Assembly: GCA_937883785.1 (NCBI GenBank)
Contig: CALGDE010000104.1
Span: forward strand, 1-64,000
Reading direction: 5' to 3'
Source: an uncultured cyanobacterium
GTDB lineage: Bacteria > Cyanobacteriota > Cyanobacteriia > CACIAM-69d
Length of the DNA stretch: 64,000 bases
The position numbers and the translations under genes were made by a program. Positions within the stretch are counted from its first letter, which is position 1, and each line of letters opens with the position of its first letter. Under the pieces are notes generated by a model. The model was not told where the DNA came from. It saw nothing but the letters and a program-made list of their open reading frames with translations, and did not search any database. Shown piece after piece: positions 1 to 64,000 of the stretch.

Positions 1-254
1 ACAAGCTAGCGCTTTGGCGCTGTTGTAGAGTAGCAGTCATGGTTGAATAATTGCGTTTTCAATGTTCATAACGGATTGCTCCGTTGAACCTATATTAATC
101 GACTCGTTTAGTTTTGTAAAGTTATTACGACTTTTTTTGGGGGTAAATCATCCTTTTTAACCCTGAATTGGGGGTTTTATGAGAGGGTTTTGGGGGATTA
201 TGAGAAAACTGTTACGGGGCTAACGGGCTTGGTTACTGGGTTGAGGGGGTTGGG
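1..254. other. Upstream spacer without a gene
   Basis: I see no gene here. The stretch is A/T-rich at first and then has G-runs just before cofG. It probably carries the cofG promoter, but no clear -35/-10 pair or terminator could be picked out. Confidence 0.4.
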
Positions 255-1202
255 ATGGGGGTGGTGACCTACAGTCCGGCGTTTACGATAGTGCCCACTT
301 ACGAGTGCTTTAACCGGTGTGATTACTGCAATTTTCGCCAGAACCCAGGTCAAGGCTGGAATTTGGCGGGGGAAGAGGTTCGGAAGTCCCTTGCGTTGCT
401 ACACAATCAGGACGTGTGCGAAATCTTAATTCTGAGTGGGGAAGTTCATCCTCGCAGTAGCGATCGCCCCGCATGGTTAACAAAAATCTATCAGGCGTGC
501 CAAGTTGCTTTGGAGATGGGATTTTTGCCCCACACCAATGTGGGTCCGCTGAGCTGGGCGGAGATGATGGCGCTGGGATCGGTGAATGTGTCTATGGGAC
601 TGATGGTGGAGCAGGTAACCCCTCGGTGGCGGGAGACAATCCATCGATATGCACCTAGTAAGGATCCGGAGCTGCGGTTGAATCAGCTACGGCAGGCGGG
701 GGTGCTGCGGATTCCGTTTACGACAGGGATTTTGGTGGGGTTGGGGGAGTCGGTGGGCGATCGCCACACTAGCCTGCGAGAAATTGCCAAAATTCACCGC
801 CAGTACGGTCATATTCAGGAAGTGATTATCCAGCCCTACCAGCCTGGGTCGGGACAGGTGAGTTCTTGGGCAGGATGTTCTATGGGGGAGCTGGTGGAGA
901 CCATCGCTATGGCGCGATCGCTGCTCCCGATGGATATTGCTATTCAGGTACCGCCCAACCTTTTGATGCAGCCACAGGATTTAAAAGCAGCATTACGGGC
1001 AGGAGCGCGGGATTTGGGGGGTATTGGTCCGGTGGATGAGGTGAACCCGGATTATGGACATATGACTTTGGCGCAGATGGCAGCCCAACTGTCGCGGGAG
1101 GATTTTAGGCTAGAAAAGCGGTTGCCGGTGTATCCCCAATATGAGGACTGGCTGCCGATTTCGATGCAAAGAGCGATCGCCCAATGGAAACAAAGGGCGT
1201 AG
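255..1202 (+). CDS. cofG: 7,8-didemethyl-8-hydroxy-5-deazariboflavin synthase subunit CofG
   Basis: Radical-SAM enzyme that acts with CofH to make the deazaflavin F0 from a tyrosine adduct of the ribityl-uracil intermediate. In cyanobacteria F0 is known as the antenna of some DNA photolyases. The protein is 315 aa, normal for CofG. The iron-sulfur cysteines are seen as CX3CX2C at C18, C22 and C25 (motif YECFNRCDYC), followed by typical CofG stretches such as SGEVHP and GILVGLGE near residue 160. No cofH lies next to it, so the two halves of the synthase are apparently encoded apart, unlike the fused archaeal/actinobacterial FbiC type. It stands alone, facing the LON-domain gene tail to tail. 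Confidence 0.9.
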   Translation: MGVVTYSPAFTIVPTYECFNRCDYCNFRQNPGQGWNLAGEEVRKSLALLHNQDVCEILILSGEVHPRSSDRPAWLTKIYQACQVALEMGFLPHTNVGPLSWAEMMALGSVNVSMGLMVEQVTPRWRETIHRYAPSKDPELRLNQLRQAGVLRIPFTTGILVGLGESVGDRHTSLREIAKIHRQYGHIQEVIIQPYQPGSGQVSSWAGCSMGELVETIAMARSLLPMDIAIQVPPNLLMQPQDLKAALRAGARDLGGIGPVDEVNPDYGHMTLAQMAAQLSREDFRLEKRLPVYPQYEDWLPISMQRAIAQWKQRA

Positions 1203-1237
1203 GCTAGGGCACATACCAAATAACTTTGGCGGTAACT

Positions 1238-1906
1238 CTAGTCTTCTTCTTCCACCACTTCACCGGTGCCCAACACGTCCTTCAGAGCTGTGCGGGCGGC
1301 TAGATGGCTGCGGGTGGATTCCAGTAATTCTTCTTCAAAACGTAGGCGATCGCCCGTATCCTGACACTCCAACAGGGCCTGCTGTTCACCGGCAGCGCCA
1401 TAAAGCTTGCTAGCAATCCAGTAAGACAATTCCAGGGGCGTCGGCGGAATTTCCTCAGGAATATCAATGACCTGATCCGTCAGTTTCGCCGACAAACGCA
1501 CCACGTCTTTCAGCAACACCGTCAAATCCTTGGCCAGCGGGCGCAAGTTTTCCTGGGTGGGCTCATCTTGAATCCACTCCACTAACCCAACGCGATAGGG
1601 CTTGCGGCGCACATATTCCAACACCCGGAAGCGCTGTTGCCCCAGGGTCATAATCTTCATACGGTCATCTTCGAGGCGTTGACACCGTAGAATTTCTGCA
1701 CAGCAGCCCACATCGGCGACTTCTCCCGTTTGCGGATCAATAAATAGCACCCCAAAGCGGCGATCACTCTGAAGGATGGTATTCATTAGGATCCGATAGC
1801 GAAACTCAAAAATATGGAGCGGGAGAGGCTGCCCCGGAAAGAGTACGACTTCCGGCAAGGGAAACAGCGGCAGTTCACGAACGGCAATTGAAGATGATGA
1901 TTCCAT
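1238..1906 (-). CDS. LON-type substrate-binding domain protein
   Basis: A 222-aa protein made of the N-terminal substrate-binding domain of Lon protease without the ATPase or protease parts. It opens with the family signature ELPLFPLPEVVLFPG and LPLHIFEFRYR (residues about 11-38), and a C-terminal helical part follows. Such stand-alone proteins are common in cyanobacteria and plastids; their role is unknown, perhaps substrate recruitment for proteolysis. The start is an ATG at 1906. The C-terminus is acidic (VVEEED). It converges with cofG and is probably monocistronic. Confidence 0.85.
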   Translation of the reverse strand: MESSSSIAVRELPLFPLPEVVLFPGQPLPLHIFEFRYRILMNTILQSDRRFGVLFIDPQTGEVADVGCCAEILRCQRLEDDRMKIMTLGQQRFRVLEYVRRKPYRVGLVEWIQDEPTQENLRPLAKDLTVLLKDVVRLSAKLTDQVIDIPEEIPPTPLELSYWIASKLYGAAGEQQALLECQDTGDRLRFEEELLESTRSHLAARTALKDVLGTGEVVEEED

Positions 1907-2045
1907 TAGGGAAACGCTAGGGCAAAACTTGGAGCACGATTAATCGAATCACAATTCAAATTAATCTAATGCAAAAAACAAATGCAAGAAAACAATCGCA
2001 GGCGCAAATAGCTGCTGGTGTCAGAAACCAACAATTGTTCCAGTG

Positions 2046-3155
2046 TTACACATTCGGGGGCGCTGTGTGGGCAGGCGATGATTGATGGGCAACCAGGGGG
2101 GAAAGGCTCGGTTGCAGATGAAACGGGTTAATACCTCCACGATGGGCCGCAAGGAGCCCCAACGCCTCCAAATATGACCGCGCGGACCACACCGAAAGAT
2201 TTAACGTTTTTGGAAAAGCCTGCATCTGGGTGGCATTGTCGGCAACGGTGATAATCTTTGCCCCCGTCCCACTCCAGTGGAGAACCGCCGCCCCACCACA
2301 GGCCGACTCAGGCACAATCACCGCGTCCACCTCCCCCGCTGCAATATCTCCAGGGCGACGACTGCCTTCTCCTGTGGAAATATCCACAAACTGCGGTGCC
2401 CGACTTAATCCCGCCAGCACACAATTTAAAAAGGTATATCCCAGTTCTTCAGCGGCGGCGCGGGGGACCACATCGGGACTCAGATCCCAAGGAGCGAGGG
2501 CTGGGGCATGGGCGCAGGGAATGCGAAACTCGCGCACAACAGCATGGCTTAGAATTGCTTCCGCCCCCGCAATGGGGTCCACGCCATTACCACTGCGATA
2601 GGCTTGGTCCGCTGCCGTCTCCTCATCGGGAAAACGGGCCACTACAGCGATCGCCCCCGCCCCCAGCTCAGAGATTGCCGTGTCTGCCGCCCGCAGCAAA
2701 CTATCTAAATTTTCCACGGTGCCCCAGGAGGCTCCCGAGGGCGATCGCGACAAACTGACTCCCAACGGCTGGTCCGTTACTAAATACGGAGTCAAATCCA
2801 GCCCCAACGTAGCTCGTGCTGCATTGGCGGCCTGAAGCTGTCGTAGCCATAAATCCGGCTCAATACCGGCATCCAAAATGAGGGTAATGGGATTTTGATG
2901 CACCGGTCGCAACGCCCAACGCCCCGCCGCCACTTGGTCCAGCCCGTATCCTTCCACGTACAGTGTGGAATCCATAGGCCAATACAGCTGCGCCCCGTTC
3001 AGCACGTTGGGGTGGGTGATAGTGACATCGGCGATCGCGGAAATCGCCCGAGCGATGGGCAATGCGTCGCCAGCGTAGCCCCCAATAGTGGCACCAATTC
3101 CTGTAGGCACAATCAGCGCCACCGTATACGGACGATCAAAGGAACGATCCCCCAT
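2046..3155 (-). CDS. DUF3326 family protein
   Basis: Conserved protein of cyanobacteria and plants, function unknown. The family is recognised from the N-terminal block VALIVPTGIGATIGGYAGDA and the later run DAVIVPESACGGAAVLHWSG near the C-terminus. I start it at ATG 3155, which places the conserved block about 10 residues in. TTG codons at 3176 and 3170, just after an AGGAG, are alternatives and would add up to 7 residues. It is probably soluble, since no signal peptide is seen. The last ~25 residues are proline/serine-rich and probably disordered. Confidence 0.8.
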   Translation of the reverse strand: MGDRSFDRPYTVALIVPTGIGATIGGYAGDALPIARAISAIADVTITHPNVLNGAQLYWPMDSTLYVEGYGLDQVAAGRWALRPVHQNPITLILDAGIEPDLWLRQLQAANAARATLGLDLTPYLVTDQPLGVSLSRSPSGASWGTVENLDSLLRAADTAISELGAGAIAVVARFPDEETAADQAYRSGNGVDPIAGAEAILSHAVVREFRIPCAHAPALAPWDLSPDVVPRAAAEELGYTFLNCVLAGLSRAPQFVDISTGEGSRRPGDIAAGEVDAVIVPESACGGAAVLHWSGTGAKIITVADNATQMQAFPKTLNLSVWSARSYLEALGLLAAHRGGINPFHLQPSLSPLVAHQSSPAHTAPPNV

Positions 3156-3220
3156 TCCTGCCTTGGACAATATCAACTCCTAGGTCAGTAATTTATCCAT
3201 CAAGAAATATTGATTTATTG

Positions 3221-3418
3221 CTATTTCTGCGGTGAACCTTCTTGGGTATTGGTGCTGACAATAGCTTCCACCGTGGCGGTTTGGGTGTCGGAATCAGCTT
3301 TAGTAATCGCCCACCGAAGAGGCTCACCACGCTTTGCTAACTCAGTTTCTACAGCACGGGGCAAGTCAGCAGGGGATTCCGTCAAATCAATTTCAGCTTC
3401 AATAAAATGCAAGGTCAT
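3221..3418 (-). CDS. Small conserved hypothetical protein (65 aa)
   Basis: Small soluble protein starting at ATG 3418. It has an alternating hydrophobic/acidic N-terminal half (HFIEAEIDLTE), then a basic middle containing KRGEPLRWAITKAD that looks like a beta-alpha-beta fold, and a polar tail. I recognise the general look of short cyanobacterial proteins of unknown function but cannot name a family. It lies on the same strand as DUF3326, about 65 bp upstream of it, and may be co-transcribed. Confidence 0.55.
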   Translation of the reverse strand: MTLHFIEAEIDLTESPADLPRAVETELAKRGEPLRWAITKADSDTQTATVEAIVSTNTQEGSPQK

Positions 3419-3527
3419 GATTTCGCAAGACTTATGATTGAGGTCTCAGTAGCGGTCGAGTCCAATATATCGGTCCGGCGATCGCCCCCGCCAGAACTAC
3501 AAAAAGATCAACAATTCACCATGCCGA

Positions 3528-4808
3528 TCACTCTGCGGTGGGGCAAGGAGGAAATGACACAGGAATCAAGTGAATAAGATGAGTCGTACGCTCTGTCAGC
3601 TTGGTATCCCGTAAATTGTTGTAGGCCCATTCCAACGCCTTAGCATCCAGAGCTTTATAGCCAGAGGATATGACGATTTTCGGAGACTCCCCAGGAACGA
3701 ACTTGCCATCAGAACCGCCCAGAATCGCGATATAAGCCGGGTCTGGATCCACAGCCAGCGTGCATCGTAAAGCTGAAGGCATGGGAAGAGTCCACCCCTC
3801 ATTTTCGCTGTGTTGCAGGAAATGGCTGCTTCTTTCTGCGTCTTCTGACTTAAACCCTTCGTTATCACTTTCTTCCTCCTCAGCCTTAACCACGTCAACT
3901 TTCGCGACCCAATCCCTCAATTCATTTTGAGCGATTTCAGCCAGAGTGAACGGTAGTGCACCTTTGCGGTCTGTTGACGAGATTCCATCATGGCTAAAGG
4001 GGTCACCTTCCATTAGCTGAGCAATGGCCTCGCGCAGAGCTGGCGGCATCTCAGTCGTCACATCAGACTCACGTCCTTCCGTGTTACCCCCTTCCGTATT
4101 GCCCCTTTCCGTGTCGCCAGTGTCCCCGCCGTTGCCCGTCTCGTCGCCTTCGCCGGTCTCGTCGCCTTCATCGCCACCGTTTTCGTCATTCCCCGATGCT
4201 GTCCCATCGTCCTGGGTACCGCTATCGCCAGATCCTTTATCGCTATCGTCGTCGTTGCTGGGCAATCGCCCCCCTTCAATATCCAGTCGTCGCTGGGCTC
4301 GGTTGAGCTGTCGTCGCCATCGTGACAAAAACTCATCTTGAGACTCACCGGCATCAGAACTCCCAAAACGCCAGCCTCCCCGCGATCGCCCCGACGACCT
4401 ACTGGATCCGGAACGCCGGGAAACACTCCTCTCTGAATTAGCTGCTGGAGGCAACTGATCAGGATCCGTCGGTGAAACCGCCTGACCTCGTGATGTAAAC
4501 CAATCCCAGCCAGATCCTCCATCGGACTCTTCAGGAGCTGAGGTCAAAGCCTCATTGCGCATTGATTCCGGCAACTGCGTCAGCTCTGCCTCATCTAAGG
4601 TCACCACATCAACCGAATCAGGCATTCTGGGCGGTTCCGTCTGAACCCAACTAATTACCGACGGCATCGCCAACCCATGAATACCAATGGATACCACCGT
4701 CCCCAATCCGAAAGGGATTTGCTGAAATGCGCCCACAACGGCCGCCGCTCCCCCCTTTCCCAGACGACTTAGGCGGCGTAAAACTGACTTGTTTTTTTTC
4801 GGTTTCAT
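3528..4808 (-). CDS. TonB-like protein with long acidic Gly/Asp/Asn/Glu linker
   Basis: About 426 aa from ATG 4808, chosen over a GTG at 4856 because GGCGGGG precedes the ATG. The order is a basic N-terminus (KPKKNKSVLRRLSRLGK), one membrane segment (about residues 18-50), a stretch VVTLDEAELTQLP like that after the membrane helix of other cyanobacterial TonB-like proteins, a Ser/Arg patch, a low-complexity acidic linker of GDE/GNTEG units (about 185-255), and a C-terminal block SSGYKALDAKALEWA...IPVSF that matches the TonB C-terminal fold. The likely role is energy transfer to outer-membrane receptors or envelope spanning. No exbB/exbD is nearby. The linker is much longer and more acidic than the usual proline-rich one. 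The TonB assignment rests on motif recognition only. Confidence 0.6.
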   Translation of the reverse strand: MKPKKNKSVLRRLSRLGKGGAAAVVGAFQQIPFGLGTVVSIGIHGLAMPSVISWVQTEPPRMPDSVDVVTLDEAELTQLPESMRNEALTSAPEESDGGSGWDWFTSRGQAVSPTDPDQLPPAANSERSVSRRSGSSRSSGRSRGGWRFGSSDAGESQDEFLSRWRRQLNRAQRRLDIEGGRLPSNDDDSDKGSGDSGTQDDGTASGNDENGGDEGDETGEGDETGNGGDTGDTERGNTEGGNTEGRESDVTTEMPPALREAIAQLMEGDPFSHDGISSTDRKGALPFTLAEIAQNELRDWVAKVDVVKAEEEESDNEGFKSEDAERSSHFLQHSENEGWTLPMPSALRCTLAVDPDPAYIAILGGSDGKFVPGESPKIVISSGYKALDAKALEWAYNNLRDTKLTERTTHLIHLIPVSFPPCPTAE

Positions 4809-4856
4809 GTGAGTTTTACCCCGCCTGTTCCAACTCTTCTTAGCTTCGCCGTCCAC

Positions 4857-5201
4857 TGTGGGGCTGCTGCGTTCAACCTAGCGCAGCGCTATCACCTAAT
4901 TGGGTCTACTTTTTCTGTTTGAGGTTTGTACCTTAACTCGTTCTTCCTATTTATCTGTCATTTTAAAGATGGCGAGGAAATGTAAATCCGGACAGCGCCG
5001 GAAAAATAATTGTCATCTCCAGGAAGCGTCCCCTATCCCCATTGGAGCCCTACGTAGCAAGAAATTTTGACTTCGTCCCAGAAAATAAATTTGGAGCTGC
5101 ACGCCTGATGACGGGGGACTTTGAAATTTAGTTCATGACAGACCCTAGACGAACTCCTGGCTTCGATCCTATGATGTGCTTCTGTGGTTTTTCCAAGTGT
5201 C
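4857..5201. other. Divergent spacer between TonB-like gene and rplS
   Basis: No gene is seen. This 345-bp spacer must hold the outward promoters of the TonB-like gene (leftward) and rplS (rightward). The short reading frames in it overlap rplS in other frames and lack family features. No clear promoter boxes or terminator could be assigned. Confidence 0.4.
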
Positions 5202-5564
5202 ATGAACGCCCAAGCAATCATTCGCTCTATTGAAGAAGAGCAATACAAGAGCGATCTTCCCACAATCTATGTTGGCGACACCGTTCGCGTCGGCGTGGTC
5301 ATCCAAGAGGGCGGCAAAGAGCGGGTTCAGCCTTACGAAGGCACCGTCATCGCTATGCGCAATGGTGGAATTAATGAAACCATCACCGTCCGTCGCATTT
5401 TCCAAGGCGTCGGCGTTGAGCGAGTGTTTCTAATCCATTCCCCTCGCGTTGCCAACATCAAGATTATGCGCCGTGGTAAGGTTCGCCGTGCCAAGTTGTA
5501 TTACCTGCGCGATCGCGTTGGTAAAGCAACCCGAATTAAAGAGCGCTTTGATCGGAGTAAGTAA
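5202..5564 (+). CDS. rplS: 50S ribosomal protein L19
   Basis: L19 lies at the interface of the two ribosomal subunits. From ATG 5202 it is 120 aa, the family length. A GTG at 5184 would add six residues not seen in other L19 proteins. Signature stretches are [32 protein letters not shown] and [12 protein letters not shown], and the C-terminal [13 protein letters not shown] is diagnostic. It is followed by tRNA-Trp and then secE, the normal cyanobacterial order. Confidence 0.96.
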
Positions 5565-5627
5565 GCTGTCAGCCCTCGCAATCCCTCCGGGTTGGTGATA
5601 GTCTAATTCTGTTGAAAGCTGTGCCGT

Positions 5628-5700
5628 GCGTCCTTAGTTCAGTTGGTAGAACGTCGGTCTCCAAAACCGAATGTCAGGGGTTCGAGTCCTCTAGGGCGCG
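5628..5700 (+). tRNA. trnW: tRNA-Trp (CCA)
   Basis: A 73-nt cloverleaf. The acceptor strand GCGTCCT pairs with AGGGCGC with discriminator G. The anticodon arm TCGGT-CTCCAAA-ACCGA is perfect and gives anticodon CCA. The T arm is AGGGG-TTCGAGT-CCTCT. CCA is not encoded at the 3' end. It sits between rplS and secE, as is usual in cyanobacteria. Confidence 0.96.
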
Positions 5701-5811
5701 CTCAGCTCATCAACAAGGATTTTTTAGAATATTAAGGTCAATTTTTGAACACTTCAGTGTTCAAGGATTTGCTGTAAAGCTTCTAGAAATCTGAGAATTA
5801 GCTCAAAAGCT

Positions 5812-5896
5812 TGACCCAAAAGCCTACCGCAGGAAATTTGTTTTCTGGCGATAAGTTTTTGGGTCAGTTTTCTTGTGTGACCAGCCCTTCGGTAGG
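5812..5896 (+). promoter_or_regulatory. Pseudoknot-capable leader structure upstream of secE
   Basis: A 10-bp perfect stem (5812-5821 TGACCCAAAA with 5857-5866 TTTTGGGTCA) encloses an inner hairpin (CAGGAAA 5830-5836 with TTTTCTG 5841-5847). The loop segment CCTACCG (5823-5829) is also complementary to CGGTAGG (5890-5896) beyond the stem. The pairings are seen directly. A regulatory role for secE-nusG expression is inference. The rest of the 475-bp spacer between tRNA-Trp and secE holds no recognisable gene. Confidence 0.45.
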
Positions 5897-6175
5897 ATAG
5901 AGCGAGAGCGGTAAATAGTTAGATTTTCCTGAGCCGTGCCAAATTCGTTTTGAAGCGGGACAAAGGAGTTTTCAAGCTGTTTGTACTTCTGGGGCTTCCT
6001 TAAGCTTCGGTTTCTAAACGTCAGCTTGACTTATTAGAGAAAGATCGTTCCAAATCCTGGTTCTTAGCATTAAAGAGTTCAAAATTCAAGTGATCTTGGC
6101 CTTTATGCCCAAGCAGCTCTAGTTTCTGAATCCTGCCGAACCAACGTCGTTCCAAACCTTACGAGGTTATTAACT

Positions 6176-6397
6176 GTGGCAAAGAAAGCAAACGCCTCTG
6201 CCCAGGCGAAAAATAGCCCGCCCCCCATTGCATTTTTGCAGGGCACCAAAGAGGAGCTGGGTAAAGTGGTTTGGCCCAGTCGCCAACAGCTCATCAGCGA
6301 ATCTGTCGCGGTGATTCTGATGGTGACCTTATCCGCCACCACAATTTATCTCTTAGACAATCTCTTCGGCTGGTTAGCTAGGCAGGTATTTGGATGA
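6176..6397 (+). CDS. secE: Protein translocase subunit SecE
   Basis: Short single-span SecE (73 aa) that clamps the SecY channel. It starts at GTG 6176. The polar N-terminus is followed by the family motif GTKEELGKVVWPSRQQL and one transmembrane helix of about 20 residues (ESVAVILMVTLSATTIYLL). The stop overlaps the nusG start (ATGA at 6394-6397), so translation is probably coupled, the standard secE-nusG arrangement. Confidence 0.95.
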   Translation: MAKKANASAQAKNSPPPIAFLQGTKEELGKVVWPSRQQLISESVAVILMVTLSATTIYLLDNLFGWLARQVFG

Positions 6398-7023
6398 ACG
6401 ATCCCGAAATTAATGTTGCCTCTGAACAACAAGATGTGACGGTGGCAACGCCGGGCAACACCCGTCCCCGCTGGTACGCAGTGCAGGTGGCGTCGGGCTG
6501 TGAAAAGCGCGTCAAACTCAATTTGCAGCAACGTCTAAGCACTTTAGATGTGGCCGACCGGATTCTTCAGGTGGAAATTCCCCAGGAGCCGGTGGTGAAA
6601 ATGCGCAAAGATGGCAGCCGGCAAAACGTGGATGAGAAGGTTTTCCCCGGCTATGTGCTGCTGCGGATGGTTCTCGATGATGAAACGTGGCTGGTTGTGA
6701 AAAATACCCCCAACGTGATTAACTTTGTGGGTGCTGAAGAGCGTCGCCGCTATGGGCGAGGTCGGGGGCACGTTAAACCGTTGCCTTTGAGCCGCAGTGA
6801 GGTGGAGCGCATCTTCCGCCAGTCGAAGGCTGAAGAGCCGGTGGTCAAGATTGATATGGCCGCAGGTGATAAGATTGTCGTTCTGTCTGGACCGTTTAAG
6901 GATTTCGAGGGTGAGGTTATCGAGGTTAGCCCAGAGCGCAGCAAGCTTAAGGCGTTGCTGTCGATTTTTGGGCGCGATACACCCGTGGAATTGGAATTTA
7001 ATCAAGTTGAGAAGCAGGGGTAG
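6394..7023 (+). CDS. nusG: Transcription termination/antitermination protein NusG
   Basis: NusG couples RNA polymerase to ribosome or Rho. It is 209 aa, with a ~25-residue polar N-terminal extension, then the NGN domain (PRWYAVQVASGCEKRVKLNL; FPGYVLLRM; VKNTPNVINFVG) and the C-terminal KOW domain (GPFKDFEGEVIEVSPERSK). It overlaps secE by 4 bp and lies 10 bp before rplK, so it is part of the secE-nusG-rplK-rplA run. Confidence 0.95.
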   Translation: MNDPEINVASEQQDVTVATPGNTRPRWYAVQVASGCEKRVKLNLQQRLSTLDVADRILQVEIPQEPVVKMRKDGSRQNVDEKVFPGYVLLRMVLDDETWLVVKNTPNVINFVGAEERRRYGRGRGHVKPLPLSRSEVERIFRQSKAEEPVVKIDMAAGDKIVVLSGPFKDFEGEVIEVSPERSKLKALLSIFGRDTPVELEFNQVEKQG

Positions 7024-7033
7024 TTAACCTCCC

Positions 7034-7459
7034 ATGGCAAAAAAAGTTGTCGCAATTATCAAGCTGGCGATCGATGCTGGAAAGGCGACGCCAGCTCCCC
7101 CCATTGGTCCCGCGCTAGGTCAGCACGGGGTCAACATTATGATGTTCTGCAAGGAATACAACGCCAAAACTGCCGACAAGGCGGGCTTTGTAATTCCTGT
7201 AGAAATTTCGGTGTATGAGGATCGGAGCTTTACTTTTATCCTCAAAACGCCGCCTGCATCTGTGTTGATTCGCAAGGCTGCTGGCATTGAAAAGGGATCT
7301 GGTGAGCCGAATAAGGTAAAGGTGGGTTCCATTACGACGGCTCAGCTTAAGGAAATTGCTGAGACCAAAATGCCGGATTTGAACGCCAATGATATCGAAG
7401 CGGCGATGAAAATTGTGGGCGGTACCGCTCGCAATATGGGCATCACCATTGCCGATTAG
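7034..7459 (+). CDS. rplK: 50S ribosomal protein L11
   Basis: L11 (141 aa) binds 23S rRNA at the GTPase-associated centre and the L10-L12 stalk base. Clear features are the N-terminal [29 protein letters not shown] segment (shown here only in part: [15 protein letters not shown]), the [10 protein letters not shown] stretch, and the RNA-binding C-terminal domain ending GTARNMGI. It starts with ATG 10 bp after nusG. A 94-bp spacer separates it from rplA. Confidence 0.96.
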
Positions 7460-7553
7460 GTTCGGTTTTCGATTCAATTGTTTACGTTTTTTCGTTTAGT
7501 TTTCATCAGTTAGGGGAAGAAGAGATCCTTCGCTATTACCCCAGGAGATAACC

Positions 7554-8270
7554 ATGGCAAAGAAATTATCCCGCCGGATGCGTGAATTGGCGGGCAAGGT
7601 GGAAGAGCGGGCTTACGAACCCCTCGACGCGCTGACCTTGGCAAAGGAGACCGCGACGGCAAAGTTTTCCGAAACGGTGGAGGCTCACCTGCGTTTGGGC
7701 ATTGACCCCAAGTACACGGATCAGCAGTTGCGCACCACGGTGGCGCTGCCGAAGGGAACCGGTCAGACCGTGCGAGTGGCGGTGATTGCTCGTGGTGAGA
7801 AGGTGGCGGAAGCCACTGACGCGGGAGCAGATTTGGCGGGATCTGAGGAGCTAATCGACGATATCCAGAAGGGCATGATGGATTTCGACGTGTTGGTGGC
7901 AACGCCCGATATGATGCCTAAGGTGGCTAAGTTAGGTCGGCTTTTGGGTCCCCGTGGCTTGATGCCGTCCCCAAAGGGTGGTACCGTAACGTTCGACGTG
8001 GGTCCGGCGATTGACGAATTCAAAGCAGGTAAGCTGGAATTTCGTGCGGATAAGGCGGGAATCGTCCACGTGGGCATTGGCAAGGCGACCTTTGAACCGG
8101 CTGATTTGCTGGAGAACTTGAAGACGCTGCAAGAGGTGGTGGATCGCAACCGTCCCTCTGGTGCTAAAGGTCGTTATTGGCGATCGCTTTACGTTTCAGC
8201 CACCATGGGTCCGTCCATCGAAGTGGACATCAACGCCCTGCGTGACCTGAAGCTAGAAGAGCAAAACTAG
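7554..8270 (+). CDS. rplA: 50S ribosomal protein L1
   Basis: L1 (238 aa) forms the mobile stalk at the ribosomal E site and in many bacteria represses its own operon. Recognised by [15 protein letters not shown], the hinge block [19 protein letters not shown] and the C-terminal GPSIEVDI. The start is ATG 7554 after an AGGAGA. A long structured leader for rplJ-rplL follows. Confidence 0.96.
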
Positions 8271-8607
8271 GTTCGGCGCTAAGTCCAGAGACAAATAAGT
8301 CCAGCGGCAAACAGGTCCAGCGGCCAAAACGTTAGAAACTGAGAGGTTTCATAGAATATTCCAACTCCCAGGCAAGCTTATTCGCTGCCACAACTGAATA
8401 AAGCTTGCCGGAGATAGCGGGTGCCATTTTGGCTTAATGTCCCGCAGAGGTAAAGGCTTAAACGATCCAGTTTTAGGATTTAGCTGATGGATTTCAGTTA
8501 GAGCCCCAAAGAACTGCGACGCTTTAAGACTGATTTATCAACCCCGGCTTTTGCTGGGGTTTTGTTTTGGTAAATCGGTTATTTAAATCGACCAAGGAGG
8601 TGAATTT
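8271..8607 (+). promoter_or_regulatory. rplJ-rplL leader region (L10-leader candidate)
   Basis: A 337-bp untranslated stretch. It begins with three imperfect ~16-bp repeats of AGTCCAGCGGCAAA (about 8282-8330). A strong hairpin follows: GGCAAGCTTATTC (8371-8383) pairs with GAATAAAGCTTGCC (8396-8409) with one bulged base. It ends with an intrinsic terminator and an AGGAGG Shine-Dalgarno before rplJ. In bacteria generally, L10-L12 binds such a leader to control its own synthesis. That this leader works that way is inferred from position and structure. Confidence 0.6.
8542..8568 (+). terminator. Attenuator-type terminator before rplJ
   Basis: CCCCGGC (8542-8548), loop TTTT, GCTGGGG (8553-8559), then TTTTGTTTT. 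It lies 40 bp before the rplJ start, so it can either end rplKA transcripts or attenuate rplJL. Confidence 0.8.
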
Positions 8608-9135
8608 ATGGGTCGAACTTTAGAAGACAAAAAAGCCATTGTGGAATCGCTGAAGGCACAGCTTAGCGAAACTGATATGGCAGTCGTAATCGACTACAAG
8701 GGGCTTTCGGTTTCGGAAATCACCGAGCTGCGCCAAAAGCTTTCTGAGGCCGGCGGCGTATGCAAGATAACCAAAAACACCCTGATGCGCATTGCCGTTG
8801 ATGGCGATGAAAACTGGCAGCCAGTATCCGAATTTCTGAAAGATTCTTCGGCATTCCTGCTTTTACAGGGAGATATTGGTGCCGGAATTAAGGCCTATCA
8901 GGCATTCCAAAAGGCAGCGAAGAAAAGTGAACTTCGCGGTGGCGTTTTGGAAGGTCGGGCTTTAAGCGCCGACGAGGTTAAGGCCATTGGAGATCTGCCG
9001 TCCAAAGAGCAGCTTATTGCTCAAATTGCCGGTGGCATCAATGCCGTTACCACCAAGGTGGCAGTGGGTATCAAGGAAGTTCCCAATTCTTTGGCTCGTG
9101 CACTTCAGGCGATTGCCGACAAAGACGCTGCCTAG
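8608..9135 (+). CDS. rplJ: 50S ribosomal protein L10
   Basis: L10 (175 aa) anchors L7/L12 dimers to the ribosomal stalk. The N-terminal rRNA/L11-binding domain shows [20 protein letters not shown] and [11 protein letters not shown]. The C-terminal helix [16 protein letters not shown] is the L12 docking site. AGGAGG lies just upstream of ATG 8608. A 142-bp spacer leads to rplL. Confidence 0.96.
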
Positions 9136-9277
9136 GGCGTCAAAAAACCGTCTTCAAGGTTTACAAACTGGAGTCATTTGCAATTGCCATTTGATGTCCT
9201 GGCTGTAATAAACGCAGCGAAAACTATTAGCAATTATTTAGTTCACATCGCAAGAAATAACATACGAGGAGAGACTT

Positions 9278-9670
9278 ATGTCTGACGCAACTGACAAGAT
9301 TCTAGAGCAACTCAAGTCTTTGACTTTGCTAGAAGCTGCTGACTTGGTTAAGCAAATTGAAGAGGAGTTCGGCGTTAGCGCGGCGGCTCCTGTGGGCGGC
9401 ATGATGATGGCTGCTCCCGCTGCTGGCGGCGGCGGTGGCGAGGAAGCTGAAGAGAAGACCGAATTTGATGTGGAATTGACTGAAGTTGATTCTGCTAAGA
9501 AGATCGCAATCTTGAAGGTGGTTCGCAACATCACCGGCTTGGGTCTAAAAGAAGCCAAGGGTGTGGTGGAGTCTGCGCCTAAGGTCATCAAGGAAGGTAC
9601 TTCCAAGGATGATGCTGAGGATATTAAGAAGCAGCTAGAAGAGGCTGGTGCCAAGGTTACTATTAAGTAA
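9278..9670 (+). CDS. rplL: 50S ribosomal protein L7/L12
   Basis: L7/L12 (130 aa) recruits translational GTPases. It has the N-terminal dimerisation helix ([20 protein letters not shown]), an Ala/Gly hinge ([12 protein letters not shown]) and a C-terminal domain with [14 protein letters not shown], the TGLGLKEAK motif and the C-terminal GAKVTIK. It has an AGGAG-type ribosome site and is followed by an intrinsic terminator at 9761. Confidence 0.97.
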
Positions 9671-9760
9671 TTTTTGTCCTGGTTTCTGTTAGCTTGAACG
9701 GTTTGATTTCCAGATCAATTCTTGGCAAAAACTGTGCAAGTTAAGCTTTAAGGCTAGCTT

Positions 9761-9795
9761 TGCCCCGATCGTCACTGCGGTTGGGGCACTTTTTA
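9761..9795 (+). terminator. Terminator after rplL
   Basis: TGCCCC (9761-9766) pairs with GGGGCA (9783-9788) around a short irregular hairpin, followed by CTTTTT. It ends the ribosomal protein block. Confidence 0.75.
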
Positions 9796-9849
9796 TGGTT
9801 CACTTTATTTTGATATGAGTATTGTTAAAGCTATTTTTCCCGCAGTTTA

Positions 9850-10617
9850 ATGTGCGCTGTTAGTTTAGATTCTTCGTCCGCGATCGCCCCAATTTCGGAT
9901 CCAATTTTGGATATTCGAGATGTGCACGCGGGGTATGTGCCGGGGCTTAATATTCTCCAGGGAGTCAACCTGTCGGTGGCTCCGGGGGAGTTGGTGGCGA
10001 TTATTGGTCCTAATGGTGCGGGAAAATCCACGTTGGCGAAGGCGATCGCCGGACTACTTACTCCGAACCAAGGATCGATTACGTTTCAGGGGCAAAATAT
10101 TGGGCATCTGCCGGCCAACGAAGTGGTGCGTCAGGGCATTTGCTATGTGCCGCAAATTTCCAATGTGTTTCGTACCCTGACGGTGGAAGAAAATTTGGAA
10201 ATGGGGGCGTTTATTTTGGAAGTGCCCCTAAAGCCCCTGAAACAGAAAATCTTTACCATGTTTCCTCGCCTGGCGGAGCGACGTACCCAACAGGCGGGAA
10301 CCTTGTCCGGGGGGGAGCGGCAGATGTTGGCCATGGGGAAGGCGTTGATGTTGGAGCCGAAGCTGTTGGTGTTGGATGAGCCGTCGGCGGCGTTGTCGCC
10401 CCTGCTGGTGATGGGGGTATTTGAGCAAATTCGAGCGGTGGTGGATTCGGGAACGGCGGTGGTTTTGGTGGAGCAAAATGCTAAGCGGGCGCTGGAAATG
10501 GCTGACCGGGGCTGTGTGATGGAGGCGGGGCGCGATCGCTTCACCGGTTTAGGGAGGGAGCTGCTGAATAATCCCAAGGTGGCTGAGCTGTACTTGGGCA
10601 CCAGCGCGGTGTCTTAG
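9850..10617 (+). CDS. Branched-chain/neutral amino acid ABC transporter ATPase (LivF/NatE-like)
   Basis: ATPase of a LivF-type importer (255 aa). Walker A is GPNGAGKST, the ABC signature is LSGGERQML, Walker B is LLVLDEP, and the H-loop position holds VVLVEQN, where Gln replaces the usual His, as is normal in LivF proteins. In cyanobacteria the equivalent protein is NatE of the N-I neutral amino acid system, whose genes are scattered. That fits this lone copy with no permease or binding-protein gene nearby. A ~19-residue N-terminal extension precedes the domain. Confidence 0.8.
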   Translation: MCAVSLDSSSAIAPISDPILDIRDVHAGYVPGLNILQGVNLSVAPGELVAIIGPNGAGKSTLAKAIAGLLTPNQGSITFQGQNIGHLPANEVVRQGICYVPQISNVFRTLTVEENLEMGAFILEVPLKPLKQKIFTMFPRLAERRTQQAGTLSGGERQMLAMGKALMLEPKLLVLDEPSAALSPLLVMGVFEQIRAVVDSGTAVVLVEQNAKRALEMADRGCVMEAGRDRFTGLGRELLNNPKVAELYLGTSAVS

Positions 10618-10625
10618 GAACGCTG

Positions 10626-11042
10626 ATGTTGGCTATTACTAACCGCACGGCGATTCCCTTGGCTGAAATTGAGCTGACGGCGGTGCGATCACAAGGGGCG
10701 GGCGGTCAAAACGTCAATAAAGTTGCCACTGCCATTCACCTTCGTTTTAATATTCACGCCTCTTCGCTGCCCACGTTTTACAAAGAGCGCCTGCTGAAGC
10801 TGCGAGATAATCGCATCACCAAAGACGGCGTTATTGTTATCAAATCCCAGCAGCATCGCACCCAGGAGCAAAACAAACAAGCGGCTCTCCAGCGCCTGCA
10901 AAGCCTGCTGCGCAGCGTGACCATCACCCCGAAAAAGCGTAAGCCCACCAAGCCTTCCCGCAGCGCCAATCGAAAACGGCTAGACCGGAAGGCGAAACAT
11001 TCCCAGCGCAAAGCTCAGCGGGGCAATATCAAAGATATTTGA
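10626..11042 (+). CDS. arfB: Alternative ribosome-rescue factor ArfB (peptidyl-tRNA hydrolase)
   Basis: ArfB (YaeJ) releases nascent chains from ribosomes stalled without a stop codon. The 138-aa protein has the catalytic GGQ at residues 26-28 within RSQGAGGQNVNK, and the Lys/Arg-rich C-terminal tail (KKRKPTKPSRSANRKR) that enters the empty mRNA channel. It starts 8 bp after the NatE-like gene, so the two are probably co-transcribed. Confidence 0.93.
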   Translation: MLAITNRTAIPLAEIELTAVRSQGAGGQNVNKVATAIHLRFNIHASSLPTFYKERLLKLRDNRITKDGVIVIKSQQHRTQEQNKQAALQRLQSLLRSVTITPKKRKPTKPSRSANRKRLDRKAKHSQRKAQRGNIKDI

Positions 11043-11174
11043 TGGGCACTTGAGGATACTGGAGAAGTTATTTGAAAGGTATTTGATAGATACGTCAGCG
11101 ATCGCAACTCAGGGGATGGGGCAATAGGCTACAGTCGAGCTGAGGTTTGATTGAGCACAGACAGGATATCGGCG

Positions 11175-11957
11175 ATGGCAGCAGCATCGAAGTCGGCATT
11201 GGGAGCGTGGACTCAGCGGGCGATCGCCGCCGGACTGCTGGGGGGACAAACCCTGGTGCATATTGCGCGGGGAAAGATTAATCGCCGCAATACCCTGGAG
11301 CAGATGCAAATTGTGGGTCCTGACTCGTTAGGGATTATTTTGCTGGCGGGCATTTCCATTGGCTCGGTATTTACTATCCAGGTGGCGCGGGAGTTTATTC
11401 GCTACGGGGCGACGACGGCGATCGGTGGCGTAATGGCGGTGGCCATGGCGCGGGAGTTGGCGCCGGTATTTGCAGCGGTGGTGTTGGCGGGGCGAGTGGG
11501 CTCAGCGTTTGCAGCGGAAATTGGCACCATGCGTGTGACAGAGCAAATCGATGCACTTTACATGCTCCGCACGGACCCGGTGGATTATTTGGTGGTGCCT
11601 CGGGCGATCGCCTGTTGTGTGATGCTGCCGTTGCTAACGCTGTTGGGATTCCTTGCCAGCATTATGGCGGGATTGATTATTGCCTGGCAGGGCTTTGATA
11701 TTTCCTATTTTTCGTTTCTGAATTCGGTCAAAACCTTTTTGGGTCCGATGGATTTGGTTTATGCGTCCATCAAAGGCATTTGCTTCGGAGTGTTGATTGC
11801 GGTGATTGGCTGTAGCTGGGGGCTGACCACCAGTGGCGGCGCGAAGGGGGTGGGGCAGTCCACAACTACGGCGGTGGTGACCGCATTGCTGGCGATTTTG
11901 ATTGCCAATTTCTTCCTGTCTTGGCTGATGTTTCGTAATAGCGCGGCGTTGGGATAG
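11175..11957 (+). CDS. MlaE-family lipid ABC transporter permease
   Basis: Permease of the Mla/TGD type, moving phospholipids between membranes (or, in plastids, lipids into the plastid as TGD1). From ATG 11175 it is 260 aa; a TTG at 11151 would add eight residues. About five hydrophobic helices are seen, and the family block VTEQIDALYMLRTDPVDYLVVPR is diagnostic, as is GLTTSGGAKGVGQSTTTAVV near the C-terminus. The ATPase and MCE partners are not in the window. Confidence 0.9.
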   Translation: MAAASKSALGAWTQRAIAAGLLGGQTLVHIARGKINRRNTLEQMQIVGPDSLGIILLAGISIGSVFTIQVAREFIRYGATTAIGGVMAVAMARELAPVFAAVVLAGRVGSAFAAEIGTMRVTEQIDALYMLRTDPVDYLVVPRAIACCVMLPLLTLLGFLASIMAGLIIAWQGFDISYFSFLNSVKTFLGPMDLVYASIKGICFGVLIAVIGCSWGLTTSGGAKGVGQSTTTAVVTALLAILIANFFLSWLMFRNSAALG

Positions 11958-11965
11958 GTGTGAAG

Positions 11966-12430
11966 TCAGTTCCAGCCGTCGTTATCATCCACGTCGGATC
12001 GTGCTTTAGCACTTTCCGGCAGCGGCCAATCCAAATCTTCGCCGCCAATACTGAACCGCCGAATGGCCACCAATTCTTTGCTTAGGCGCTTAAAGGAATT
12101 AATAAGTACGTCCAGGGCGATCGCATCACTGGTGCCCATATCGAACCACACCCGTGCCCGAGTTCCCTCAAACTCGAGATCCCCCATATTGTGCATCAGA
12201 GCAGGCAACGCCTCCCCATCCTGGGATTCGCTGTAGGACATATAGCTAATTTCCAGCCCCACCTCCTGCGCCTGCATATTTTCCGCATTAAAGCCCCCCA
12301 GCTTGCCCAGATAAAACCAGGAATCAAACACCTCTTCTATATACTGCGTTTCCAACGGAGCCAACACCGTTTCAAACTCCAACCAAAACCACACGTTAAA
12401 AGGATTGAACTCACGAAATTCCACCTGCAC
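11966..12430 (-). CDS. DUF3531 family protein
   Basis: Conserved cyanobacterial/plastid protein of 154 aa, function unknown. The family start MQVEFREFNPFNVWFW and the C-terminal IRRFSIGGEDLDWPLP are typical. It is acidic and has no signal peptide, so it is probably soluble. It converges with the MlaE gene at a spacing of only 8 bp. Confidence 0.8.
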   Translation of the reverse strand: MQVEFREFNPFNVWFWLEFETVLAPLETQYIEEVFDSWFYLGKLGGFNAENMQAQEVGLEISYMSYSESQDGEALPALMHNMGDLEFEGTRARVWFDMGTSDAIALDVLINSFKRLSKELVAIRRFSIGGEDLDWPLPESAKARSDVDDNDGWN

Positions 12431-12940
12431 GGTTGGCTCCTGGCTTAGCTAGCTGCGTTTTGTAATGCCCCCGCGATGATACGACACTTGGCGGCACAAT
12501 CCGGCTTAGGTCAGGGGCTCCCATCAATTAAATCTCCCAGTCAATATCCGTCAGGGTTTTAGCCCCTAATGTTTTTTGTTTAGCGTTTTTTATCTTAAAA
12601 AGCCGAGTATTCCCTACAGATAAATCTTCAGAAGCGCAGTGATGCCATGCTCCAAGTACACGCCTGCTCCCCAGGTAGCAATATCCTCACCTATAGGATC
12701 GCCCCTCTCCGGGCCCCACAGTGGGACCATTGGGGAATTGCAGCACCCACCGTTTCAATTTTGATCAATTCACAGGACGATAACCATTCGGTCTTCCGGC
12801 TCTGGTTAAATTCTCACAGGGGACTACCATATAAGCGGTTTAGGGGGTTCGCCCTCAAACCCACTACCTCGCCCTTCCCTTTAGCGTTCCTCGTTAATTT
12901 CAGCGCGCCTTCCCAATCAAATTTTTGACAAGATAGCACC
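12431..12940. other. Spacer before cysE with a degenerate repeat copy
   Basis: A 510-bp spacer. Its left part holds a degenerate member of the dispersed repeat (12514-12617). The right part shows only short G/C-rich inverted runs around 12712-12730. A 93-codon reading frame at 12647-12928 has no family features and is probably chance. Confidence 0.45.
12514..12617 (+). repeat. Dispersed intergenic repeat, degenerate copy 1
   Basis: GGGGCTCCCATCAATTAA begins a segment that aligns with the repeats at 25.5, 33.2 and 52.2 kb. It keeps the inner AGCCCCTAATG followed by a T-run (TGTTTTTTGTTT). The 3' half has drifted. The GGGGCT/AGCCCC pair plus the T-run would act as a rightward terminator-like hairpin. 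Confidence 0.5.
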
Positions 12941-13816
12941 GTGTTTAACACCTTAAAAGCAGACTTCACCAATATCTTTGACCGTGACCCCGCTGCCCGG
13001 AACTGGCTCGAAGTGCTGCTGTGCTATCCCGGGCTCCAGGCGATCGCCCTTCACCGCATCGCCCACGCCCTGTATCATCTGAGGCTACCGTTTATCCCCC
13101 GGTTTATTTCCCACCTTGCCCGCTTCTTCACCGGCATCGAAATCCACCCCGGCGCAACCATTGGCTCGGGGCTGTTTATTGACCACGGCATGGGGGTAGT
13201 TATCGGCGAAACGGCAATCTTAGGGAACGATTGCTTAATTTACCAAGGAGTAACCTTGGGGGGCACCGGCAAAGAATCTGGCAAGCGCCACCCCACCCTG
13301 GGAGACGGCGTTGTGGTGGGTGCTGGTGCCAAGGTGCTGGGAAATATTGAAATCGGCAGCGACGTGCGCATTGGTGCCGGATCGGTGGTGTTGAAAAGTG
13401 TGCCGTCCCACTGCACGGTGGTGGGGGTGCCCGGTCGAGTGGTGTATCAGTCCGGCGCTCGGGTCAGTCCCCTGGATCACAACAAGCTGCCCGATTCGGA
13501 AGCGCGAGTGATTCGGGCGCTGTTAGATCGCATTGAGGCTCTGGAAAATAAGCTGACGACCCTGGAAGAGGATCGCAAGTCGGAGCGAGAGTTACTGTCC
13601 CAGGCAGCTCAGCGACTAGAATTATGCGATGAAAAAGCGGCAGCCTTTGAAGCCCTATTAAATTCTGCGGAAGAGGTGCCCGAGCGGGCGATCGCCACTG
13701 CCGTTGCGGAAATTGCTGACCATATGGATTTGTCAGAATTATCCGAAAAACCATCCCCTGCCTGCGAAATTCGCGATCGGGCCATCACCGAATACCTAGA
13801 CGGCGCGGGAATTTAG
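12941..13816 (+). CDS. cysE: Serine O-acetyltransferase
   Basis: CysE acetylates serine with acetyl-CoA, the first step of cysteine synthesis. It starts at GTG 12941, which gives the family start ([30 protein letters not shown] in part: [16 protein letters not shown]). The left-handed beta-helix is clear ([32 protein letters not shown]). The protein is 291 aa; after the catalytic domain ends near residue 175 there is a ~115-residue Glu-rich, partly coiled-coil tail ([19 protein letters not shown]) that most CysE proteins lack and that could affect oligomerisation. Confidence 0.93.
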
Positions 13817-13819
13817 GCA

Positions 13820-14683
13820 TTAAGCATCCAGCTTGGGCCAAGTGCTGGGATCCTTTGCCCAGGTGTCCAACGGCGGCACATGGGCAAGGGCATCTTGCAA
13901 AGGCTCGTGGAGATGACCGTTGGTGGCCAGCAAACGTCCCGAGCTAACGTCCACGGGACCACCGTCGTAGGCTGTCACGTTGCCTCCCGCCTCTTGCACC
14001 AGAACAATACCCGCCGCAATATCCCACACCGACAACCCCCGCTCCCAATATCCATCCAAGCGACCGCACGCCACATAAGCCAAATCCATCGATGCGGATC
14101 CGCCCCGCCGCACCCCCTGGGTCATATGGGTTAGGTAGCAAAATTCAGCGTAATTATTGTCAGTGGTTTCCCGGCGATCGTAGGCAAACCCAGTCACTAA
14201 TAAGCTTTTTGCCAAGGTAGGCGTTGAGGAAACTTGGATAGACTGACGATTACGCGTCGCCCCCAGCCCCTTCGCCGCCCGAAATAAATCCTTGTGGAAC
14301 GGGTCATACACCACTCCCAGCACCGGCTCGTCCCGCCACAGTAATCCAATGGATACGGCGGAGAAGGGATATTGGTGAGCAAAATTTGTGGTGCCGTCAA
14401 GGGGGTCGATCGCCCACACCAAATCCCCATCTTGATTCCCCAACAGCCCCGACTCCTCTGCCACAATCCCAATATCGGGACAGTGACGCCCCAGCACCTG
14501 AATTACCGCTTCTTCAGCGCTGCGATCTGCAACGGTCACCAAATCCCCGGAGCGCCCTTTTTCCTCCACCTGACCCGCCAGCTTGCCCCAATAGGACGAC
14601 AGCACCGCACCACCATCGAGGGCAGCTTCTGAGGCAATATCCAGCAATTGTTGAAGCTGCTCGGGGGACGTAGAGGAAGTCAT
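13820..14683 (-). CDS. Inositol monophosphatase family protein
   Basis: Mg-dependent sugar/inositol phosphatase family (287 aa). Metal-binding motifs are GIVAEESG, WAIDPLDGTTNF (residues about 91-102) and WDIAAGIVLVQEAGG near the C-terminus. Substrates in this family include inositol 1-phosphate, histidinol phosphate and fructose 1,6-bisphosphate; the sequence alone does not decide. It is tail to tail with cysE, 3 bp apart. Confidence 0.88.
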   Translation of the reverse strand: MTSSTSPEQLQQLLDIASEAALDGGAVLSSYWGKLAGQVEEKGRSGDLVTVADRSAEEAVIQVLGRHCPDIGIVAEESGLLGNQDGDLVWAIDPLDGTTNFAHQYPFSAVSIGLLWRDEPVLGVVYDPFHKDLFRAAKGLGATRNRQSIQVSSTPTLAKSLLVTGFAYDRRETTDNNYAEFCYLTHMTQGVRRGGSASMDLAYVACGRLDGYWERGLSVWDIAAGIVLVQEAGGNVTAYDGGPVDVSSGRLLATNGHLHEPLQDALAHVPPLDTWAKDPSTWPKLDA

Positions 14684-14716
14684 AGAAGATTTAAAAGTGG
14701 ATGGACAGAGCGGACG

Positions 14717-15229
14717 CTATGGAACACTGTTTAAACGAAACTGATCAGGGGCAGTGCGCATCGGCTGAGACGGATTCCAAATACCGCGCTGCAATGTGCG
14801 AGCTTCTCCCTGAGCGTGACGTAACTTTTGTTCGTAGGGTGACCCGTTAGCCTGCTGGCTAACTAGGGCTAAACCGTCCTGAACCAGGGCTTCATTAATT
14901 AACCGATCTCCTTGCCAAACATAGGCTAGCAGACGGTTATAGCGATCGCGAGGCGGGTTGGCAAATTCCAGACGAACCTCCTGCCCCACTAGCAACTGCC
15001 CCAAAACCCGACGGGATTCCGGTCCCCAGGGATCCTGTTCCAACCTAGGGGCATCAATCCCCAGCATGCGCACTGTTTCAGGAACTGCGCCCGGGCGATC
15101 CAGCCGCTGTACCTCCAGCGTATTACCATCAATCACCTGGCTCACCTGGGCTTGGGGCGATCGCTCCTCCTGAGCCGATTCACAGGCGATCAAGCCAGTT
15201 ACTAGGACCGCGATCGCCAAACCACGCAT
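14717..15229 (-). CDS. Thermonuclease-family lipoprotein (SNase-like)
   Basis: Staphylococcal-nuclease-fold protein, about 170 aa from ATG 15229 (a GTG at 15244 is possible). It begins with a lipoprotein signal MRGLAIAVLVTGLIAC, lipobox LIAC, so it is probably membrane-tethered outside the cytoplasm. The SNase core shows VSQVIDGNTLEVQR, VRMLGIDAPR, then RDRYNRLLAYVW, where the catalytic Arg region lies. In this family the activity is Ca-dependent DNA/RNA cleavage. It is on the same strand as, and 33 bp downstream of, the inositol phosphatase start. Confidence 0.82.
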   Translation of the reverse strand: MRGLAIAVLVTGLIACESAQEERSPQAQVSQVIDGNTLEVQRLDRPGAVPETVRMLGIDAPRLEQDPWGPESRRVLGQLLVGQEVRLEFANPPRDRYNRLLAYVWQGDRLINEALVQDGLALVSQQANGSPYEQKLRHAQGEARTLQRGIWNPSQPMRTAPDQFRLNSVP

Positions 15230-15312
15230 ATCTTTTACATTCACGGTTCACGTTTGCAATTCACACCCTCGACCGCCCGCTACCAACACCGAACCCAATC
15301 TACTGAGATCGG

Positions 15313-15708
15313 CTATTCATCCTCAATGGGGATACCAAAGGTCACCTTACCGCGGCCAAAGTAGCGACCAAACTGCAATTCATAAACCTCATCCTCATCC
15401 TGAGTTTCCACTTCCAGATCTGAACAAGCATGGCTTACACACAACAACGCATAGCCTTTTTTGCGCAAATCCGGCGACAACCCCATGGCTTCCGGCTGCT
15501 CCAAGTTCCCCGACAAAACCCGAACGGCACAGCTTGTGCAAGCACCATTGCGGCAAGCGAAGGGTAGCTTTGCCCCTTGATTCTCTGCCGTGTGCAAAAT
15601 GTAGCGATCTTCCGGCACAGAAACTGTGTAAGTCTCCTTCGATTGGCGGTGCTTGATCTTGACCGTGTGGGTGCGATTCGGGTCAAAATTAAACTGGTTT
15701 TTATCCAT
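15313..15708 (-). CDS. C-terminally extended [2Fe-2S] ferredoxin (FdC2-like)
   Basis: Plant-type ferredoxin of 131 aa. The four cluster ligands are C52, C57, C60 (CRNGACTSC) and C90, giving the CX4CX2CX29C spacing. Unlike photosynthetic PetF (about 97 aa) it continues with ETQDEDEVYELQFGRYFGRG, the C-terminal extension typical of FdC2 ferredoxins of cyanobacteria and chloroplasts. These are thought to have a different redox potential and partners from PetF. The function here is inferred from the family. Confidence 0.85.
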   Translation of the reverse strand: MDKNQFNFDPNRTHTVKIKHRQSKETYTVSVPEDRYILHTAENQGAKLPFACRNGACTSCAVRVLSGNLEQPEAMGLSPDLRKKGYALLCVSHACSDLEVETQDEDEVYELQFGRYFGRGKVTFGIPIEDE

Positions 15709-16345
15709 CGGTAAAGCCCGTTAGCTCGGGTATTTTGGGTGTTTTTAAACGTCAGGGAAAACGGAAAGAACCAAAAAGGCGAGCGGGTAATTTGAGACTT
15801 GCGAACTAAATCACAATTATTTCAAGTAATTTAGATTTTAATGTTCTAAATCTTAATGTGGTCGATCTTAACGTTCTGGCGGCACCCTTCTCAAGGAAGT
15901 GCCATAAAGCAACACTCAGAAATATTTTGACGACACAGACCTATGGCACAGGCTTAGATCCCCCTGTTTCAGAGCAACCTGTTTCTGTTTTAGAGCCACC
16001 TGTTTCAGAGCAGTCTGTTTCAGAGCAGTCTGTTTTCAAATTGCCGCCGCACGAAATTCTCAGAGATCGATTCAATCGATCCAACAGCGTTAAAACACAT
16101 CCATTGCAGTCAGACGCCCCACGGCTGTCCCACTGCGATAAAGGCACTATGGGGCTGGAAAAGTAAGCTGGAGTTTATAAGCCCAATGGCGCAGGACTTC
16201 ATGATTTTTGACGAGGGTTCCGAGAAAATCCCCAAACCCCTTTCCACGCTGACCAGCCCCTGCTATTATCAATGTCCGAGCAGAGCTTTCAAAGCCGTCA
16301 GTGTGAGCAAAATTCCACGGATATATTTTGATTGTTCTCCCTCCA
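15709..16345. other. Spacer with a 15-bp minisatellite
   Basis: A 637-bp spacer before tRNA-Ser. At 15963-16040 a 15-bp unit (CTGTTTCAGAGCAGT and variants) is repeated about five times; it would code PVSEQ in the reading frame 15858-16166 (GTG start, 102 codons). That frame has no other protein-like features and is left unannotated as a gene. Upstream lies A/T-rich sequence that may hold promoters. Confidence 0.5.
15963..16040 (+). repeat. 15-bp tandem repeat
   Basis: Successive imperfect copies of CTGTTTCAGAGCAGT / CCTGTTTCAGAGCAA. They keep a multiple-of-three spacing, so any translated product would be a PVSEQ repeat. Confidence 0.7.
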
Positions 16346-16432
16346 GGAGAGGTGGCCGAGTGGTTGAAGGCGCAGCACTGGAAATGCTGTTCAGGGGCAA
16401 CCTTGACGAGGGTTCGAATCCCTCTCTCTCCG
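16346..16432 (+). tRNA. trnS: tRNA-Ser (GGA)
   Basis: An 87-nt class II tRNA with a long variable arm. Acceptor GGAGAGG pairs with TCTCTCC with discriminator G. The anticodon loop CTGGAAA gives GGA within GCA-CTGGAAA-TGC. The T loop is GGTTCGAATCC. No encoded CCA. Confidence 0.95.
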
Positions 16433-16605
16433 TTCCAAAATCAAGTTCAGAAATCAAGTTCAGATGCGCCAGGAAATCACCTCGGGAAGCAAGCTGAATT
16501 TGCAAGTTTTACAACGTTTCATCACTGGGCTTTATAAACCGTGGTGGCGAAAATTTCCATCTGTTAGGTTGCGGTAGAGCACGTTTCTTTACTGGGATAG
16601 AAATT

Positions 16606-17112
16606 ATGTCTATGCCGCTGTCACCGCCGCCCCCACCGGCGATCGCCCCGCGCCAAATGACCCTGCTTCGCATTGCTGCTGCCATGGCTTGGGCCGACGG
16701 CAACTTGGCGGAAGAGGAAGTGGAGGTCATGTTGAAAAAGCTGAGTGCGGTATTCGCGAAAAATGATGCCCACCGCTCAACCCTGCAAAAAGATCTGCGG
16801 GAGTATTTGGTGCAAAATATTCCTCTGGAAGAGCTGGTGCCTCAGGTGACGGATCCGGCAGAGCAAGAGCTTGTGTTGCGCCTGGGCTACGAGGTCATTG
16901 CTTCTAGCTCCCTGTCTCCCAATGAGTCCATGGTGAATGAGGACGAGTCGAAGGCTTACTCCAAGCTGGTGGCACTGTTGGGGTTGCCCGCGACAGAGGT
17001 AAAGCGCATCGAAGCGGAGGTGCGTGACCAAAGTAAGTCTGAAGAAGATATTGTGGGGGCGATCGTAACGGCGCTTTCTAGTTTTGCTCGCGGTGGGGAG
17101 ACATCTAAATAA
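16606..17112 (+). CDS. TerB-family tellurite-resistance-like protein
   Basis: TerB-like all-helical protein (168 aa). After a proline-rich start (MSMPLSPPPPP) the TerB core shows LRIAAAMAWADGNLAEEEVEVM, with the acidic metal-binding-type DG..EEE pattern, and a second half ending in ALSSFARGGETSK. These proteins are widespread in cyanobacteria, where a role in tellurite resistance is not established. It lies about 120 bp before the M16 gene on the same strand. Confidence 0.8.
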   Translation: MSMPLSPPPPPAIAPRQMTLLRIAAAMAWADGNLAEEEVEVMLKKLSAVFAKNDAHRSTLQKDLREYLVQNIPLEELVPQVTDPAEQELVLRLGYEVIASSSLSPNESMVNEDESKAYSKLVALLGLPATEVKRIEAEVRDQSKSEEDIVGAIVTALSSFARGGETSK

Positions 17113-17230
17113 TCTTCGAAGTCCCTGGGCGTTGCCGAAGCGGACTTAAAGTTACACTCCACGTTGCGTCGATTAGGGCAATCTGCCTTTTGGCGCATCC
17201 GCATCTTCACCAATTTGTTGAGAGTTTGCC

Positions 17231-18547
17231 GTGACCCAATTGCCCCAGTCGCCGGTTTTGCAGCGCCGTATCCTGTCTAACGGTTTAACGGTTATAGCCA
17301 TTGAAAATCCGGCGGCGGAAATTGTGGCGGCGCGGATTTTTGTGCGAGCTGGCGGTTTGCGAGAATCCCAAGCTCAGGCGGGGGTTGCCCACCTGTGTGC
17401 AGCGACTCTAACCAAGGGAACACAACGGCTATCGTCGTTGGAAATTGCGGAGCAGGTAGAATCCGTGGGGGCTTCGCTGGGAGCCGATGCCAGCACTGAC
17501 TATTTTTTGGTGAGCCTAAAAACGGTGCGCCAGGATTTTGACGGAATCTTAGAGCTGGCGGGGGAGGTTTTGCGATCGCCCTCTTTTCTACCGTCACAAA
17601 TCGACCTAGAGCGCAAATCCACCATCCAAGCGATCCGGTCCCAGCGGGAACAGCCCTTTTCCCTGGCATTCCAAAAGCTACAGGAAATTACCTACGGCGA
17701 TACCCATCCCTACGGTCGCTCCACCTTGGGGACGGAAGAAACCTTAGAGGCATTAACGTCGGAGGATTTACACGCTTTCCATCGAGCGTTTTTCCGTCCC
17801 GATAATGCGGTGGTGTCTGTGTCTGGATGTTTGCCTGCCGAAGAGGCGATCGCTCGTATCGAGTCAGTGTTAGGCGACTGGGCCGCGCCGGAAGGGTATA
17901 TCGCGAATCCGATATTGCCAGCGATCGCCACTGAGCCCCATCCCACGATGGTGTCCCAGGAAACCCAACAGTCCATTATTATTTTGGGCTACTTAACGGC
18001 GGCGTTGGAAACTGACAGTGGCACCGATAACCACAGTCAGTATTTACGGGATTACGGAGCGCTGAAGTTAGCGAGCACCTACCTGGGGAATGGGTTATCT
18101 AGCCGTTTATTTGTGGAACTGCGAGAAAAGCGAGGGCTAGCCTACGACGTGTCGGCGTTTTATCCTACTCGCCTGGAACAGTCCATGTTTGGCGCCTATA
18201 TTGGCACCGCGCCAGACAATACGGCGATCGCCCTAGACGGATTACGCGCGGAAGTGGATCGACTGGCGGCGGAACCGTTGACGGCAGAAGCGCTACAGGT
18301 GTCGAAAAATAAGCTATTGGGTCAGTATGCCTTAGGTAAACAAACCAATTCCCAGTTGGCTCAGCTCTATGGCTGGTATGACGTGCTGGGGCTGGGCGTT
18401 GGCTTTGACCAGGAATTTCAGCAGATCATCAACCAAGTCACCATTGACGACGTGCAGCGGGTGGCTCAAACGTATCTGGCTGCGCCCTATGTATCCTTGG
18501 TGGGGCCGGCGGCGGCGGTGGAGCCTGTGTTAGCTCAGGCGGCGTAA
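17231..18547 (+). CDS. M16-family peptidase homologue lacking the zinc-binding motif
   Basis: Insulinase/processing-peptidase fold (438 aa, GTG start). The N-terminal half aligns with M16B proteins (NGLTVIAIENP; FVRAGGLRES), but the zinc site HxxEH reads H54-L-C-A-A58, so both the catalytic Glu and the second His are replaced by Ala. The C-terminal half keeps the substrate-binding segment GNGLSSRLFVELREKRGLAYDVSAFY (shown in part: SSRLFVELREKRGLAYDV). In known systems such inactive subunits pair with an active M16 partner. None is adjacent; an M42 peptidase follows instead, 27 bp downstream. Confidence 0.88.
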   Translation: MTQLPQSPVLQRRILSNGLTVIAIENPAAEIVAARIFVRAGGLRESQAQAGVAHLCAATLTKGTQRLSSLEIAEQVESVGASLGADASTDYFLVSLKTVRQDFDGILELAGEVLRSPSFLPSQIDLERKSTIQAIRSQREQPFSLAFQKLQEITYGDTHPYGRSTLGTEETLEALTSEDLHAFHRAFFRPDNAVVSVSGCLPAEEAIARIESVLGDWAAPEGYIANPILPAIATEPHPTMVSQETQQSIIILGYLTAALETDSGTDNHSQYLRDYGALKLASTYLGNGLSSRLFVELREKRGLAYDVSAFYPTRLEQSMFGAYIGTAPDNTAIALDGLRAEVDRLAAEPLTAEALQVSKNKLLGQYALGKQTNSQLAQLYGWYDVLGLGVGFDQEFQQIINQVTIDDVQRVAQTYLAAPYVSLVGPAAAVEPVLAQAA

Positions 18548-18574
18548 ACGATTGGCGAGTAGCCAGGACAAGCC

Positions 18575-19672
18575 ATGACCTCAGCGTTGCAGGGAGAGAC
18601 AGGAGATATTTGGGATTTTGACCGGTGGTTTGAGCTGATTCGAGAGCTGGTTATGTGCCATTCCCCCAGCGGTTTGGAGGGGGAAATTGATGGGGTGCTG
18701 CGGAGCCGCCTCGCCAGTTTGGGACACGAGGTGGAGCAGGACTGGGCGGGCAATATTTACGTCAAAATTCCGGCGTCCCCCGACCATCACCGCGAGGAAG
18801 CCCTTCCCATTGCCATTACTGCCCATAAGGACGAAATTGGGGCGATCGCCAAGTGGGTGGAAGACAACGGTCGGGTTTCCCTGCGCAAGTTGGGAGGCAG
18901 CTTTCCGTGGGTGTATGGGGAAGGGGTAGTGGATTTGCTGGGGGACCATAAAACGGTGTCGGGGATTTTAAGCTTTGGCTCTCGACATGTGTCCCCGGAA
19001 TCTCCCCAAAAGGTGTTTCAGGATACGACAGCGGTGACCTGGGAAACGGCGTGGGTGGAAACGAAGCGATCGCCGGAAGAACTAACCGCCGCTGGGGTAC
19101 GACCGGGAACCCGCGCTGTGGTGGGAAAACATCGCAAAGCGCCGTTTCGCCTGAGCCCCAACTATATTGCCAGCTATGCCCTGGACGATAAGGCAGCATT
19201 GGCGATTCTGCTAGCGTTGGCGGAAACCGTGACCGCGCCTTGGACGGACGTGTATTTGGTGGCGTCGGCGAAGGAAGAGGTGGGGGCGCTGGGAGCGATG
19301 TATTTTGCCAATCAGCACCGGCTGGGGGCGCTGCTGGCGCTGGAAATTTGTCCCCTATCGCCGGAGTATCCCGTGGAGGATGGTCCGAAGCCGGTGATTT
19401 TATCCCAGGATGGCTACGGCATTTACGACGAGGAGATTAACCGGTCTCTACTGGCGGCGGCAAAGTCGGCCCATGTTCCGGTGCAGACTGCGATCTTGAG
19501 CGGTTTTGGTAGCGACGGGTCGATCGCCATGAAATTTGGCGCGGTACCGCGGGCGGCCTGTATCGGCTTTCCCACAGAAAATACCCACGGCTATGAGGTG
19601 GCTCATTTGGGGGCGATCACCCACTGCGCCAAATTGCTCGCCGCCTACTTAACTAGCCCACCGCCGCTGTAG
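18575..19672 (+). CDS. M42-family aminopeptidase (glutamyl aminopeptidase/TET-like)
   Basis: Metallo-aminopeptidase (365 aa) of the dodecameric TET class. Metal and catalytic residues are seen as H84 and D86 (AHKDEIG), Asp in ALDDKAA (about 205), E235-E236 (AKEEVGALG) and the late His in ENTHGYEV. It starts 27 bp after the M16-like gene, so the two may work together in peptide turnover. Its 3' end overlaps the 3' end of the convergent DAHP synthase gene by 20 bp. Confidence 0.9.
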   Translation: MTSALQGETGDIWDFDRWFELIRELVMCHSPSGLEGEIDGVLRSRLASLGHEVEQDWAGNIYVKIPASPDHHREEALPIAITAHKDEIGAIAKWVEDNGRVSLRKLGGSFPWVYGEGVVDLLGDHKTVSGILSFGSRHVSPESPQKVFQDTTAVTWETAWVETKRSPEELTAAGVRPGTRAVVGKHRKAPFRLSPNYIASYALDDKAALAILLALAETVTAPWTDVYLVASAKEEVGALGAMYFANQHRLGALLALEICPLSPEYPVEDGPKPVILSQDGYGIYDEEINRSLLAAAKSAHVPVQTAILSGFGSDGSIAMKFGAVPRAACIGFPTENTHGYEVAHLGAITHCAKLLAAYLTSPPPL

Positions 19673-20711
19673 CCTTTTCCCAGCGCCCCACCGCTGTGCC
19701 AATGGGGGCAAGGTCCGCCATCAGGGCGTCGAACTGGTCGGGGGTTAGGGATTGGGGTCCGTCGGACATGGCTTTTGCTGGGTTGTTGTGTACCTCAATC
19801 ATCAGCGAGTCGGTGCCTACGGCGATCGCCCCTTTCGCAAGGGTAGGCACAAACTGGGACCAGCCAGTACCGTGGCTCGGGTCTACCATAATCGGCAGGT
19901 GGGTAAGGGTACGCAACACGGGCACCGCGCTGAGATCCAGCAAGTTGCGGGTGTACTGCCGGTCAAAGGTGCGCAGCCCACGCTCACAGAGAATTACGTT
20001 GGAGTTGCCCGCTGCCAGGATGTACTCCGCAGCCATTAACCATTCATCGATGGTGGCGGACATGCCTCGCTTTAGCAGCACGGGCTTATCTTGAGCGCCC
20101 ACCTTTTTTAGCAGGGCAAAGTTTTGCATATTGCGCGCTCCCACCTGAAGCACGTCGGCAACCGCGCCAATTTTTTCCACGTCTGCCGTATCCATCACTT
20201 CGGTGATAATCCCAAGTCCAGTGGCGTCCCGCGCCGCGGCCAACAGGTCTAGTCCACTTTCGCCATGTCCCTGGAACGCATAGGGAGACGTGCGCGGTTT
20301 ATAGGCACCGCCTCGCAGGAATTTTGCCCCTGCCGCCTTGACCCGCTGGGCAATTTCCACAATCATCCCTTCATTTTCCACGGAGCAGGGACCAGCCACC
20401 ACAGCCACGGGATGATTTTCACCAACAGATATGACGCCATTGCCCGTGGGAATTTCTACCGTGCTGGCTTCACCGTGGCGATAGTCGCGACTGACCCGCT
20501 TAAAGGGCTTTTCCACTCGCAGCACCTGCTCAATCCAGGGGCTAATATCCTTAAACTGCGCCGGGTCAAGGCTGGCGGTGTCCCCCACCAGTCCGATTAC
20601 CACCTTATGTTCACCAATAATTTTTTCTGCTTCTAAGCCGTCTGCTTCCACTTCTTTTGAAATGCGGCTAATTTCCTCAGCGGGTGCACCGCTGCGCATC
20701 ACAATAATCAT
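19653..20711 (-). CDS. aroF: 3-deoxy-7-phosphoheptulonate (DAHP) synthase, AroF-beta type
   Basis: First enzyme of the shikimate pathway, joining phosphoenolpyruvate and erythrose 4-phosphate. From ATG 20711 (GGAGG upstream) it is 352 aa; a longer frame to 20810 is judged artefactual. Residues 1-70 form the ferredoxin-like regulatory domain of class I-beta enzymes (MIIVMRSGAPAEEISRI), then the barrel with VAGPCSVENEGM, GGAYKPRTSPYAFQG and PIMVDPSHGTG. In this class the N-terminal domain confers feedback inhibition by aromatic amino acids. Confidence 0.94.
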   Translation of the reverse strand: MIIVMRSGAPAEEISRISKEVEADGLEAEKIIGEHKVVIGLVGDTASLDPAQFKDISPWIEQVLRVEKPFKRVSRDYRHGEASTVEIPTGNGVISVGENHPVAVVAGPCSVENEGMIVEIAQRVKAAGAKFLRGGAYKPRTSPYAFQGHGESGLDLLAAARDATGLGIITEVMDTADVEKIGAVADVLQVGARNMQNFALLKKVGAQDKPVLLKRGMSATIDEWLMAAEYILAAGNSNVILCERGLRTFDRQYTRNLLDLSAVPVLRTLTHLPIMVDPSHGTGWSQFVPTLAKGAIAVGTDSLMIEVHNNPAKAMSDGPQSLTPDQFDALMADLAPIGTAVGRWEKATAAVG

Positions 20712-20809
20712 GAGGGTTCCTCCGTTTTTGGACGCTGAACACCGTATGAAATCTCCAATCAATAGAATGACTAAGGCTCTCGCTCGCCACTTTGCAAGCC
20801 AATTTTGCA

Positions 20810-20844
20810 AGCCAATAAAAATGGAGTGATCGCCCGATCACTCC
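20810..20844 (-). terminator. Terminator after pam68
   Basis: A perfect 10-bp inverted repeat, GGAGTGATCG (20823-20832) and CGATCACTCC (20835-20844) with a 2-nt loop. On the minus strand it is followed by ATTTTTATTGG. It separates the rpsO-pam68 unit from aroF. Confidence 0.85.
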
Positions 20845-20946
20845 ACCTGGAACCTGTGCATCAAGTTCACTGTTAAGATTTCAAACGTTAGATTCAGCCT
20901 AACGTAGGAACTTTGTTTTGATATGTGCCCAGGGCACGGAAAACCG

Positions 20947-21558
20947 TCAAGATCCCCCTTGCGATCGCGATGCCTTCCACGCATCAGCCAAACGACCAAA
21001 ATTCACTTTCGCCTCGGAAACCCCAAGGGCACTGCCCTTATCGTTTTCATCCCAGGAAGTGGATAGCAAACCATAGCTCAAGCCAATTACACCTAGCCCC
21101 AAACCGCCCAAACTCGTCAGCAACACAACGACGTTAGGTAGCTCGATATCAGTGTTGACGTTGATAAAGTAGCCTGCAATAAAACTCCCAAAACCAATGG
21201 CGGTGGGTACTCCCGAGAAAACTAGCATTCGCTTTAACATGCGATCGCTAACCACCTTGGGAATAGCCATTTCTTCGCGGGTGTAGGTGCGACCCCGCTT
21301 CCCGTCTCCTTTGAACCCAGCCTTTTTAGTTCTCCCCTTAGCATCCGACTTATCGTCCTTATCCTTCTTTTTGAAGGTGGTAATCGGATTTAGCTTTCGA
21401 GGAATGGGCTTTTTAGACTCAGCTTTGTCCTTGGCAGTGCCAGATTTCTGTGACTTTGCCTTGGCTTTCGCTTTTTTTGCCTTGCCCGACTTATTCGGTT
21501 CAAAGGGGAGGCGATCGCCACCTTTAAACCCCTTTGATTGGGAAGAATCCTCAGCCAC
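20947..21558 (-). CDS. PAM68-family photosystem II assembly protein
   Basis: PAM68 assists early photosystem II assembly in thylakoids and plastids. The 203-aa protein starts at GTG 21558 behind AGGAGA. The first ~100 residues are very Lys-rich and disordered (KKAKAKAKSQKSG). The conserved core is REEMAIPKVVSDRMLKRM followed by two transmembrane helices (FSGVPTAIGFGSFIAGYF; VVLLTSLGGLGLGVIGLSYG) and the C-terminal LLSTSWDE. It lies 41 bp after rpsO; a pam68-rps15 pairing is known in other cyanobacteria. Confidence 0.9.
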   Translation of the reverse strand: MAEDSSQSKGFKGGDRLPFEPNKSGKAKKAKAKAKSQKSGTAKDKAESKKPIPRKLNPITTFKKKDKDDKSDAKGRTKKAGFKGDGKRGRTYTREEMAIPKVVSDRMLKRMLVFSGVPTAIGFGSFIAGYFINVNTDIELPNVVVLLTSLGGLGLGVIGLSYGLLSTSWDENDKGSALGVSEAKVNFGRLADAWKASRSQGGS

Positions 21559-21599
21559 GTTTCTCTCCTAGGATTAAGTCTCCGAGATGACGCGTCCGA

Positions 21600-21869
21600 T
21601 TAACCACGGATGCCGAGCTTTTTGATGAGCTCTTGATACTTGGTGCGGTCCTTGCTCTGTAGGTAAGCCATTAGGCGCTTACGGCGTCCAATAACTTTTA
21701 GCAAACCACGGCGGGAAGAGTGGTCCTTTTTGTTGGTTTTTAGGTGTTCGCTAAGCTGCTTCACCCGAGCGGTTAACATGGCAATTTGCACCTCAGTGGA
21801 TCCGGTGTCAGTGCCGTGAACCTGGTACTCGTTGATAACCTGTTGCTTGACGTCCTGTTGTAGGGGCAT
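21600..21869 (-). CDS. rpsO: 30S ribosomal protein S15
   Basis: S15 (89 aa from ATG 21869) is a primary 16S rRNA-binding protein. Upstream in-frame codons to 21920 would give a non-family N-terminus, so the shorter start is used. Signature stretches are [31 protein letters not shown] and the C-terminal [12 protein letters not shown]. It is probably co-transcribed with pam68. Confidence 0.96.
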
Positions 21870-21988
21870 GAGAAAAAACGACTGTACGAAAATACGCAAA
21901 AAATAATCGCCTGGAAACACTTGGTCTCTCGGCGGCTCTTTAGTGTATCACGGCTCTTTTTCGCTCGAAAATGAGATTTAAATTACTC

Positions 21989-22699
21989 CTAACTTTGCGG
22001 GTGGCGCTGGCGCAGAATAAATTCAGCGATCGCCAAATCCTGGGGCGTGGTTACCTTCAAGTTGGTCTCCTCCCCTTCCACAATGCGTACCGACAGCCCG
22101 CACTTTTCAAACAGCGCCGCATCGTCCGTCACCGCCCATTTTTCCCGCACCCCACGACTATGGGCATCCTTCAGGGTCGCCACCTCAAATCCCTGGGGCG
22201 TTTGAGCCGCCCATAGCTTGGACCGGTCTGGCGTTGAGGCCACTTCTGGGCGATCGCTCCCGTTTTTATCAAAGTCTTCCACCACTTTTATGGTGTCCTT
22301 CACCGGCACCGCCGCAATTAATCCAGCGCACCCTTGGAGCACCGATGCACAGCGGTCAAATAACTCTGCTGTGGCCAAACATCGGGCACCGTCGTGAATT
22401 AACACCCGCTGCGCTCCCTCCGGCAGCCGTTGCAAGCCGTTATACACCGACTCCTGGCGCGTATCACCCCCTTGGATAAACACCACCGGCTTGGGTGCCT
22501 TCAATGCAGCCACAATCCCCTCAAAGTCAGGACGGTCAATAGGCTGGCAAATAATACCAATCCATTCAATGGCGTCTGAGGCGATCGCCGCTTTCAGGGT
22601 CCACCATAAAATCGGCTGGTCTAGCAGGGAAAGCAATAGCTTGTTGCGATCGCCACCCATGCGCTTCCCGGACCCCGCTGCCGGAATCAGTAGGTACAT
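21989..22699 (-). CDS. ispD: 2-C-methyl-D-erythritol 4-phosphate cytidylyltransferase
   Basis: IspD (236 aa) makes CDP-methylerythritol in the MEP isoprenoid pathway, which supplies chlorophyll and carotenoid side chains. The CTP-binding loop LIPAAGSGKRMG is at the N-terminus. GGDTRQESVYNGL, VLIHDGARCLA and AAQTPQGFEVATL are the other family blocks, with the late DDAALFEKCG. The DUF4335 gene ends 3 bp upstream, suggesting one transcript. Confidence 0.95.
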   Translation of the reverse strand: MYLLIPAAGSGKRMGGDRNKLLLSLLDQPILWWTLKAAIASDAIEWIGIICQPIDRPDFEGIVAALKAPKPVVFIQGGDTRQESVYNGLQRLPEGAQRVLIHDGARCLATAELFDRCASVLQGCAGLIAAVPVKDTIKVVEDFDKNGSDRPEVASTPDRSKLWAAQTPQGFEVATLKDAHSRGVREKWAVTDDAALFEKCGLSVRIVEGEETNLKVTTPQDLAIAEFILRQRHPQS

Positions 22700-22702
22700 A
22701 GG

Positions 22703-24106
22703 CTACTCTCCAGCTTGGCTGCCAGAGGATTGAGACGGCAACGGCGGATGGAATACGGGTTGACCGTCACTCCCTAACAAGGGACTCACTTGGGTTTGCC
22801 CTTCGTCCGTCAACACCACCTTAAACAGGGCGAGAGGTTCATCTTGCTTCGGCCCATTCCCCCTGGGCTGCACCGGGTTAAAGAGGATCTTACGTAGGGG
22901 TAAGCGATCGCTGCGAAATTCTTTAGCCGGTTGATTCACCGGTCGGTAGCCCACCACTTTGCCATCGGCGGCAACCCCCACTCGAAATTCCAAATCTTCC
23001 TGCACCGCCTCGCGATCGCTCCACGCCGCATTAATGGACTGGCGCAAAATTACATTCAGCTGGCTAAGGACCTCTGGGTCGTAGATTTTTGCCTCGCCAG
23101 ATATTGGTGCGGCTTCAGTGGGCTGTTCTATGGGGGAGTTCGCTGATCTCTGAGCAACGGGAGTGGTTCGCTGAGGGACAGAGGACTGGTCGGAGTCGCC
23201 TGAGCCGCTTTCTCCATCGGAGGAGTCATCAGAATTATTAGTATCGGACTCTTCGGCGTCTGGGCGATCGCCAGCGGGGGCTTCCAGGGGCGTAATCGTC
23301 GGCTCGGGGTTTGCCTGAGGAGGTTGCTGATCGCCGTAGCCGGGCACCGTTAGGGCAGGCTGATTTAGCTGGTCCACCTCGTCAGGGGTCAGCACCCGAT
23401 CTTCGGGACGCTCCACCGTCTCTGGGAAGGGCAGCAGGAACATCACCCCCGCCGCCGCCGCCAACGTGGACGTCCCCAGGACTGCCGGCCACACCCGATC
23501 CGCCATGGAGCTGCGACTAGGCAGGTCCCGCCGAGACACCGACGCCAAGCCAAGCATTACGTCGGGCAAGGTGCGCGTGTCCGCATAGAACTGATCCACA
23601 ACCTCCACCACATCAAAAAGTTGGAGGGTACTAAGCTCCAAATCCAGCGGCGGCGGTGCCTCTCCCCCCTCCGTCACTGGAGGCGGCTGAATCCACAAAC
23701 GATGTTGCGATCGCCCTAGGGGATAAATCTGCATCGGTCCCGCCGCCACATCAATCGCCGGCTTTTCTGCTGCCGTAGCCACAGCAGTGCCCCCACCGCT
23801 GGGCTCGTCTTCCAATTCATCTTCCAGCTCGTCCGGCTCGTCTGTGCCCAATAAATCGGGAGCGTCAGATAGCTGGGGCGATCGCACGCCACTAATCACC
23901 TGCTGACCGTAAAGGCTTAAGGATCGAGCAAACAGCTCAAAGAAATCGCGATCACACTCAAAACCTTTCCCCATCATCGGAAACTGGCACTTTGCCTGAA
24001 GCAGCACCGACAAACAGGGACGGCTTGCCCCGGTTTCTCCGGTGGTATCCAGCCCATCCAACGTCAAAATGCAGCTTGGCAAACTGTACTGGCGTCTAAT
24101 ATTCAA
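22703..24106 (-). CDS. DUF4335 family protein
   Basis: Cyanobacterial protein of 467 aa, function unknown. It begins MNIRRQYSLPSCILTLDG, typical of the family (TTG start overlapping the previous stop). Residues up to about 200 form a soluble domain, then one hydrophobic segment (VWPAVLGTSTLAAAAGVMFLLP), then a Ser/Asp/Glu-rich linker and a C-terminal domain of about 110 residues containing INAAWSDREAVQEDLEFRV that looks TonB-C-like. It overlaps the DUF3038 gene by 4 bp; the two families are usually adjacent, so they probably act together. Confidence 0.8.
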   Translation of the reverse strand: MNIRRQYSLPSCILTLDGLDTTGETGASRPCLSVLLQAKCQFPMMGKGFECDRDFFELFARSLSLYGQQVISGVRSPQLSDAPDLLGTDEPDELEDELEDEPSGGGTAVATAAEKPAIDVAAGPMQIYPLGRSQHRLWIQPPPVTEGGEAPPPLDLELSTLQLFDVVEVVDQFYADTRTLPDVMLGLASVSRRDLPSRSSMADRVWPAVLGTSTLAAAAGVMFLLPFPETVERPEDRVLTPDEVDQLNQPALTVPGYGDQQPPQANPEPTITPLEAPAGDRPDAEESDTNNSDDSSDGESGSGDSDQSSVPQRTTPVAQRSANSPIEQPTEAAPISGEAKIYDPEVLSQLNVILRQSINAAWSDREAVQEDLEFRVGVAADGKVVGYRPVNQPAKEFRSDRLPLRKILFNPVQPRGNGPKQDEPLALFKVVLTDEGQTQVSPLLGSDGQPVFHPPLPSQSSGSQAGE

Positions 24107-24735
24107 GCCACTTCTCCATCAAACAACCCGGTCCATAAGCGCTGATCGCCAGCGGTGCCGGTACAAAACAGTAAACACTCCAGCAACTCCAACGCCAAAG
24201 CATCCAGTTTTTCGTCAGTATTGTACGCCGCCACCGCCGCTCGATTGAGGTTCATCCGCGCGCGAAAATGAGCTCGGAACCGTTCTAGATAATCCGCCAG
24301 ACGAAAATGATGGTTCAACGGCAAACCGCGCGATCGCAACTGGTCTCGCCCCATCACCAACTGGCGCACCAACACCGTCAACTGCCTTGCCAAAAAGGAA
24401 ATAATCAGCACCAGCGCTTTTCCCTCTTCTAAGCTTAAGGGTCGTCGCTGATGGGCATCCCGCTGAGCGTTTGTGGTGCGCAGCCGCCACAAATGGACGC
24501 GCCCGTGCACCACTGATTCTAAATTCAGCTCCTTGGCTGATCGCACAATGGCCTCTGCCCCCCCTAAATCCAGCGCCTCGATCGCTAACAACAGCAAATC
24601 AATCTGTCGAGCCACCCGTCGGGGACACTCTGGACGAGATAGCGACGGCGTTTCCAAGCGGTCTAACATTACTGATGCGGGCGACTCTGCCTCAGCCGAC
24701 GGCGAAGAGGGCAAATCTGCGGACATAACGCTCAT
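24103..24735 (-). CDS. DUF3038 family protein
   Basis: Helical cyanobacterial protein of 210 aa, function unknown. Recognised by CPRRVARQIDLLLLAIEALDLGGAEAI (part) and the C-terminal LALELLECLLFCTGTAGDQRLW. Its stop overlaps the start of the DUF4335 gene by 4 bp (translation coupling), a pairing conserved in cyanobacteria. ATG 24735 is used; ATG 24726 is an alternative. Confidence 0.8.
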   Translation of the reverse strand: MSVMSADLPSSPSAEAESPASVMLDRLETPSLSRPECPRRVARQIDLLLLAIEALDLGGAEAIVRSAKELNLESVVHGRVHLWRLRTTNAQRDAHQRRPLSLEEGKALVLIISFLARQLTVLVRQLVMGRDQLRSRGLPLNHHFRLADYLERFRAHFRARMNLNRAAVAAYNTDEKLDALALELLECLLFCTGTAGDQRLWTGLFDGEVA

Positions 24736-24969
24736 AGTATTAAGGGTTCAACCCCAGTATTCCCTGACTTCTCTATGGTTACGACAAAATTGCGACATTT
24801 GGCGAAGGTTTTCCCGGCTGTTGGTGCAGTTGTTTCATGAATCGTGCTGCAAAAAGCACTTAGAAACAAAAGCTAACCGACCGTAGAAACCGCGTTAACA
24901 ATACCCAAAAAACGAGTCAGGATACTCTACGTTGGTGTAGCAACCTCAGCCGAGTTTAAGCCCCTGTCC

Positions 24970-25482
24970 ATGGATTTGCAATCAACGATTCGCTCTATTC
25001 CAGATTTTCCCAAGCCGGGCATCCTTTTCCGGGACATTACAACCCTATTGCAAAATCCAGCGGCGTTACACGGGGCGATCGCCGGAATGACCTACCACTG
25101 CCAAATTCTGGAAGCGGACGTCATTGTGGGAATCGAGTCGCGAGGGTTTATTTTTGGACCGGCGATCGCCCAGCAGCTTGGCGTTGGCTTTGTGCCCATC
25201 CGCAAACCAGGCAAACTCCCTGCCGCCACCTACACAGTGGATTACGCTCTGGAATACGGCACCGACACCTTGGAAGTGCACCAAGATGCCTTTGAGGCGG
25301 GTGCGAAAGCCGTCATCGTCGATGATTTGATTGCCACGGGAGGCACCGCAGCAGCAGCGGCTCAGTTAGTGACCAAGGCAGGAGCAACATTAGCTGGATT
25401 TAGTGTTTTGATTGAGCTAGTGGACTTGGGGGGGCGATCGCAACTTCCCAACGTGCCCGTAAAAACCTTGGTGAGCTATTAG
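24970..25482 (+). CDS. apt: Adenine phosphoribosyltransferase
   Basis: Apt (170 aa) salvages adenine to AMP using PRPP. Family blocks are IRSIPDFPKPGILFRDITTL, the GIESRGFIFGPAIA stretch, RKPGKLPAATYTVDY and the PRPP-binding loop VIVDDLIATGGTAAAA. Its stop TAG (25480-25482) shares its G with the first base of a dispersed repeat. It converges with the cpe operon. Confidence 0.95.
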   Translation: MDLQSTIRSIPDFPKPGILFRDITTLLQNPAALHGAIAGMTYHCQILEADVIVGIESRGFIFGPAIAQQLGVGFVPIRKPGKLPAATYTVDYALEYGTDTLEVHQDAFEAGAKAVIVDDLIATGGTAAAAAQLVTKAGATLAGFSVLIELVDLGGRSQLPNVPVKTLVSY

Positions 25483-25671
25483 GGGCTGGCTGCCATCTCT
25501 TAAGCGCCGAAGCATTTTGAAAAATCTAGGGGCTGTCATCATTTGGCTGTCATCATTTAAAGCCCAAAGCCTCTGAGCGTAACGGTTTCAGCTCTAGATA
25601 AAAAAGGGAGCGTACTCCCCACCGTGTAAGGCTTATGGCACTTAGTTGACGAAACGATTGATCACATGCCC
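25482..25671 (+). repeat. Dispersed TA-flanked repeat, copy 2 (nested)
   Basis: A partial unit starts with GGGGCTG at 25482, directly after the TA of the apt stop codon. A second, fuller unit starts at 25529 (TA then GGGGCTGTCATCATT) and ends near 25671 (ATGCCC then TA). The interior matches the 33.2-kb copy, including CAAAGC, GGTTTCAGC and GTACTCCCCACCGTGTAAGGCTT (split: ACTCCCCACC, GTGTAAGGCTT). No coding content. Confidence 0.7.
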
Positions 25672-25706
25672 TAGCGAAAGAAGCATTTCAAGCCGCAACC
25701 ATGCCA

Positions 25707-26012
25707 TTACCCTCGCTCATCAAACCGGGAGTAAAAGCTACCTTTGTCTAGCCAATATTGTTTCAAGGTGTGGGTGGGCGTATTTAGGCTTGCTTTCACT
25801 TGATACAGAACCACTTTGCGATGGGTTCCCATCCAAATTTTTCGAATGGGACTTACGGAAATAACCGTTCCCCCCAAACATTCCACACAATCCACGTAAC
25901 GATCCACAGCAGAATTTTCCACCGTGTGGAACAGGTAAAAATTACCGGAGCAAATTAAGTGGCGACTGCGAATCCAGGCTCGCAGCTTTTTCTCGGCAGC
26001 GGGAGGCAGCAC
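25707..26012 (-). CDS. cpeR: Phycoerythrin operon regulator CpeR
   Basis: CpeR is known in Fremyella as an activator needed for cpeBA (and pebAB) expression under green light. The 101-aa protein starts with GTG 26012, seven bases after the cpeT stop and behind GAGGTAGG, so it is translationally linked. Family-like blocks are LRAWIRSRHLICSGNFYLFHTVE and the C-terminal KQYWLDKGSFYSRFDERG (part). No DNA-binding helix-turn-helix is obvious, as is known for the family. It is the last gene of the cpeCDE-linker-STR unit. Confidence 0.85.
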   Translation of the reverse strand: MLPPAAEKKLRAWIRSRHLICSGNFYLFHTVENSAVDRYVDCVECLGGTVISVSPIRKIWMGTHRKVVLYQVKASLNTPTHTLKQYWLDKGSFYSRFDERG

Positions 26013-26019
26013 GGCATTC

Positions 26020-26655
26020 CTACCTCGCTGCTGGGGTCAATAGTTCCTCAAGGGATGGAACTTCGTGGGCGAAACTTTCCCTTTTTTCGAATTTCAATGG
26101 TCCCGCCGCTGACCCCCAAATGTGTTCGTCGGTGTCCACGTCAAAGCCGCGATCGCGACTTACCCAGGAGGTTTCTGTCAGCTCCACCTCACTGACCAAA
26201 TAAGTGGTTTTCCCGTTGCGGGGAATCAAACATTTTCGCCCCGGTTCCACCTCGCCAATAAAGCGATCGCCCTGCTTGCGGAACACCATGGCACAGCCAC
26301 AGCGAGGCACCAAACAATCGCGGGTAATAGAGCCCATAATGTCTGCATTGCGCGACGCCCCCGCGTACATCACCGGGTCGTCCAGCCCGTAGTTCTCAAT
26401 AAACACGCTGCCATCGTCTCGGGCGACTAGCTTGTGAACCCCCTGACGGTAGGGAGTCCACAGGTCGTAGTCATAGGTTTGTTCAGAATAAAATCCCACC
26501 GCATTGAAGAAACCAAAGGGCAGCGGTCGGAAGAAAATACGAATGTGAGCAAAAGTCTTGGGGTCGTCAAAGGACTGCTTTTGGTTGCTAAAATCACCGG
26601 CCATTTGTCTAGCCAAATCAACCAACGTAGCCATTGGCGAAGAAGAATCACTCAT
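26020..26655 (-). CDS. cpeT: Phycoerythrobilin lyase CpeT
   Basis: CpeT/CpcT family (211 aa), chromophore lyase expected to attach phycoerythrobilin to the Cys-165 site of the PE beta subunit. The N-terminal LVDLARQMAGDFSNQKQS and FFRPLPFGFFNAVGFYSEQ are typical, as are YDLWTPYRQGVHKL and the Cys pair CLVPRCGCAMVF. The order cpeS-cpeT-cpeR is as in the known cpeCDESTR operon. A 232-bp gap with no gene separates it from cpeS. Confidence 0.9.
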   Translation of the reverse strand: MSDSSSPMATLVDLARQMAGDFSNQKQSFDDPKTFAHIRIFFRPLPFGFFNAVGFYSEQTYDYDLWTPYRQGVHKLVARDDGSVFIENYGLDDPVMYAGASRNADIMGSITRDCLVPRCGCAMVFRKQGDRFIGEVEPGRKCLIPRNGKTTYLVSEVELTETSWVSRDRGFDVDTDEHIWGSAAGPLKFEKRESFAHEVPSLEELLTPAAR

Positions 26656-26887
26656 AACCTACACTTACTATTCCAAATCGCCGAAAATCTTTCACTGACT
26701 GCATTTGCGCAGCCCTCTTTAAGATTCTTTAATCCTTGTGTGGGGTTTGGACGAAATCGTAACGAAAAGATATTTTTTCCGCCTCCCACGCGCCAAATAC
26801 AACAAAAGCGTTATCCAGTTAGCCCATATTTAGTGGTCAATGAAACAATCTTCTGAAGTCCATTCCATGGGGCCCAGCTAGATAACG

Positions 26888-27436
26888 CTATTGGCTCAGC
26901 GATCGCACTTCCGAAGCAAAAGAAGTGGTCAACACCCCTGTGCCACTGCTAGTCAAAATATTGGATACCCGTAGCCGTAAATTCTGAGTGGCAAACCAAA
27001 TCCGCTCTTCCGCCGCCGCTTGCTCGTAGGGGGTCACCAACACAAACATCCCCTCTTCCGTAAACCGATACTCTCCCACCGCCGGCATTTTCTCTGCATA
27101 GCCCTGGGAACGGAGTAACTGTCCTCGACTTGTATTCTTTAAATCCGGCACCGGCACCAGCAAACAGCTACCAGTAGTTTTCTCATCCTCATCCCAGTCC
27201 GATTCCGCATCCCACTTCATAAAAAACGGGCTGGTGGCTAACGCCGGATCAACGCCATTGTTCTTACACAGCTCAATCACGTCAGCATCATCGGCGGCAC
27301 GGGCAGCAATATCCACCACTGATCGCACCTCCTCAAAATGCTGAAACGCCAAGTTATGACCGCTTCGCTGCGATCGCCACCGCCCAATGGACTGAGCCAC
27401 AAACGTCTGAATATCCATCCTTATATTCGTTTCCAT
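26888..27436 (-). CDS. cpeS: Phycoerythrobilin lyase CpeS
   Basis: CpeS/CpcS family beta-barrel lyase (182 aa), expected to attach phycoerythrobilin to Cys-82-type sites of phycoerythrin. The family start SIGRWRSQRSGHNLAFQHFEEV is clear, with LLVPVPDLKNTSRGQLLRSQGYAEK (in part) and ERIWFATQNLRLRVSNI near the C-terminus. ATG 27436 was chosen; ATG 27418 (MDIQTF) is a good alternative. It lies 38 bp after the small linker gene. Confidence 0.9.
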   Translation of the reverse strand: METNIRMDIQTFVAQSIGRWRSQRSGHNLAFQHFEEVRSVVDIAARAADDADVIELCKNNGVDPALATSPFFMKWDAESDWDEDEKTTGSCLLVPVPDLKNTSRGQLLRSQGYAEKMPAVGEYRFTEEGMFVLVTPYEQAAAEERIWFATQNLRLRVSNILTSSGTGVLTTSFASEVRSLSQ

Positions 27437-27474
27437 CAAAGCTCAGTTCTATACCCTTCAACCAAAATCAAACG

Positions 27475-27726
27475 CTACTCAGGGTCAGGCGCCTCAGACG
27501 CAGAAGCTTCAGCAGCCTCAACGCCAGCCACATTTACCCCTTCAATTTTCCCACCCATGCGAGAAATATTTTGCATCGCCTGCGCCATGCGCCCGTAAGG
27601 AACACGCACCTTATAATTTCCAGTTTTGGAAATGGACTGATTGCAAAAGCCAGAAACGGAAATCGTCACCGTTCGGCTGCCATAATCACCCGTTGCCACT
27701 TGTCCCGTTGCCAACATTCCAGACAT
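27475..27726 (-). CDS. Small CpcD-type phycobilisome linker
   Basis: An 83-aa stand-alone CpcD domain (from ATG 27726 behind AGGTG; GTG 27735 is possible). The core YKVRVPYGRMAQAMQNISRM with GGKIEGV aligns with the rod-capping linker CpcD. In phycocyanin rods CpcD ends the rod and limits its length. Its place between cpeE and cpeS suggests a cap for phycoerythrin rods. The acidic Ala/Glu tail (AEASASEAPDPE) is unusual. The classical cpeCDESTR operon has no such gene at this point, to my knowledge. Confidence 0.8.
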   Translation of the reverse strand: MSGMLATGQVATGDYGSRTVTISVSGFCNQSISKTGNYKVRVPYGRMAQAMQNISRMGGKIEGVNVAGVEAAEASASEAPDPE

Positions 27727-27907
27727 GTTTTGCACCTAGGTAAAGGTTTTCACTCGATCCAAGCCGTCTACGGAGAGGACAGGGTTAGAAAGCATAGTCC
27801 TGATTAAAGGAAATTAAAGAACACGCTTCACTATTCCTGCCCCCGCCTAAGCCAAGTTCCTGAGGCAAAGTTTCCCAAGCCAAATTCACTCACCCCAGGC
27901 ACTTAGA

Positions 27908-28666
27908 CTAGGCTTCGCTAATGCTGACAATCGTTGCGCCAGCTCGCTGCAAGCTTTGAATCCGCTGAGACAGCTGTTGATAGTTCACCTCATAGGTGCG
28001 ACTGCTCAAGCGGGAAACAGGGGTTACGCCCCCTTTAGAGACCTTGATGCGGAAACGCTTACCCGTATTCGCTAAGGTTCCAGCGCTACCAGTGGTGGCA
28101 GTAATCTTAGTGGGCAAATTAGCAGCCAAATCGGTCACCAGCTTAGACTTGCCGCTCACATCATTGGCGGAATTGCCGCGGCTTACGGCAAACACACGGT
28201 TGAAGTCAACGTTCTTGGAGCCCGCTTGGGTTTGCGCCGCACGAATGTAAGGCACAGTATTTTCCCCAAAGCTGGACATATACTCGTCGCTGTCCACATA
28301 AGATGCGATTTCGGAGTCGTAGCCACCTTCGTTGTAGATTGCCACGTGCTCAGAAATCTCAGCCTGATCCCGAGGGGCACGCCCAAGAAAATGCTTGATG
28401 TTGAGCTCGATAAACCGATATTGAGAGGAAGACTCAAAGAATAGTCGGCGATATAAATCCGAGCTGCCCACAGCACTAACAAACTGGCGCACGGTAATAT
28501 CGCCATTGCGCAACAGAGACTCAGCACTGTCCAAGCGCTCCGACTCCATCAAGTGACCGTTACCTAGCACCTGGCGGTACACAGAACGGATCACATTCTG
28601 CAAATCATCCTCAGTAAAGTTGGGACGCAACTCCACCGGATCCGATGATTCAATCCATAGGGACAT
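27908..28666 (-). CDS. cpeE: Phycoerythrin-associated rod linker CpeE
   Basis: Rod linker of 252 aa from ATG 28666 (AGGAGA upstream); a frame continuing to 28828 is leader. It has the phycobilisome linker domain ([41 protein letters not shown] in part; DSDEYMSSFGENTVPY) and a C-terminal CpcD domain from about residue 195 (RFRIKVSKGG; IQSLQRAGATIVSI). Assigned CpeE by being third after cpeC and cpeD; the three paralogues cannot be ranked surely by eye. Linkers join PE hexamers within rods. Confidence 0.85.
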   Translation of the reverse strand: MSLWIESSDPVELRPNFTEDDLQNVIRSVYRQVLGNGHLMESERLDSAESLLRNGDITVRQFVSAVGSSDLYRRLFFESSSQYRFIELNIKHFLGRAPRDQAEISEHVAIYNEGGYDSEIASYVDSDEYMSSFGENTVPYIRAAQTQAGSKNVDFNRVFAVSRGNSANDVSGKSKLVTDLAANLPTKITATTGSAGTLANTGKRFRIKVSKGGVTPVSRLSSRTYEVNYQQLSQRIQSLQRAGATIVSISEA

Positions 28667-28782
28667 AGCTTTTCTCCTAAAAACGTTTTGAAAACATATA
28701 CGCAGCGTCGCAGTCCTAGAATGCGCTTTGGAAGTAGAAGAACTGATTTTCAAGCAGCATTCTCTGCCCCTGAGACGCCGAC

Positions 28783-28834
28783 AAAAAAACTGCCAGTGTG
28801 CAGGTGGATCAAAGATCCTCGAACACACTGACAG
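28783..28834 (-). terminator. Intercistronic terminator between cpeD and cpeE
   Basis: Read on the minus strand, CTGTCAGTGTG (28834-28824) pairs with CACACTGGCAG (28800-28790) over 11 bp with one G-U, around an inner GGATC-TTT-GATCC hairpin, followed by seven T residues (28789-28783). It starts 12 bp after the cpeD stop. It should end part of the transcripts before cpeE, or protect the upstream message. Confidence 0.8.
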
Positions 28835-28845
28835 GTTCGTAAAAG

Positions 28846-29601
28846 TTAGTTGATTTCGGTAATGCTAACGATGCGACCGCTAGTCTTATTGATCCGCTTG
28901 ATCTGAGGGGTCATATTGTCGCCATCAACAATATAGGTGGTGCTAGCAAGGCGACGACGGGCACCAAAGGTTTGACCAGACACAACGATTTTAAAGCGCT
29001 TTCCAGCGGCATCAGCGGCGCCGGTACCCCGTGAGCTGGGGGGCTTAATCTCGTTGGAACTGTTGTTGGCAACGGAGTACAAGTTGGAGTCCTTCACCGC
29101 AGAGCTGGTCTCCGCCATACCGCGAACCAAAGCCGACATGCGGTTGTAGCCCACTTGCTTTTGCCCCACCTGACTGGAGGTACCCCGGAAGAAGGGCACG
29201 GTGTTTTCGCCGAACGCTTCTTGGTACTCATCACTATCAATGTAGGAATCGATATCCGCCTCAAACCCTTCGTTGGTATAGGTTTGAACGTGCTGGGAGA
29301 TTTCCGTTTGATCCAAGGGAGCCCGCCCCAACAGATGCTTAAAGTTCAACTCCACAGATCGGTAAGAGGAGGTGGAACCAAAGAAGCGATTGTAATAAAG
29401 CTCAGATTTGGCAATGACACGAACAAATTCACGCACCGAAAGGCTGCCATCAGCCAGCATTGACTCAGCAGAAACAAGGCGCTCGCTGTCCATAACGTAG
29501 GCATTGCCTAGCACTTGCCGATAGACAGCGCGAATAATTTGACTGACATCATCCGGTGAGGCACCGACGCGCAGTTCTGCCACTGGTAGGGTACTAACCA
29601 T
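28846..29601 (-). CDS. cpeD: Phycoerythrin-associated rod linker CpeD
   Basis: Rod linker of 251 aa. Linker domain: [75 protein letters not shown] (in part). C-terminal CpcD domain from about residue 200: [20 protein letters not shown] and [14 protein letters not shown]. It is the second linker of the operon and lies 333 bp after cpeC, with a large hairpin in the gap. Confidence 0.87.
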
Positions 29602-29934
29602 TAAAAATATTCCGAGTGAAAATTGGATTAATTAAAATCTGAAACCAGAAGACACTTTTCCACTGCTCTAGACAGAAAAATTAACGTTTTTACTGTTATT
29701 TGAAAGATGCATGCGGCACTTACCATTTTTCCGGTTTAAAGGAATCGCTAGCACCGCTTTAGGGGCGAAACAACCAACCTCAAACATTTCCGAAAAATGG
29801 AAAAGCATCAATTAATAAAACGGGTTTTTTAAAACATACTTGTAGCGATCGCCCACGACTGCCCATAACAACTTTTCCATGCGCAATCGTGGAACACTGT
29901 CTTAGGAAAAGCGGGGGCGATCGCTACAAAAAAT
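29602..29934 (-). other. cpeC-cpeD intercistronic region
   Basis: No gene. It holds the long hairpin at 29840-29929 next to cpeC and, nearer cpeD, an A/T-rich stretch that could include an internal promoter for cpeDE. The 333-bp gap is long for an operon. Confidence 0.5.
29840..29929 (-). repeat. Long HIP1-based inverted repeat after cpeC
   Basis: TTGTAGCGATCGCCC (29840-29854) is perfectly complementary to GGGCGATCGCTACAA (29915-29929), 15 bp. Inside, ACGA (29855-29858) can extend pairing with TCGT (29887-29890), and GCCCAT/ATGCGC almost pair. Each arm contains a HIP1 octamer. It lies 5 bp after the cpeC stop. On the minus strand it is followed by GTATGTTTTAAAA, a poor T-run, so it fits an mRNA-stabilising or partial-stop structure better than a strong terminator. 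Confidence 0.75.
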
Positions 29935-30804
29935 CTAGGAAACCGGCGTAATGCTAGCAATTACACCACCTTGACGGTGAATGCGCTTGTACTCGTCAGA
30001 CAGACGATCTAAGGGCACCAAATACACCTGGTTGCTGCGGCGAAACTTGGAAACGCGGTTAACCGCCTTTGAACGGTAAGCCGTAACCTCAACGCGGAAC
30101 ACCTTGCCTCCCTCGCTGGCGCCAACTCCATGGCGAGAACGAGCAGAAACCGCAGGGTCTTGGAAAGACCAGCCCGGGGTTGCGTCAGAGGGAGCCACCA
30201 CTGCCAAAGGAGTCCCTTGGATAGAGGACTTGTACACTTCAGCAGACTTCCCTATGATGCTGCCTTTGTAGTCGCTGCTGGACGCTCCCCGCAGCATCTT
30301 GAACATGCGAGTAAAGCCAACCATGTTCTTACCGGTTTGGGTTTTATAGCCGGTGTAGAACGGCACGGTCATTTCGCCGTACTTTTCCTGGTATTCGTCG
30401 CTATCAATGTAAGCGTCGATATCCGCTCCAAAACCCTCGGTATCAAGGATGCCGCTGTGATACTTGGTTTCCTCAAAGTTGTCAGGCGCCCGACCCAACA
30501 GATGCTTAGTGGTTAGCTCTGTGTAGCGATAGCGGGGGCAGGTATCAAAAAAGCGAGACCGATACGCATCAGACTTAGCCACCTGGCGCACAAACTCACG
30601 AACACTGATATCCCCAGACTTGAGCTGAGTCTCAGATTGATAGGGACGCTCACTTTCCATCAAGTAGGCGTTACCAAAAACCTGGCGATAAACCGCTGCG
30701 ATAACGGCATTCACCTCTTCCTCAGAACGACCGGGTAGAAGTTCGACAGGGGGCGTTTCCTCAAAACGCGCGACGCCTAGTCGAGATGCAGGACCAAAAG
30801 TCAT
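29935..30804 (-). CDS. cpeC: Phycoerythrin-associated rod linker CpeC
   Basis: First linker of the operon, 289 aa from ATG 30804 with AAGGAG nine bases upstream (an ATG at 30840 is less likely). Linker domain: [76 protein letters not shown]-terminal CpcD domain ends YKRIHRQGGVIASI. In known C-PE rods CpeC links the first PE hexamer, nearest the core, to the phycocyanin part. It is the longest of the three linkers, as in other strains. Confidence 0.88.
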   Translation of the reverse strand: MTFGPASRLGVARFEETPPVELLPGRSEEEVNAVIAAVYRQVFGNAYLMESERPYQSETQLKSGDISVREFVRQVAKSDAYRSRFFDTCPRYRYTELTTKHLLGRAPDNFEETKYHSGILDTEGFGADIDAYIDSDEYQEKYGEMTVPFYTGYKTQTGKNMVGFTRMFKMLRGASSSDYKGSIIGKSAEVYKSSIQGTPLAVVAPSDATPGWSFQDPAVSARSRHGVGASEGGKVFRVEVTAYRSKAVNRVSKFRRSNQVYLVPLDRLSDEYKRIHRQGGVIASITPVS

Positions 30805-31241
30805 GCGGACTGTCTCCTTAAATGCGTTTTCTTTAATCAAGATTCGAACATTGAAGCTTCAGGGTCACAAGAAACTTGAAACAATTTGAAGGAGCAAGCT
30901 TCCACATATTTCAAATTAAACTCTAAAGTTTTTTCCTGTTCCCGAATCAGTGCTGTGTATATAAGGGTTCCTCAACAGGCTCCCTTCAAGTTTTTCAAAT
31001 AAACTAGTTTTTAACCCAAGGTCAAAACAAGTTGAATTTCCATCAAACTTGAAGCAACTAATCGCTTCCGCTGTGGCAGGTGCCAGATAAAATCTGCTCC
31101 AAAACTTTCATCAAAAGCCTGAAACAAATGCTTATCTTGCCCACGCCAACCGGGCTCTAAGGATTTGTCCTTCTTACCCATCATAGGTAGCGAATTGATG
31201 AGAATCCCTTAAGTTTTATTACCGTCACCTATCAATTCAAA
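30805..31241 (-). promoter_or_regulatory. Upstream region of the cpeC operon with twin palindromes
   Basis: A 437-bp spacer between the cpcL-like gene and cpeC. Two similar blocks are seen: CAAATTAAACTCTAAAGTTT (30912-30931) and CAAATAAACTAGTTT (30997-31011), each a direct-repeat half (CAAATnAAACT) fused to a palindrome (AAACT...AGTTT). They could be operators for a light- or CpeR-linked regulator. At 31192-31199/31231-31238 GAATTGAT/ATCAATTC form a hairpin just after the cpcL stop. No consensus CcaR site was seen. Regulatory roles are inference. Confidence 0.5.
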
Positions 31242-31991
31242 CTAAATTTGAATAATCCCAAAGGTTCCTAGGACTACGGCCACAAGCAGCCCTAGCACGA
31301 GGCTGACGCCGCCAAAGACGATGATTTTTCCCAGCACCTGAGCCGCCAATGGGTAGGGAGGCTTTTGCCATTCCCAGCGGTAGGTGGGAGCGTTGGAATC
31401 CTGGAAGTAGCCCAAATCCTCAAGCTGCTGGCGATGTTCATCGCCGTAACGGGGCATACGTGCTTTGGGGAGTTCCCCTTCAAAGCGCTGGGGCAAAACC
31501 CGACGCCGCTGAAAAGGCACCATTGAATCCCCAAAATTGGCTTCGTATTCGTCACTAGTCACTAGCTCACGAATAAAGCCCTGTAGCCCTTTTGTGGCAA
31601 GGACAATGGACCATGCCAGCTCTTCCCGCTGGCTATACACGTCACGCCCGAGGATGCGCTGTACCGCTAAGCGCACAAAGCGATAGTTATTGTTGCACTC
31701 GTAGTTTTGTTCTCGAAAAACTTGGGAAGTGGCTAGCCCTTCCACAAATTCTCGCACGGAGATTTGTCCGGCTCGCAGTTGGGATTCCAAATTTTTCTGG
31801 CGATTGTGGGCCAGGAACTGCTGTTCGTTGAAAATTTGGCGGTAAGCGGCAGAAATAATGAGGTTAATGTCCCCTTCGTCCAGGATTCCCCCTGATTCAG
31901 GGATGGCGGCGGTTTCGTCCCCCGCAACCTCAAAGCCATTTACCCGGTGGTTGCGACTAGACGGGTTATAGGTGAGTAATGGCAGCGTCAT
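31242..31991 (-). CDS. cpcL: Membrane-anchored rod linker, CpcL (CpcG2)-type
   Basis: CpcG-family linker of 249 aa from ATG 31991 (start MTLPLLTYNPSSRNHRV is the family start). The linker domain has SAAYRQIFNEQQFL, LESQLRAGQISVREFVEGL, VQRILGRDVYSQREELAWSI and DSMVPFQRRRVLPQRF. Unlike core-binding CpcG, it ends in one hydrophobic segment (about residues 220-249: GKIIVFGGVSLVLGLLVAVV), the mark of CpcL/CpcG2. CpcL rods lack the allophycocyanin core, sit on the thylakoid membrane, and in other strains send energy mainly to photosystem I. Position directly upstream of cpeC suggests PE-bearing CpcL rods. Confidence 0.87.
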   Translation of the reverse strand: MTLPLLTYNPSSRNHRVNGFEVAGDETAAIPESGGILDEGDINLIISAAYRQIFNEQQFLAHNRQKNLESQLRAGQISVREFVEGLATSQVFREQNYECNNNYRFVRLAVQRILGRDVYSQREELAWSIVLATKGLQGFIRELVTSDEYEANFGDSMVPFQRRRVLPQRFEGELPKARMPRYGDEHRQQLEDLGYFQDSNAPTYRWEWQKPPYPLAAQVLGKIIVFGGVSLVLGLLVAVVLGTFGIIQI

Positions 31992-32554
31992 TTTTATTAC
32001 GCTTGGTTTCAAAAAGACAGGATGATGTTTTGTTTCCACGAACGGCGATCGCAATCAATTAAATTCCAAAAATCATCGGCTTAGAGGATTTAGGGGATTT
32101 TAATGGGGCGATCACGCATCAATTTCCACAGATCAATAGCGAAAACTAAACGGACTTAGGTCACAGGGCTCCAGACTTCAAGGGCACAGGCTTGACGGTG
32201 TTGACAACGCCAAGGACCTATTGCGCTTCTTAAGGACTGGAACTTAGGGTTTAATTTTCAGCTTTAAATAGCTAAAGAATTCTTGTTATTCAATTCTTGC
32301 AAGCTGCTAATCTTCACCGCCCAAAGCCCGACAGTATTGCGTCCACGCTAGGAGTAGCGGGGGCACAGGGGTTTCGAGTCATTCTATCTGGTGGGGTTTT
32401 GGGGACTCTCTGATTGTTACGAAACTTTTAACGCCGTCACTCATTAAAGGAGCAGAGCTACTAAGAACTGGTCGCAACTGTCCTATTGGAGCAAGAGCGC
32501 CATGGGACTGTTGTGAAATGATAAGGAAGTTGGCGATCGCTTAAAGGACAGTTT
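31992..32554. other. Divergent spacer between cpcL-like and HEAT-repeat genes
   Basis: A 563-bp spacer, A/T-rich in its middle, that must hold the cpcL-like promoter (leftward) and the HEAT-gene promoter (rightward). I saw no gene and no convincing CcaR-type direct repeat. TTGACGGTGTTGACAACG near 32192 includes a TTGACA but lacks a clear -10 partner. Confidence 0.45.
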
Positions 32555-33241
32555 ATGAATCTCGAGGACATTAAGCAGGCGTTGACGGACGGGGATCCTC
32601 CGGCACGGGTTAAGGCCATGCGGCTACTGCGGGATTATCCAGCGGAGGTGTCGGTCCCCCTGTTGGAGGGCCAAATGGGACACGGGGATTTTTTGGTGCG
32701 CTCATTTATTGCCATGGGACTGGGGCTGTATCCCAGCGATCGCACCGTGAAAACCCTGCTCCAGCTATTGGACGACGGCGACCATAGCGTGCGGGCAGAG
32801 GCGGCGGGCGCCCTGGGGCGATGCAGCGAGGGGGTGATTCCCGATTTGGTGGCAGCTTTCCGCCGAGATGACAACTGGCTGGTACGGCGCAGCATTTTGG
32901 AGTCGCTGGTGGAATTTCGTCAACCAGCGGCATTGATGGAGGTGTGTGAGCTGGCGATCACTGGGGATAACGTTAGCGTTACCGAAGCGGGAATTGATGC
33001 GCTGACGCTGCTGAGTCAAACGGAATTTTCAGACCGGGCGCTAGATCTGCTACTGCCCTTCGTGTCCGACGACTGGTGGCAAGTTCGCTGGCGTACGGCT
33101 CGCGCCTTGGGATTTTTTACGCAGGAGAAGGCGATCGCCGCTCGGCAGTTTTTAGCGAAGGACGATGACCATCGGGTTGTGGGGGGCGCCATGGAAGCCG
33201 TGATTGTGCCCGATGGCGATCGCGGTGATGCCGATGGCTAG
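32555..33241 (+). CDS. HEAT-repeat protein
   Basis: Soluble 228-aa protein built of about six HEAT units, e.g. DPPARVKAMRLLRDYPAEV, DHSVRAEAAGALGRCSEGV, DDNWLVRRSILESLVEF and DDWWQVRWRTARALGFF. The fold is shared with E/F-type bilin lyases (CpcE/CpeY/CpeZ) and NblB, and its place among pigment genes suggests that. However, similar HEAT proteins seem widespread in cyanobacteria without phycoerythrin, so a lyase role is not claimed. The stop TAG is formed with the first base of a dispersed repeat. Confidence 0.75.
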   Translation: MNLEDIKQALTDGDPPARVKAMRLLRDYPAEVSVPLLEGQMGHGDFLVRSFIAMGLGLYPSDRTVKTLLQLLDDGDHSVRAEAAGALGRCSEGVIPDLVAAFRRDDNWLVRRSILESLVEFRQPAALMEVCELAITGDNVSVTEAGIDALTLLSQTEFSDRALDLLLPFVSDDWWQVRWRTARALGFFTQEKAIAARQFLAKDDDHRVVGGAMEAVIVPDGDRGDADG

Positions 33242-33369
33242 GGGCTGTCATCATTTAAGTCTCAAAGCATTTAACAATGGGGGTTTCAGCCCCTAGCACT
33301 TTTTGTTTTAAAAGGGCGTGGACTCCCCACCACGTAAGACTTCTGGTGCTCAATTGGTGACACGCCTTA
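33239..33369 (+). repeat. Dispersed TA-flanked repeat, copy 3 (best preserved)
   Basis: About 127 bp (33241-33367) flanked by TA on both sides (33239-33240 and 33368-33369). The ends GGGGCTGTCATC and GGTGACACGCCT are imperfect terminal inverted repeats. Inside, CAGCCCCTA (33287-33295) is complementary to the left end TAGGGGCTG (33239-33247), followed by GCACTTTTTGTTTT, so the left half looks like an intrinsic terminator for the HEAT gene. Confidence 0.7.
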
Positions 33370-33384
33370 GCAGGATTGAGGGGG

Positions 33385-34239
33385 TTAGGAATTGTCCACC
33401 AAGCTATCGCGGGTGCTGCGGCGGGTGAAGCCGTTCCATACGTCTAGCTCGTCAGGCGATCGCCCCAGCAAGGTTGCCCGCAAATTCTCCGGCAGCCCCT
33501 GAACGCGATAAAAGTCTGCACCGGTAATGCCTTGGGGGTTTTCCATCTGCACCCCTGTCAAATCCGCCCCGCGAAAATCCACCTGATCCAGTTGAGCACT
33601 GTTAAACCGGGCATTGACCAAGTAAGCGCCCGTAAAGCTAGCGCGGCGCAGGTCTGCACTGCTGAAGGCCGCGTCTGCCAAATTTGCTCCGGTGAAATCA
33701 GCACCGCTTAGGTACGCCCCCAAAAAATTTGCTCCAGACAGGTCCGCCCCGCGACAGTTCACTGTGTGCAGGTATGCGCCTCCCAGCTGCGCCCGGGGAC
33801 CGATCGCCCCACAACGACGATGGTTAAAGCCCTCCGGCCACTGGGTTTCTTGGTCATACAGCGCCACCGTCAGCAGGGTCTCATCCAACACCGCCCCTCG
33901 CAAATCTGCCCCGCGAATATCCGAACGATTTAGGGATGCTCCCGTAAAATTCGCCCCTTGCAGGTCTGCCCCACGCAGGTCTGCCCCACGCAGGTCCGCC
34001 CGCTGCAGCCATGCTCCTTTCAAGCTGGTCTCCCGCAGGCGAGCATTGGTAAACAGTACCCCCACCAGGTAAGCATCAGCCAAGTCAGCGCCGTCTAAAT
34101 TGACCTGGTATAAATCCAGCCGCTCAGCCTTTCCCCCCGAAAAGGGCAAGTCTGCGGGTGCCGTGTCGTTAGCACGAGCCTGAAAGGTTTTTCCTTGGGC
34201 GATCGCCTCTTGCAATGGGGGGGGAAACGCAGGGGTCAT
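33385..34239 (-). CDS. Pentapeptide-repeat protein
   Basis: 284-aa protein with two blocks of A(D/N)LxG repeats (about residues 45-125 and 165-250) that would fold as right-handed quadrilateral beta-helices. They are split by the insert YDQETQWPEGFNHRRCGAIGP, common in cyanobacterial members of the family. The function of these proteins is generally unknown. It has no signal peptide. Its 3' end lies 15 bp from the dispersed repeat copy. Confidence 0.88.
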   Translation of the reverse strand: MTPAFPPPLQEAIAQGKTFQARANDTAPADLPFSGGKAERLDLYQVNLDGADLADAYLVGVLFTNARLRETSLKGAWLQRADLRGADLRGADLQGANFTGASLNRSDIRGADLRGAVLDETLLTVALYDQETQWPEGFNHRRCGAIGPRAQLGGAYLHTVNCRGADLSGANFLGAYLSGADFTGANLADAAFSSADLRRASFTGAYLVNARFNSAQLDQVDFRGADLTGVQMENPQGITGADFYRVQGLPENLRATLLGRSPDELDVWNGFTRRSTRDSLVDNS

Positions 34240-34599
34240 GGGAAGAAGACAGTAACAATCGTTAGCGAGTTAACAGGGCAAACCTCGACTGGAAGTAATT
34301 ACCCTAGGCAGTGCATTCAGCATCGATAAAGTGTCGATGAACGAAGCAGGAGCATAGCTTGATAATTACAGTTGAGTTTCAGATCGCCCTAAGTCCACGA
34401 TTATGAAGAAGCCGTAACCAAACCCTAAATTAATAGCGAATCTTAACGGTCATTGTTAATGGTTATGAATAAGACTCGGGGCGATCGCCGCGCTGATGAC
34501 GCACTCGCCTTAAGCTGAGAACGTCCATGGTGAACTTTTGCAATGGACGTGAATTTTCGTGGTTCGTCTTTCGCAGTTCGTCACCGATTTCCCGCCCCC
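34240..34599. other. Divergent spacer before the second lyase gene
   Basis: A 360-bp spacer carrying the promoters of the pentapeptide-repeat gene (leftward) and the CpeS-family gene (rightward). It contains one HIP1 site near 34481. No other feature was seen. Confidence 0.4.
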
Positions 34600-35205
34600 A
34601 TGAATCCCACTCGTCTTATTCATCCGGCGACCATGCTGGAATTTTTCCGCAAAAGCGAAGGCACCTGGTATACCCAACGACAGGTGCACCACTTCGACTG
34701 CAGCGACGACGAGTCGGGAGAATCGAACCTGATTGTGAAGGTGCTGGAAGCAGACGCGCCGGAAATAATCGCCATTTGCGAACAGCAGCATGTGGACCCA
34801 ACCCGTGCCGTGGGAGCGGCCAGCTTCGGATGGCAGGGCAACCTGTCCACCAAGGCGTTTAACGAAAAGTACGCGGCGATTTTGGTGGACGTGCCTGATG
34901 AAGACAATCCCCACCGGGGACGGCTTCTGCGCGATCGCGGCTACGTAGAGGTGGTACCGGTTATTAGCCGCTACAACTTCAGCGATGATCATGTGCTGAC
35001 CATTGACACGGACTATGACAACCATCGCGGCCAAGAGCGGTGCTGGTTTGTGACGGACGATGTGCGGGTACGCGTTAGCAATGTGCGCACGGCCGGAGGC
35101 GTCAACTTAATGGCGTATTGCTCCGAATTTCGTTGCGTTAACGACGACATGCTTGATGAGGCGATCGCCCGTCACGCCCACCACAAATCAACGGCGGCAT
35201 CGTAG
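34600..35205 (+). CDS. CpcS/CpeS-family phycobiliprotein lyase (CpeU-like?)
   Basis: Second CpeS-family lyase, 202 aa from ATG 34600 (ATG 34543 and ATG 34633 are alternatives; no clear ribosome site decides). Family marks are FFRKSEGTWYTQRQVHHFD, the Trp in GAASFGWQGN, VDVPDEDNPHRGRLLRDRGY and ERCWFVTDDVRVRVSNVRT. Paralogues of this group attach phycoerythrobilin or phycocyanobilin to Cys-82-type sites. The N-terminal 11 residues before MLEFF may not be real. Its position before pebA favours a phycoerythrin substrate; CpeU is a guess. Confidence 0.75.
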   Translation: MNPTRLIHPATMLEFFRKSEGTWYTQRQVHHFDCSDDESGESNLIVKVLEADAPEIIAICEQQHVDPTRAVGAASFGWQGNLSTKAFNEKYAAILVDVPDEDNPHRGRLLRDRGYVEVVPVISRYNFSDDHVLTIDTDYDNHRGQERCWFVTDDVRVRVSNVRTAGGVNLMAYCSEFRCVNDDMLDEAIARHAHHKSTAAS

Positions 35206-35482
35206 GAACACCGGATAACAGGGACATCTTGAACCATGAGGCCACATGAAGCCCTTAAAATAAATCCTTAAAATTTGTATCACCCAGTTGACAATAACTA
35301 TCGATTAGGGAGCTCCATGTTGGGAGCTTTCTGCTGAGCGTAAATTCAAATTTAGACACATTGGCGATGTTTTTCTTGGTATTACGAAACGTGTCTTTGT
35401 TTTTGTGTAAGTCAGGGCGACTCCACAAGTTTTCCTATACTTGAAATACCTTTCAAGGGCGCGATATTGCAACCTTTTTTTT
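35206..35482 (+). promoter_or_regulatory. pebA upstream region
   Basis: No gene. A hairpin AGCTCC-ATGTTG-GGAGCT (35311-35328) followed by TTTCT may end the lyase transcript. AGACAC (35354-35359) and GTGTCT (35391-35396), followed by TTGTTTTTG, form a second candidate stop in the pebA leader. TTGACA occurs at 35289 without an obvious -10. Confidence 0.45.
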
Positions 35483-36220
35483 ATGTATAAGCCTTTTCAA
35501 AAGCACCTCGAAGAAGAGATACATCGGCTATTTGATTTGCAAACTGTGCCTTTGCCCGATGGTTTAGAACGTCAGGTTTCTGAGCGCGGCAAAAACCCGG
35601 CAACCATTCAAAGTTGGAGCTATAGCTGTCCTCAACTCAGAAAGATTCGATACACCTATATTGACGGCGGTACTACGATTCAGGTCTTTAACAGTGTGAT
35701 CTATCCTAGCCATCAATACGATATTCCCCTGTTAGGCATCGACTTACTATCTTTTAATCGTCGAAAAAATCTCGTTGTTGTGGATTTTCAGCCCCTATTT
35801 CAAGATGCTGATTATCAGGCGAAATACATTGAGCCCATGCAAGAGATGTACAAGTCTTTTGACGATTTGGCTCAGAATTTGGGGATGAAGTTCTACGACG
35901 CAAATCGATATTTTTCCAAGTATTTAATTTTTGCAAAAGCAGACGCAGACATGGTTCCCACGCGGGTGCTAGAAGCTTTTAAGACATACGTTGCAAAGTA
36001 TTTTGAAATGGTGGGCGGAGCAGCGCCTTTGACGGATCCGTCTGATATTCAGCGAATTGTGCAGGCTCAGAAAGATTACGACCAATACAGTGCTGAGCGA
36101 GACCCTGCCCACGGCTTATTCAGCAGCTATTTTGGACACGAATGGGCTGAGCGCTTTTTATATGAATTCCTATTTGAAGATGCGCGACCGGTGGAAGCGG
36201 CCGTAGGCCGCCGTCGCTAG
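35483..36220 (+). CDS. pebA: 15,16-dihydrobiliverdin:ferredoxin oxidoreductase PebA
   Basis: Ferredoxin-dependent bilin reductase (245 aa from ATG 35483; a TTG at 35441 is unlikely) converting biliverdin IXa to 15,16-dihydrobiliverdin. Typical stretches are SWSYSCPQLRKIRYTYIDGG, QVFNSVIYPSHQYDIPLLGIDLLSF (in part) and NLVVVDFQPLF; the conserved Asp of the active site lies in the last of these regions. The C-terminus has DPAHGLFSSYFGHEWAERFL. It precedes pebB by 177 bp and supplies its substrate. Confidence 0.93.
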   Translation: MYKPFQKHLEEEIHRLFDLQTVPLPDGLERQVSERGKNPATIQSWSYSCPQLRKIRYTYIDGGTTIQVFNSVIYPSHQYDIPLLGIDLLSFNRRKNLVVVDFQPLFQDADYQAKYIEPMQEMYKSFDDLAQNLGMKFYDANRYFSKYLIFAKADADMVPTRVLEAFKTYVAKYFEMVGGAAPLTDPSDIQRIVQAQKDYDQYSAERDPAHGLFSSYFGHEWAERFLYEFLFEDARPVEAAVGRRR

Positions 36221-36225
36221 GAAAG

Positions 36226-36259
36226 TACATTCCATAGTGGAAATACATTCCACAGCGGA
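36226..36259 (+). repeat. Twin 16-bp direct repeat between pebA and pebB
   Basis: TACATTCCATAGTGGA (36226-36241) and TACATTCCACAGCGGA (36244-36259) differ at two positions and each contains a TTCC...GGA dyad. It could be an operator for a pebB promoter or a chance duplication. Confidence 0.55.
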
Positions 36260-36397
36260 CACCCCTGGTGAAGAAAGAGCTGAAGGCAAGACTCTGTTGA
36301 GACTAATTGTCAACAGGTTTGATTGGCGCTTTTTTCATTCACACCGCCCCAATTTAGTTAGTACCGTAGGACGATTCAGGAAAATTTCTTCAGTGCC

Positions 36398-37138
36398 ATG
36401 ACCCTATACCAGCCGTTTTTGGACCACGCGATCGCCACCTTAAATGAACGGTTGGACTTGCAGCCCTATCCTATTCCGGCGGGTTATGAAAAGAAAGAAG
36501 CTCGCGTTGGCAGCAAGACCAGAGCCCAAACGGTAACTACCAGCAGCTATGCGGTTTGCTCAAAGAAGCTACGGCAAATCCGGGCAGCCCATGTGCAAGG
36601 GGGTGGTTTGGTGCAAGTACTAAACTTCGTTATTTTTCCAAATCTTGAGTACGATTTACCATTCTTTGGTGCTGACTTAGTTACCTTGCCGGGGGGGCAT
36701 TTAATCGCTATTGATATGCAGCCCTTGTTCGGTGGCAGTGATGGGTATCGAGCGAAGTATGCGGATCCAGTAATGGAAACGTTCCAAAAGTATCAAGCTG
36801 ATTTACCCTGGGGTGGCGATTTTCCTGAGGAAGCCAAGGCGTTTTTCTCACCAGCATTTTTGTGGACTAGACCTAAGGAAAATACGGCGGTTGAAACCCA
36901 TGTTTTCAATGCGTTTAAAGATTATTTAACGCTGTATTTAGATTTTGTTGATGCGTCCGTTGAAGCGCCCATTGGTGATCGTCCCGAGATCCAAGAAGCC
37001 CACTTACGATACCTGAGATATCGGGCAGAAAAAGATCCAGCTCGAGGAATGTTCAAACGGTTTTACGGTGAAGAATGGACCGAAGAATATATCCATGGAT
37101 TTTTATTTGATCTGGAACGTCAGCTAACCGCTGCGTAA
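36398..37138 (+). CDS. pebB: Phycoerythrobilin:ferredoxin oxidoreductase PebB
   Basis: Second reductase (246 aa), taking 15,16-dihydrobiliverdin to 3Z-phycoerythrobilin, the C-PE chromophore. Recognised by [41 protein letters not shown] (in part), [12 protein letters not shown] and the C-terminal [20 protein letters not shown]. Known PebA/PebB pairs channel the intermediate. It ends at a strong terminator. Confidence 0.94.
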
Positions 37139-37165
37139 GCCAATCAGTGAAATCAAGAACTATTT

Positions 37166-37199
37166 AAAAGTGGCTGGTTAATGTCAGCCACTTTTTTAT
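37166..37199 (+). terminator. Terminator after pebB
   Basis: AAAAGTGGCTG (37166-37176), loop GTTAATGT, CAGCCACTTTT (37185-37195), followed by TTATT. An 11-bp perfect stem; its A/T flanks allow it to serve both strands, including the convergent globin-like gene. Confidence 0.88.
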
Positions 37200-37208
37200 T
37201 TGATTTTT

Positions 37209-37796
37209 TTAAAATGCCTCTAGAGCAGCAATTAATGGCGCAAAATGTTCGTTGATCATGGCAGTTAGGTCGTCGTCGTGAGCAGACTGACAGTGCTTTT
37301 GTCCTGCGATCGCCAACGCCCGAATTCCCACCACCATTGCCGGCAAAGGCACCTTCAGCTCCTCATACAACAGCGCCATATATCCCAGCCCTTCCTGGCT
37401 TAAATACTGGGTGCTGTTGCCCGCCAAGCCGTAGCTAACACAGCGTAGAAACTGCCAAAAATCTCGCCAGCACGCCTCCGCACGATGCTTAGGATAAAGG
37501 TCACCGCCGCTATCGGTAATGCCCGGAAAGCCAATCAGAACCTGTCCCCGTGCCTCCGTCACAATGGTGCTGGCAAAGTCACGAAACTGTCGAGAGACCT
37601 GGAGCTTAATCGGGTCCAACGTGTCTTCTGCCTCCTCGCTGATGGCATTGATATCCTCATCACGCAAATAGCGAAATTCATTGTCCGCCGCTTGAAATCT
37701 TTCAAGGACGGCAGCGGGCAGGCGCTCTTCCCAAGACGTAAAGCTAACAATGCGGGCTTTGGGAATTAGCTCTTTGGCGCGATCGCTAAGTTGCAT
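37209..37796 (-). CDS. Divergent phycobilisome-type globin (phycobiliprotein-like)
   Basis: 195-aa protein with the phycobiliprotein fold but far from any standard subunit. The block HRAEACWRDFWQFLRCVSYG (residues 105-123) matches the bilin-site region [20 protein letters not shown] of CpeB, so C109 corresponds to the Cys-82/84 chromophore site. The Arg and Asp that grip the bilin are kept, while Trp, Phe and C119 are unusual. The C-terminal half LYEELKVPLPAMVVGIRAL matches the later globin helices. The N-terminus lacks the usual X-Y helix sequence. Possible roles: bilin carrier, assembly factor or minor subunit. It lies between pebB and cpeB, on the opposite strand. Confidence 0.78.
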   Translation of the reverse strand: MQLSDRAKELIPKARIVSFTSWEERLPAAVLERFQAADNEFRYLRDEDINAISEEAEDTLDPIKLQVSRQFRDFASTIVTEARGQVLIGFPGITDSGGDLYPKHRAEACWRDFWQFLRCVSYGLAGNSTQYLSQEGLGYMALLYEELKVPLPAMVVGIRALAIAGQKHCQSAHDDDLTAMINEHFAPLIAALEAF

Positions 37797-37883
37797 AGGG
37801 ACTCAAGAAAGCTACAGGTAAAACTTTAAACTTAGAAGCCATCACCAGGCGAATCATGGTGACAGCCCCAGTCAGCGCCATTG

Positions 37884-37926
37884 TTCAGTGATCTAGTTAT
37901 TCAGTGATCTAGTTGTTCAGTGATCT
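37884..37926. repeat. 16-bp tandem repeat, about 2.7 copies
   Basis: TTCAGTGATCTAGTTA, TTCAGTGATCTAGTTG and a partial TTCAGTGATCT in direct succession, in the gap between two minus-strand genes. No known family recognised. Confidence 0.75.
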
Positions 37927-37933
37927 ATTTAGA

Positions 37934-38269
37934 TTATTGCGCTGAACCATTTTGGCGATCGCGCAGCCCTTGGATCAACTGAGTAACCTTGGCAATTTCA
38001 GGGTGGCTATCCACTTGGGCTTGCGCCGCCTTTTTTGGCAACTTAATCTTGCGCGCAATATCCATCGTGTCGTCCACCAGCCGCTGACGATAAGCTTCCA
38101 ACTCCGCAATCACGGCGTCCACCTCCTCAGAGGTTGCAGAGGTTGCCGCTGTATTTGCAGTAGGGTCGGCAGAATTATTTTCCCCATCTCCAGCGACTCC
38201 CTCAACAGAAGCTCCGGTAGGGTCAGATACAGCATCAGTGGGAGAAAAATCGGCAGTTTGAGATTGCAT
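37934..38269 (-). CDS. Small acidic hypothetical protein (111 aa)
   Basis: Starts at ATG 38269. Residues 1-47 are low-complexity Ala/Thr/Asp/Ser and probably disordered; residues 48-111 are predicted helical (VDAVIAELEAYRQRLVDDTMDIARKI in part; HPEIAKVTQLIQGLRDRQ). I do not recognise the family. It lies upstream of the phycobiliprotein-like gene on the same strand and shares its intergenic promoter area with cpeB, which makes a pigment-related role possible but unproven. Confidence 0.55.
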   Translation of the reverse strand: MQSQTADFSPTDAVSDPTGASVEGVAGDGENNSADPTANTAATSATSEEVDAVIAELEAYRQRLVDDTMDIARKIKLPKKAAQAQVDSHPEIAKVTQLIQGLRDRQNGSAQ

Positions 38270-39347
<1,078 letters not shown>

Positions 39348-39424
39348 TTCTCAACTGGCTTCGGCTAAGTTGATCTGATATTTATTGATTCAGTATTTAT
39401 CGATTCAACCACAAGCCGCTGGCG

Positions 39425-39984
<560 letters not shown>

Positions 39985-40064
39985 GCTCTTGTGCGCTTGA
40001 GTTACCTATGACGGGTAGCCGATGCGTTGAGCTTAATTTCTGACACGGTTTATGTGTGAGACAG

Positions 40065-40135
40065 TCTGGGAATTCTGAGTTTTGCCCTTAGCCTCCGGGT
40101 TAAGCGTTGTCTCGGGATTCCCAGATTTGTTTTTG
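40065..40135 (+). terminator. cpeBA terminator
   Basis: TCTGGGAAT (40065-40073) pairs with ATTCCCAGA (40117-40125), followed by TTTGTTTTT. Inside is a second hairpin CTTAGCC/GGGTTAAG. A large, strong stop as expected after a very highly expressed operon. Confidence 0.85.
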
Positions 40136-40284
40136 GGCGTTCCGACTTATTGTGCTTTAGTTTTTCCGATGTCAGCGTGGGAGAGAATTCGCTTTAATGG
40201 AGTCGAGATTGATAGAGTGCTGACTCTACCGCTGGGTTTGGCTTTGACCGTATCTGCCTTATTTATTGCTGAGGAGTGATATCG

Positions 40285-41847
40285 ATGCTGCAACAGTCTA
40301 TGCAATGGTTCCGAAACAAGCCGGTGTGGGTTGTTGGGGCTGGTGTGGCAGCGTCCTGGGCCGTCTTAGATGTGGCCCACGGAATTGTGAGCGGGGCGGA
40401 CAATTGGTTAACCCTGGGATTAGTGGCAGCCGGGGCAGGATGGTGGATATCGAAAAAGAAGACATCGCCAAAGGGGGCGGTTTTTACCTCAGATGAGCTG
40501 GGGCGATCGCAGCTAGAAAAACTGCTGAAAATCACCGAGGAGCGTCTGGCCAGCCTAGAGCGGGAGGGGGATGGATCCCAGAATTTTGACCCGTGGCGAT
40601 CGCAGTTAGCACGGCTGGAAGCCGACCTAGACTGGCGAGAGGTGACGGAGGAACGATCGCTGATTTTGGTGGGGGGACGAGGTACCGGGAAGTCCACCTT
40701 GGGGGCGGTTTTACCCCTCACCTACAGTGAAGTGGAGTTCAAATGGACGGAGCAAACGGCATTTTTTGCTGGCGATACAACCTGTGGCGACAATAATTTT
40801 GCTCGTAGCGATCGCGCTGGTGGTGATGTTGATGACGATAAAGCGTTAACGGCGGCTTTAGCGGCGGACGGGGTAATTCTGGTGCTGTCGGGAGATTTGA
40901 CGGCGACGGAGCTGGCATTTTTACAGGGTCTTTGCAGTGTTGGTGGTACCGATAGCACCGGGCGGGGAGAAGCGTTGATGCCCATGTTGCCCCCCATGCT
41001 GGTGGTGGTTATTAATAAGCGAGATCAGTGGCTACCGGAAGAGGAGCAAGGGGTGCTGGCGCGGGTGCAGCAGCGATTAACGGGAATTATTCCGCCTGAG
41101 CAGGTGGTATCGGCAGCGGCTGCCCCTCGAGAAATTAAAGTGCGGCGCTATCAAAAAGATGGATCTAAGGTGGAGCTAATGGAGCAGCCCGCCCCGGCGA
41201 TCTCCGAGGTTTCCACAGCCCTGGAAGCCTGGACCCAGCGATCGGCGAACCAACTACGATGGGGGGCCCCCACGCGACTCCTGGATGCTACGTTTCAGGA
41301 GATTCAAGGGTCGCTCAATCAGGCGCGGCGCACCCGAGCGATGGCGGCCATTGACCAAAGTCAATGGATTGCGGCGGCGGCGGCCTTTGCTAATCCGGTG
41401 CCAGGATTGGACCTGGTGGCGACGGCCGCAGTGAATGGACAGCTGGTGATGGACTTGGGGGCGGTGTACCAGCTGTCGTTTGATTTGGAGCGGGCGACGG
41501 CGATCGCCAAAACCTTTGGAGAGCTGATGATTAAGCAGGGGCTGGTGGAGTTATCCAGCCAGGTGATCGCTGGGGCGTTAAAAACCAACGCCATGACCTA
41601 CGTCGCTGGCGGCGCTGTTCAGGGCATTAGCGCTGCTTACCTAACGCGGGTAGCAGGGCTGGCGCTGGTGGAAATCTTTGAAGCCCACTCGGCAGCGGTG
41701 GCGATCGCGGACAATGAAACCTGGTTATCGCCGGAGCGCATCGGGTCTACCTTACAAACCACCTTCGCACGGGTGCGAGACGGGTTTGGCTGGCAAGATT
41801 TTCTCCATCAGGCGACCCAGCGGCTAAGTTTAAGCGCTACAGTTTAG
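40285..41847 (+). CDS. DUF697-containing GTPase-like membrane protein
   Basis: 520 aa from ATG 40285, eight bases after GAGGAG (GTG 40276 is too close to it). Two hydrophobic segments at the N-terminus (VWVVGAGVAASWAVLDVAHG; WLTLGLVAAGAGWWI) are followed by a P-loop GGRGTGKST (about residue 133), a Walker B-like ADGVILVLSGD and the guanine-type motif NKRD (VVVINKRDQW). The C-terminal 200 residues match DUF697 (AAAAFANPVPGLDLVATAAV; YVAGGAVQGISAAYLTRVAG). Such proteins are common in cyanobacteria; function unknown. Confidence 0.78.
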   Translation: MLQQSMQWFRNKPVWVVGAGVAASWAVLDVAHGIVSGADNWLTLGLVAAGAGWWISKKKTSPKGAVFTSDELGRSQLEKLLKITEERLASLEREGDGSQNFDPWRSQLARLEADLDWREVTEERSLILVGGRGTGKSTLGAVLPLTYSEVEFKWTEQTAFFAGDTTCGDNNFARSDRAGGDVDDDKALTAALAADGVILVLSGDLTATELAFLQGLCSVGGTDSTGRGEALMPMLPPMLVVVINKRDQWLPEEEQGVLARVQQRLTGIIPPEQVVSAAAAPREIKVRRYQKDGSKVELMEQPAPAISEVSTALEAWTQRSANQLRWGAPTRLLDATFQEIQGSLNQARRTRAMAAIDQSQWIAAAAAFANPVPGLDLVATAAVNGQLVMDLGAVYQLSFDLERATAIAKTFGELMIKQGLVELSSQVIAGALKTNAMTYVAGGAVQGISAAYLTRVAGLALVEIFEAHSAAVAIADNETWLSPERIGSTLQTTFARVRDGFGWQDFLHQATQRLSLSATV

Positions 41848-42017
41848 GAATTTATTGCTGAATGCTGTAACAGGTTTAAGCTAGGTGCTGTGGCAGGTTT
41901 AAGTAGTTTGCCCAACAATCTTCCGTAAATATACGGATAAGATAAGAAGCAATCGAATAAAAAGCAATCGGATAGATACGAGGCTGGGGTGCCTAAGAGA
42001 AACGGTAAGGGGTCAGT

Positions 42018-42593
42018 ATGAAGAAATTTACGTCGATACAATCCAACGCACCAGCACAATTAGAGCCCTGGCAGGGTGGTTCTCAGCGTCTCTTCCCTCA
42101 AGATATGGATGTATCTCGAGAAAGATTAAATCAGCGGCGAGCCCAACGGCGACAGCAGCGGATGCAAGAACGGCGACAGGTGGCGATCGCGGCAGTCACA
42201 ACGGTGGCGGTGGGATTCTTTGGCGCCGCGTGGTTTGGCTTTGGACGGGCGATCGCGAATGCCCAAGGGTTTAGCGAAACAGATATTAGTCAGTATGCCG
42301 AAGCGGTATTAGCCGTCGAAGCTCTGCGACAAACGGCCCACTCCCAAACCAAAGACTTGCTGGGGGGCGGCGCTGTACCGGTGGTAATTTGCTCAGAGGA
42401 AGACACCATCAAAACCCTATCGCCAGAGGTCCGTCGGGTAGCCGTGACCTTTTGCAATGAAGCCAAGTCACTGATTGAAAGCACCGGGCTGGGGGTGGAG
42501 CAATTTAACCGAATGGTGGAGATCCAGCTAATCGATCCCAACCTAAGCCAGCGGGTTCAAGAGGAACTGGTTCGTTTACAGCGCCCCCAGTAG
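42018..42593 (+). CDS. DUF4168 family protein
   Basis: 191 aa with a basic N-terminus (RLNQRRAQRRQQRMQERRQ), one hydrophobic segment (VAIAAVTTVAVGFFGAAWFGFG), a possible AxA cleavage region (RAIANAQG) and then the DUF4168 region starting FSETDISQYAEAVLAVEALR and ending SQRVQEELVRLQ. It is probably anchored in or exported across the inner membrane. The function is unknown; the start at ATG 42018 is behind AAGGGG. Confidence 0.72.
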   Translation: MKKFTSIQSNAPAQLEPWQGGSQRLFPQDMDVSRERLNQRRAQRRQQRMQERRQVAIAAVTTVAVGFFGAAWFGFGRAIANAQGFSETDISQYAEAVLAVEALRQTAHSQTKDLLGGGAVPVVICSEEDTIKTLSPEVRRVAVTFCNEAKSLIESTGLGVEQFNRMVEIQLIDPNLSQRVQEELVRLQRPQ

Positions 42594-42639
42594 AGGTCCA
42601 GTCAGCGACTAATCACTGAAACATTTCCCCACAGATTCC

Positions 42640-42855
42640 ATGAGCAAGTCGATGAGAGATGGCGACAATGCTGCCAAAGCAAAAATCAATTTCAAAACTG
42701 GAGAAATAGAGTTTGCAGGGTCGGAAGAATTTGTGCAGAAACAGCTAGCTTCTCTCGAAGTTATTGCTGAATATATGGGGCGTTTAATGGGGAGCGACGG
42801 CGAAAGTTCTGGTTCAGAGCAACCCCTAAACGTCGTGAAAAATCTGAACGAATAA
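42640..42855 (+). CDS. Small hypothetical protein (71 aa)
   Basis: Short acidic protein. The centre AKINFKTGEIEFAGSEEFVQKQLASLE resembles a 'substrate-like' beta-hairpin plus helix seen in small cyanobacterial proteins of unknown role. It lies 46 bp after the DUF4168 gene and before a strong bidirectional terminator, so it is probably the last gene of that transcript. Confidence 0.6.
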   Translation: MSKSMRDGDNAAKAKINFKTGEIEFAGSEEFVQKQLASLEVIAEYMGRLMGSDGESSGSEQPLNVVKNLNE

Positions 42856-42873
42856 GTAGCCTTAGCCCAATAA

Positions 42874-42909
42874 AAGACCCTGGTCATAGTTAGTACCGAC
42901 CAGGGTCTT
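42874..42909. terminator. Bidirectional terminator
   Basis: AAGACCCTGGTC (42874-42885) and GACCAGGGTCTT (42898-42909), a perfect 12-bp stem with a 12-nt loop, placed between the small hypothetical gene and the convergent cyclophilin gene. Confidence 0.88.
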
Positions 42910-42930
42910 CTGGTTTGATGAGAAATAAAC

Positions 42931-43485
42931 TTACTCAGCGGGAGCAGCGGGGGTTACAAAGGGCTCGTCAACGGCTAGAGATCCGCATTCTTCGATTTTG
43001 ACTTCAGCCTTAGGGCGGTCCTGCATGCCGGTGGGGTTTGCTTCAATCTTGCGAACCACATCCATGCCTTCCAGAATCTTGCCAAAGACCACGTGGCGTC
43101 CGTCCAACCAGGGGGTCTGTACGGTGGTGATAAAGAACTGGGAGCCGTTGGTGTTAGGACCGGCGTTGGCCATGGATAGCCAGCCGGCGCCGTAGTGCTT
43201 CAGCTTGAAGTTCTCGTCGTCGAACTTATTACCGTAGATGGACTTGCCGCCAGTGCCGTTAAAGTTGGTGAAGTCGCCACCCTGGCACATAAAGTCTTTG
43301 ATGACTCGGTGGAAGATGCTGCCTTTGTAGCCAAAGCCTTTTTCACCGGTGCACAGCGCTTCAAAATTATCAGCGGTCTTGGGAACGGTGTCACCAAAAA
43401 GCCCGATTACGATGCGTCCGGCTGCTTCGCCGCCAATGGTCATATCAAAATAGACTTTCTTAGTGACCGTAGTTAGCTCTGACAT
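42931..43485 (-). CDS. Cyclophilin-type peptidyl-prolyl isomerase
   Basis: Cytoplasmic cyclophilin (184 aa), accelerating proline isomerisation during folding. The active-site stretches are all present: [20 protein letters not shown] (Arg of the active site), [13 protein letters not shown], and [12 protein letters not shown]. It lacks a signal peptide and has an eukaryote-like sequence, as often seen in cyanobacteria. The C-terminus is Ala/Pro-rich (VTPAAPAE). Confidence 0.94.
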
Positions 43486-43671
43486 AACCTGTTTGTTTTA
43501 GTTGTCTTTTGTCTTAGCTTACTGCCATTGGTAAAGGGGAAAAATAAGTTAGCGCCACAAGTCAGTCAGAATAAAATCAGTGCAGCAGGCAGTTTCCACA
43601 TTACGGCTTTTCCCTCTGCGTCTTTTTCCCTGCTGTGTAGGATCCCTCCACTACCCTTCTGCGCCCCGCCC

Positions 43672-46600
43672 ATGTTTGTCAATTTCTTTTTGCGCCGTCC
43701 TGTTTTTGCTTCGGTGTGTTCCCTGCTCATTGTGCTGGTGGGGGTGGTGAGCTTTGGGCAACTGCCGGTGCAGGAGTTTCCGCAAATTGACCCGCCGGTG
43801 GTAACCATTAGCACCACCTACTTGGGGGCAAGCCCGGAAACGGTGGAAACGGAAGTGACGGAGATTTTGGAACGGGAAATTAATGGTGCCGAGGGCATTG
43901 ATACCCTCACCTCCAGCAGTTCCCAGTCCCAGTCCCAAATTCGAGCGCGGTTTTTGGTGGGGCAGGATATCAACGTAGCGGCTCAGGATGTGCGCGATCG
44001 CGTGGCCCGAGCAGTGCGGTTTTTGCCAGAGGAGGTGGAGCCCCCAATTGTGCGGCGGGAGTCGGGGGATGCGTCGCCTATTGTGTGGATTGCGTTGTCC
44101 GGGGGCGGTCGGCTGAGCAGCTTGGAGGTGAACGACTACGCTGAGCAAAATATTATCGATATTTTGGAAGCGCTACCGGGCGTCAGTCGGGTGTTTATTG
44201 GTGGGCAGCGGCGCTATGCCATGCGGCTGTGGGTAGATCCGCCGAGGTTGGTGGCGCGAAATTTGACGGTGCAGGATATTGAAGACGCGCTGCGGGAGCA
44301 AAATATTGAGCTGCCGAGCGGACGGGTGGAGGGGAATACCACCGAGTACAGCGTGCGGGTGCAGGGGCGGCTGCGATCGCCGGAAGAATACGAAAACCTG
44401 GTGCTGGCCTCTCGTTCCGATGGCACCACCGTAAAGTTTCGCGATATTGGGCGGGTGGAATTGGGGGCGGAGAACGAACGTACCTTTGCCCGGTCCAATG
44501 GGGATGAGGCGATCGCCCTGGGCATTGTGAAGCTTTCCACAGCTAATACCTTGGAGGTGGCTAACGGGGCGGTGGCCGAAATGGAGCGGCTATCGGAGCA
44601 GTTCCCTGAGGGCATGAGCTACCGGGTGGCGTTTGATCGGGCGGAGTTTGTAGCCCGAGCCATTCAAGAGGTGTGGTCGGCGTTGGCGATCGCCATTGTG
44701 CTGACGATTATTTCCATTTTTGTGTTTTTACACGACTGGCGTGCCACCCTCATTCCGGCGGTCACCATTCCTGTGTCTCTGATTGGTTCCTTGGGGGTGA
44801 TTGCGGCCCTCGGTTATTCCATCAACACGTTGACGCTGTTTGCTTTGACTTTGGCTACGGGGCTGGTGGTGGACGACACCATTGTGGTGCTGGAAAATGT
44901 GATTCGGTATTTGCAGGGGGGCGAGGACACGACTGTCAACCCTGAAGCTAACGGGGCGGGGCGATCTGCTTTCACGGCGACGGCGATCGCCACCAAGGAG
45001 GTGTTTTTTGCGGTAATTGCCACCACGGTGGTGCTGGTGGCGGTCTTTGTACCGGTGATTTTTTCCGGGGGCGAAACGGGACGGCTATTTTCAGAATTTT
45101 CCGCCACCTTAGCGGGAGCTGTGGTGGTGTCCACTTTTGTGGCATTAACCCTTGCGCCGCCCCTATGTGCCCGGCTATTGCGTCCCCAGGGAGAGCCGAA
45201 GGGAATTTTTGCTGCCTTTGATCGAGGGTTGAACTGGACTCGCGATGCCTATGGCGGCCTGTTGAAAAAGGTGGTGCGATCGCCAGGCTTGGTGATCATT
45301 ATTTTTCTGGTGAGCACCGTAGGAGGCTGGTGGTGCTTTGACCAACTGCCTCGGGAGCTAATTCCTGGAGAAGATCGCGGGGTGGTGTTGACCTTTGTTA
45401 ACGGTCCCGACGGCGCCAGTTTGCCCTACACCGACCGGGTTACCCAGAAAGTGGAAGATGTTTTTGCGGAAAACAGCGCCATTGAAGGCTATTTCGTGGT
45501 GGGCGCTTTTAGCCGGGGCGGTGGCGTGGGGCAAACTAATCGCGCCATTTCCTTTGCCAAGCTGAATCCTTGGGAGGAGCGATCGCCGGAGGAAAACCAG
45601 TCGGCGGTGATTGGCGGACTGTTTGGAGCCTTTTCCCAAATTCCCGAGGCGCGGATTTTTCCCATCGCTCCCAGCGGCTTGCCAGGGGCCGGATTTGGAT
45701 CGCCATTGCAGTTGGTGGTGCAGGGTAATGACTTGGAAACTATCGCCGCCGAAACGGAGAAGCTAGCAGCCCAAGCTCGGGAGCTGCCCCAGTTGCGCAA
45801 CGTCGATGTGGACCTGAGCTTTACCCAGCCAGAAGTGGCGGTGCGTATCAATCGAGACAAGGCAGCAGCTTTAGGGGTGGAGGTGCGGGATATTTCTCGC
45901 ACCATGCAAACTCTTCTGGGGGGGCGGGATGTGACCAGTTTTAACCGGGGCAACCGTCGCTACGAGGTCATTATTCAGGCAGAATCGCAATTCCGGGCGG
46001 ATCCGGAGGCGATCGCTAACCTCTATATCGAAACGAACCCTGACGATGGTCCCGCGGCAGCAGTGCCGTTGGGAGCCCTGGTCAATATTGAAACGGTTAC
46101 CACCCCGCCCACCATTGCCCACTTCAACCGCCGCCGCACGGCCACCCTGTCCGCCAGCCCCGCCCCTGGCTACAGCTTGGGTGAAGCATTGGAAGCCCTT
46201 CAAACCCTGGCTGACGACGTTTTGCCAGAGGGCTTCCGCACCGATGTGTCGGGCGAGTCGCGCACGCTGGTTCAATCGGGGCAGACGGTGCTGTTTATTT
46301 TCGGGTTGTCCATGGCTTTCGTCTTCTTGGTGCTCGCCGCCCAATTTGAAAGCTACCTCGACCCGCTAATTATTATGTTGGCGGTGCCGTTGGCATTGCT
46401 GGGAGCTTTCGGTGCGCTGTTACTTTTCGGACAGACCCTCAACGCTTATAGCCAGGTGGGGTTAGTGGTGCTGATTGCGTTGGCTACCAAAAATTCCATC
46501 TTGATTGTGGAATTTGCCAACCAACTTCGTGCCAGCGGTATGCCCCTAATCAAATCCGCGGTGGAAGCTGGTCGAATCCGCTTTCGCCCGATTTTAATGA

Positions 46601-46845
46601 CCGCCTTTTCCACCCTGTTTGGCATTTTGCCGTTGGTGCTATCCAGCGGTCCCGGTGCCGCCAGCCGTACTGCCCTGGGGGTGGCAGTGCTGGGTGGAAT
46701 GGCGTTGTCCACAGTTTTAAGCTTGGGCGTGGTGCCGGTGTTTTACATTTTGTTTAATCGTCGGCGATCGCCCCGTAATATTCCGGCACCATCGCCAACT
46801 TCACCATCATCCCCAGAAATCGCCCCATCAGCGCCTAACCATTGA
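43672..46845 (+). CDS. RND efflux pump permease, HAE1 family
   Basis: 1057-aa inner-membrane antiporter from ATG 43672 (start FVNFFLRRPVFASVCSLLIV is the family start; 48 upstream codons are discarded). It has twelve expected helices in two halves. The proton-relay Asp pair is in TM4 (ATGLVVDDTIVVLEN), and the multidrug signature HDWRATLIPAVTIPVSLIG is present, as is the C-terminal LALATKNSILIVEFAN (part). No adaptor (MFP) or outer-membrane TolC-type gene is adjacent, so it must use partners encoded elsewhere. The C-terminus is Pro/Ser-rich. Confidence 0.92.
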   Translation: MFVNFFLRRPVFASVCSLLIVLVGVVSFGQLPVQEFPQIDPPVVTISTTYLGASPETVETEVTEILEREINGAEGIDTLTSSSSQSQSQIRARFLVGQDINVAAQDVRDRVARAVRFLPEEVEPPIVRRESGDASPIVWIALSGGGRLSSLEVNDYAEQNIIDILEALPGVSRVFIGGQRRYAMRLWVDPPRLVARNLTVQDIEDALREQNIELPSGRVEGNTTEYSVRVQGRLRSPEEYENLVLASRSDGTTVKFRDIGRVELGAENERTFARSNGDEAIALGIVKLSTANTLEVANGAVAEMERLSEQFPEGMSYRVAFDRAEFVARAIQEVWSALAIAIVLTIISIFVFLHDWRATLIPAVTIPVSLIGSLGVIAALGYSINTLTLFALTLATGLVVDDTIVVLENVIRYLQGGEDTTVNPEANGAGRSAFTATAIATKEVFFAVIATTVVLVAVFVPVIFSGGETGRLFSEFSATLAGAVVVSTFVALTLAPPLCARLLRPQGEPKGIFAAFDRGLNWTRDAYGGLLKKVVRSPGLVIIIFLVSTVGGWWCFDQLPRELIPGEDRGVVLTFVNGPDGASLPYTDRVTQKVEDVFAENSAIEGYFVVGAFSRGGGVGQTNRAISFAKLNPWEERSPEENQSAVIGGLFGAFSQIPEARIFPIAPSGLPGAGFGSPLQLVVQGNDLETIAAETEKLAAQARELPQLRNVDVDLSFTQPEVAVRINRDKAAALGVEVRDISRTMQTLLGGRDVTSFNRGNRRYEVIIQAESQFRADPEAIANLYIETNPDDGPAAAVPLGALVNIETVTTPPTIAHFNRRRTATLSASPAPGYSLGEALEALQTLADDVLPEGFRTDVSGESRTLVQSGQTVLFIFGLSMAFVFLVLAAQFESYLDPLIIMLAVPLALLGAFGALLLFGQTLNAYSQVGLVVLIALATKNSILIVEFANQLRASGMPLIKSAVEAGRIRFRPILMTAFSTLFGILPLVLSSGPGAASRTALGVAVLGGMALSTVLSLGVVPVFYILFNRRRSPRNIPAPSPTSPSSPEIAPSAPNH

Positions 46846-47038
46846 CTTGGGCACTGTCGGCCACCTGTCAGATTGGTCGACAGATCACAGGGATTGGTGC
46901 GACCTGATGTACCATATCCCTGTTTGTGTATTGGCTGGATATGCCTTCAGACGGTAGCGCTTGGATGAATAGCGCACCTTCGGCCCGTCCTTTAGCCCAG
47001 TAGCGGTGTTTTAATCCATCCCAGTTCGGTATACTCCG

Positions 47039-49459
47039 ATGAAAATGTTGCGTCAGTTTTGGTTCTCCCCCGCTTTGGTTGTGCTGTCGGCGATCGCCGC
47101 GGTGGATCTTCCTGCTCAGGCGCAGCTTAATGAACAAGCCGTTGCTGAAGAGCCTCCTTTAAATAATTCGGCGACTGCGGCGGCTGCGACGTCTTTACCC
47201 GCTGCCAATCTGAGTGCTGCGGCGATCGCCAACCCAGCCGCCGCCAGCGTCTACGCCGTTAGTACCGTGGAAACTGCCACTCCCCATCAGGATGGGGTTG
47301 CTAGCGAAACCAATAACACCGCTGCTGAAATCGCTGACGCTTTGGACACGGGAACCACAGCCGAAGTCAATGTCAATATCCAGAACGTTGATACCCAAAA
47401 CGTTGATACCCAGAACGTTGATACCCAGAACGCTGAAAGCCGCAATTCCGGAACCTCTGAGGCGGCGATCGCCCCAACCCAGCCCCTTCTACTGGCCAGC
47501 AGAAATCCTTTAACCTCTCCTCAAAACGTGGGAACCACCCTGCTACAGGTGGCAGATCAGTGGCAGGCTCAAGCCGATCCCGAGGCAACTCCCGATAGTG
47601 GTCCGTCGGACGGTGACGCTCCCCCCGCAGAGGAAGCGGCCCCGGCGGCGCCGACGAGTCCAGCACCTCGCACTAACACCAGCACTGAAACCCAGGTTCT
47701 AGTGGCAGAAGTGGCTGTTACCGGCGTGGGAATTGAGCTACAGCGCAGTGTCTACGACGCCATTCGCACCCGCCCCGGTGAAAACACCAGCCGTAGTTTG
47801 CTACGGGAAGACGTTAACCGCATTTTTGCCACCGGTTTATTTGCCGATGTTAATGTTCGCCCAGAAGACACCCCCCTTGGGGTGCGGGTCACCTTTGAAG
47901 TGGTGGCAAACCCAGAACTACGGGCGGTGGAAGTCAGTGGCGCAGAGGTTATTCCCGACGAGGAAGTGGATCGCATCTTCAGCCCCCTGTACGGTCGTAC
48001 GCTGAACTTAAATGAGCTACAGTCCGGAATCGAAGATCTAAACCAGTGGTACCAGCAACAGGGCTTTGTGCTGGCTCAGGTGGTGGGAGCCCCCCAAATC
48101 AGCTCCGACGGCACTGTGCGGCTGGAGGTGACCGAAGGACAAATTGAAGATATTGAGCTGGTTTTCTTGGACGAAGACGGGGAAACCACTGACGAGGACG
48201 GCAACCCAGTGGAAGGGCGAACCCGGGACTTTATTGTGTTCCGCGAAATGCAGCTAAAGCCAGGGGCAACCTTTAACCGCAACCTAATTCAGCAAGATTT
48301 ACAGCGAATCTTTGGGCTGGGCATGTTTGAGGATGTGCAGGTGAAGCTGAATCCCGGCGATGACCCACGGAAAGTGGACGTATTGCTGAACTTGCAAGAG
48401 AAAAACACGGCGGTAATCGGCGCAGAGGCCGGCTTTAGCTCCTCCAGCGGTATTTTTGGTGCGGTTAGCTTCCAGGAACAAAACCTAGGGGGCAATAACC
48501 AGCGCCTGGGGGCTGAGGTGCAGCTCTCAGACCGGGGCTTTGGCTTCGACTTGTCCTTTACGGACCCTTGGATCGCAGGAGACCCTAATCGCACCTCCTA
48601 CACGGTGAATTTGTTTAAGCGCCGTACCATCTCTTTGATTTTTGACGGCGGCGATCGCGAGGTGGAGCTGGATAACGGCGATCGCCCCCGTATCGACCGA
48701 CTAGGGGGGCGAGTCGTATTTTCCCGTCCGTTGGCGAATAATTGGCGCGGCTCGGCGGGCATCGAATTCCAACATATTGAAATTGTGGACCGGGACGGCG
48801 ATGTGAACGCCGAAGACGAGTTGGGGAACGACCTCAGCTTCAGCGGCGACGGCATTGACGATTTGCTCACCCTGGAGCTGAACCTGTCCCAGGATTTACG
48901 CAATGACCCCATTGCCCCCACAGACGGCTCTGCCCTGCGCTTTGGCGTAGACCAGTCCATTCCCGTTGGTCGCGGCAGCATTTTCTTCAACCGACTGCGA
49001 GGCAGCTACAGTCGCTACTTCCCGGTGAATTGGACCAACTTTGCGGAGGGCGCGGAAACCCTAGCGTTCAACGTACAGGGGGGAATTGTGCTGGGAGACC
49101 TACCGCCCTATGAAGCCTTTGCGATCGGGGGTACAAACTCGGTGCGCGGTTACGGTGAAGGGGAAGTGGGGAGCGGACGCTACTATGTGCAAGGCACCGC
49201 TGAATATCGATTCCCGGTGATTACCATCAATGAAAGCATCCCCATCGGCGGCGTGCTGTTTGTGGACGTTGGTAGTGACTTAGGATCGGCAAGCGCAGTC
49301 CCCGGCAACCCAGCGGGCGCACGACGCAAGCCTGGCACCGGCATTGGCTTTGGTATCGGTGTACGAGCGCGAACCCCCTTTGGTCCAATTCGTTTGGACT
49401 ATGGTGTCAACGACGAAGGCGACTCCCGCTTACATTTCGGCATTGGCGAACGCTTCTAG
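47039..49459 (+). CDS. bamA: Outer-membrane assembly protein BamA/Omp85
   Basis: 806 aa. The signal peptide ends near residue 29 (LPAQAQ). Residues 30-220 are Ala/Thr/Asn-rich and disordered, with a 15-bp tandem repeat coding VDTQN. Then come three POTRA domains (about 222-465; e.g. TGLFADVNVRPEDTPLGVRV; YQQQGFVLAQVVG; LGMFEDVQVKLNPGDDPR) and the beta-barrel, with GGTNSVRGYGEGEVG (VRGY motif of strand 6 loop) and the terminal LHFGIGERF. It inserts outer-membrane proteins and precedes the lpx block, as in many cyanobacteria. Confidence 0.93.
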   Translation: MKMLRQFWFSPALVVLSAIAAVDLPAQAQLNEQAVAEEPPLNNSATAAAATSLPAANLSAAAIANPAAASVYAVSTVETATPHQDGVASETNNTAAEIADALDTGTTAEVNVNIQNVDTQNVDTQNVDTQNAESRNSGTSEAAIAPTQPLLLASRNPLTSPQNVGTTLLQVADQWQAQADPEATPDSGPSDGDAPPAEEAAPAAPTSPAPRTNTSTETQVLVAEVAVTGVGIELQRSVYDAIRTRPGENTSRSLLREDVNRIFATGLFADVNVRPEDTPLGVRVTFEVVANPELRAVEVSGAEVIPDEEVDRIFSPLYGRTLNLNELQSGIEDLNQWYQQQGFVLAQVVGAPQISSDGTVRLEVTEGQIEDIELVFLDEDGETTDEDGNPVEGRTRDFIVFREMQLKPGATFNRNLIQQDLQRIFGLGMFEDVQVKLNPGDDPRKVDVLLNLQEKNTAVIGAEAGFSSSSGIFGAVSFQEQNLGGNNQRLGAEVQLSDRGFGFDLSFTDPWIAGDPNRTSYTVNLFKRRTISLIFDGGDREVELDNGDRPRIDRLGGRVVFSRPLANNWRGSAGIEFQHIEIVDRDGDVNAEDELGNDLSFSGDGIDDLLTLELNLSQDLRNDPIAPTDGSALRFGVDQSIPVGRGSIFFNRLRGSYSRYFPVNWTNFAEGAETLAFNVQGGIVLGDLPPYEAFAIGGTNSVRGYGEGEVGSGRYYVQGTAEYRFPVITINESIPIGGVLFVDVGSDLGSASAVPGNPAGARRKPGTGIGFGIGVRARTPFGPIRLDYGVNDEGDSRLHFGIGERF
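47381..47434 (+). repeat. In-frame 15-bp repeat inside bamA
   Basis: CAGAACGTTGATACC occurs three times in succession with a fourth partial copy, giving (QNVDT)n. It lies in the disordered region ahead of the first POTRA domain, so copy number can change without a frameshift. Confidence 0.85.
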
Positions 49460-49510
49460 AAATCGCAGCGATTCATCGGCTGACATAAGCAGTTCCAAAT
49501 AATTTCTGCA

Positions 49511-49539
49511 AGCCCTGACCTATTGTCGGGGCTTTTTTG
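49511..49539 (+). terminator. Terminator after bamA
   Basis: AGCCCTGAC (49511-49519), loop CTATT, GTCGGGGCT (49525-49533), then TTTTTGA. Confidence 0.88.
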
Positions 49540-50423
49540 ATCCATGGCGTTTTATTGTCAGTTCGATAAAAAACAGGACAATTTGCGCGATCGCTGATGT
49601 TAAAAAGGCTGATTCGCTGAATAATCACCACAGTATTTTCAAAGATTTCAAAATTATCTCTAACCTTATGATCTCCATAACTTGAAGTGAATTTATGGGG
49701 ATTATTTTGTGTTCGTCAATGCGAAGATTCACACATTTAGAGGGAAAACAAAAAGAATAAGAAGATTGGTTTTGTCTCGTCATTGAATATTTAGATATTG
49801 CCATTCAAAAGCTCTAGAACCGGAGAAATATACATCTAAAAAGCGCTAAACCCGCAGAGCTTCAATCTCTTGATAAATTGACTGACTGACAGTCTTGAGC
49901 GATTAAAACACAGATAAATCAAGGAGATAAGCTGTCAAATCCAGAAAAATTTATCGCAAGAATTGTTTATAAAATCAACAATCCAATTGTCTTCGCCCAC
50001 GCTGCTTTGAATCACGTAGAGAGGTGTTTTTCATGCCTGTCAACGATTTTCAAGGGTTTAAATAAAGCTGATTAGCTAATCCTTGCATTGAGATTGGAAC
50101 GTAGGCTGACGAGGATGATGTGGTGGTCACGCATACTAACAATGGTCCGGTGACTCCAGAAGGCGTTCCACATTGTGGTTCTCAAAGTCGTAACACCTCT
50201 GATCAGGACACCTCAACAAACAGACAAAGCACAACCGGGACAGCTTTATCGACAACGAATAGAGCAGGTCAACCCCTTTCGACGTAAACTGCGATCTAAG
50301 ACAAAAGGTAACGAGACGTTGAACCCACGAGGAATTAATATTTCTCGCAAGATTTTAGGCTGATCCCTTGTAACTCTCAGACTTTGCTCTTCTGAAAGCT
50401 ATTACCCTAATCCATCCAGATCC
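49540..50423. other. Long A/T-rich spacer between bamA and lpxC
   Basis: An 884-bp stretch, clearly more A/T-rich than its surroundings up to about 50,050, with no recognised gene. A 62-codon frame (50175-50363) and an open stretch reading VVVTHTNNGPVTPEGVP in another frame (from about 50120) have no recognised family and could be gene remains. It must also carry the lpxC promoter. Confidence 0.45.
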
Positions 50424-51281
50424 ATGCCAACGACCCTTGCTAGTTCTGTTGCTTGTACCGGTGTAGGGCTGCATTCTGGCGCTGAAGTGAAGCTGACTCT
50501 GGTGCCGGAAGGGGAGGGCGATCGCGGTCGTTACTTTGTGCGGACGGATTTACAGGATGCGGTGATTATTCCGGCTCAGGTGTCCCAGGTGGGAGAAACG
50601 GTGCTATCCACCGAACTGGTATCCGCGGCGGGGGCTGAGCAAGGTACGGTGCGGACGGTGGAGCATTTATTGGCGGCGCTGGTGAGCCACGGAGTTGAGG
50701 CGGTGCGCATTGAGGTGGATGGACCAGAGTTGCCCTTGCTGGACGGGTCCGCCCAGGGTTGGAGTCAGGCGATCGCCACCGCCGGCGTCACCACAATATC
50801 CTCGGCACCTCAGCATCGTCCTATCCTTAGCGAGCCCCACTGGATTTACGACGGCGATGCATTTGTGGCGGCTTTGCCGTCCCCGACGTTGCGCTTTAGC
50901 TACGGCATCGAATTTAAAGAGGCTCCCATCGGCAAGCAATGGCACAGTTGGACACCCGTGGATTTTGGGGCAAACGGCGATGACTTTTTACACGCTATCG
51001 GTAAAGCTCGAACTTTTGGACTAGCGCGACAAATTGAACAGCTACGGCAAGCCGGATTAATTCGAGGGGGAACCCTAGAAAACGCCTTGGTTTGTGATGA
51101 AGAACGATGGCTAAATCCACCCCTGCGGTTTGAAAATGAACCGGTGCGTCATAAAATCTTAGACTTAGTTGGGGATCTGAGTTTAATCGGCACTATTCCC
51201 CAGGCTCACTACGTGGCGTTTAAAGCCAGCCACCGCCTTCATGTGGCGCTGGCGAAGGCGATCGCCAAAAGGCTCCAGTAG
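50424..51281 (+). CDS. lpxC: UDP-3-O-acyl-N-acetylglucosamine deacetylase
   Basis: LpxC (285 aa) is the zinc deacetylase committing to lipid A. Family blocks: [15 protein letters not shown], the zinc His in [26 protein letters not shown], the second zinc ligands in [16 protein letters not shown] (HxxxD), and the catalytic His in [11 protein letters not shown]. It opens the lpxC-fabZ-lpxA-lpxB series; lpxD is not in the window. Confidence 0.95.
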
Positions 51282-51556
51282 TTCCCTACTTTTTGCTTAA
51301 GTAGCTCCTTTTTATTAAGGCTTCGGTAAATTTTCCCCAATTAATAGCGATTCAGCGCCCTGCGGACTTTATCCTTACCGGCAAAGCCTTTTAACTGAAC
51401 AGTTTCTGACGCGGTCTTGCAAAATTGTTTTTGAAACTGTGTTGTTTTTAAAACTGTTTTTTGAAACTGGGTCTTCAAGCTGTTTTTAAAAGCTGTTTTC
51501 TAGCGTCATAACGTCGCTATTTAGTTTTCGTTAACGTCATCCGAGTTCGCTAAGCT
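51282..51556 (+). repeat. lpxC-fabZ spacer with degenerate T-rich repeats
   Basis: Between about 51415 and 51500 four to five imperfect copies of AACTGTTTTTGAAACTG run head to tail. No gene is present. They might be remains of slippage, or form a structured fabZ leader. Confidence 0.5.
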
Positions 51557-52168
51557 ATGTCCACTCTGTCCGCCACCTCCACCTTGTCTGAAACCGCAGC
51601 TGAAAATACCCAAGCGTCTCCTAATTCTGCGACAGAGCCCACAGCCAACCAGTCCACCCGTACCAATAGTCACGTTGAGGCTCCCACCGCGGAGGAAGGG
51701 GCGATCGCCGAGGGCACCCCATCGAGCGAGCCCATCACCCTCGACATTGAACAAATCCATCAGCTTCTTCCCCACCGTTATCCCTTTGCCCTAGTGGATC
51801 GCATCATTGAGTATGTGCCTGGCGAAAAAGCGGTAGGGATTAAAAACGTCACCTTTAATGAGCCTCATTTCCAGGGACATTTTCCTGATCGCCCGCTGAT
51901 GCCGGGAGTGCTAATCGTGGAAGCAATGGCCCAGGTGGGCGGCATTGTGATGACCCAAATGCAAGAAGAAGGGGATGATCGCCTGTTTGTATTTGGCGGA
52001 ATTGATAAGGTGCGCTTCCGTCGCCCGGTGGTGCCTGGAGACCAGCTAGTGATGACCGTAGAACTGATGTGGGTTAAGCGGAAGCGCATTGGCAAGATGC
52101 AAGGAAAGGCGACGGTAGACGGTAAGCTGGTCTGTCAAGGTGAGTTGATGTTTTCACTGGTAGACTAG
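51557..52168 (+). CDS. fabZ: 3-hydroxyacyl-[acyl-carrier-protein] dehydratase FabZ
   Basis: FabZ (203 aa) dehydrates hydroxyacyl-ACP in fatty acid synthesis. The core begins near residue 57: [20 protein letters not shown], whose His is catalytic, then [23 protein letters not shown] with the catalytic Glu. The first ~55 residues are Ser/Thr/Ala-rich, absent from most FabZ and probably disordered; no internal Met precedes the core, so the extension seems genuine. The stop TAG runs into a dispersed repeat. Confidence 0.94.
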
Positions 52169-52292
52169 GGCGCGTTGTTGATTAACACCAAAAGCCTTAC
52201 GCAGTGGGAAGAACCGTGTCCTGTTTCACAAATAAATAGGCGCTTCATATCCCGTGATGCGAGACTTTGAGACTTAATTGATAACAGCCCCC
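52166..52292 (-). repeat. Dispersed TA-flanked repeat, copy 4 (inverted)
   Basis: Read on the minus strand it begins GGGGGCTGTTATCAATTAAG with TCTCAAAG, matching copy 3, and ends CTGCGTAAGGCTTTTGGTGT...AACGCGCCC just before CTA, i.e. next to the fabZ stop. The middle has diverged. Confidence 0.65.
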
Positions 52293-52333
52293 AGGTCCGA
52301 TTTCGATTTTTTCTCGTCCCATTCCTCTACCCC

Positions 52334-53320
52334 ATGCAAGCCTTGATTCATCCGACGGCAGTTATCCATCCGGATGCCCGTCTCCATGCCTCGGTTCGTG
52401 TTGGCCCCTACGCGGTCATTGGCGAGCATGTGGAAGTTGGTGCAGACACCACAATTGGAGCCCACGTCGTTATTGATGGGAAGACGGTAATTGGCGATCG
52501 CAATCATATTTTTCCCGGTGCAGTTATCGGCGTTGAGCCTCAGGATCTCAAATACGATGGATCCCTCAGCCTAGTCAAGATTGGGAACGACAACTCCATT
52601 CGCGAATATGTGACCATTAATCGGGCAACGCGGGATGGGGAAGCTACGGTAGTGGGCAATGGCAATTTGCTGATGGCCTATGTTCATGTGGCCCACAACT
52701 GCGTGGTGGAGGATAACGTGATCGTGGCTAATGGGGTGGCGCTGGCGGGGCATGTACATATCGAATCGCGAGCCACCATTGGTGGGGTGCTGGGAATTCA
52801 CCAGTTTGTGCGCATTGGTCGTTTGGCAATGGTGGGGGGCATGAGCCGCATTGATCGCGACGTGCCGCCATTTATGTTGGTGGAGGGAAATCCGGCGCGA
52901 GTGCGCACCTTGAATCGGGTGGGGCTGCGTCGCGCTGGCTTTGAGGAGCTGGGAGATGGGCAGGTGGTTAAGCATCTGAAACAGGCGCTGCGTCTGTTTT
53001 TCCGATCTGGGCTGGCGGCAGAGGCGGCGATCGCCCAAATTCAAACCCTTCCCCCCAGTGAGCCGCTGGATCATTTGGTGGCTTTTTTACAGCGATCGCT
53101 GGCGGGTCGCCGAGGATTAACACCGGGTACCAAAGGCAAATCCCCTAAAAAGCAGTCTTCCAATTCAGCAAGCACAGGTGCAGCTAATGCGAGGGCAGAA
53201 GGCGCGACTGTTATTGATACGTCCATTGCCACTGCGGCCCACAGCAATCTGACGTCGGAACTGCATTCTTTAAACTCCTCTAATTCCAGTGCGATCGCCC
53301 CGCCAACGTCCAGTGTTTAA
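52334..53320 (+). CDS. lpxA: UDP-N-acetylglucosamine acyltransferase
   Basis: LpxA (328 aa) adds the first acyl chain to UDP-GlcNAc. The left-handed helix of hexapeptides is clear (IHPTAVIHPDARLHASVRVG; EYVTINRAT; the catalytic His in MAYVHVAHNCVVEDNV; GGMSRIDRDVPPFMLVEGNPA (in part)). The usual protein ends near residue 265; here a further ~60 residues of Ser/Ala/Asn low complexity follow, so the gene is longer than normal. Confidence 0.94.
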   Translation: MQALIHPTAVIHPDARLHASVRVGPYAVIGEHVEVGADTTIGAHVVIDGKTVIGDRNHIFPGAVIGVEPQDLKYDGSLSLVKIGNDNSIREYVTINRATRDGEATVVGNGNLLMAYVHVAHNCVVEDNVIVANGVALAGHVHIESRATIGGVLGIHQFVRIGRLAMVGGMSRIDRDVPPFMLVEGNPARVRTLNRVGLRRAGFEELGDGQVVKHLKQALRLFFRSGLAAEAAIAQIQTLPPSEPLDHLVAFLQRSLAGRRGLTPGTKGKSPKKQSSNSASTGAANARAEGATVIDTSIATAAHSNLTSELHSLNSSNSSAIAPPTSSV

Positions 53321-53376
53321 CATCCAGTGGATCGGGGAAGCATGGAAAGATTGACAGGTATGACGGGGGGCAAAGG

Positions 53377-54591
53377 ATGAAGCGGGTTTTTATTAGCACC
53401 GGGGAAGTGTCGGGGGATTTACAAACGTCCCTGCTGGTGCGGGGACTGTATCAACAGGCGGCGGCTCGGAATATTGAGCTGGAAGTGCTGGCGCTGGGGG
53501 GACCTCGGATGGCGGCGGCGGGGGCAAAAATATTGGCGGATACCACCCCCATTGGGTCCATTGGTTTGTTTGAGGCGTTGCCCTACGTTTTGCCTACGCT
53601 AAAAATCCAGCGGCGGGCGAAAGCATTTCTAAAGGATAATCCCCCCGATTTAGTGGTGCTGGTGGATTATCTGGAGCCCAATTTAAGCTTGGGTTCTTTT
53701 GTGCGAAAAAAATTCCCCCAGGTGCCCATTTGGTACTACATCGCGCCCCAGGAATGGGTTTGGTCCATTGGCGATCGCAGCACTAATCGGCTGGCAGGCT
53801 TGGTGGATTGCATCCTGTCCATCTTTCCGGAGGAGGCTCGCTACTATCGCGATAAGGGGGCAATGGTGAAATGGGTGGGGCATCCGCTGCTGGATCACCT
53901 TGCCCAGGCACCAACACGGGATGAGGCTCGGCAAAGGCTAGGGATTGGGGACCAGGAAACGGCGATCGCCCTAATTCCCGCGTCTCGCCAGCAGGAAATT
54001 AAATATTTAATGCCCACCATCTTCGAAGCGGCAAAGCATTTACAAAAGCGCCTAGCGCAGCAGAATAAGCCCGTCAGGTTTCTGATTCCTCTGTCTCTGG
54101 AAAAGTATCGTGAGGCGATCACCCAGGCAGTAACTGAGTTTGGTTTGAAGGCTTCGATTATTGGGCGCGGAGAAATGGATGTGCTGGGGCTGCCGGCGGA
54201 AGATTTGGGGCAGCAACCATCGATCACCTGTTTGGCGGGGGCGGATTTAGCGATCGCCAAGTCGGGCACGGTAAATTTGGAAGCGGCGCTGTTGGATGTT
54301 CCCCAGGCGGTGGTATACAAAGTCAGCCCAGTAACAGCCTGGATTGCCCGAAATATTCTGAAGTTTTCCATCCCGTTTATGTCCATCGTCAATTTGGTGG
54401 AAATGCAGTCGGTGGTGCCAGAATTTTTGCAAGAGGCAGCTACCCCAGAGGCGATCGCCGAGGAAGCGTGGAAAATATTACAGGGCAGCGGACGACAAAC
54501 GGTGCTGGAAGATTACGCCAGTGTGCGCCGGGCATTGGGAGGCGGCGGAGCCTGCAAACGCGCCGCCGACGCTATCTTGGATGCTTTGTAA
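53377..54591 (+). CDS. lpxB: Lipid-A-disaccharide synthase
   Basis: LpxB (404 aa), the GT19 enzyme that joins UDP-diacyl-GlcN to lipid X. Start MKRVFISTGEVSGDLQTSLL and blocks LALGGPRMAAAG, WYYIAPQEWVWSIGDRS and the donor-binding DLAIAKSGTVNLEAALLDVPQ. It ends the lipid A series. ATG 53377 follows AAAGGATG spacing; no better start is available. Confidence 0.94.
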   Translation: MKRVFISTGEVSGDLQTSLLVRGLYQQAAARNIELEVLALGGPRMAAAGAKILADTTPIGSIGLFEALPYVLPTLKIQRRAKAFLKDNPPDLVVLVDYLEPNLSLGSFVRKKFPQVPIWYYIAPQEWVWSIGDRSTNRLAGLVDCILSIFPEEARYYRDKGAMVKWVGHPLLDHLAQAPTRDEARQRLGIGDQETAIALIPASRQQEIKYLMPTIFEAAKHLQKRLAQQNKPVRFLIPLSLEKYREAITQAVTEFGLKASIIGRGEMDVLGLPAEDLGQQPSITCLAGADLAIAKSGTVNLEAALLDVPQAVVYKVSPVTAWIARNILKFSIPFMSIVNLVEMQSVVPEFLQEAATPEAIAEEAWKILQGSGRQTVLEDYASVRRALGGGGACKRAADAILDAL

Positions 54592-54690
54592 TCGCCAGGA
54601 GCAAGGGCAAGACTCTGCGTTAGACATGTGCACCACTAAGTTAGATAGACACACCGCTGAAAAGATGCACCGGTGAAATAGTCGCGTGCC

Positions 54691-55542
54691 CTAATCCAAC
54701 TGGCGCCCGGTCAATTCCACAAAAATATCCTCCAGGTTGGACGGGCGCACCATCAAACCCGTGCGATCCGGCTGATTCTCCAGGTAGTCGTTAGCTTCTA
54801 GCATTGTGGGGAAAAACTTGTATTCCCAGCGATCGCCCACCTGTTTCATCACCAATCCTTCACCGTGCTTTTTCTTAAATTCCGGCAGCGTCCCCAGCTC
54901 AATTAGCTGACCTGCGTCCATAATTCCCACGCGATCGCACAGATACTCCACCTCATCCATATAGTGGGTAGTCAGCAACATGGTCATACCCTTGCGGTTG
55001 AGGTCGCGGATAATTTCCCATAGCCGCCGCCGTGTTTGCGGATCCAATCCCACCGTGGGCTCATCCAAAAACAACACATCCGGCTCATGCAACAACGCCC
55101 GCGCAATTTGCAACCGTCGCTTCATCCCCCCCGATAGCTCCTTCACCACGCTATCCTTCCGGTCCGTTAGCTCCACATAGGCTAGGCATTCATTGATACG
55201 CTCCTGCCGCCGGGGATTGGAAATATGGTGGAGCCGCCCGTGGTACTCCATATTTTCCCAAACGGTTAAATCCTGATCCACGCTCACCTGCTGGAGCACC
55301 ACCCCAATCTGCTGCCGCACCTGGGTACTTTGGCGAACCACATCGTTCCCTTGAACCGAGATCAACCCATCGCTCGGTCGCGTCAACGTGGTGATCATCC
55401 GAATCGTGGTGGACTTGCCCGCCCCATTGGGACCCAGCAGCCCAAACATTTCCCCCGCCTGGATTTCAAACGACAGCCCTTTTACCACGGGCACATCGCC
55501 ATATACCTTGCGAACATTCTCGAGTGTGACAGCAGCGCCCAT
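54691..55542 (-). CDS. ABC-2-type exporter ATPase (DrrA-like)
   Basis: ATPase of about 283 aa from ATG 55542 (TTG 55554 is possible). Walker A GPNGAGKST, signature LSGGMKRRLQIARALLHEP, Walker B VLFLDEPTVGLDPQTRR, H-loop TTHYMDE. The C-terminal ~70 residues (PTMLEANDYLENQPDR; PSNLEDIFVELTGRQLD) are the extension of drug/lipid exporters of the DrrA/CcmA group. Its membrane partner is not in the window: lpxB converges on one side and unknown genes lie upstream. Confidence 0.85.
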   Translation of the reverse strand: MGAAVTLENVRKVYGDVPVVKGLSFEIQAGEMFGLLGPNGAGKSTTIRMITTLTRPSDGLISVQGNDVVRQSTQVRQQIGVVLQQVSVDQDLTVWENMEYHGRLHHISNPRRQERINECLAYVELTDRKDSVVKELSGGMKRRLQIARALLHEPDVLFLDEPTVGLDPQTRRRLWEIIRDLNRKGMTMLLTTHYMDEVEYLCDRVGIMDAGQLIELGTLPEFKKKHGEGLVMKQVGDRWEYKFFPTMLEANDYLENQPDRTGLMVRPSNLEDIFVELTGRQLD

Positions 55543-55649
55543 AATTTTGACCAATCCTCAGCGTTTTCCGGTAGCGATGCCCACAGGTGTTATCTGCTCA
55601 GAATTGTTCCACATTACGAAATGTGAAACAACAAATAGCCAGCCTTCTT

Positions 55650-56144
55650 TTAAATTCCGACGTGAAGAATGTAACCGGCTTGTCCTTCCATGACAGCTCT
55701 TGAATACCCGTACAAGACTTTCAGGGGAGCAACAACTTTATCTCGGTCATAGAGTCGCTTTACGTAGTGTCCATAAGGTAATTCCGGAGTCTCAGCATTT
55801 GTCCAGCCACAAGTTAGAGTTAAGCACTCTGGTCCTGCTTCAAAGAGTTTTCCCCATAGTGGAATAATTTGTGAGAGCTTTTCTGCACCATCAGCACCAA
55901 TAATAGTCATTCGATATAAATCCAGTCCCTGATGGCTTTCCCAACAATGTTCTCTGGGAATAAAGCTTGGAACCCAATTGATGGTGTCCAACATAATGAA
56001 ACGCAAGATCTCATCTGAAAGATGCGCTCTTGATCTTTTTGGGAGGTATTGACGGAGCGCTGAGTATGCAACCTTTTCTAAGCTTTCTAGTAAGAAAAAG
56101 TCATGGTATGGTCCTGGATTTTTACGATTCTCTCGATCTATCAA
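55650..56144 (-). CDS. Hypothetical protein (164 aa), possible acquired gene
   Basis: Unrecognised. The N-terminal half is helical (FFLLESLEKVAYSALRQYL, HLSDEILRFIMLDTINWV); the C-terminal half looks beta-rich (ECLTLTCGWTNAETPELPYG). No usable ATG is present near the N-terminus, so TTG 56144 is a guess; the real gene may be truncated. It is A/T-richer than its neighbours and sits next to a DUF4288 gene. Small immunity-type proteins can look like this, but that is only a thought. Confidence 0.5.
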   Translation of the reverse strand: MIDRENRKNPGPYHDFFLLESLEKVAYSALRQYLPKRSRAHLSDEILRFIMLDTINWVPSFIPREHCWESHQGLDLYRMTIIGADGAEKLSQIIPLWGKLFEAGPECLTLTCGWTNAETPELPYGHYVKRLYDRDKVVAPLKVLYGYSRAVMEGQAGYILHVGI

Positions 56145-56287
56145 TTTCTATTCAACAATGAAGCTCTCTTTAAAAAGTATTTTGAACTGTTCCGATTCTA
56201 ATGAATGTTTTAGATGCTATTTCCGTTCTGACGATCGCCCCAAAATTCGGAAGCGATCGCCCAATCAAAACTCAACGAGAGCAATGA

Positions 56288-56680
56288 TTACTCTTTTGGA
56301 CGTCGATTAAAAAATACCTCCTTTTCCACGACCAAGCGCCTCAGATTTTTCAGCTTACGTGGATGACGAGGTAACCACATCACCTCAGCACCATCCTCAA
56401 GTTCGTCGTAGATGGGCAGAAGATCGGTCATCCCCAAATACTCCCACTGCACTGGAACTCCCTGGTCACCACCTTTGTAAGGCTCGGTAAATCCGATTCC
56501 AATGGCAACGATTTTCTCGTAAGCCTCCTCAATATTTTTCGCTTGCACAATCACCGTATTTTCCCAGCTTAAGAATCGGGCTTCTGGATCATGGTTATTG
56601 TCAGCCTCAAGCTCCATAAAACGCAGCAAGTATGATCCGATATACCACCCATAAGGGGCGGCATTGATATCGTAAGACAT
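56288..56680 (-). CDS. DUF4288-domain protein
   Basis: 130 aa, recognised from APYGWYIGSYLLRF at the start, AKNIEEAYEKIVAIGIGF, VQWEYLGMTDLLPIYDELEDGAE. Proteins of this domain are small and often found near polymorphic toxin and immunity genes; the function is unknown. It ends Arg-rich and is on the same strand as the preceding hypothetical gene, 143 bp away. The gap holds two HIP1 sites. Confidence 0.65.
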   Translation of the reverse strand: MSYDINAAPYGWYIGSYLLRFMELEADNNHDPEARFLSWENTVIVQAKNIEEAYEKIVAIGIGFTEPYKGGDQGVPVQWEYLGMTDLLPIYDELEDGAEVMWLPRHPRKLKNLRRLVVEKEVFFNRRPKE

Positions 56681-56800
56681 GGTTCTATCTCTTGATTTTT
56701 CGATTTACAAACGCGCACTAAAATCACTGCTTTAGCCATCGACTTTGGATAACTGATCGCCGATGCTGAATGCTCAACAAGGGCTACGCATTTGTATTAA

Positions 56801-57586
56801 TCAAGGAGCTAACCAGGAGTCGAACTTACCGTTGAATTGATCCAGGTCGATTAGGTGGATATTTTTGCTGTCTTTTGCTGATTGGCGATCGCTCGGACGG
56901 TTATAGCCCCAATCCGCCAAAAACAAACCAATCCCCGCTAGCTCCGGTTGATCTGCCACCGAGTGCAACGTCAATAAGCGGTCCTCCACAAACCACACTT
57001 GGCGCACATCTTCGATATCACTAAGCAATGCCAAGGTTTGCCATTTGGGACGATGTTCTCCCTTTCCAAAAATTGTGCTTTTGGGCATGGTAATCCCCGC
57101 CTGCTCCAGTAATTGCCGAGCAAATCGAGCTTCCTTCGTGGTGATGATAAACAAAGGCAGTTCTTCGTTTAACCACCGTTGAAGCTGCTCCAAAATGCCG
57201 GGATAAAACTGGTGAAGCTCCAGCCAACCGTCTAAATCTGTTTTGATCCAGTGATCGCGACACCGGTCCAATGCCTCTCCCAAATGGGGTCCATCAATAG
57301 GGCATTCCTTGATCAAACCCCGCTTTACCGTGTTCCACTGCCCAAACAGGGTCTCATCATCTAACCCCTTCACCAGCCCGTGAATCAAAATCGGCATTTC
57401 CCAGCCCGTCTCAATCACCGCTCGCAGGGGACCAAATCGCTGAGCGATCGCCTCCGGGGGTACTTTGTCCTCCCGTTTCCACACGGTGCAATAGGTTTCC
57501 CACGCCACCTGAAAATATTCCTGCAATCCATTGCAGATTACGCCGTCGAAGTCTAGAGCTAAAAGATCGGGGCTGGAAAGAACCAC
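56801..57586 (-). CDS. HAD-family hydrolase
   Basis: Haloacid-dehalogenase fold (261 aa, GTG start). Motif I is LLALDFDGVICNG with the nucleophile Asp, motif II is LPLFIITTKEARFARQLLEQ, and a late acidic motif (VWFVEDRLLTLHSV) supplies metal ligands. The cap is helical. It is probably a phosphatase of unknown substrate; related proteins are common in cyanobacteria. Confidence 0.8.
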   Translation of the reverse strand: MVLSSPDLLALDFDGVICNGLQEYFQVAWETYCTVWKREDKVPPEAIAQRFGPLRAVIETGWEMPILIHGLVKGLDDETLFGQWNTVKRGLIKECPIDGPHLGEALDRCRDHWIKTDLDGWLELHQFYPGILEQLQRWLNEELPLFIITTKEARFARQLLEQAGITMPKSTIFGKGEHRPKWQTLALLSDIEDVRQVWFVEDRLLTLHSVADQPELAGIGLFLADWGYNRPSDRQSAKDSKNIHLIDLDQFNGKFDSWLAP

Positions 57587-57738
57587 GGCAGTAAAACGCC
57601 TAAAATTAGCGATAACGAAATAAGGAATAGCGCTAACGCCAGTTTATTGTGGTGATTTTGTTTTGTCTTTAAGGATTCGTATAACAATAGAGAAACTTAA
57701 AAAATCATCAATGCAATCACGCCAGGGCGATTGAAATT

Positions 57739-58290
57739 ATGGATTTAGCGGTATTTCAACGTTTTTTTGAAACGTGCGTCGGCGATTGGGTGAGCGAGCG
57801 TACTTATCATTATTTGACCCATCAAGAGGTGGAGCGATCGCAGACGGAATTCCAAATTCGCGGTCTGGACGAGGATATGAAGCGCAAAGTGCTGTCCGAC
57901 AATGAGTTTGCTGAGCCGGAAGAGCTAGGAACGTTGCCGGGCTACCATCTGGATTTTCAAACGGTGTCTGAACATGGGGAGAAAAAAGCCTACGGTTTGA
58001 ACTTTTTGTTTGTGCCCGATGGGGAAGATGAGGGACTGTTGACGGGGTCCTACCTTCGCGATCGCGCCTACGAAGAATCGAAGCCGATGGTGGCAAAATT
58101 TAAATTCAACCCGCTGACCAACGAACTGGCGCTAACTACCACTTACACCAGCGTTGTTTCGGTGGATTCCATTACGTTAGTGAATCCGAAAATGCGGGTG
58201 CGCAAAATCTTGAATTATCGCCGCCCCGCCGAGGGTGAGCCGCTGACCCAAATCGCTTTAGCAGGGTTTGGCATCGAACAGAAGAAATGA
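57739..58290 (+). CDS. CpcS/CpeS-family phycobiliprotein lyase (third copy)
   Basis: 183 aa with the lyase start FQRFFETCVGDWVSERTYHYL and the barrel strands LNFLFVPDGEDEGLLTGSYLRD and LTTTYTSVVSVDSITLVNPKMRVRKILNYR (in part). It is more diverged from CpeS than the copy at 34.6 kb, and outside the cpe region, so it may serve phycocyanin/allophycocyanin or be the CpcS-like homologue kept also in strains without PE. The start ATG 57739 is clear. Confidence 0.75.
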   Translation: MDLAVFQRFFETCVGDWVSERTYHYLTHQEVERSQTEFQIRGLDEDMKRKVLSDNEFAEPEELGTLPGYHLDFQTVSEHGEKKAYGLNFLFVPDGEDEGLLTGSYLRDRAYEESKPMVAKFKFNPLTNELALTTTYTSVVSVDSITLVNPKMRVRKILNYRRPAEGEPLTQIALAGFGIEQKK

Positions 58291-58296
58291 AGACGT

Positions 58297-58352
58297 CGGA
58301 CCAAAAGAATCGGAGCAAAAGAGATAGACGGAGCAAAAGAAATATAGACAGG
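58297..58352 (+). repeat. Short A/G-rich tandem repeats after the third lyase gene
   Basis: Three imperfect copies of about 19 bp (GGAGCAAAAGAAATAGAC and variants) follow the stop codon. No function is evident. Confidence 0.55.
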
Positions 58353-58450
58353 GAAAATAAGACGCGGCAGCAAACTAAGCGAGCATCAAATGGCTTTGGT
58401 AGTTATGATTGGCCAGTCGCTGGATCGCCCGCCTTCTCCGCCCTTTTCCC

Positions 58451-58771
58451 ATGAAAGTTTGGTTCACTATTTTTGTGGTTTTGTTTCTGGCCACTGAGGG
58501 CTTGCAATTGCTAAAAGGTGTGGATTTGCCGACGCCGGTTTTTGTGGTGGCTGGGGTGATCTTGGCGATCGCCTCCAATTGGAACCGTCGGGCAGGAATT
58601 CCGTTTAAGTGGTTTGGGATTTTCCTGGACGATGGGGGGGCGATCACGCAGCCTCCTCAGCACCCAGCGCCCGAGCCATCAAAACCAGTGCAATTTCAAG
58701 AACTAAAACCTCGTAGCAACGGGTCTGATACGCCGTCCAAAATGTCCACCGCATCGAAGAAGGTGTTATAG
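58451..58771 (+). CDS. Small membrane hypothetical protein (106 aa)
   Basis: From ATG 58451. Two hydrophobic segments (VWFTIFVVLFLATEGLQLL; VFVVAGVILAIASNW) are joined by a short loop, followed by a polar Pro/Ser-rich tail. Unknown family, though short two-helix proteins like this are common in cyanobacteria. It overlaps nothing and lies between the lyase and the prolyl oligopeptidase, 37 bp before the latter. Confidence 0.6.
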   Translation: MKVWFTIFVVLFLATEGLQLLKGVDLPTPVFVVAGVILAIASNWNRRAGIPFKWFGIFLDDGGAITQPPQHPAPEPSKPVQFQELKPRSNGSDTPSKMSTASKKVL

Positions 58772-58808
58772 ATAAAAACTGAACGAAATATAAAGTTTTA
58801 TAAGTGCC

Positions 58809-60872
58809 ATGAGTAGCGACTCCTTGACCTATCCCGCCACCCGCACCGTTGAGCAAACCGACGATTACCATGGCACCTCCGTTGCTGACCCATACCGTTG
58901 GCTGGAGGGCGGCGCGGATGATAAGGACGTACAGGCGTGGATTGAAGAGCAGAGCACGTTTACGGCGGACTATCTCGCGAAGCTGCCGGGACGTGAGGCG
59001 ATCCAAAAGCGCCTAACCACCCTTTGGGATTACGAGAAGTACAGCACACCATTCAGAAAAGCCAGCAAATATTTCTACTTCAAAAACGACGGTCTACAAA
59101 ACCAGAGCGTTTTGTATGTTTTAGATGATTTAGAAGGGGAGCCCAAGGAGTTATTAGATCCCAATAAATTATCCGATGACGGCACTGTCGCCCTGTCTGG
59201 CTACGCCATTAGTGAAGATGGCAAATACCTTGCCTACGGCTTATCCCAATCAGGCTCCGATTGGCAAACTTGGCAGGTGCGAGAAATTGCCACGGGCAAA
59301 AATTTAGAGGAAGAGCTGAAGTGGATTAAGTTTTCGGGCGCATCCTGGGACCACGACAGCAAGGGTTTTTACTACAGTCGCTATGCTGAGCCGAAGGAAT
59401 CGGAGCAGTTTGAAGCGGCAAATTACTACCAAAAGCTTTACTATCACCGCGTCGGAACGCCCCAGTCAGAAGACGTTTTAGTGTACGAACGTCCCGACGA
59501 GAAAGAGTGGGGATTTGGCGGCGGCGTTACCGAAGATGGAAACTATCTAGTTATTTTCGTTTGGAAGGGATCGGAGCGGAAGAATCTGCTTTTCTATAAA
59601 GATCTAAAGGATCCCAATGCTGAAGTGGTGGAACTTATTTCTGAGTTTGATGCTAGCTATAGCCTTATCGATAACGAGGGCAAAACATTCTGGATTGAAA
59701 CTAATTTAGATGCCCCACGCAATCGCGTTGTTGCTGTTGATTTAGACAACCCTACCAAGGAAAACTGGACGGAGATTATTCCTGAAGCAACGGAGACTTT
59801 GGAAGGCGTTGGGCTATTGAATAACCAGTTCGTGGCGTCCTATTTGAAAGATGCTCGAAGCCAGGTGAAGGTGTTTAGCTTAACCGGGGAATTTGTGCGG
59901 GAAATTAGCCTGCCAGGGCTTGGTTCTGCGGGCGGTTTCAACGGCAAGCGCCACGATACGGAAACCTTCTTCCAGTTCACTAGCTTTACTACTCCCAGCG
60001 TGATCTATCGCTATGATATGACCAGCGATCGCGCCACTCTTTTCCGTCAGCCGCAAATTCAAATCAGCTCCGACGATTACGAAACCAAGCAGGTTTTCTA
60101 CACCAGCAAAGATGGCACTCGGGTGCCCATGTTTATTAGTCATAAAAAAGGGCTGGAGCTAAACGGAAAGCTGCCGACGCTGCTTTATGGATATGGCGGG
60201 TTTAGTATTTCGTTGACCCCATCTTTTAGTATTTCCAATTTGGTTTGGATGGAAATGGGCGGCGTTTTTGCGGTGGCGAATCTACGTGGCGGTGGTGAGT
60301 ACGGCGAAGATTGGCACCAAGGCGGAACGAAGCTTAGCAAGCAAAATGTTTTTGATGATTTTATTGCCGCTGGGGAATGGCTGATTGCCAACTCCTATGC
60401 GTCGTCGGACACCCTGGGGATTCACGGGGGTAGCAATGGCGGCCTGCTGGTGGGAGCTTGTATGACCCAGCGCCCAGAATTGTACGGTGCGGCGATTCCG
60501 GCAGTGGGCGTGATGGATATGCTGCGGTTCCACAAGTTCACCATCGGTTGGGCGTGGTGTGGCGATTACGGTTCATCTGATAATGCCGATGAATTCCAGG
60601 CGCTCTACGCCTACTCGCCGCTGCATAACCTCAAGTCAGGCACCGAATATCCGCCCACGCTGGTAACTACTGCCGATCGCGATGATCGCGTAGTGCCCGC
60701 CCACAGCTTTAAATTCGCCGCCGCCCTTCAATCCGCCCAGGCTGGTGACCAACCCACGTTGATTCGCATTGAAACCAAAGCGGGACATGGAGCCGGGAAG
60801 CCCACCGCCAAAGTTATTGAAGAAGCTAGCGATCGCCTAGCCTTCCTTCAATACCATTTGCAAGCAGATTAA
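58809..60872 (+). CDS. Prolyl oligopeptidase (S9A)
   Basis: 687 aa serine peptidase cutting short peptides after proline. An N-terminal propeller region (starts YPATRTVEQTDDYHGTSVADPYRWLEG in part) is followed by the alpha/beta hydrolase domain with the nucleophile in IHGGSNGGLLVGA, oxyanion Tyr-region YGYGGFSISL, the catalytic Asp in TADRDDRVVPAHSFKF and the His in KAGHGAGKP. No signal peptide; cytoplasmic. Confidence 0.94.
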   Translation: MSSDSLTYPATRTVEQTDDYHGTSVADPYRWLEGGADDKDVQAWIEEQSTFTADYLAKLPGREAIQKRLTTLWDYEKYSTPFRKASKYFYFKNDGLQNQSVLYVLDDLEGEPKELLDPNKLSDDGTVALSGYAISEDGKYLAYGLSQSGSDWQTWQVREIATGKNLEEELKWIKFSGASWDHDSKGFYYSRYAEPKESEQFEAANYYQKLYYHRVGTPQSEDVLVYERPDEKEWGFGGGVTEDGNYLVIFVWKGSERKNLLFYKDLKDPNAEVVELISEFDASYSLIDNEGKTFWIETNLDAPRNRVVAVDLDNPTKENWTEIIPEATETLEGVGLLNNQFVASYLKDARSQVKVFSLTGEFVREISLPGLGSAGGFNGKRHDTETFFQFTSFTTPSVIYRYDMTSDRATLFRQPQIQISSDDYETKQVFYTSKDGTRVPMFISHKKGLELNGKLPTLLYGYGGFSISLTPSFSISNLVWMEMGGVFAVANLRGGGEYGEDWHQGGTKLSKQNVFDDFIAAGEWLIANSYASSDTLGIHGGSNGGLLVGACMTQRPELYGAAIPAVGVMDMLRFHKFTIGWAWCGDYGSSDNADEFQALYAYSPLHNLKSGTEYPPTLVTTADRDDRVVPAHSFKFAAALQSAQAGDQPTLIRIETKAGHGAGKPTAKVIEEASDRLAFLQYHLQAD

Positions 60873-61082
60873 CGCCCATAGAAACCGTGAAAGCTGAAAA
60901 TAACTCAGGTACAGAGTCAGAATTTGCGCCTCTAATCAACCCAAAATACGCCCGGAATCTACCTGTAATCTGCCCGTTGCACTCAATTACAAGTGCGGTG
61001 GCTTACTATCATGTTTATTGAGATGATTTGTCTCTGCGGACAACAAACATACCGCACGATCACTGCACCCTGGTGAGAATTA

Positions 61083-62642
61083 ATGATGTTCATGAGTGAG
61101 AGTGTTGGCGATCGCTATCGCATTATTCGACCCTTGGGCGAAGGGGGAATGGGCGAAACGTTTTTGGCAGAAGATACCCAAATGCCCTCGGGACGTCAGT
61201 GCGTAATTAAGCGCTTAAAATCCCAAACGGACAATCCAAGCGCCCAAGAAGAAGTTCGCAAGCGTTTCAAGAAAGAAGCCGCTACGTTAGAAAACCTTGG
61301 TCACGATTCCCACCAAATTCCCGACCTGTACGCCTACTTTGAACAGGACGGCGATTATTATTTGGTGCAGGAATTTATCCAGGGCAAAACTCTTCAGCAA
61401 AAAATCGAGGCGGAAGGTCCCCTATCGGAGGCGGAAACCCAGGGAATTTTGACGGCGCTGCTGCCGGTGTTGCAAACGGTGCATGGCAAAAAAATTATTC
61501 ATCGGGATATTAAGCCAGAAAATATTATTCTGCGGGAACCGGACCAAAAGCCCGTGCTGATTGACTTTGGGGCGGTGCGGGAAACCATGAGCACGGTGGT
61601 GAATAGCCAGGGGCTATCGTCGCGCTCCATCGTAATTGGCACCCCCGGCTTTATGGCTCCGGAACAATCCGGCGGGCGGGCGGTGTTTGGCAGCGATTTG
61701 TATAGCTTGGGTTTGACCACCATTTACATGTTGACCGGCAAGATTCCCCAGGAGTTGGACACGGATCCGGGCACGGGAGAATTGATTTGGCAGCGGGCGC
61801 TACCTAACATAAGCCCTGGTTTCGCCGACTTTATCAACCGGGCTGTTCAATCTCACTCGCGCGATCGCTTCCCCTCCGCCGGAGCCATGCTAAGCGCCCT
61901 AAACTCCGGCGCAGTTCCCTGCCAGGGCAAACCCACCGCCCCTCCAACGGTTATTGAAACGCCAGTCTCTAGCGATCGCAATAGCAATAGCATTCCCACC
62001 ATGGTGAACACCAGCGCGGTAGCGCCTACAGGTGGTATGCCGACGGAATTTTCTAATCAGCAATCTTCCAATCGCGATAATTGGCTAATTGCGATCGTTA
62101 TGGCATTGCTAATCGGCGGCTCAATCCTCGGGGCAGCGTTCGTGTTGCGTCCCCAAACAGAATCAACTGTCCAAGGTCCAGCTCCTGACCCATCGCCGTC
62201 GCCCTCGGTGCCAAGCGAGCCCCAAAACACCGGAGTCGTACCACCCCAGCCTCAACAGCCCTACAGCCCTGTGCCCCCCGTCACTCCTGTCCCAAACCCC
62301 GTTGTCTCCACCACCCCTAGTCCATCTCCCACCCCCTCCATAGCCCCTGACCCAGTAGACATCACCCAATTGCAGCCTCAAAATTTCCCTAAGGCAGAAT
62401 GCGGGGACACCAATCCCGCCGGTCTTCAGGAGTTTTACCAAGTGTTCACTCGCAAAACGGACGACAGAACCTTGACTCACATCCAAAACCGGTTTTGCAA
62501 GGACGCTTACTTACGCACGGAGCAAGGCGTTATTCAAATTGCATCGTTTAGAAGTGAGCAAAAAGCACGAGCCTTCTCTCAGTTTGTTGCGCAGGATGCG
62601 ATGGTGGGGAGCACTGGGATTGGTTCAGCGGTGAAGAGATAA
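61083..62642 (+). CDS. Membrane serine/threonine protein kinase (Pkn2-type)
   Basis: 519 aa. Kinase domain residues 10-270: Gly-rich loop LGEGGMGETFLAED, Lys-43 (CVIKRLK), catalytic HRDIKPEN (H140-R141-D142), DFG at 161-163, activation-loop end GFMAPEQSGG. One transmembrane helix at about 335-355 (IAIVMALLIGGSILGAAFVL), then a Pro/Ser-rich extracytoplasmic stretch and a C-terminal ~80-residue globular part with two Cys and SFRSEQKARAFSQFVAQDA that recalls SPOR-like folds. The start may be ATG 61083 or 61092. It has a tandem paralogue immediately downstream. Confidence 0.9.
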   Translation: MMFMSESVGDRYRIIRPLGEGGMGETFLAEDTQMPSGRQCVIKRLKSQTDNPSAQEEVRKRFKKEAATLENLGHDSHQIPDLYAYFEQDGDYYLVQEFIQGKTLQQKIEAEGPLSEAETQGILTALLPVLQTVHGKKIIHRDIKPENIILREPDQKPVLIDFGAVRETMSTVVNSQGLSSRSIVIGTPGFMAPEQSGGRAVFGSDLYSLGLTTIYMLTGKIPQELDTDPGTGELIWQRALPNISPGFADFINRAVQSHSRDRFPSAGAMLSALNSGAVPCQGKPTAPPTVIETPVSSDRNSNSIPTMVNTSAVAPTGGMPTEFSNQQSSNRDNWLIAIVMALLIGGSILGAAFVLRPQTESTVQGPAPDPSPSPSVPSEPQNTGVVPPQPQQPYSPVPPVTPVPNPVVSTTPSPSPTPSIAPDPVDITQLQPQNFPKAECGDTNPAGLQEFYQVFTRKTDDRTLTHIQNRFCKDAYLRTEQGVIQIASFRSEQKARAFSQFVAQDAMVGSTGIGSAVKR

Positions 62643-62673
62643 CAGCTTTTGCTTCAATCAAACAGCAGAAATT

Positions 62674-64000
62674 ATGGGTGAAAATATTGGCGATCGCTAC
62701 CGTGTTATCCAGTCCCTTGGCGAAGGGGGCATGGGAGAAACCTTTTTGGCAGAGGACACCCAGATGCCGTCAAAAAGGCAGTGCGTGGTTAAACGACTTA
62801 AAGCGAAGGCAGACAATCCGAACGTTCAGGCGGAAATTAATCGACGGTTTCAAACGGAAGCAGCCACTTTAGAAGGGCTAGGAAGGAACCATAATCAGAT
62901 TCCTGACCTTTACGCTTATTTTGAGCAAGAAGGTGACTATTACTTGGTGCAAGAATTTATTCAGGGCAAAACTTTACAGCAAAAAATTGACGAAAACGGT
63001 CCCTTAACGGAGGTCGAGACAAAAGGTATATTGGCATCTCTGCTTGAAGTTTTACAGGTGGTCCACGGGAAAGGGATTATTCACCGAGACATTAAGCCGG
63101 AAAATATTATTTTGCGGGAGCCTGACAATAAGCCTGTGTTAATCGACTTCGGCGCAGTGCGGGAAACCATTGGTACCGTGGTGGAAGGGCAAAGTGGGCG
63201 ATCACGATCAATCGTAATTGGCACCCCCGGCTATATGCCCCCAGAGCAATCCAGCGGGCGACCGGTTTTCAGCAGTGACCTTTACAGCCTTGGGCTAACG
63301 GCTATTTCCCTACTCACTGGACGAACTCCCCAAGAGCTGAAGACTAATTTGAACACGGGAGAGCTGGCATGGGTCCAACAGGTTCCCAACCTTAGCCCCG
63401 AATTTTCGGGCGTCTTAAACAAGGCGATTCAGTTTTCCCCTCGCGATCGCTTCGATTCCGCCCAGTCTATGCTGTCAACCATCAACTCCGAGGCAGCGCC
63501 GTCAGCGTCCACTCCTCCCGGCGTCTCGCCCACGATTTTTGATACAGGACTTCCCGCCATGGCATCCGCCTCCCCATCTAGCGCACCCACAGTGATGGAA
63601 ACCGTGTCTTTTGCCCCCAGCGCCCCAGCGGAACTGCCAACCCAAAGTCCCAAAAACCAAGGGCGGGATGACTGGCTACGGACGATTACAATGGCGTTGT
63701 TAATTGGTGGAGCAATCCTCGGCGCAGCATTGGTGCTCCGTCCCCAGTCAGAGCAAACAGCGGATACATCGAACACTGAAACAGAAACCGAGACTCAGCA
63801 GCCTTCCGCCTCCCCTTCACCCAGCGCCCCCGCCGCTACAACCACTCCCCAACCCAATCAACAACTCGCCCCACCACCATCTCCAGCAGCTTCCCCAGCT
63901 ACGACGAACCAGCCCCCTGTTTCATCACCCTCCGCTAGAGCCACTGAGGCCGCCCAGAGTGGATGGATTTCCATGGGTGTTTACGATCAGAACTTTGGAC
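62674..64000 (+). CDS. Serine/threonine protein kinase, tandem paralogue, cut by window end
   Basis: Open from ATG 62674 to the end of the window without a stop, at least 442 residues. Start MGENIGDRYRVIQSLGEGGM is close to the first kinase, with HRDIKPEN, DFGAVRE, GYMPPEQSSG and a helix (TMALLIGGAILGAALVL) at about 335-352. It then continues with a Pro/Ser/Ala stretch, and an ending region GWISMGVYDQNFG differs from the first kinase, so the outer sensor part is probably different. The two genes are 31 bp apart. Confidence 0.9.
   Translation, partial: MGENIGDRYRVIQSLGEGGMGETFLAEDTQMPSKRQCVVKRLKAKADNPNVQAEINRRFQTEAATLEGLGRNHNQIPDLYAYFEQEGDYYLVQEFIQGKTLQQKIDENGPLTEVETKGILASLLEVLQVVHGKGIIHRDIKPENIILREPDNKPVLIDFGAVRETIGTVVEGQSGRSRSIVIGTPGYMPPEQSSGRPVFSSDLYSLGLTAISLLTGRTPQELKTNLNTGELAWVQQVPNLSPEFSGVLNKAIQFSPRDRFDSAQSMLSTINSEAAPSASTPPGVSPTIFDTGLPAMASASPSSAPTVMETVSFAPSAPAELPTQSPKNQGRDDWLRTITMALLIGGAILGAALVLRPQSEQTADTSNTETETETQQPSASPSPSAPAATTTPQPNQQLAPPPSPAASPATTNQPPVSSPSARATEAAQSGWISMGVYDQNFG

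Follow-up and report, generated by a model that had tools for sequence, protein, structure and literature searches.

The CpcL-PBS whose structure is solved is that of Synechocystis sp. PCC 6803 (CpcL, also CpcG2 or Sll1471; PDB 8hfq), in which the positions of CpcL that contact bilins of the basal phycocyanin (PC) hexamer, among them N55, Q57 and Q58, are known (PMC10322944). In this strain cpcL lies in a CcaSR cluster, there is no phycoerythrin (PE), and the rods are extended by CpcC1/CpcC2. For Nostoc punctiforme, the part of PMC12461855 that cites Hirose et al. (2010) places PE genes and cpcL in one CcaSR operon. A survey of 65 genomes found cpcL in 42 of them, mostly in phycobiliprotein operons, with CcaS accompanying only 11 of the 42; rods without cpcC are not discussed in the part of the survey available to us (Wang and Chen, 2022; PMC9415938). 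Marine Synechococcus strains with PE have neither cpcC nor cpcD, and each of their rods was accordingly taken to contain a single PC hexamer, at the base; the available part of that work calls the rod-core linkers CpcG and does not treat a membrane-anchored CpcL (Six et al., 2007; PMC2246261). Lastly, as far as the accessible text of PMC13342260 goes, Cyanobium sp. NIVA-CYA 375 is PE-rich and has cpcL and no CcaS/RcaE, and its gene content led to the proposal that it has CpcL rods carrying PE discs in the absence of chromatic acclimation.

Given these published precedents, the occurrence of cpcL beside PE genes that we describe here adds one more example to a kind already known. The locus shares with N. 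punctiforme the grouping of cpcL with PE linker genes, with PE-containing marine Synechococcus the loss of cpcC and cpcD in the presence of PE, and with Cyanobium the combination of PE and cpcL without CcaS/RcaE. Unlike in the N. punctiforme operon as presented there, which is regulated by CcaSR, here cpcL heads the series cpeC-cpeD-cpeE-cpeS-cpeT and our searches of the genome did not find CcaSR. The genome likewise differs from that of Synechocystis in having neither CcaSR nor CpcC, and in that PE linker genes adjoin cpcL. The window, that is, the whole stretch of 64,000 nt that was analyzed, contains the following features, of which the interval 29935–31991 extends from the stop of cpeC to the start of cpcL; cpeB and cpeA belong to the Phycobilisome family and were named by sequence and context.

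26020..26655, minus strand: cpeT-family bilin lyase gene
26888..27436, minus strand: cpeS-family bilin lyase gene
27475..27735, minus strand: gene for an 86-aa CpcD-domain protein, possible PE rod cap
27908..28666, minus strand: cpeE, PE rod linker (PF00427 plus CpcD domain)
28846..29601, minus strand: cpeD, PE rod linker (PF00427 plus weak CpcD domain)
29935..30804, minus strand: cpeC, PE rod linker (PF00427 plus strong CpcD domain; ATG at 30804)
30805..31241, minus strand: intergenic gap cpcL-cpeC, 437 bp from the cpcL stop to the cpeC ATG
31242..31991, minus strand: cpcL, rod-membrane linker of CpcG2 type, 249 aa (ATG at 31991, stop at 31242)
31263..31349, minus strand: C-terminal hydrophobic helix of CpcL (AlphaFold helix, residues 215-243)
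31506..31877, minus strand: PF00427 PBS_linker_poly domain of CpcL (residues 39-162)
35441..36220, plus strand: pebA, 15,16-dihydrobiliverdin:ferredoxin oxidoreductase
36398..37138, plus strand: pebB, phycoerythrobilin:ferredoxin oxidoreductase
38793..39347, plus strand: cpeB, PE beta subunit
39490..39984, plus strand: cpeA, PE alpha subunit

The gene at the head of the cluster is an ordinary cpcL; the original prediction had it as CpcL-type. A Pfam search of its product returned a single PBS_linker_poly domain (PF00427, residues 39–162, 153 bits) of the CpcG/CpcL kind and no CpcD domain. The top match among solved structures was Synechocystis CpcL (8hfq_n; 308 bits over residues 1–247), which has the same domain plan and 56% full-length identity, versus 198 bits for CpcG from the same species; 8hfq_n is also the closest PDB fold to the AlphaFold model. 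When full-length sequences of 98 and of 175 proteins were placed in trees, CpcL separated from CpcG and the window protein fell among CpcL, away from core-binding CpcG. The split costs two changes and not one, the second being, in the 98-protein tree, a CpcL cut by the contig end (the row labelled CpcG from L050, as well as L198, are CpcL sequences truncated in this way). In the same tree, the window protein and its homolog from the sister genome formed a separate pair on a long branch (0.55). A tree of the linker part only was poorly resolved, with the CpcG of the family and the second CpcL of this genome close together and a constraint joining all CpcG improving the likelihood (AU p 0.77); the nearest rows to the window protein were still CpcL. 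Additionally, the signature N55/Q57/Q58 is kept in the window protein and in every CpcL aligned, whereas these positions read S/H/Q in the separate CpcG1 encoded in the genome (contig C119) and F/gap/H in most sampled CpcG; N55, though not Q57 or Q58, was part of a search pattern by which the set had been assembled, and is partly circular as evidence. On the basis of the bit scores, the trees, this signature and a hydrophobic helix that replaces the soluble C-terminal core-binding region, we rejected a core-binding CpcG identity.

This helix had been predicted at about residues 220–249, and both analyses applied here place it there or close by: the Kyte-Doolittle hydrophobicity (19-aa window) peaks at 2.94 at residue 223, a value reached by one in 5000 shuffles of the protein, and AlphaFold2 modelled one helix at residues 215–243, with modest overall confidence (pLDDT 68.8). 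The same measure ranged from 1.82 to 3.09 in 84 CpcL proteins and did not exceed 1.31 in 20 CpcG. A C-terminal hydrophobic helix is also a feature of Synechocystis CpcL, and the predicted helix supports a role of the window protein as a membrane anchor.

The original prediction went further and suggested that PE attaches directly to the membrane. In its strongest form this would place the PF00427 domain of CpcL in a PE hexamer, and the photosystem I antenna would be core-less, membrane-bound and built from PE throughout, with no phycocyanin intermediate. The gene order with cpeC, cpeD and cpeE could be read in this way, as could the long branch of the window and sister proteins and some private substitutions at conserved sites (R84 to E, C109 to A, D141 to R and F176 to K). 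The residues at the base of the rod, however, argue otherwise: 14 of the 15 contact positions are the same as in Synechocystis CpcL (R16, N55, Q57, Q58, S70, Q71, R112, W127, I129, R163, R169, R178, R181 and Y182), the sole change being K73 to R, and, apart from one or two single-site changes, nine further PE-adjacent CpcL keep the same contact set. The list of contacts derives from a PC-only rod and may be compatible with other hexamers. Also against an all-PE rod are the presence of a cpcBA operon in the genome and the same base chemistry in CpcG, which is obliged to bind rods to the core. Because the PC bilin-contact residues are retained, a basal PC disc is expected between CpcL and PE; a PE rod bound straight to the membrane is unlikely, and an antenna made wholly of PE is, in our judgement, very improbable.

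As originally described, cpcL lies 437 bp upstream of cpeC on the same strand. The gene order cpcL-cpeC-cpeD-cpeE-(small CpcD)-cpeS-cpeT recurs at 87–95% identity in the sister genome, L010. In another family, four genomes (L196, L204, L206 and L216) show cpcL-cpeC-cpeD-...-cpeE-cpeS(-cpeT), in some cases with one more linker. In these four genomes cpcL and cpeC are separated by 374–448 bp; a long gap is therefore usual, and a separate promoter or leader for cpeC may be located there. About 75 nt directly past the cpcL stop (31170–31241, minus strand) are almost identical in the sister genome, and the remainder of the gap has diverged. Consensus scans of this long gap found neither a promoter nor a terminator, and cpcL and cpeC may or may not be co-transcribed; comparison across families found no common promoter motif, with only the ribosome-binding stretch before cpeC aligning. 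A regulatory RNA in the gap was considered and received no support, with no match in Rfam and folding z-scores between -0.7 and -1.6.

By our count, about 48 of 145 genomes of the class have a membrane-type CpcL, and about a dozen of these have PE linker genes in the vicinity, on the strand of cpcL. The association with PE linkers changes state 10 times on a tree of 133 CpcL, a number that is approximate as many branches are weak. The conserved order in the sister genome and in the second family, as well as this recurrent association, support a functional tie of cpcL to PE rods, as judged from comparative data. Alternatively, the gene may simply have hitch-hiked into a PE island while its product builds short, PC-only rods unrelated to PE, given that elsewhere in cyanobacteria cpcL adjoins antenna genes as varied as cpcBA, pebAB, pecBA and isiA and that the gap to cpeC is long. 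Conservation of the order in two families and the repeated, if approximately counted, origin of the association argue against hitch-hiking, and without cpcC (see below) a rod of PC alone could not exceed one hexamer unless lengthened by PE linkers. We consider this alternative unlikely, although less so than a rod made only of PE.

Several other genes surround these. A HEAT-repeat protein, weakly similar to NblB, is encoded at 32555–33241 (plus strand), divergently from cpcL, and a pentapeptide-repeat protein at 33385–34239 (minus strand); in the second family with the same order, pentapeptide and CpcS-like genes also flank cpcL. Between pebB and cpeB (37209–37796, minus strand) lies a gene for a divergent phycobiliprotein-like protein of 195 aa (PF00502), which scores about 48 bits to allophycocyanin alpha chains, is possibly AplA-like and is found near cpcL in other genomes too.

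The inventory of linkers in the genome indicates how such rods could be built. The statements on the whole genome, which is 99.99% complete, rest on domain and protein searches. All nine PF00427 and six PF01383 domains were assigned, their owners being ApcE, CpcG, two CpcL, CpeC, CpeD, CpeE, ApcC, FNR and the 86-aa CpcD-like protein; neither this inventory nor a reading of the PC operon revealed cpcC or cpcD. The single cpcBA operon has the order cpcB-cpcA-cpcE, with no cpcC or cpcD (L137:6611-8820; G000:C144), whereas four relatives of the same family that by count have no PE linkers (5–6 PF00427 domains each) have a PC operon with cpcB-cpcA-cpcC plus a small CpcD-domain gene. Searching with CpcC as query found no CpcC in the sister genome either, the extra match being a 620-aa two-domain linker that is nearest to a PE-type linker. 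This protein (L145; G001:C656) contains two near-identical PF00427 domains and has no counterpart in the window genome. The 86-aa CpcD-domain protein of the PE linker cluster is 90% identical in the sister genome and is possibly a cap that replaces CpcD.

Since cpcC and cpcD are lost, a CpcL rod could be extended beyond one PC hexamer only by PE, through CpeC, CpeD and CpeE, and we infer that the rod here would combine one PC hexamer with PE discs that these three linkers hold. CpeC is the only rod linker here with a full-strength CpcD domain, and is therefore likely to be what CpcL or CpcG pairs with across the basal PC disc.

A second CpcL of 234 aa, also with a C-terminal helix, is encoded elsewhere in the genome (L136:7714-8418; G000:C109). 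Upstream of it (L136:3604-7539) are three genes of the isiA family, the last of which codes for a 520-aa IsiA-PsaL fusion (PF00421 plus PF02605), and this isiA-cpcL cluster recurs in many genomes. It matches the iron-responsive isiA2-isiA3-isiA4-cpcG2 cluster of Leptolyngbya JSC-1 and Trichodesmium (PMC12090762). The rods of photosystem I could mainly be built on this second CpcL.

The phrase green-light rod in the original prediction could also be understood as control by light color, that is, as a PE and CpcL operon switched by CcaSR in the manner of CA1/CA2. Such an arrangement is published for N. punctiforme (PMC12461855), and ccaR and/or ccaS adjoin other CpcL-PE loci (L049, L054, L072, L085, L158, L195 and L212). 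The genome, however, did not yield a CcaS ortholog (best partial match 40%, best GAF 43%), its best match to CcaR was at paralog level (41%), and the five GAF domains examined all lack the Glu, Leu and Lys positions common to CcaS and RcaE, so that no RcaE-type sensor was found among them; the same search in a control genome (G011) retrieved a true CcaS (62%). We take these three positions to be the protochromic triad. The gene order here differs from that of the N. punctiforme operon, which is presumably cpeC-cpcG2-cpeR1. In the absence of CcaS, CcaR and an RcaE-type sensor, green-red control of the CA1/CA2 kind via CcaSR is not expected, and we rejected it; of the explanations considered it is the one to which we give the least credit. 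Together, these results retain one part of the role in PE rods first proposed for this CpcL, the tie to PE supported by conserved gene order and recurrent association, but neither the direct attachment of PE to the membrane nor control by green light.

The explanation that we favor, and hold with reasonable though not full confidence, is that an ordinary CpcL anchors a rod of the type PC1-PEn, without a core, through which green light is passed on to photosystem I. The PF00427 domain of CpcL would lie inside a phycocyanin hexamer, and the C-terminal helix would tether this hexamer to the thylakoid membrane, as a rule at photosystem I. The grouping of cpcL with PE linker genes would reflect that PE discs extend every rod in this genus: with cpcC and cpcD gone, the CpcD domain of CpeC would dock on CpcL, or on CpcG, inside the one PC hexamer at the base, after which the PE discs would be added by CpeC, CpeD and CpeE. 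Here the composition of the rod, its attachment to photosystem I and its joint expression with PE are putative, as deduced from gene content and predicted structure.

What merits testing is the combination of a CpcL in a PE cluster with the loss of cpcC and cpcD and of CcaSR. The solved CpcL rod contains only PC and is extended by CpcC, whereas in this genus rods would grow only through PE linkers. That cpcL sits with PE genes in a genome without the CcaSR switch argues that the grouping of PE and CpcL does not depend on chromatic acclimation. With cpcC and cpcD absent, the genus offers a clean natural case for a PC1-PEn rod through which green light may reach photosystem I and in which CpeC may dock on CpcL as CpcC1 does.
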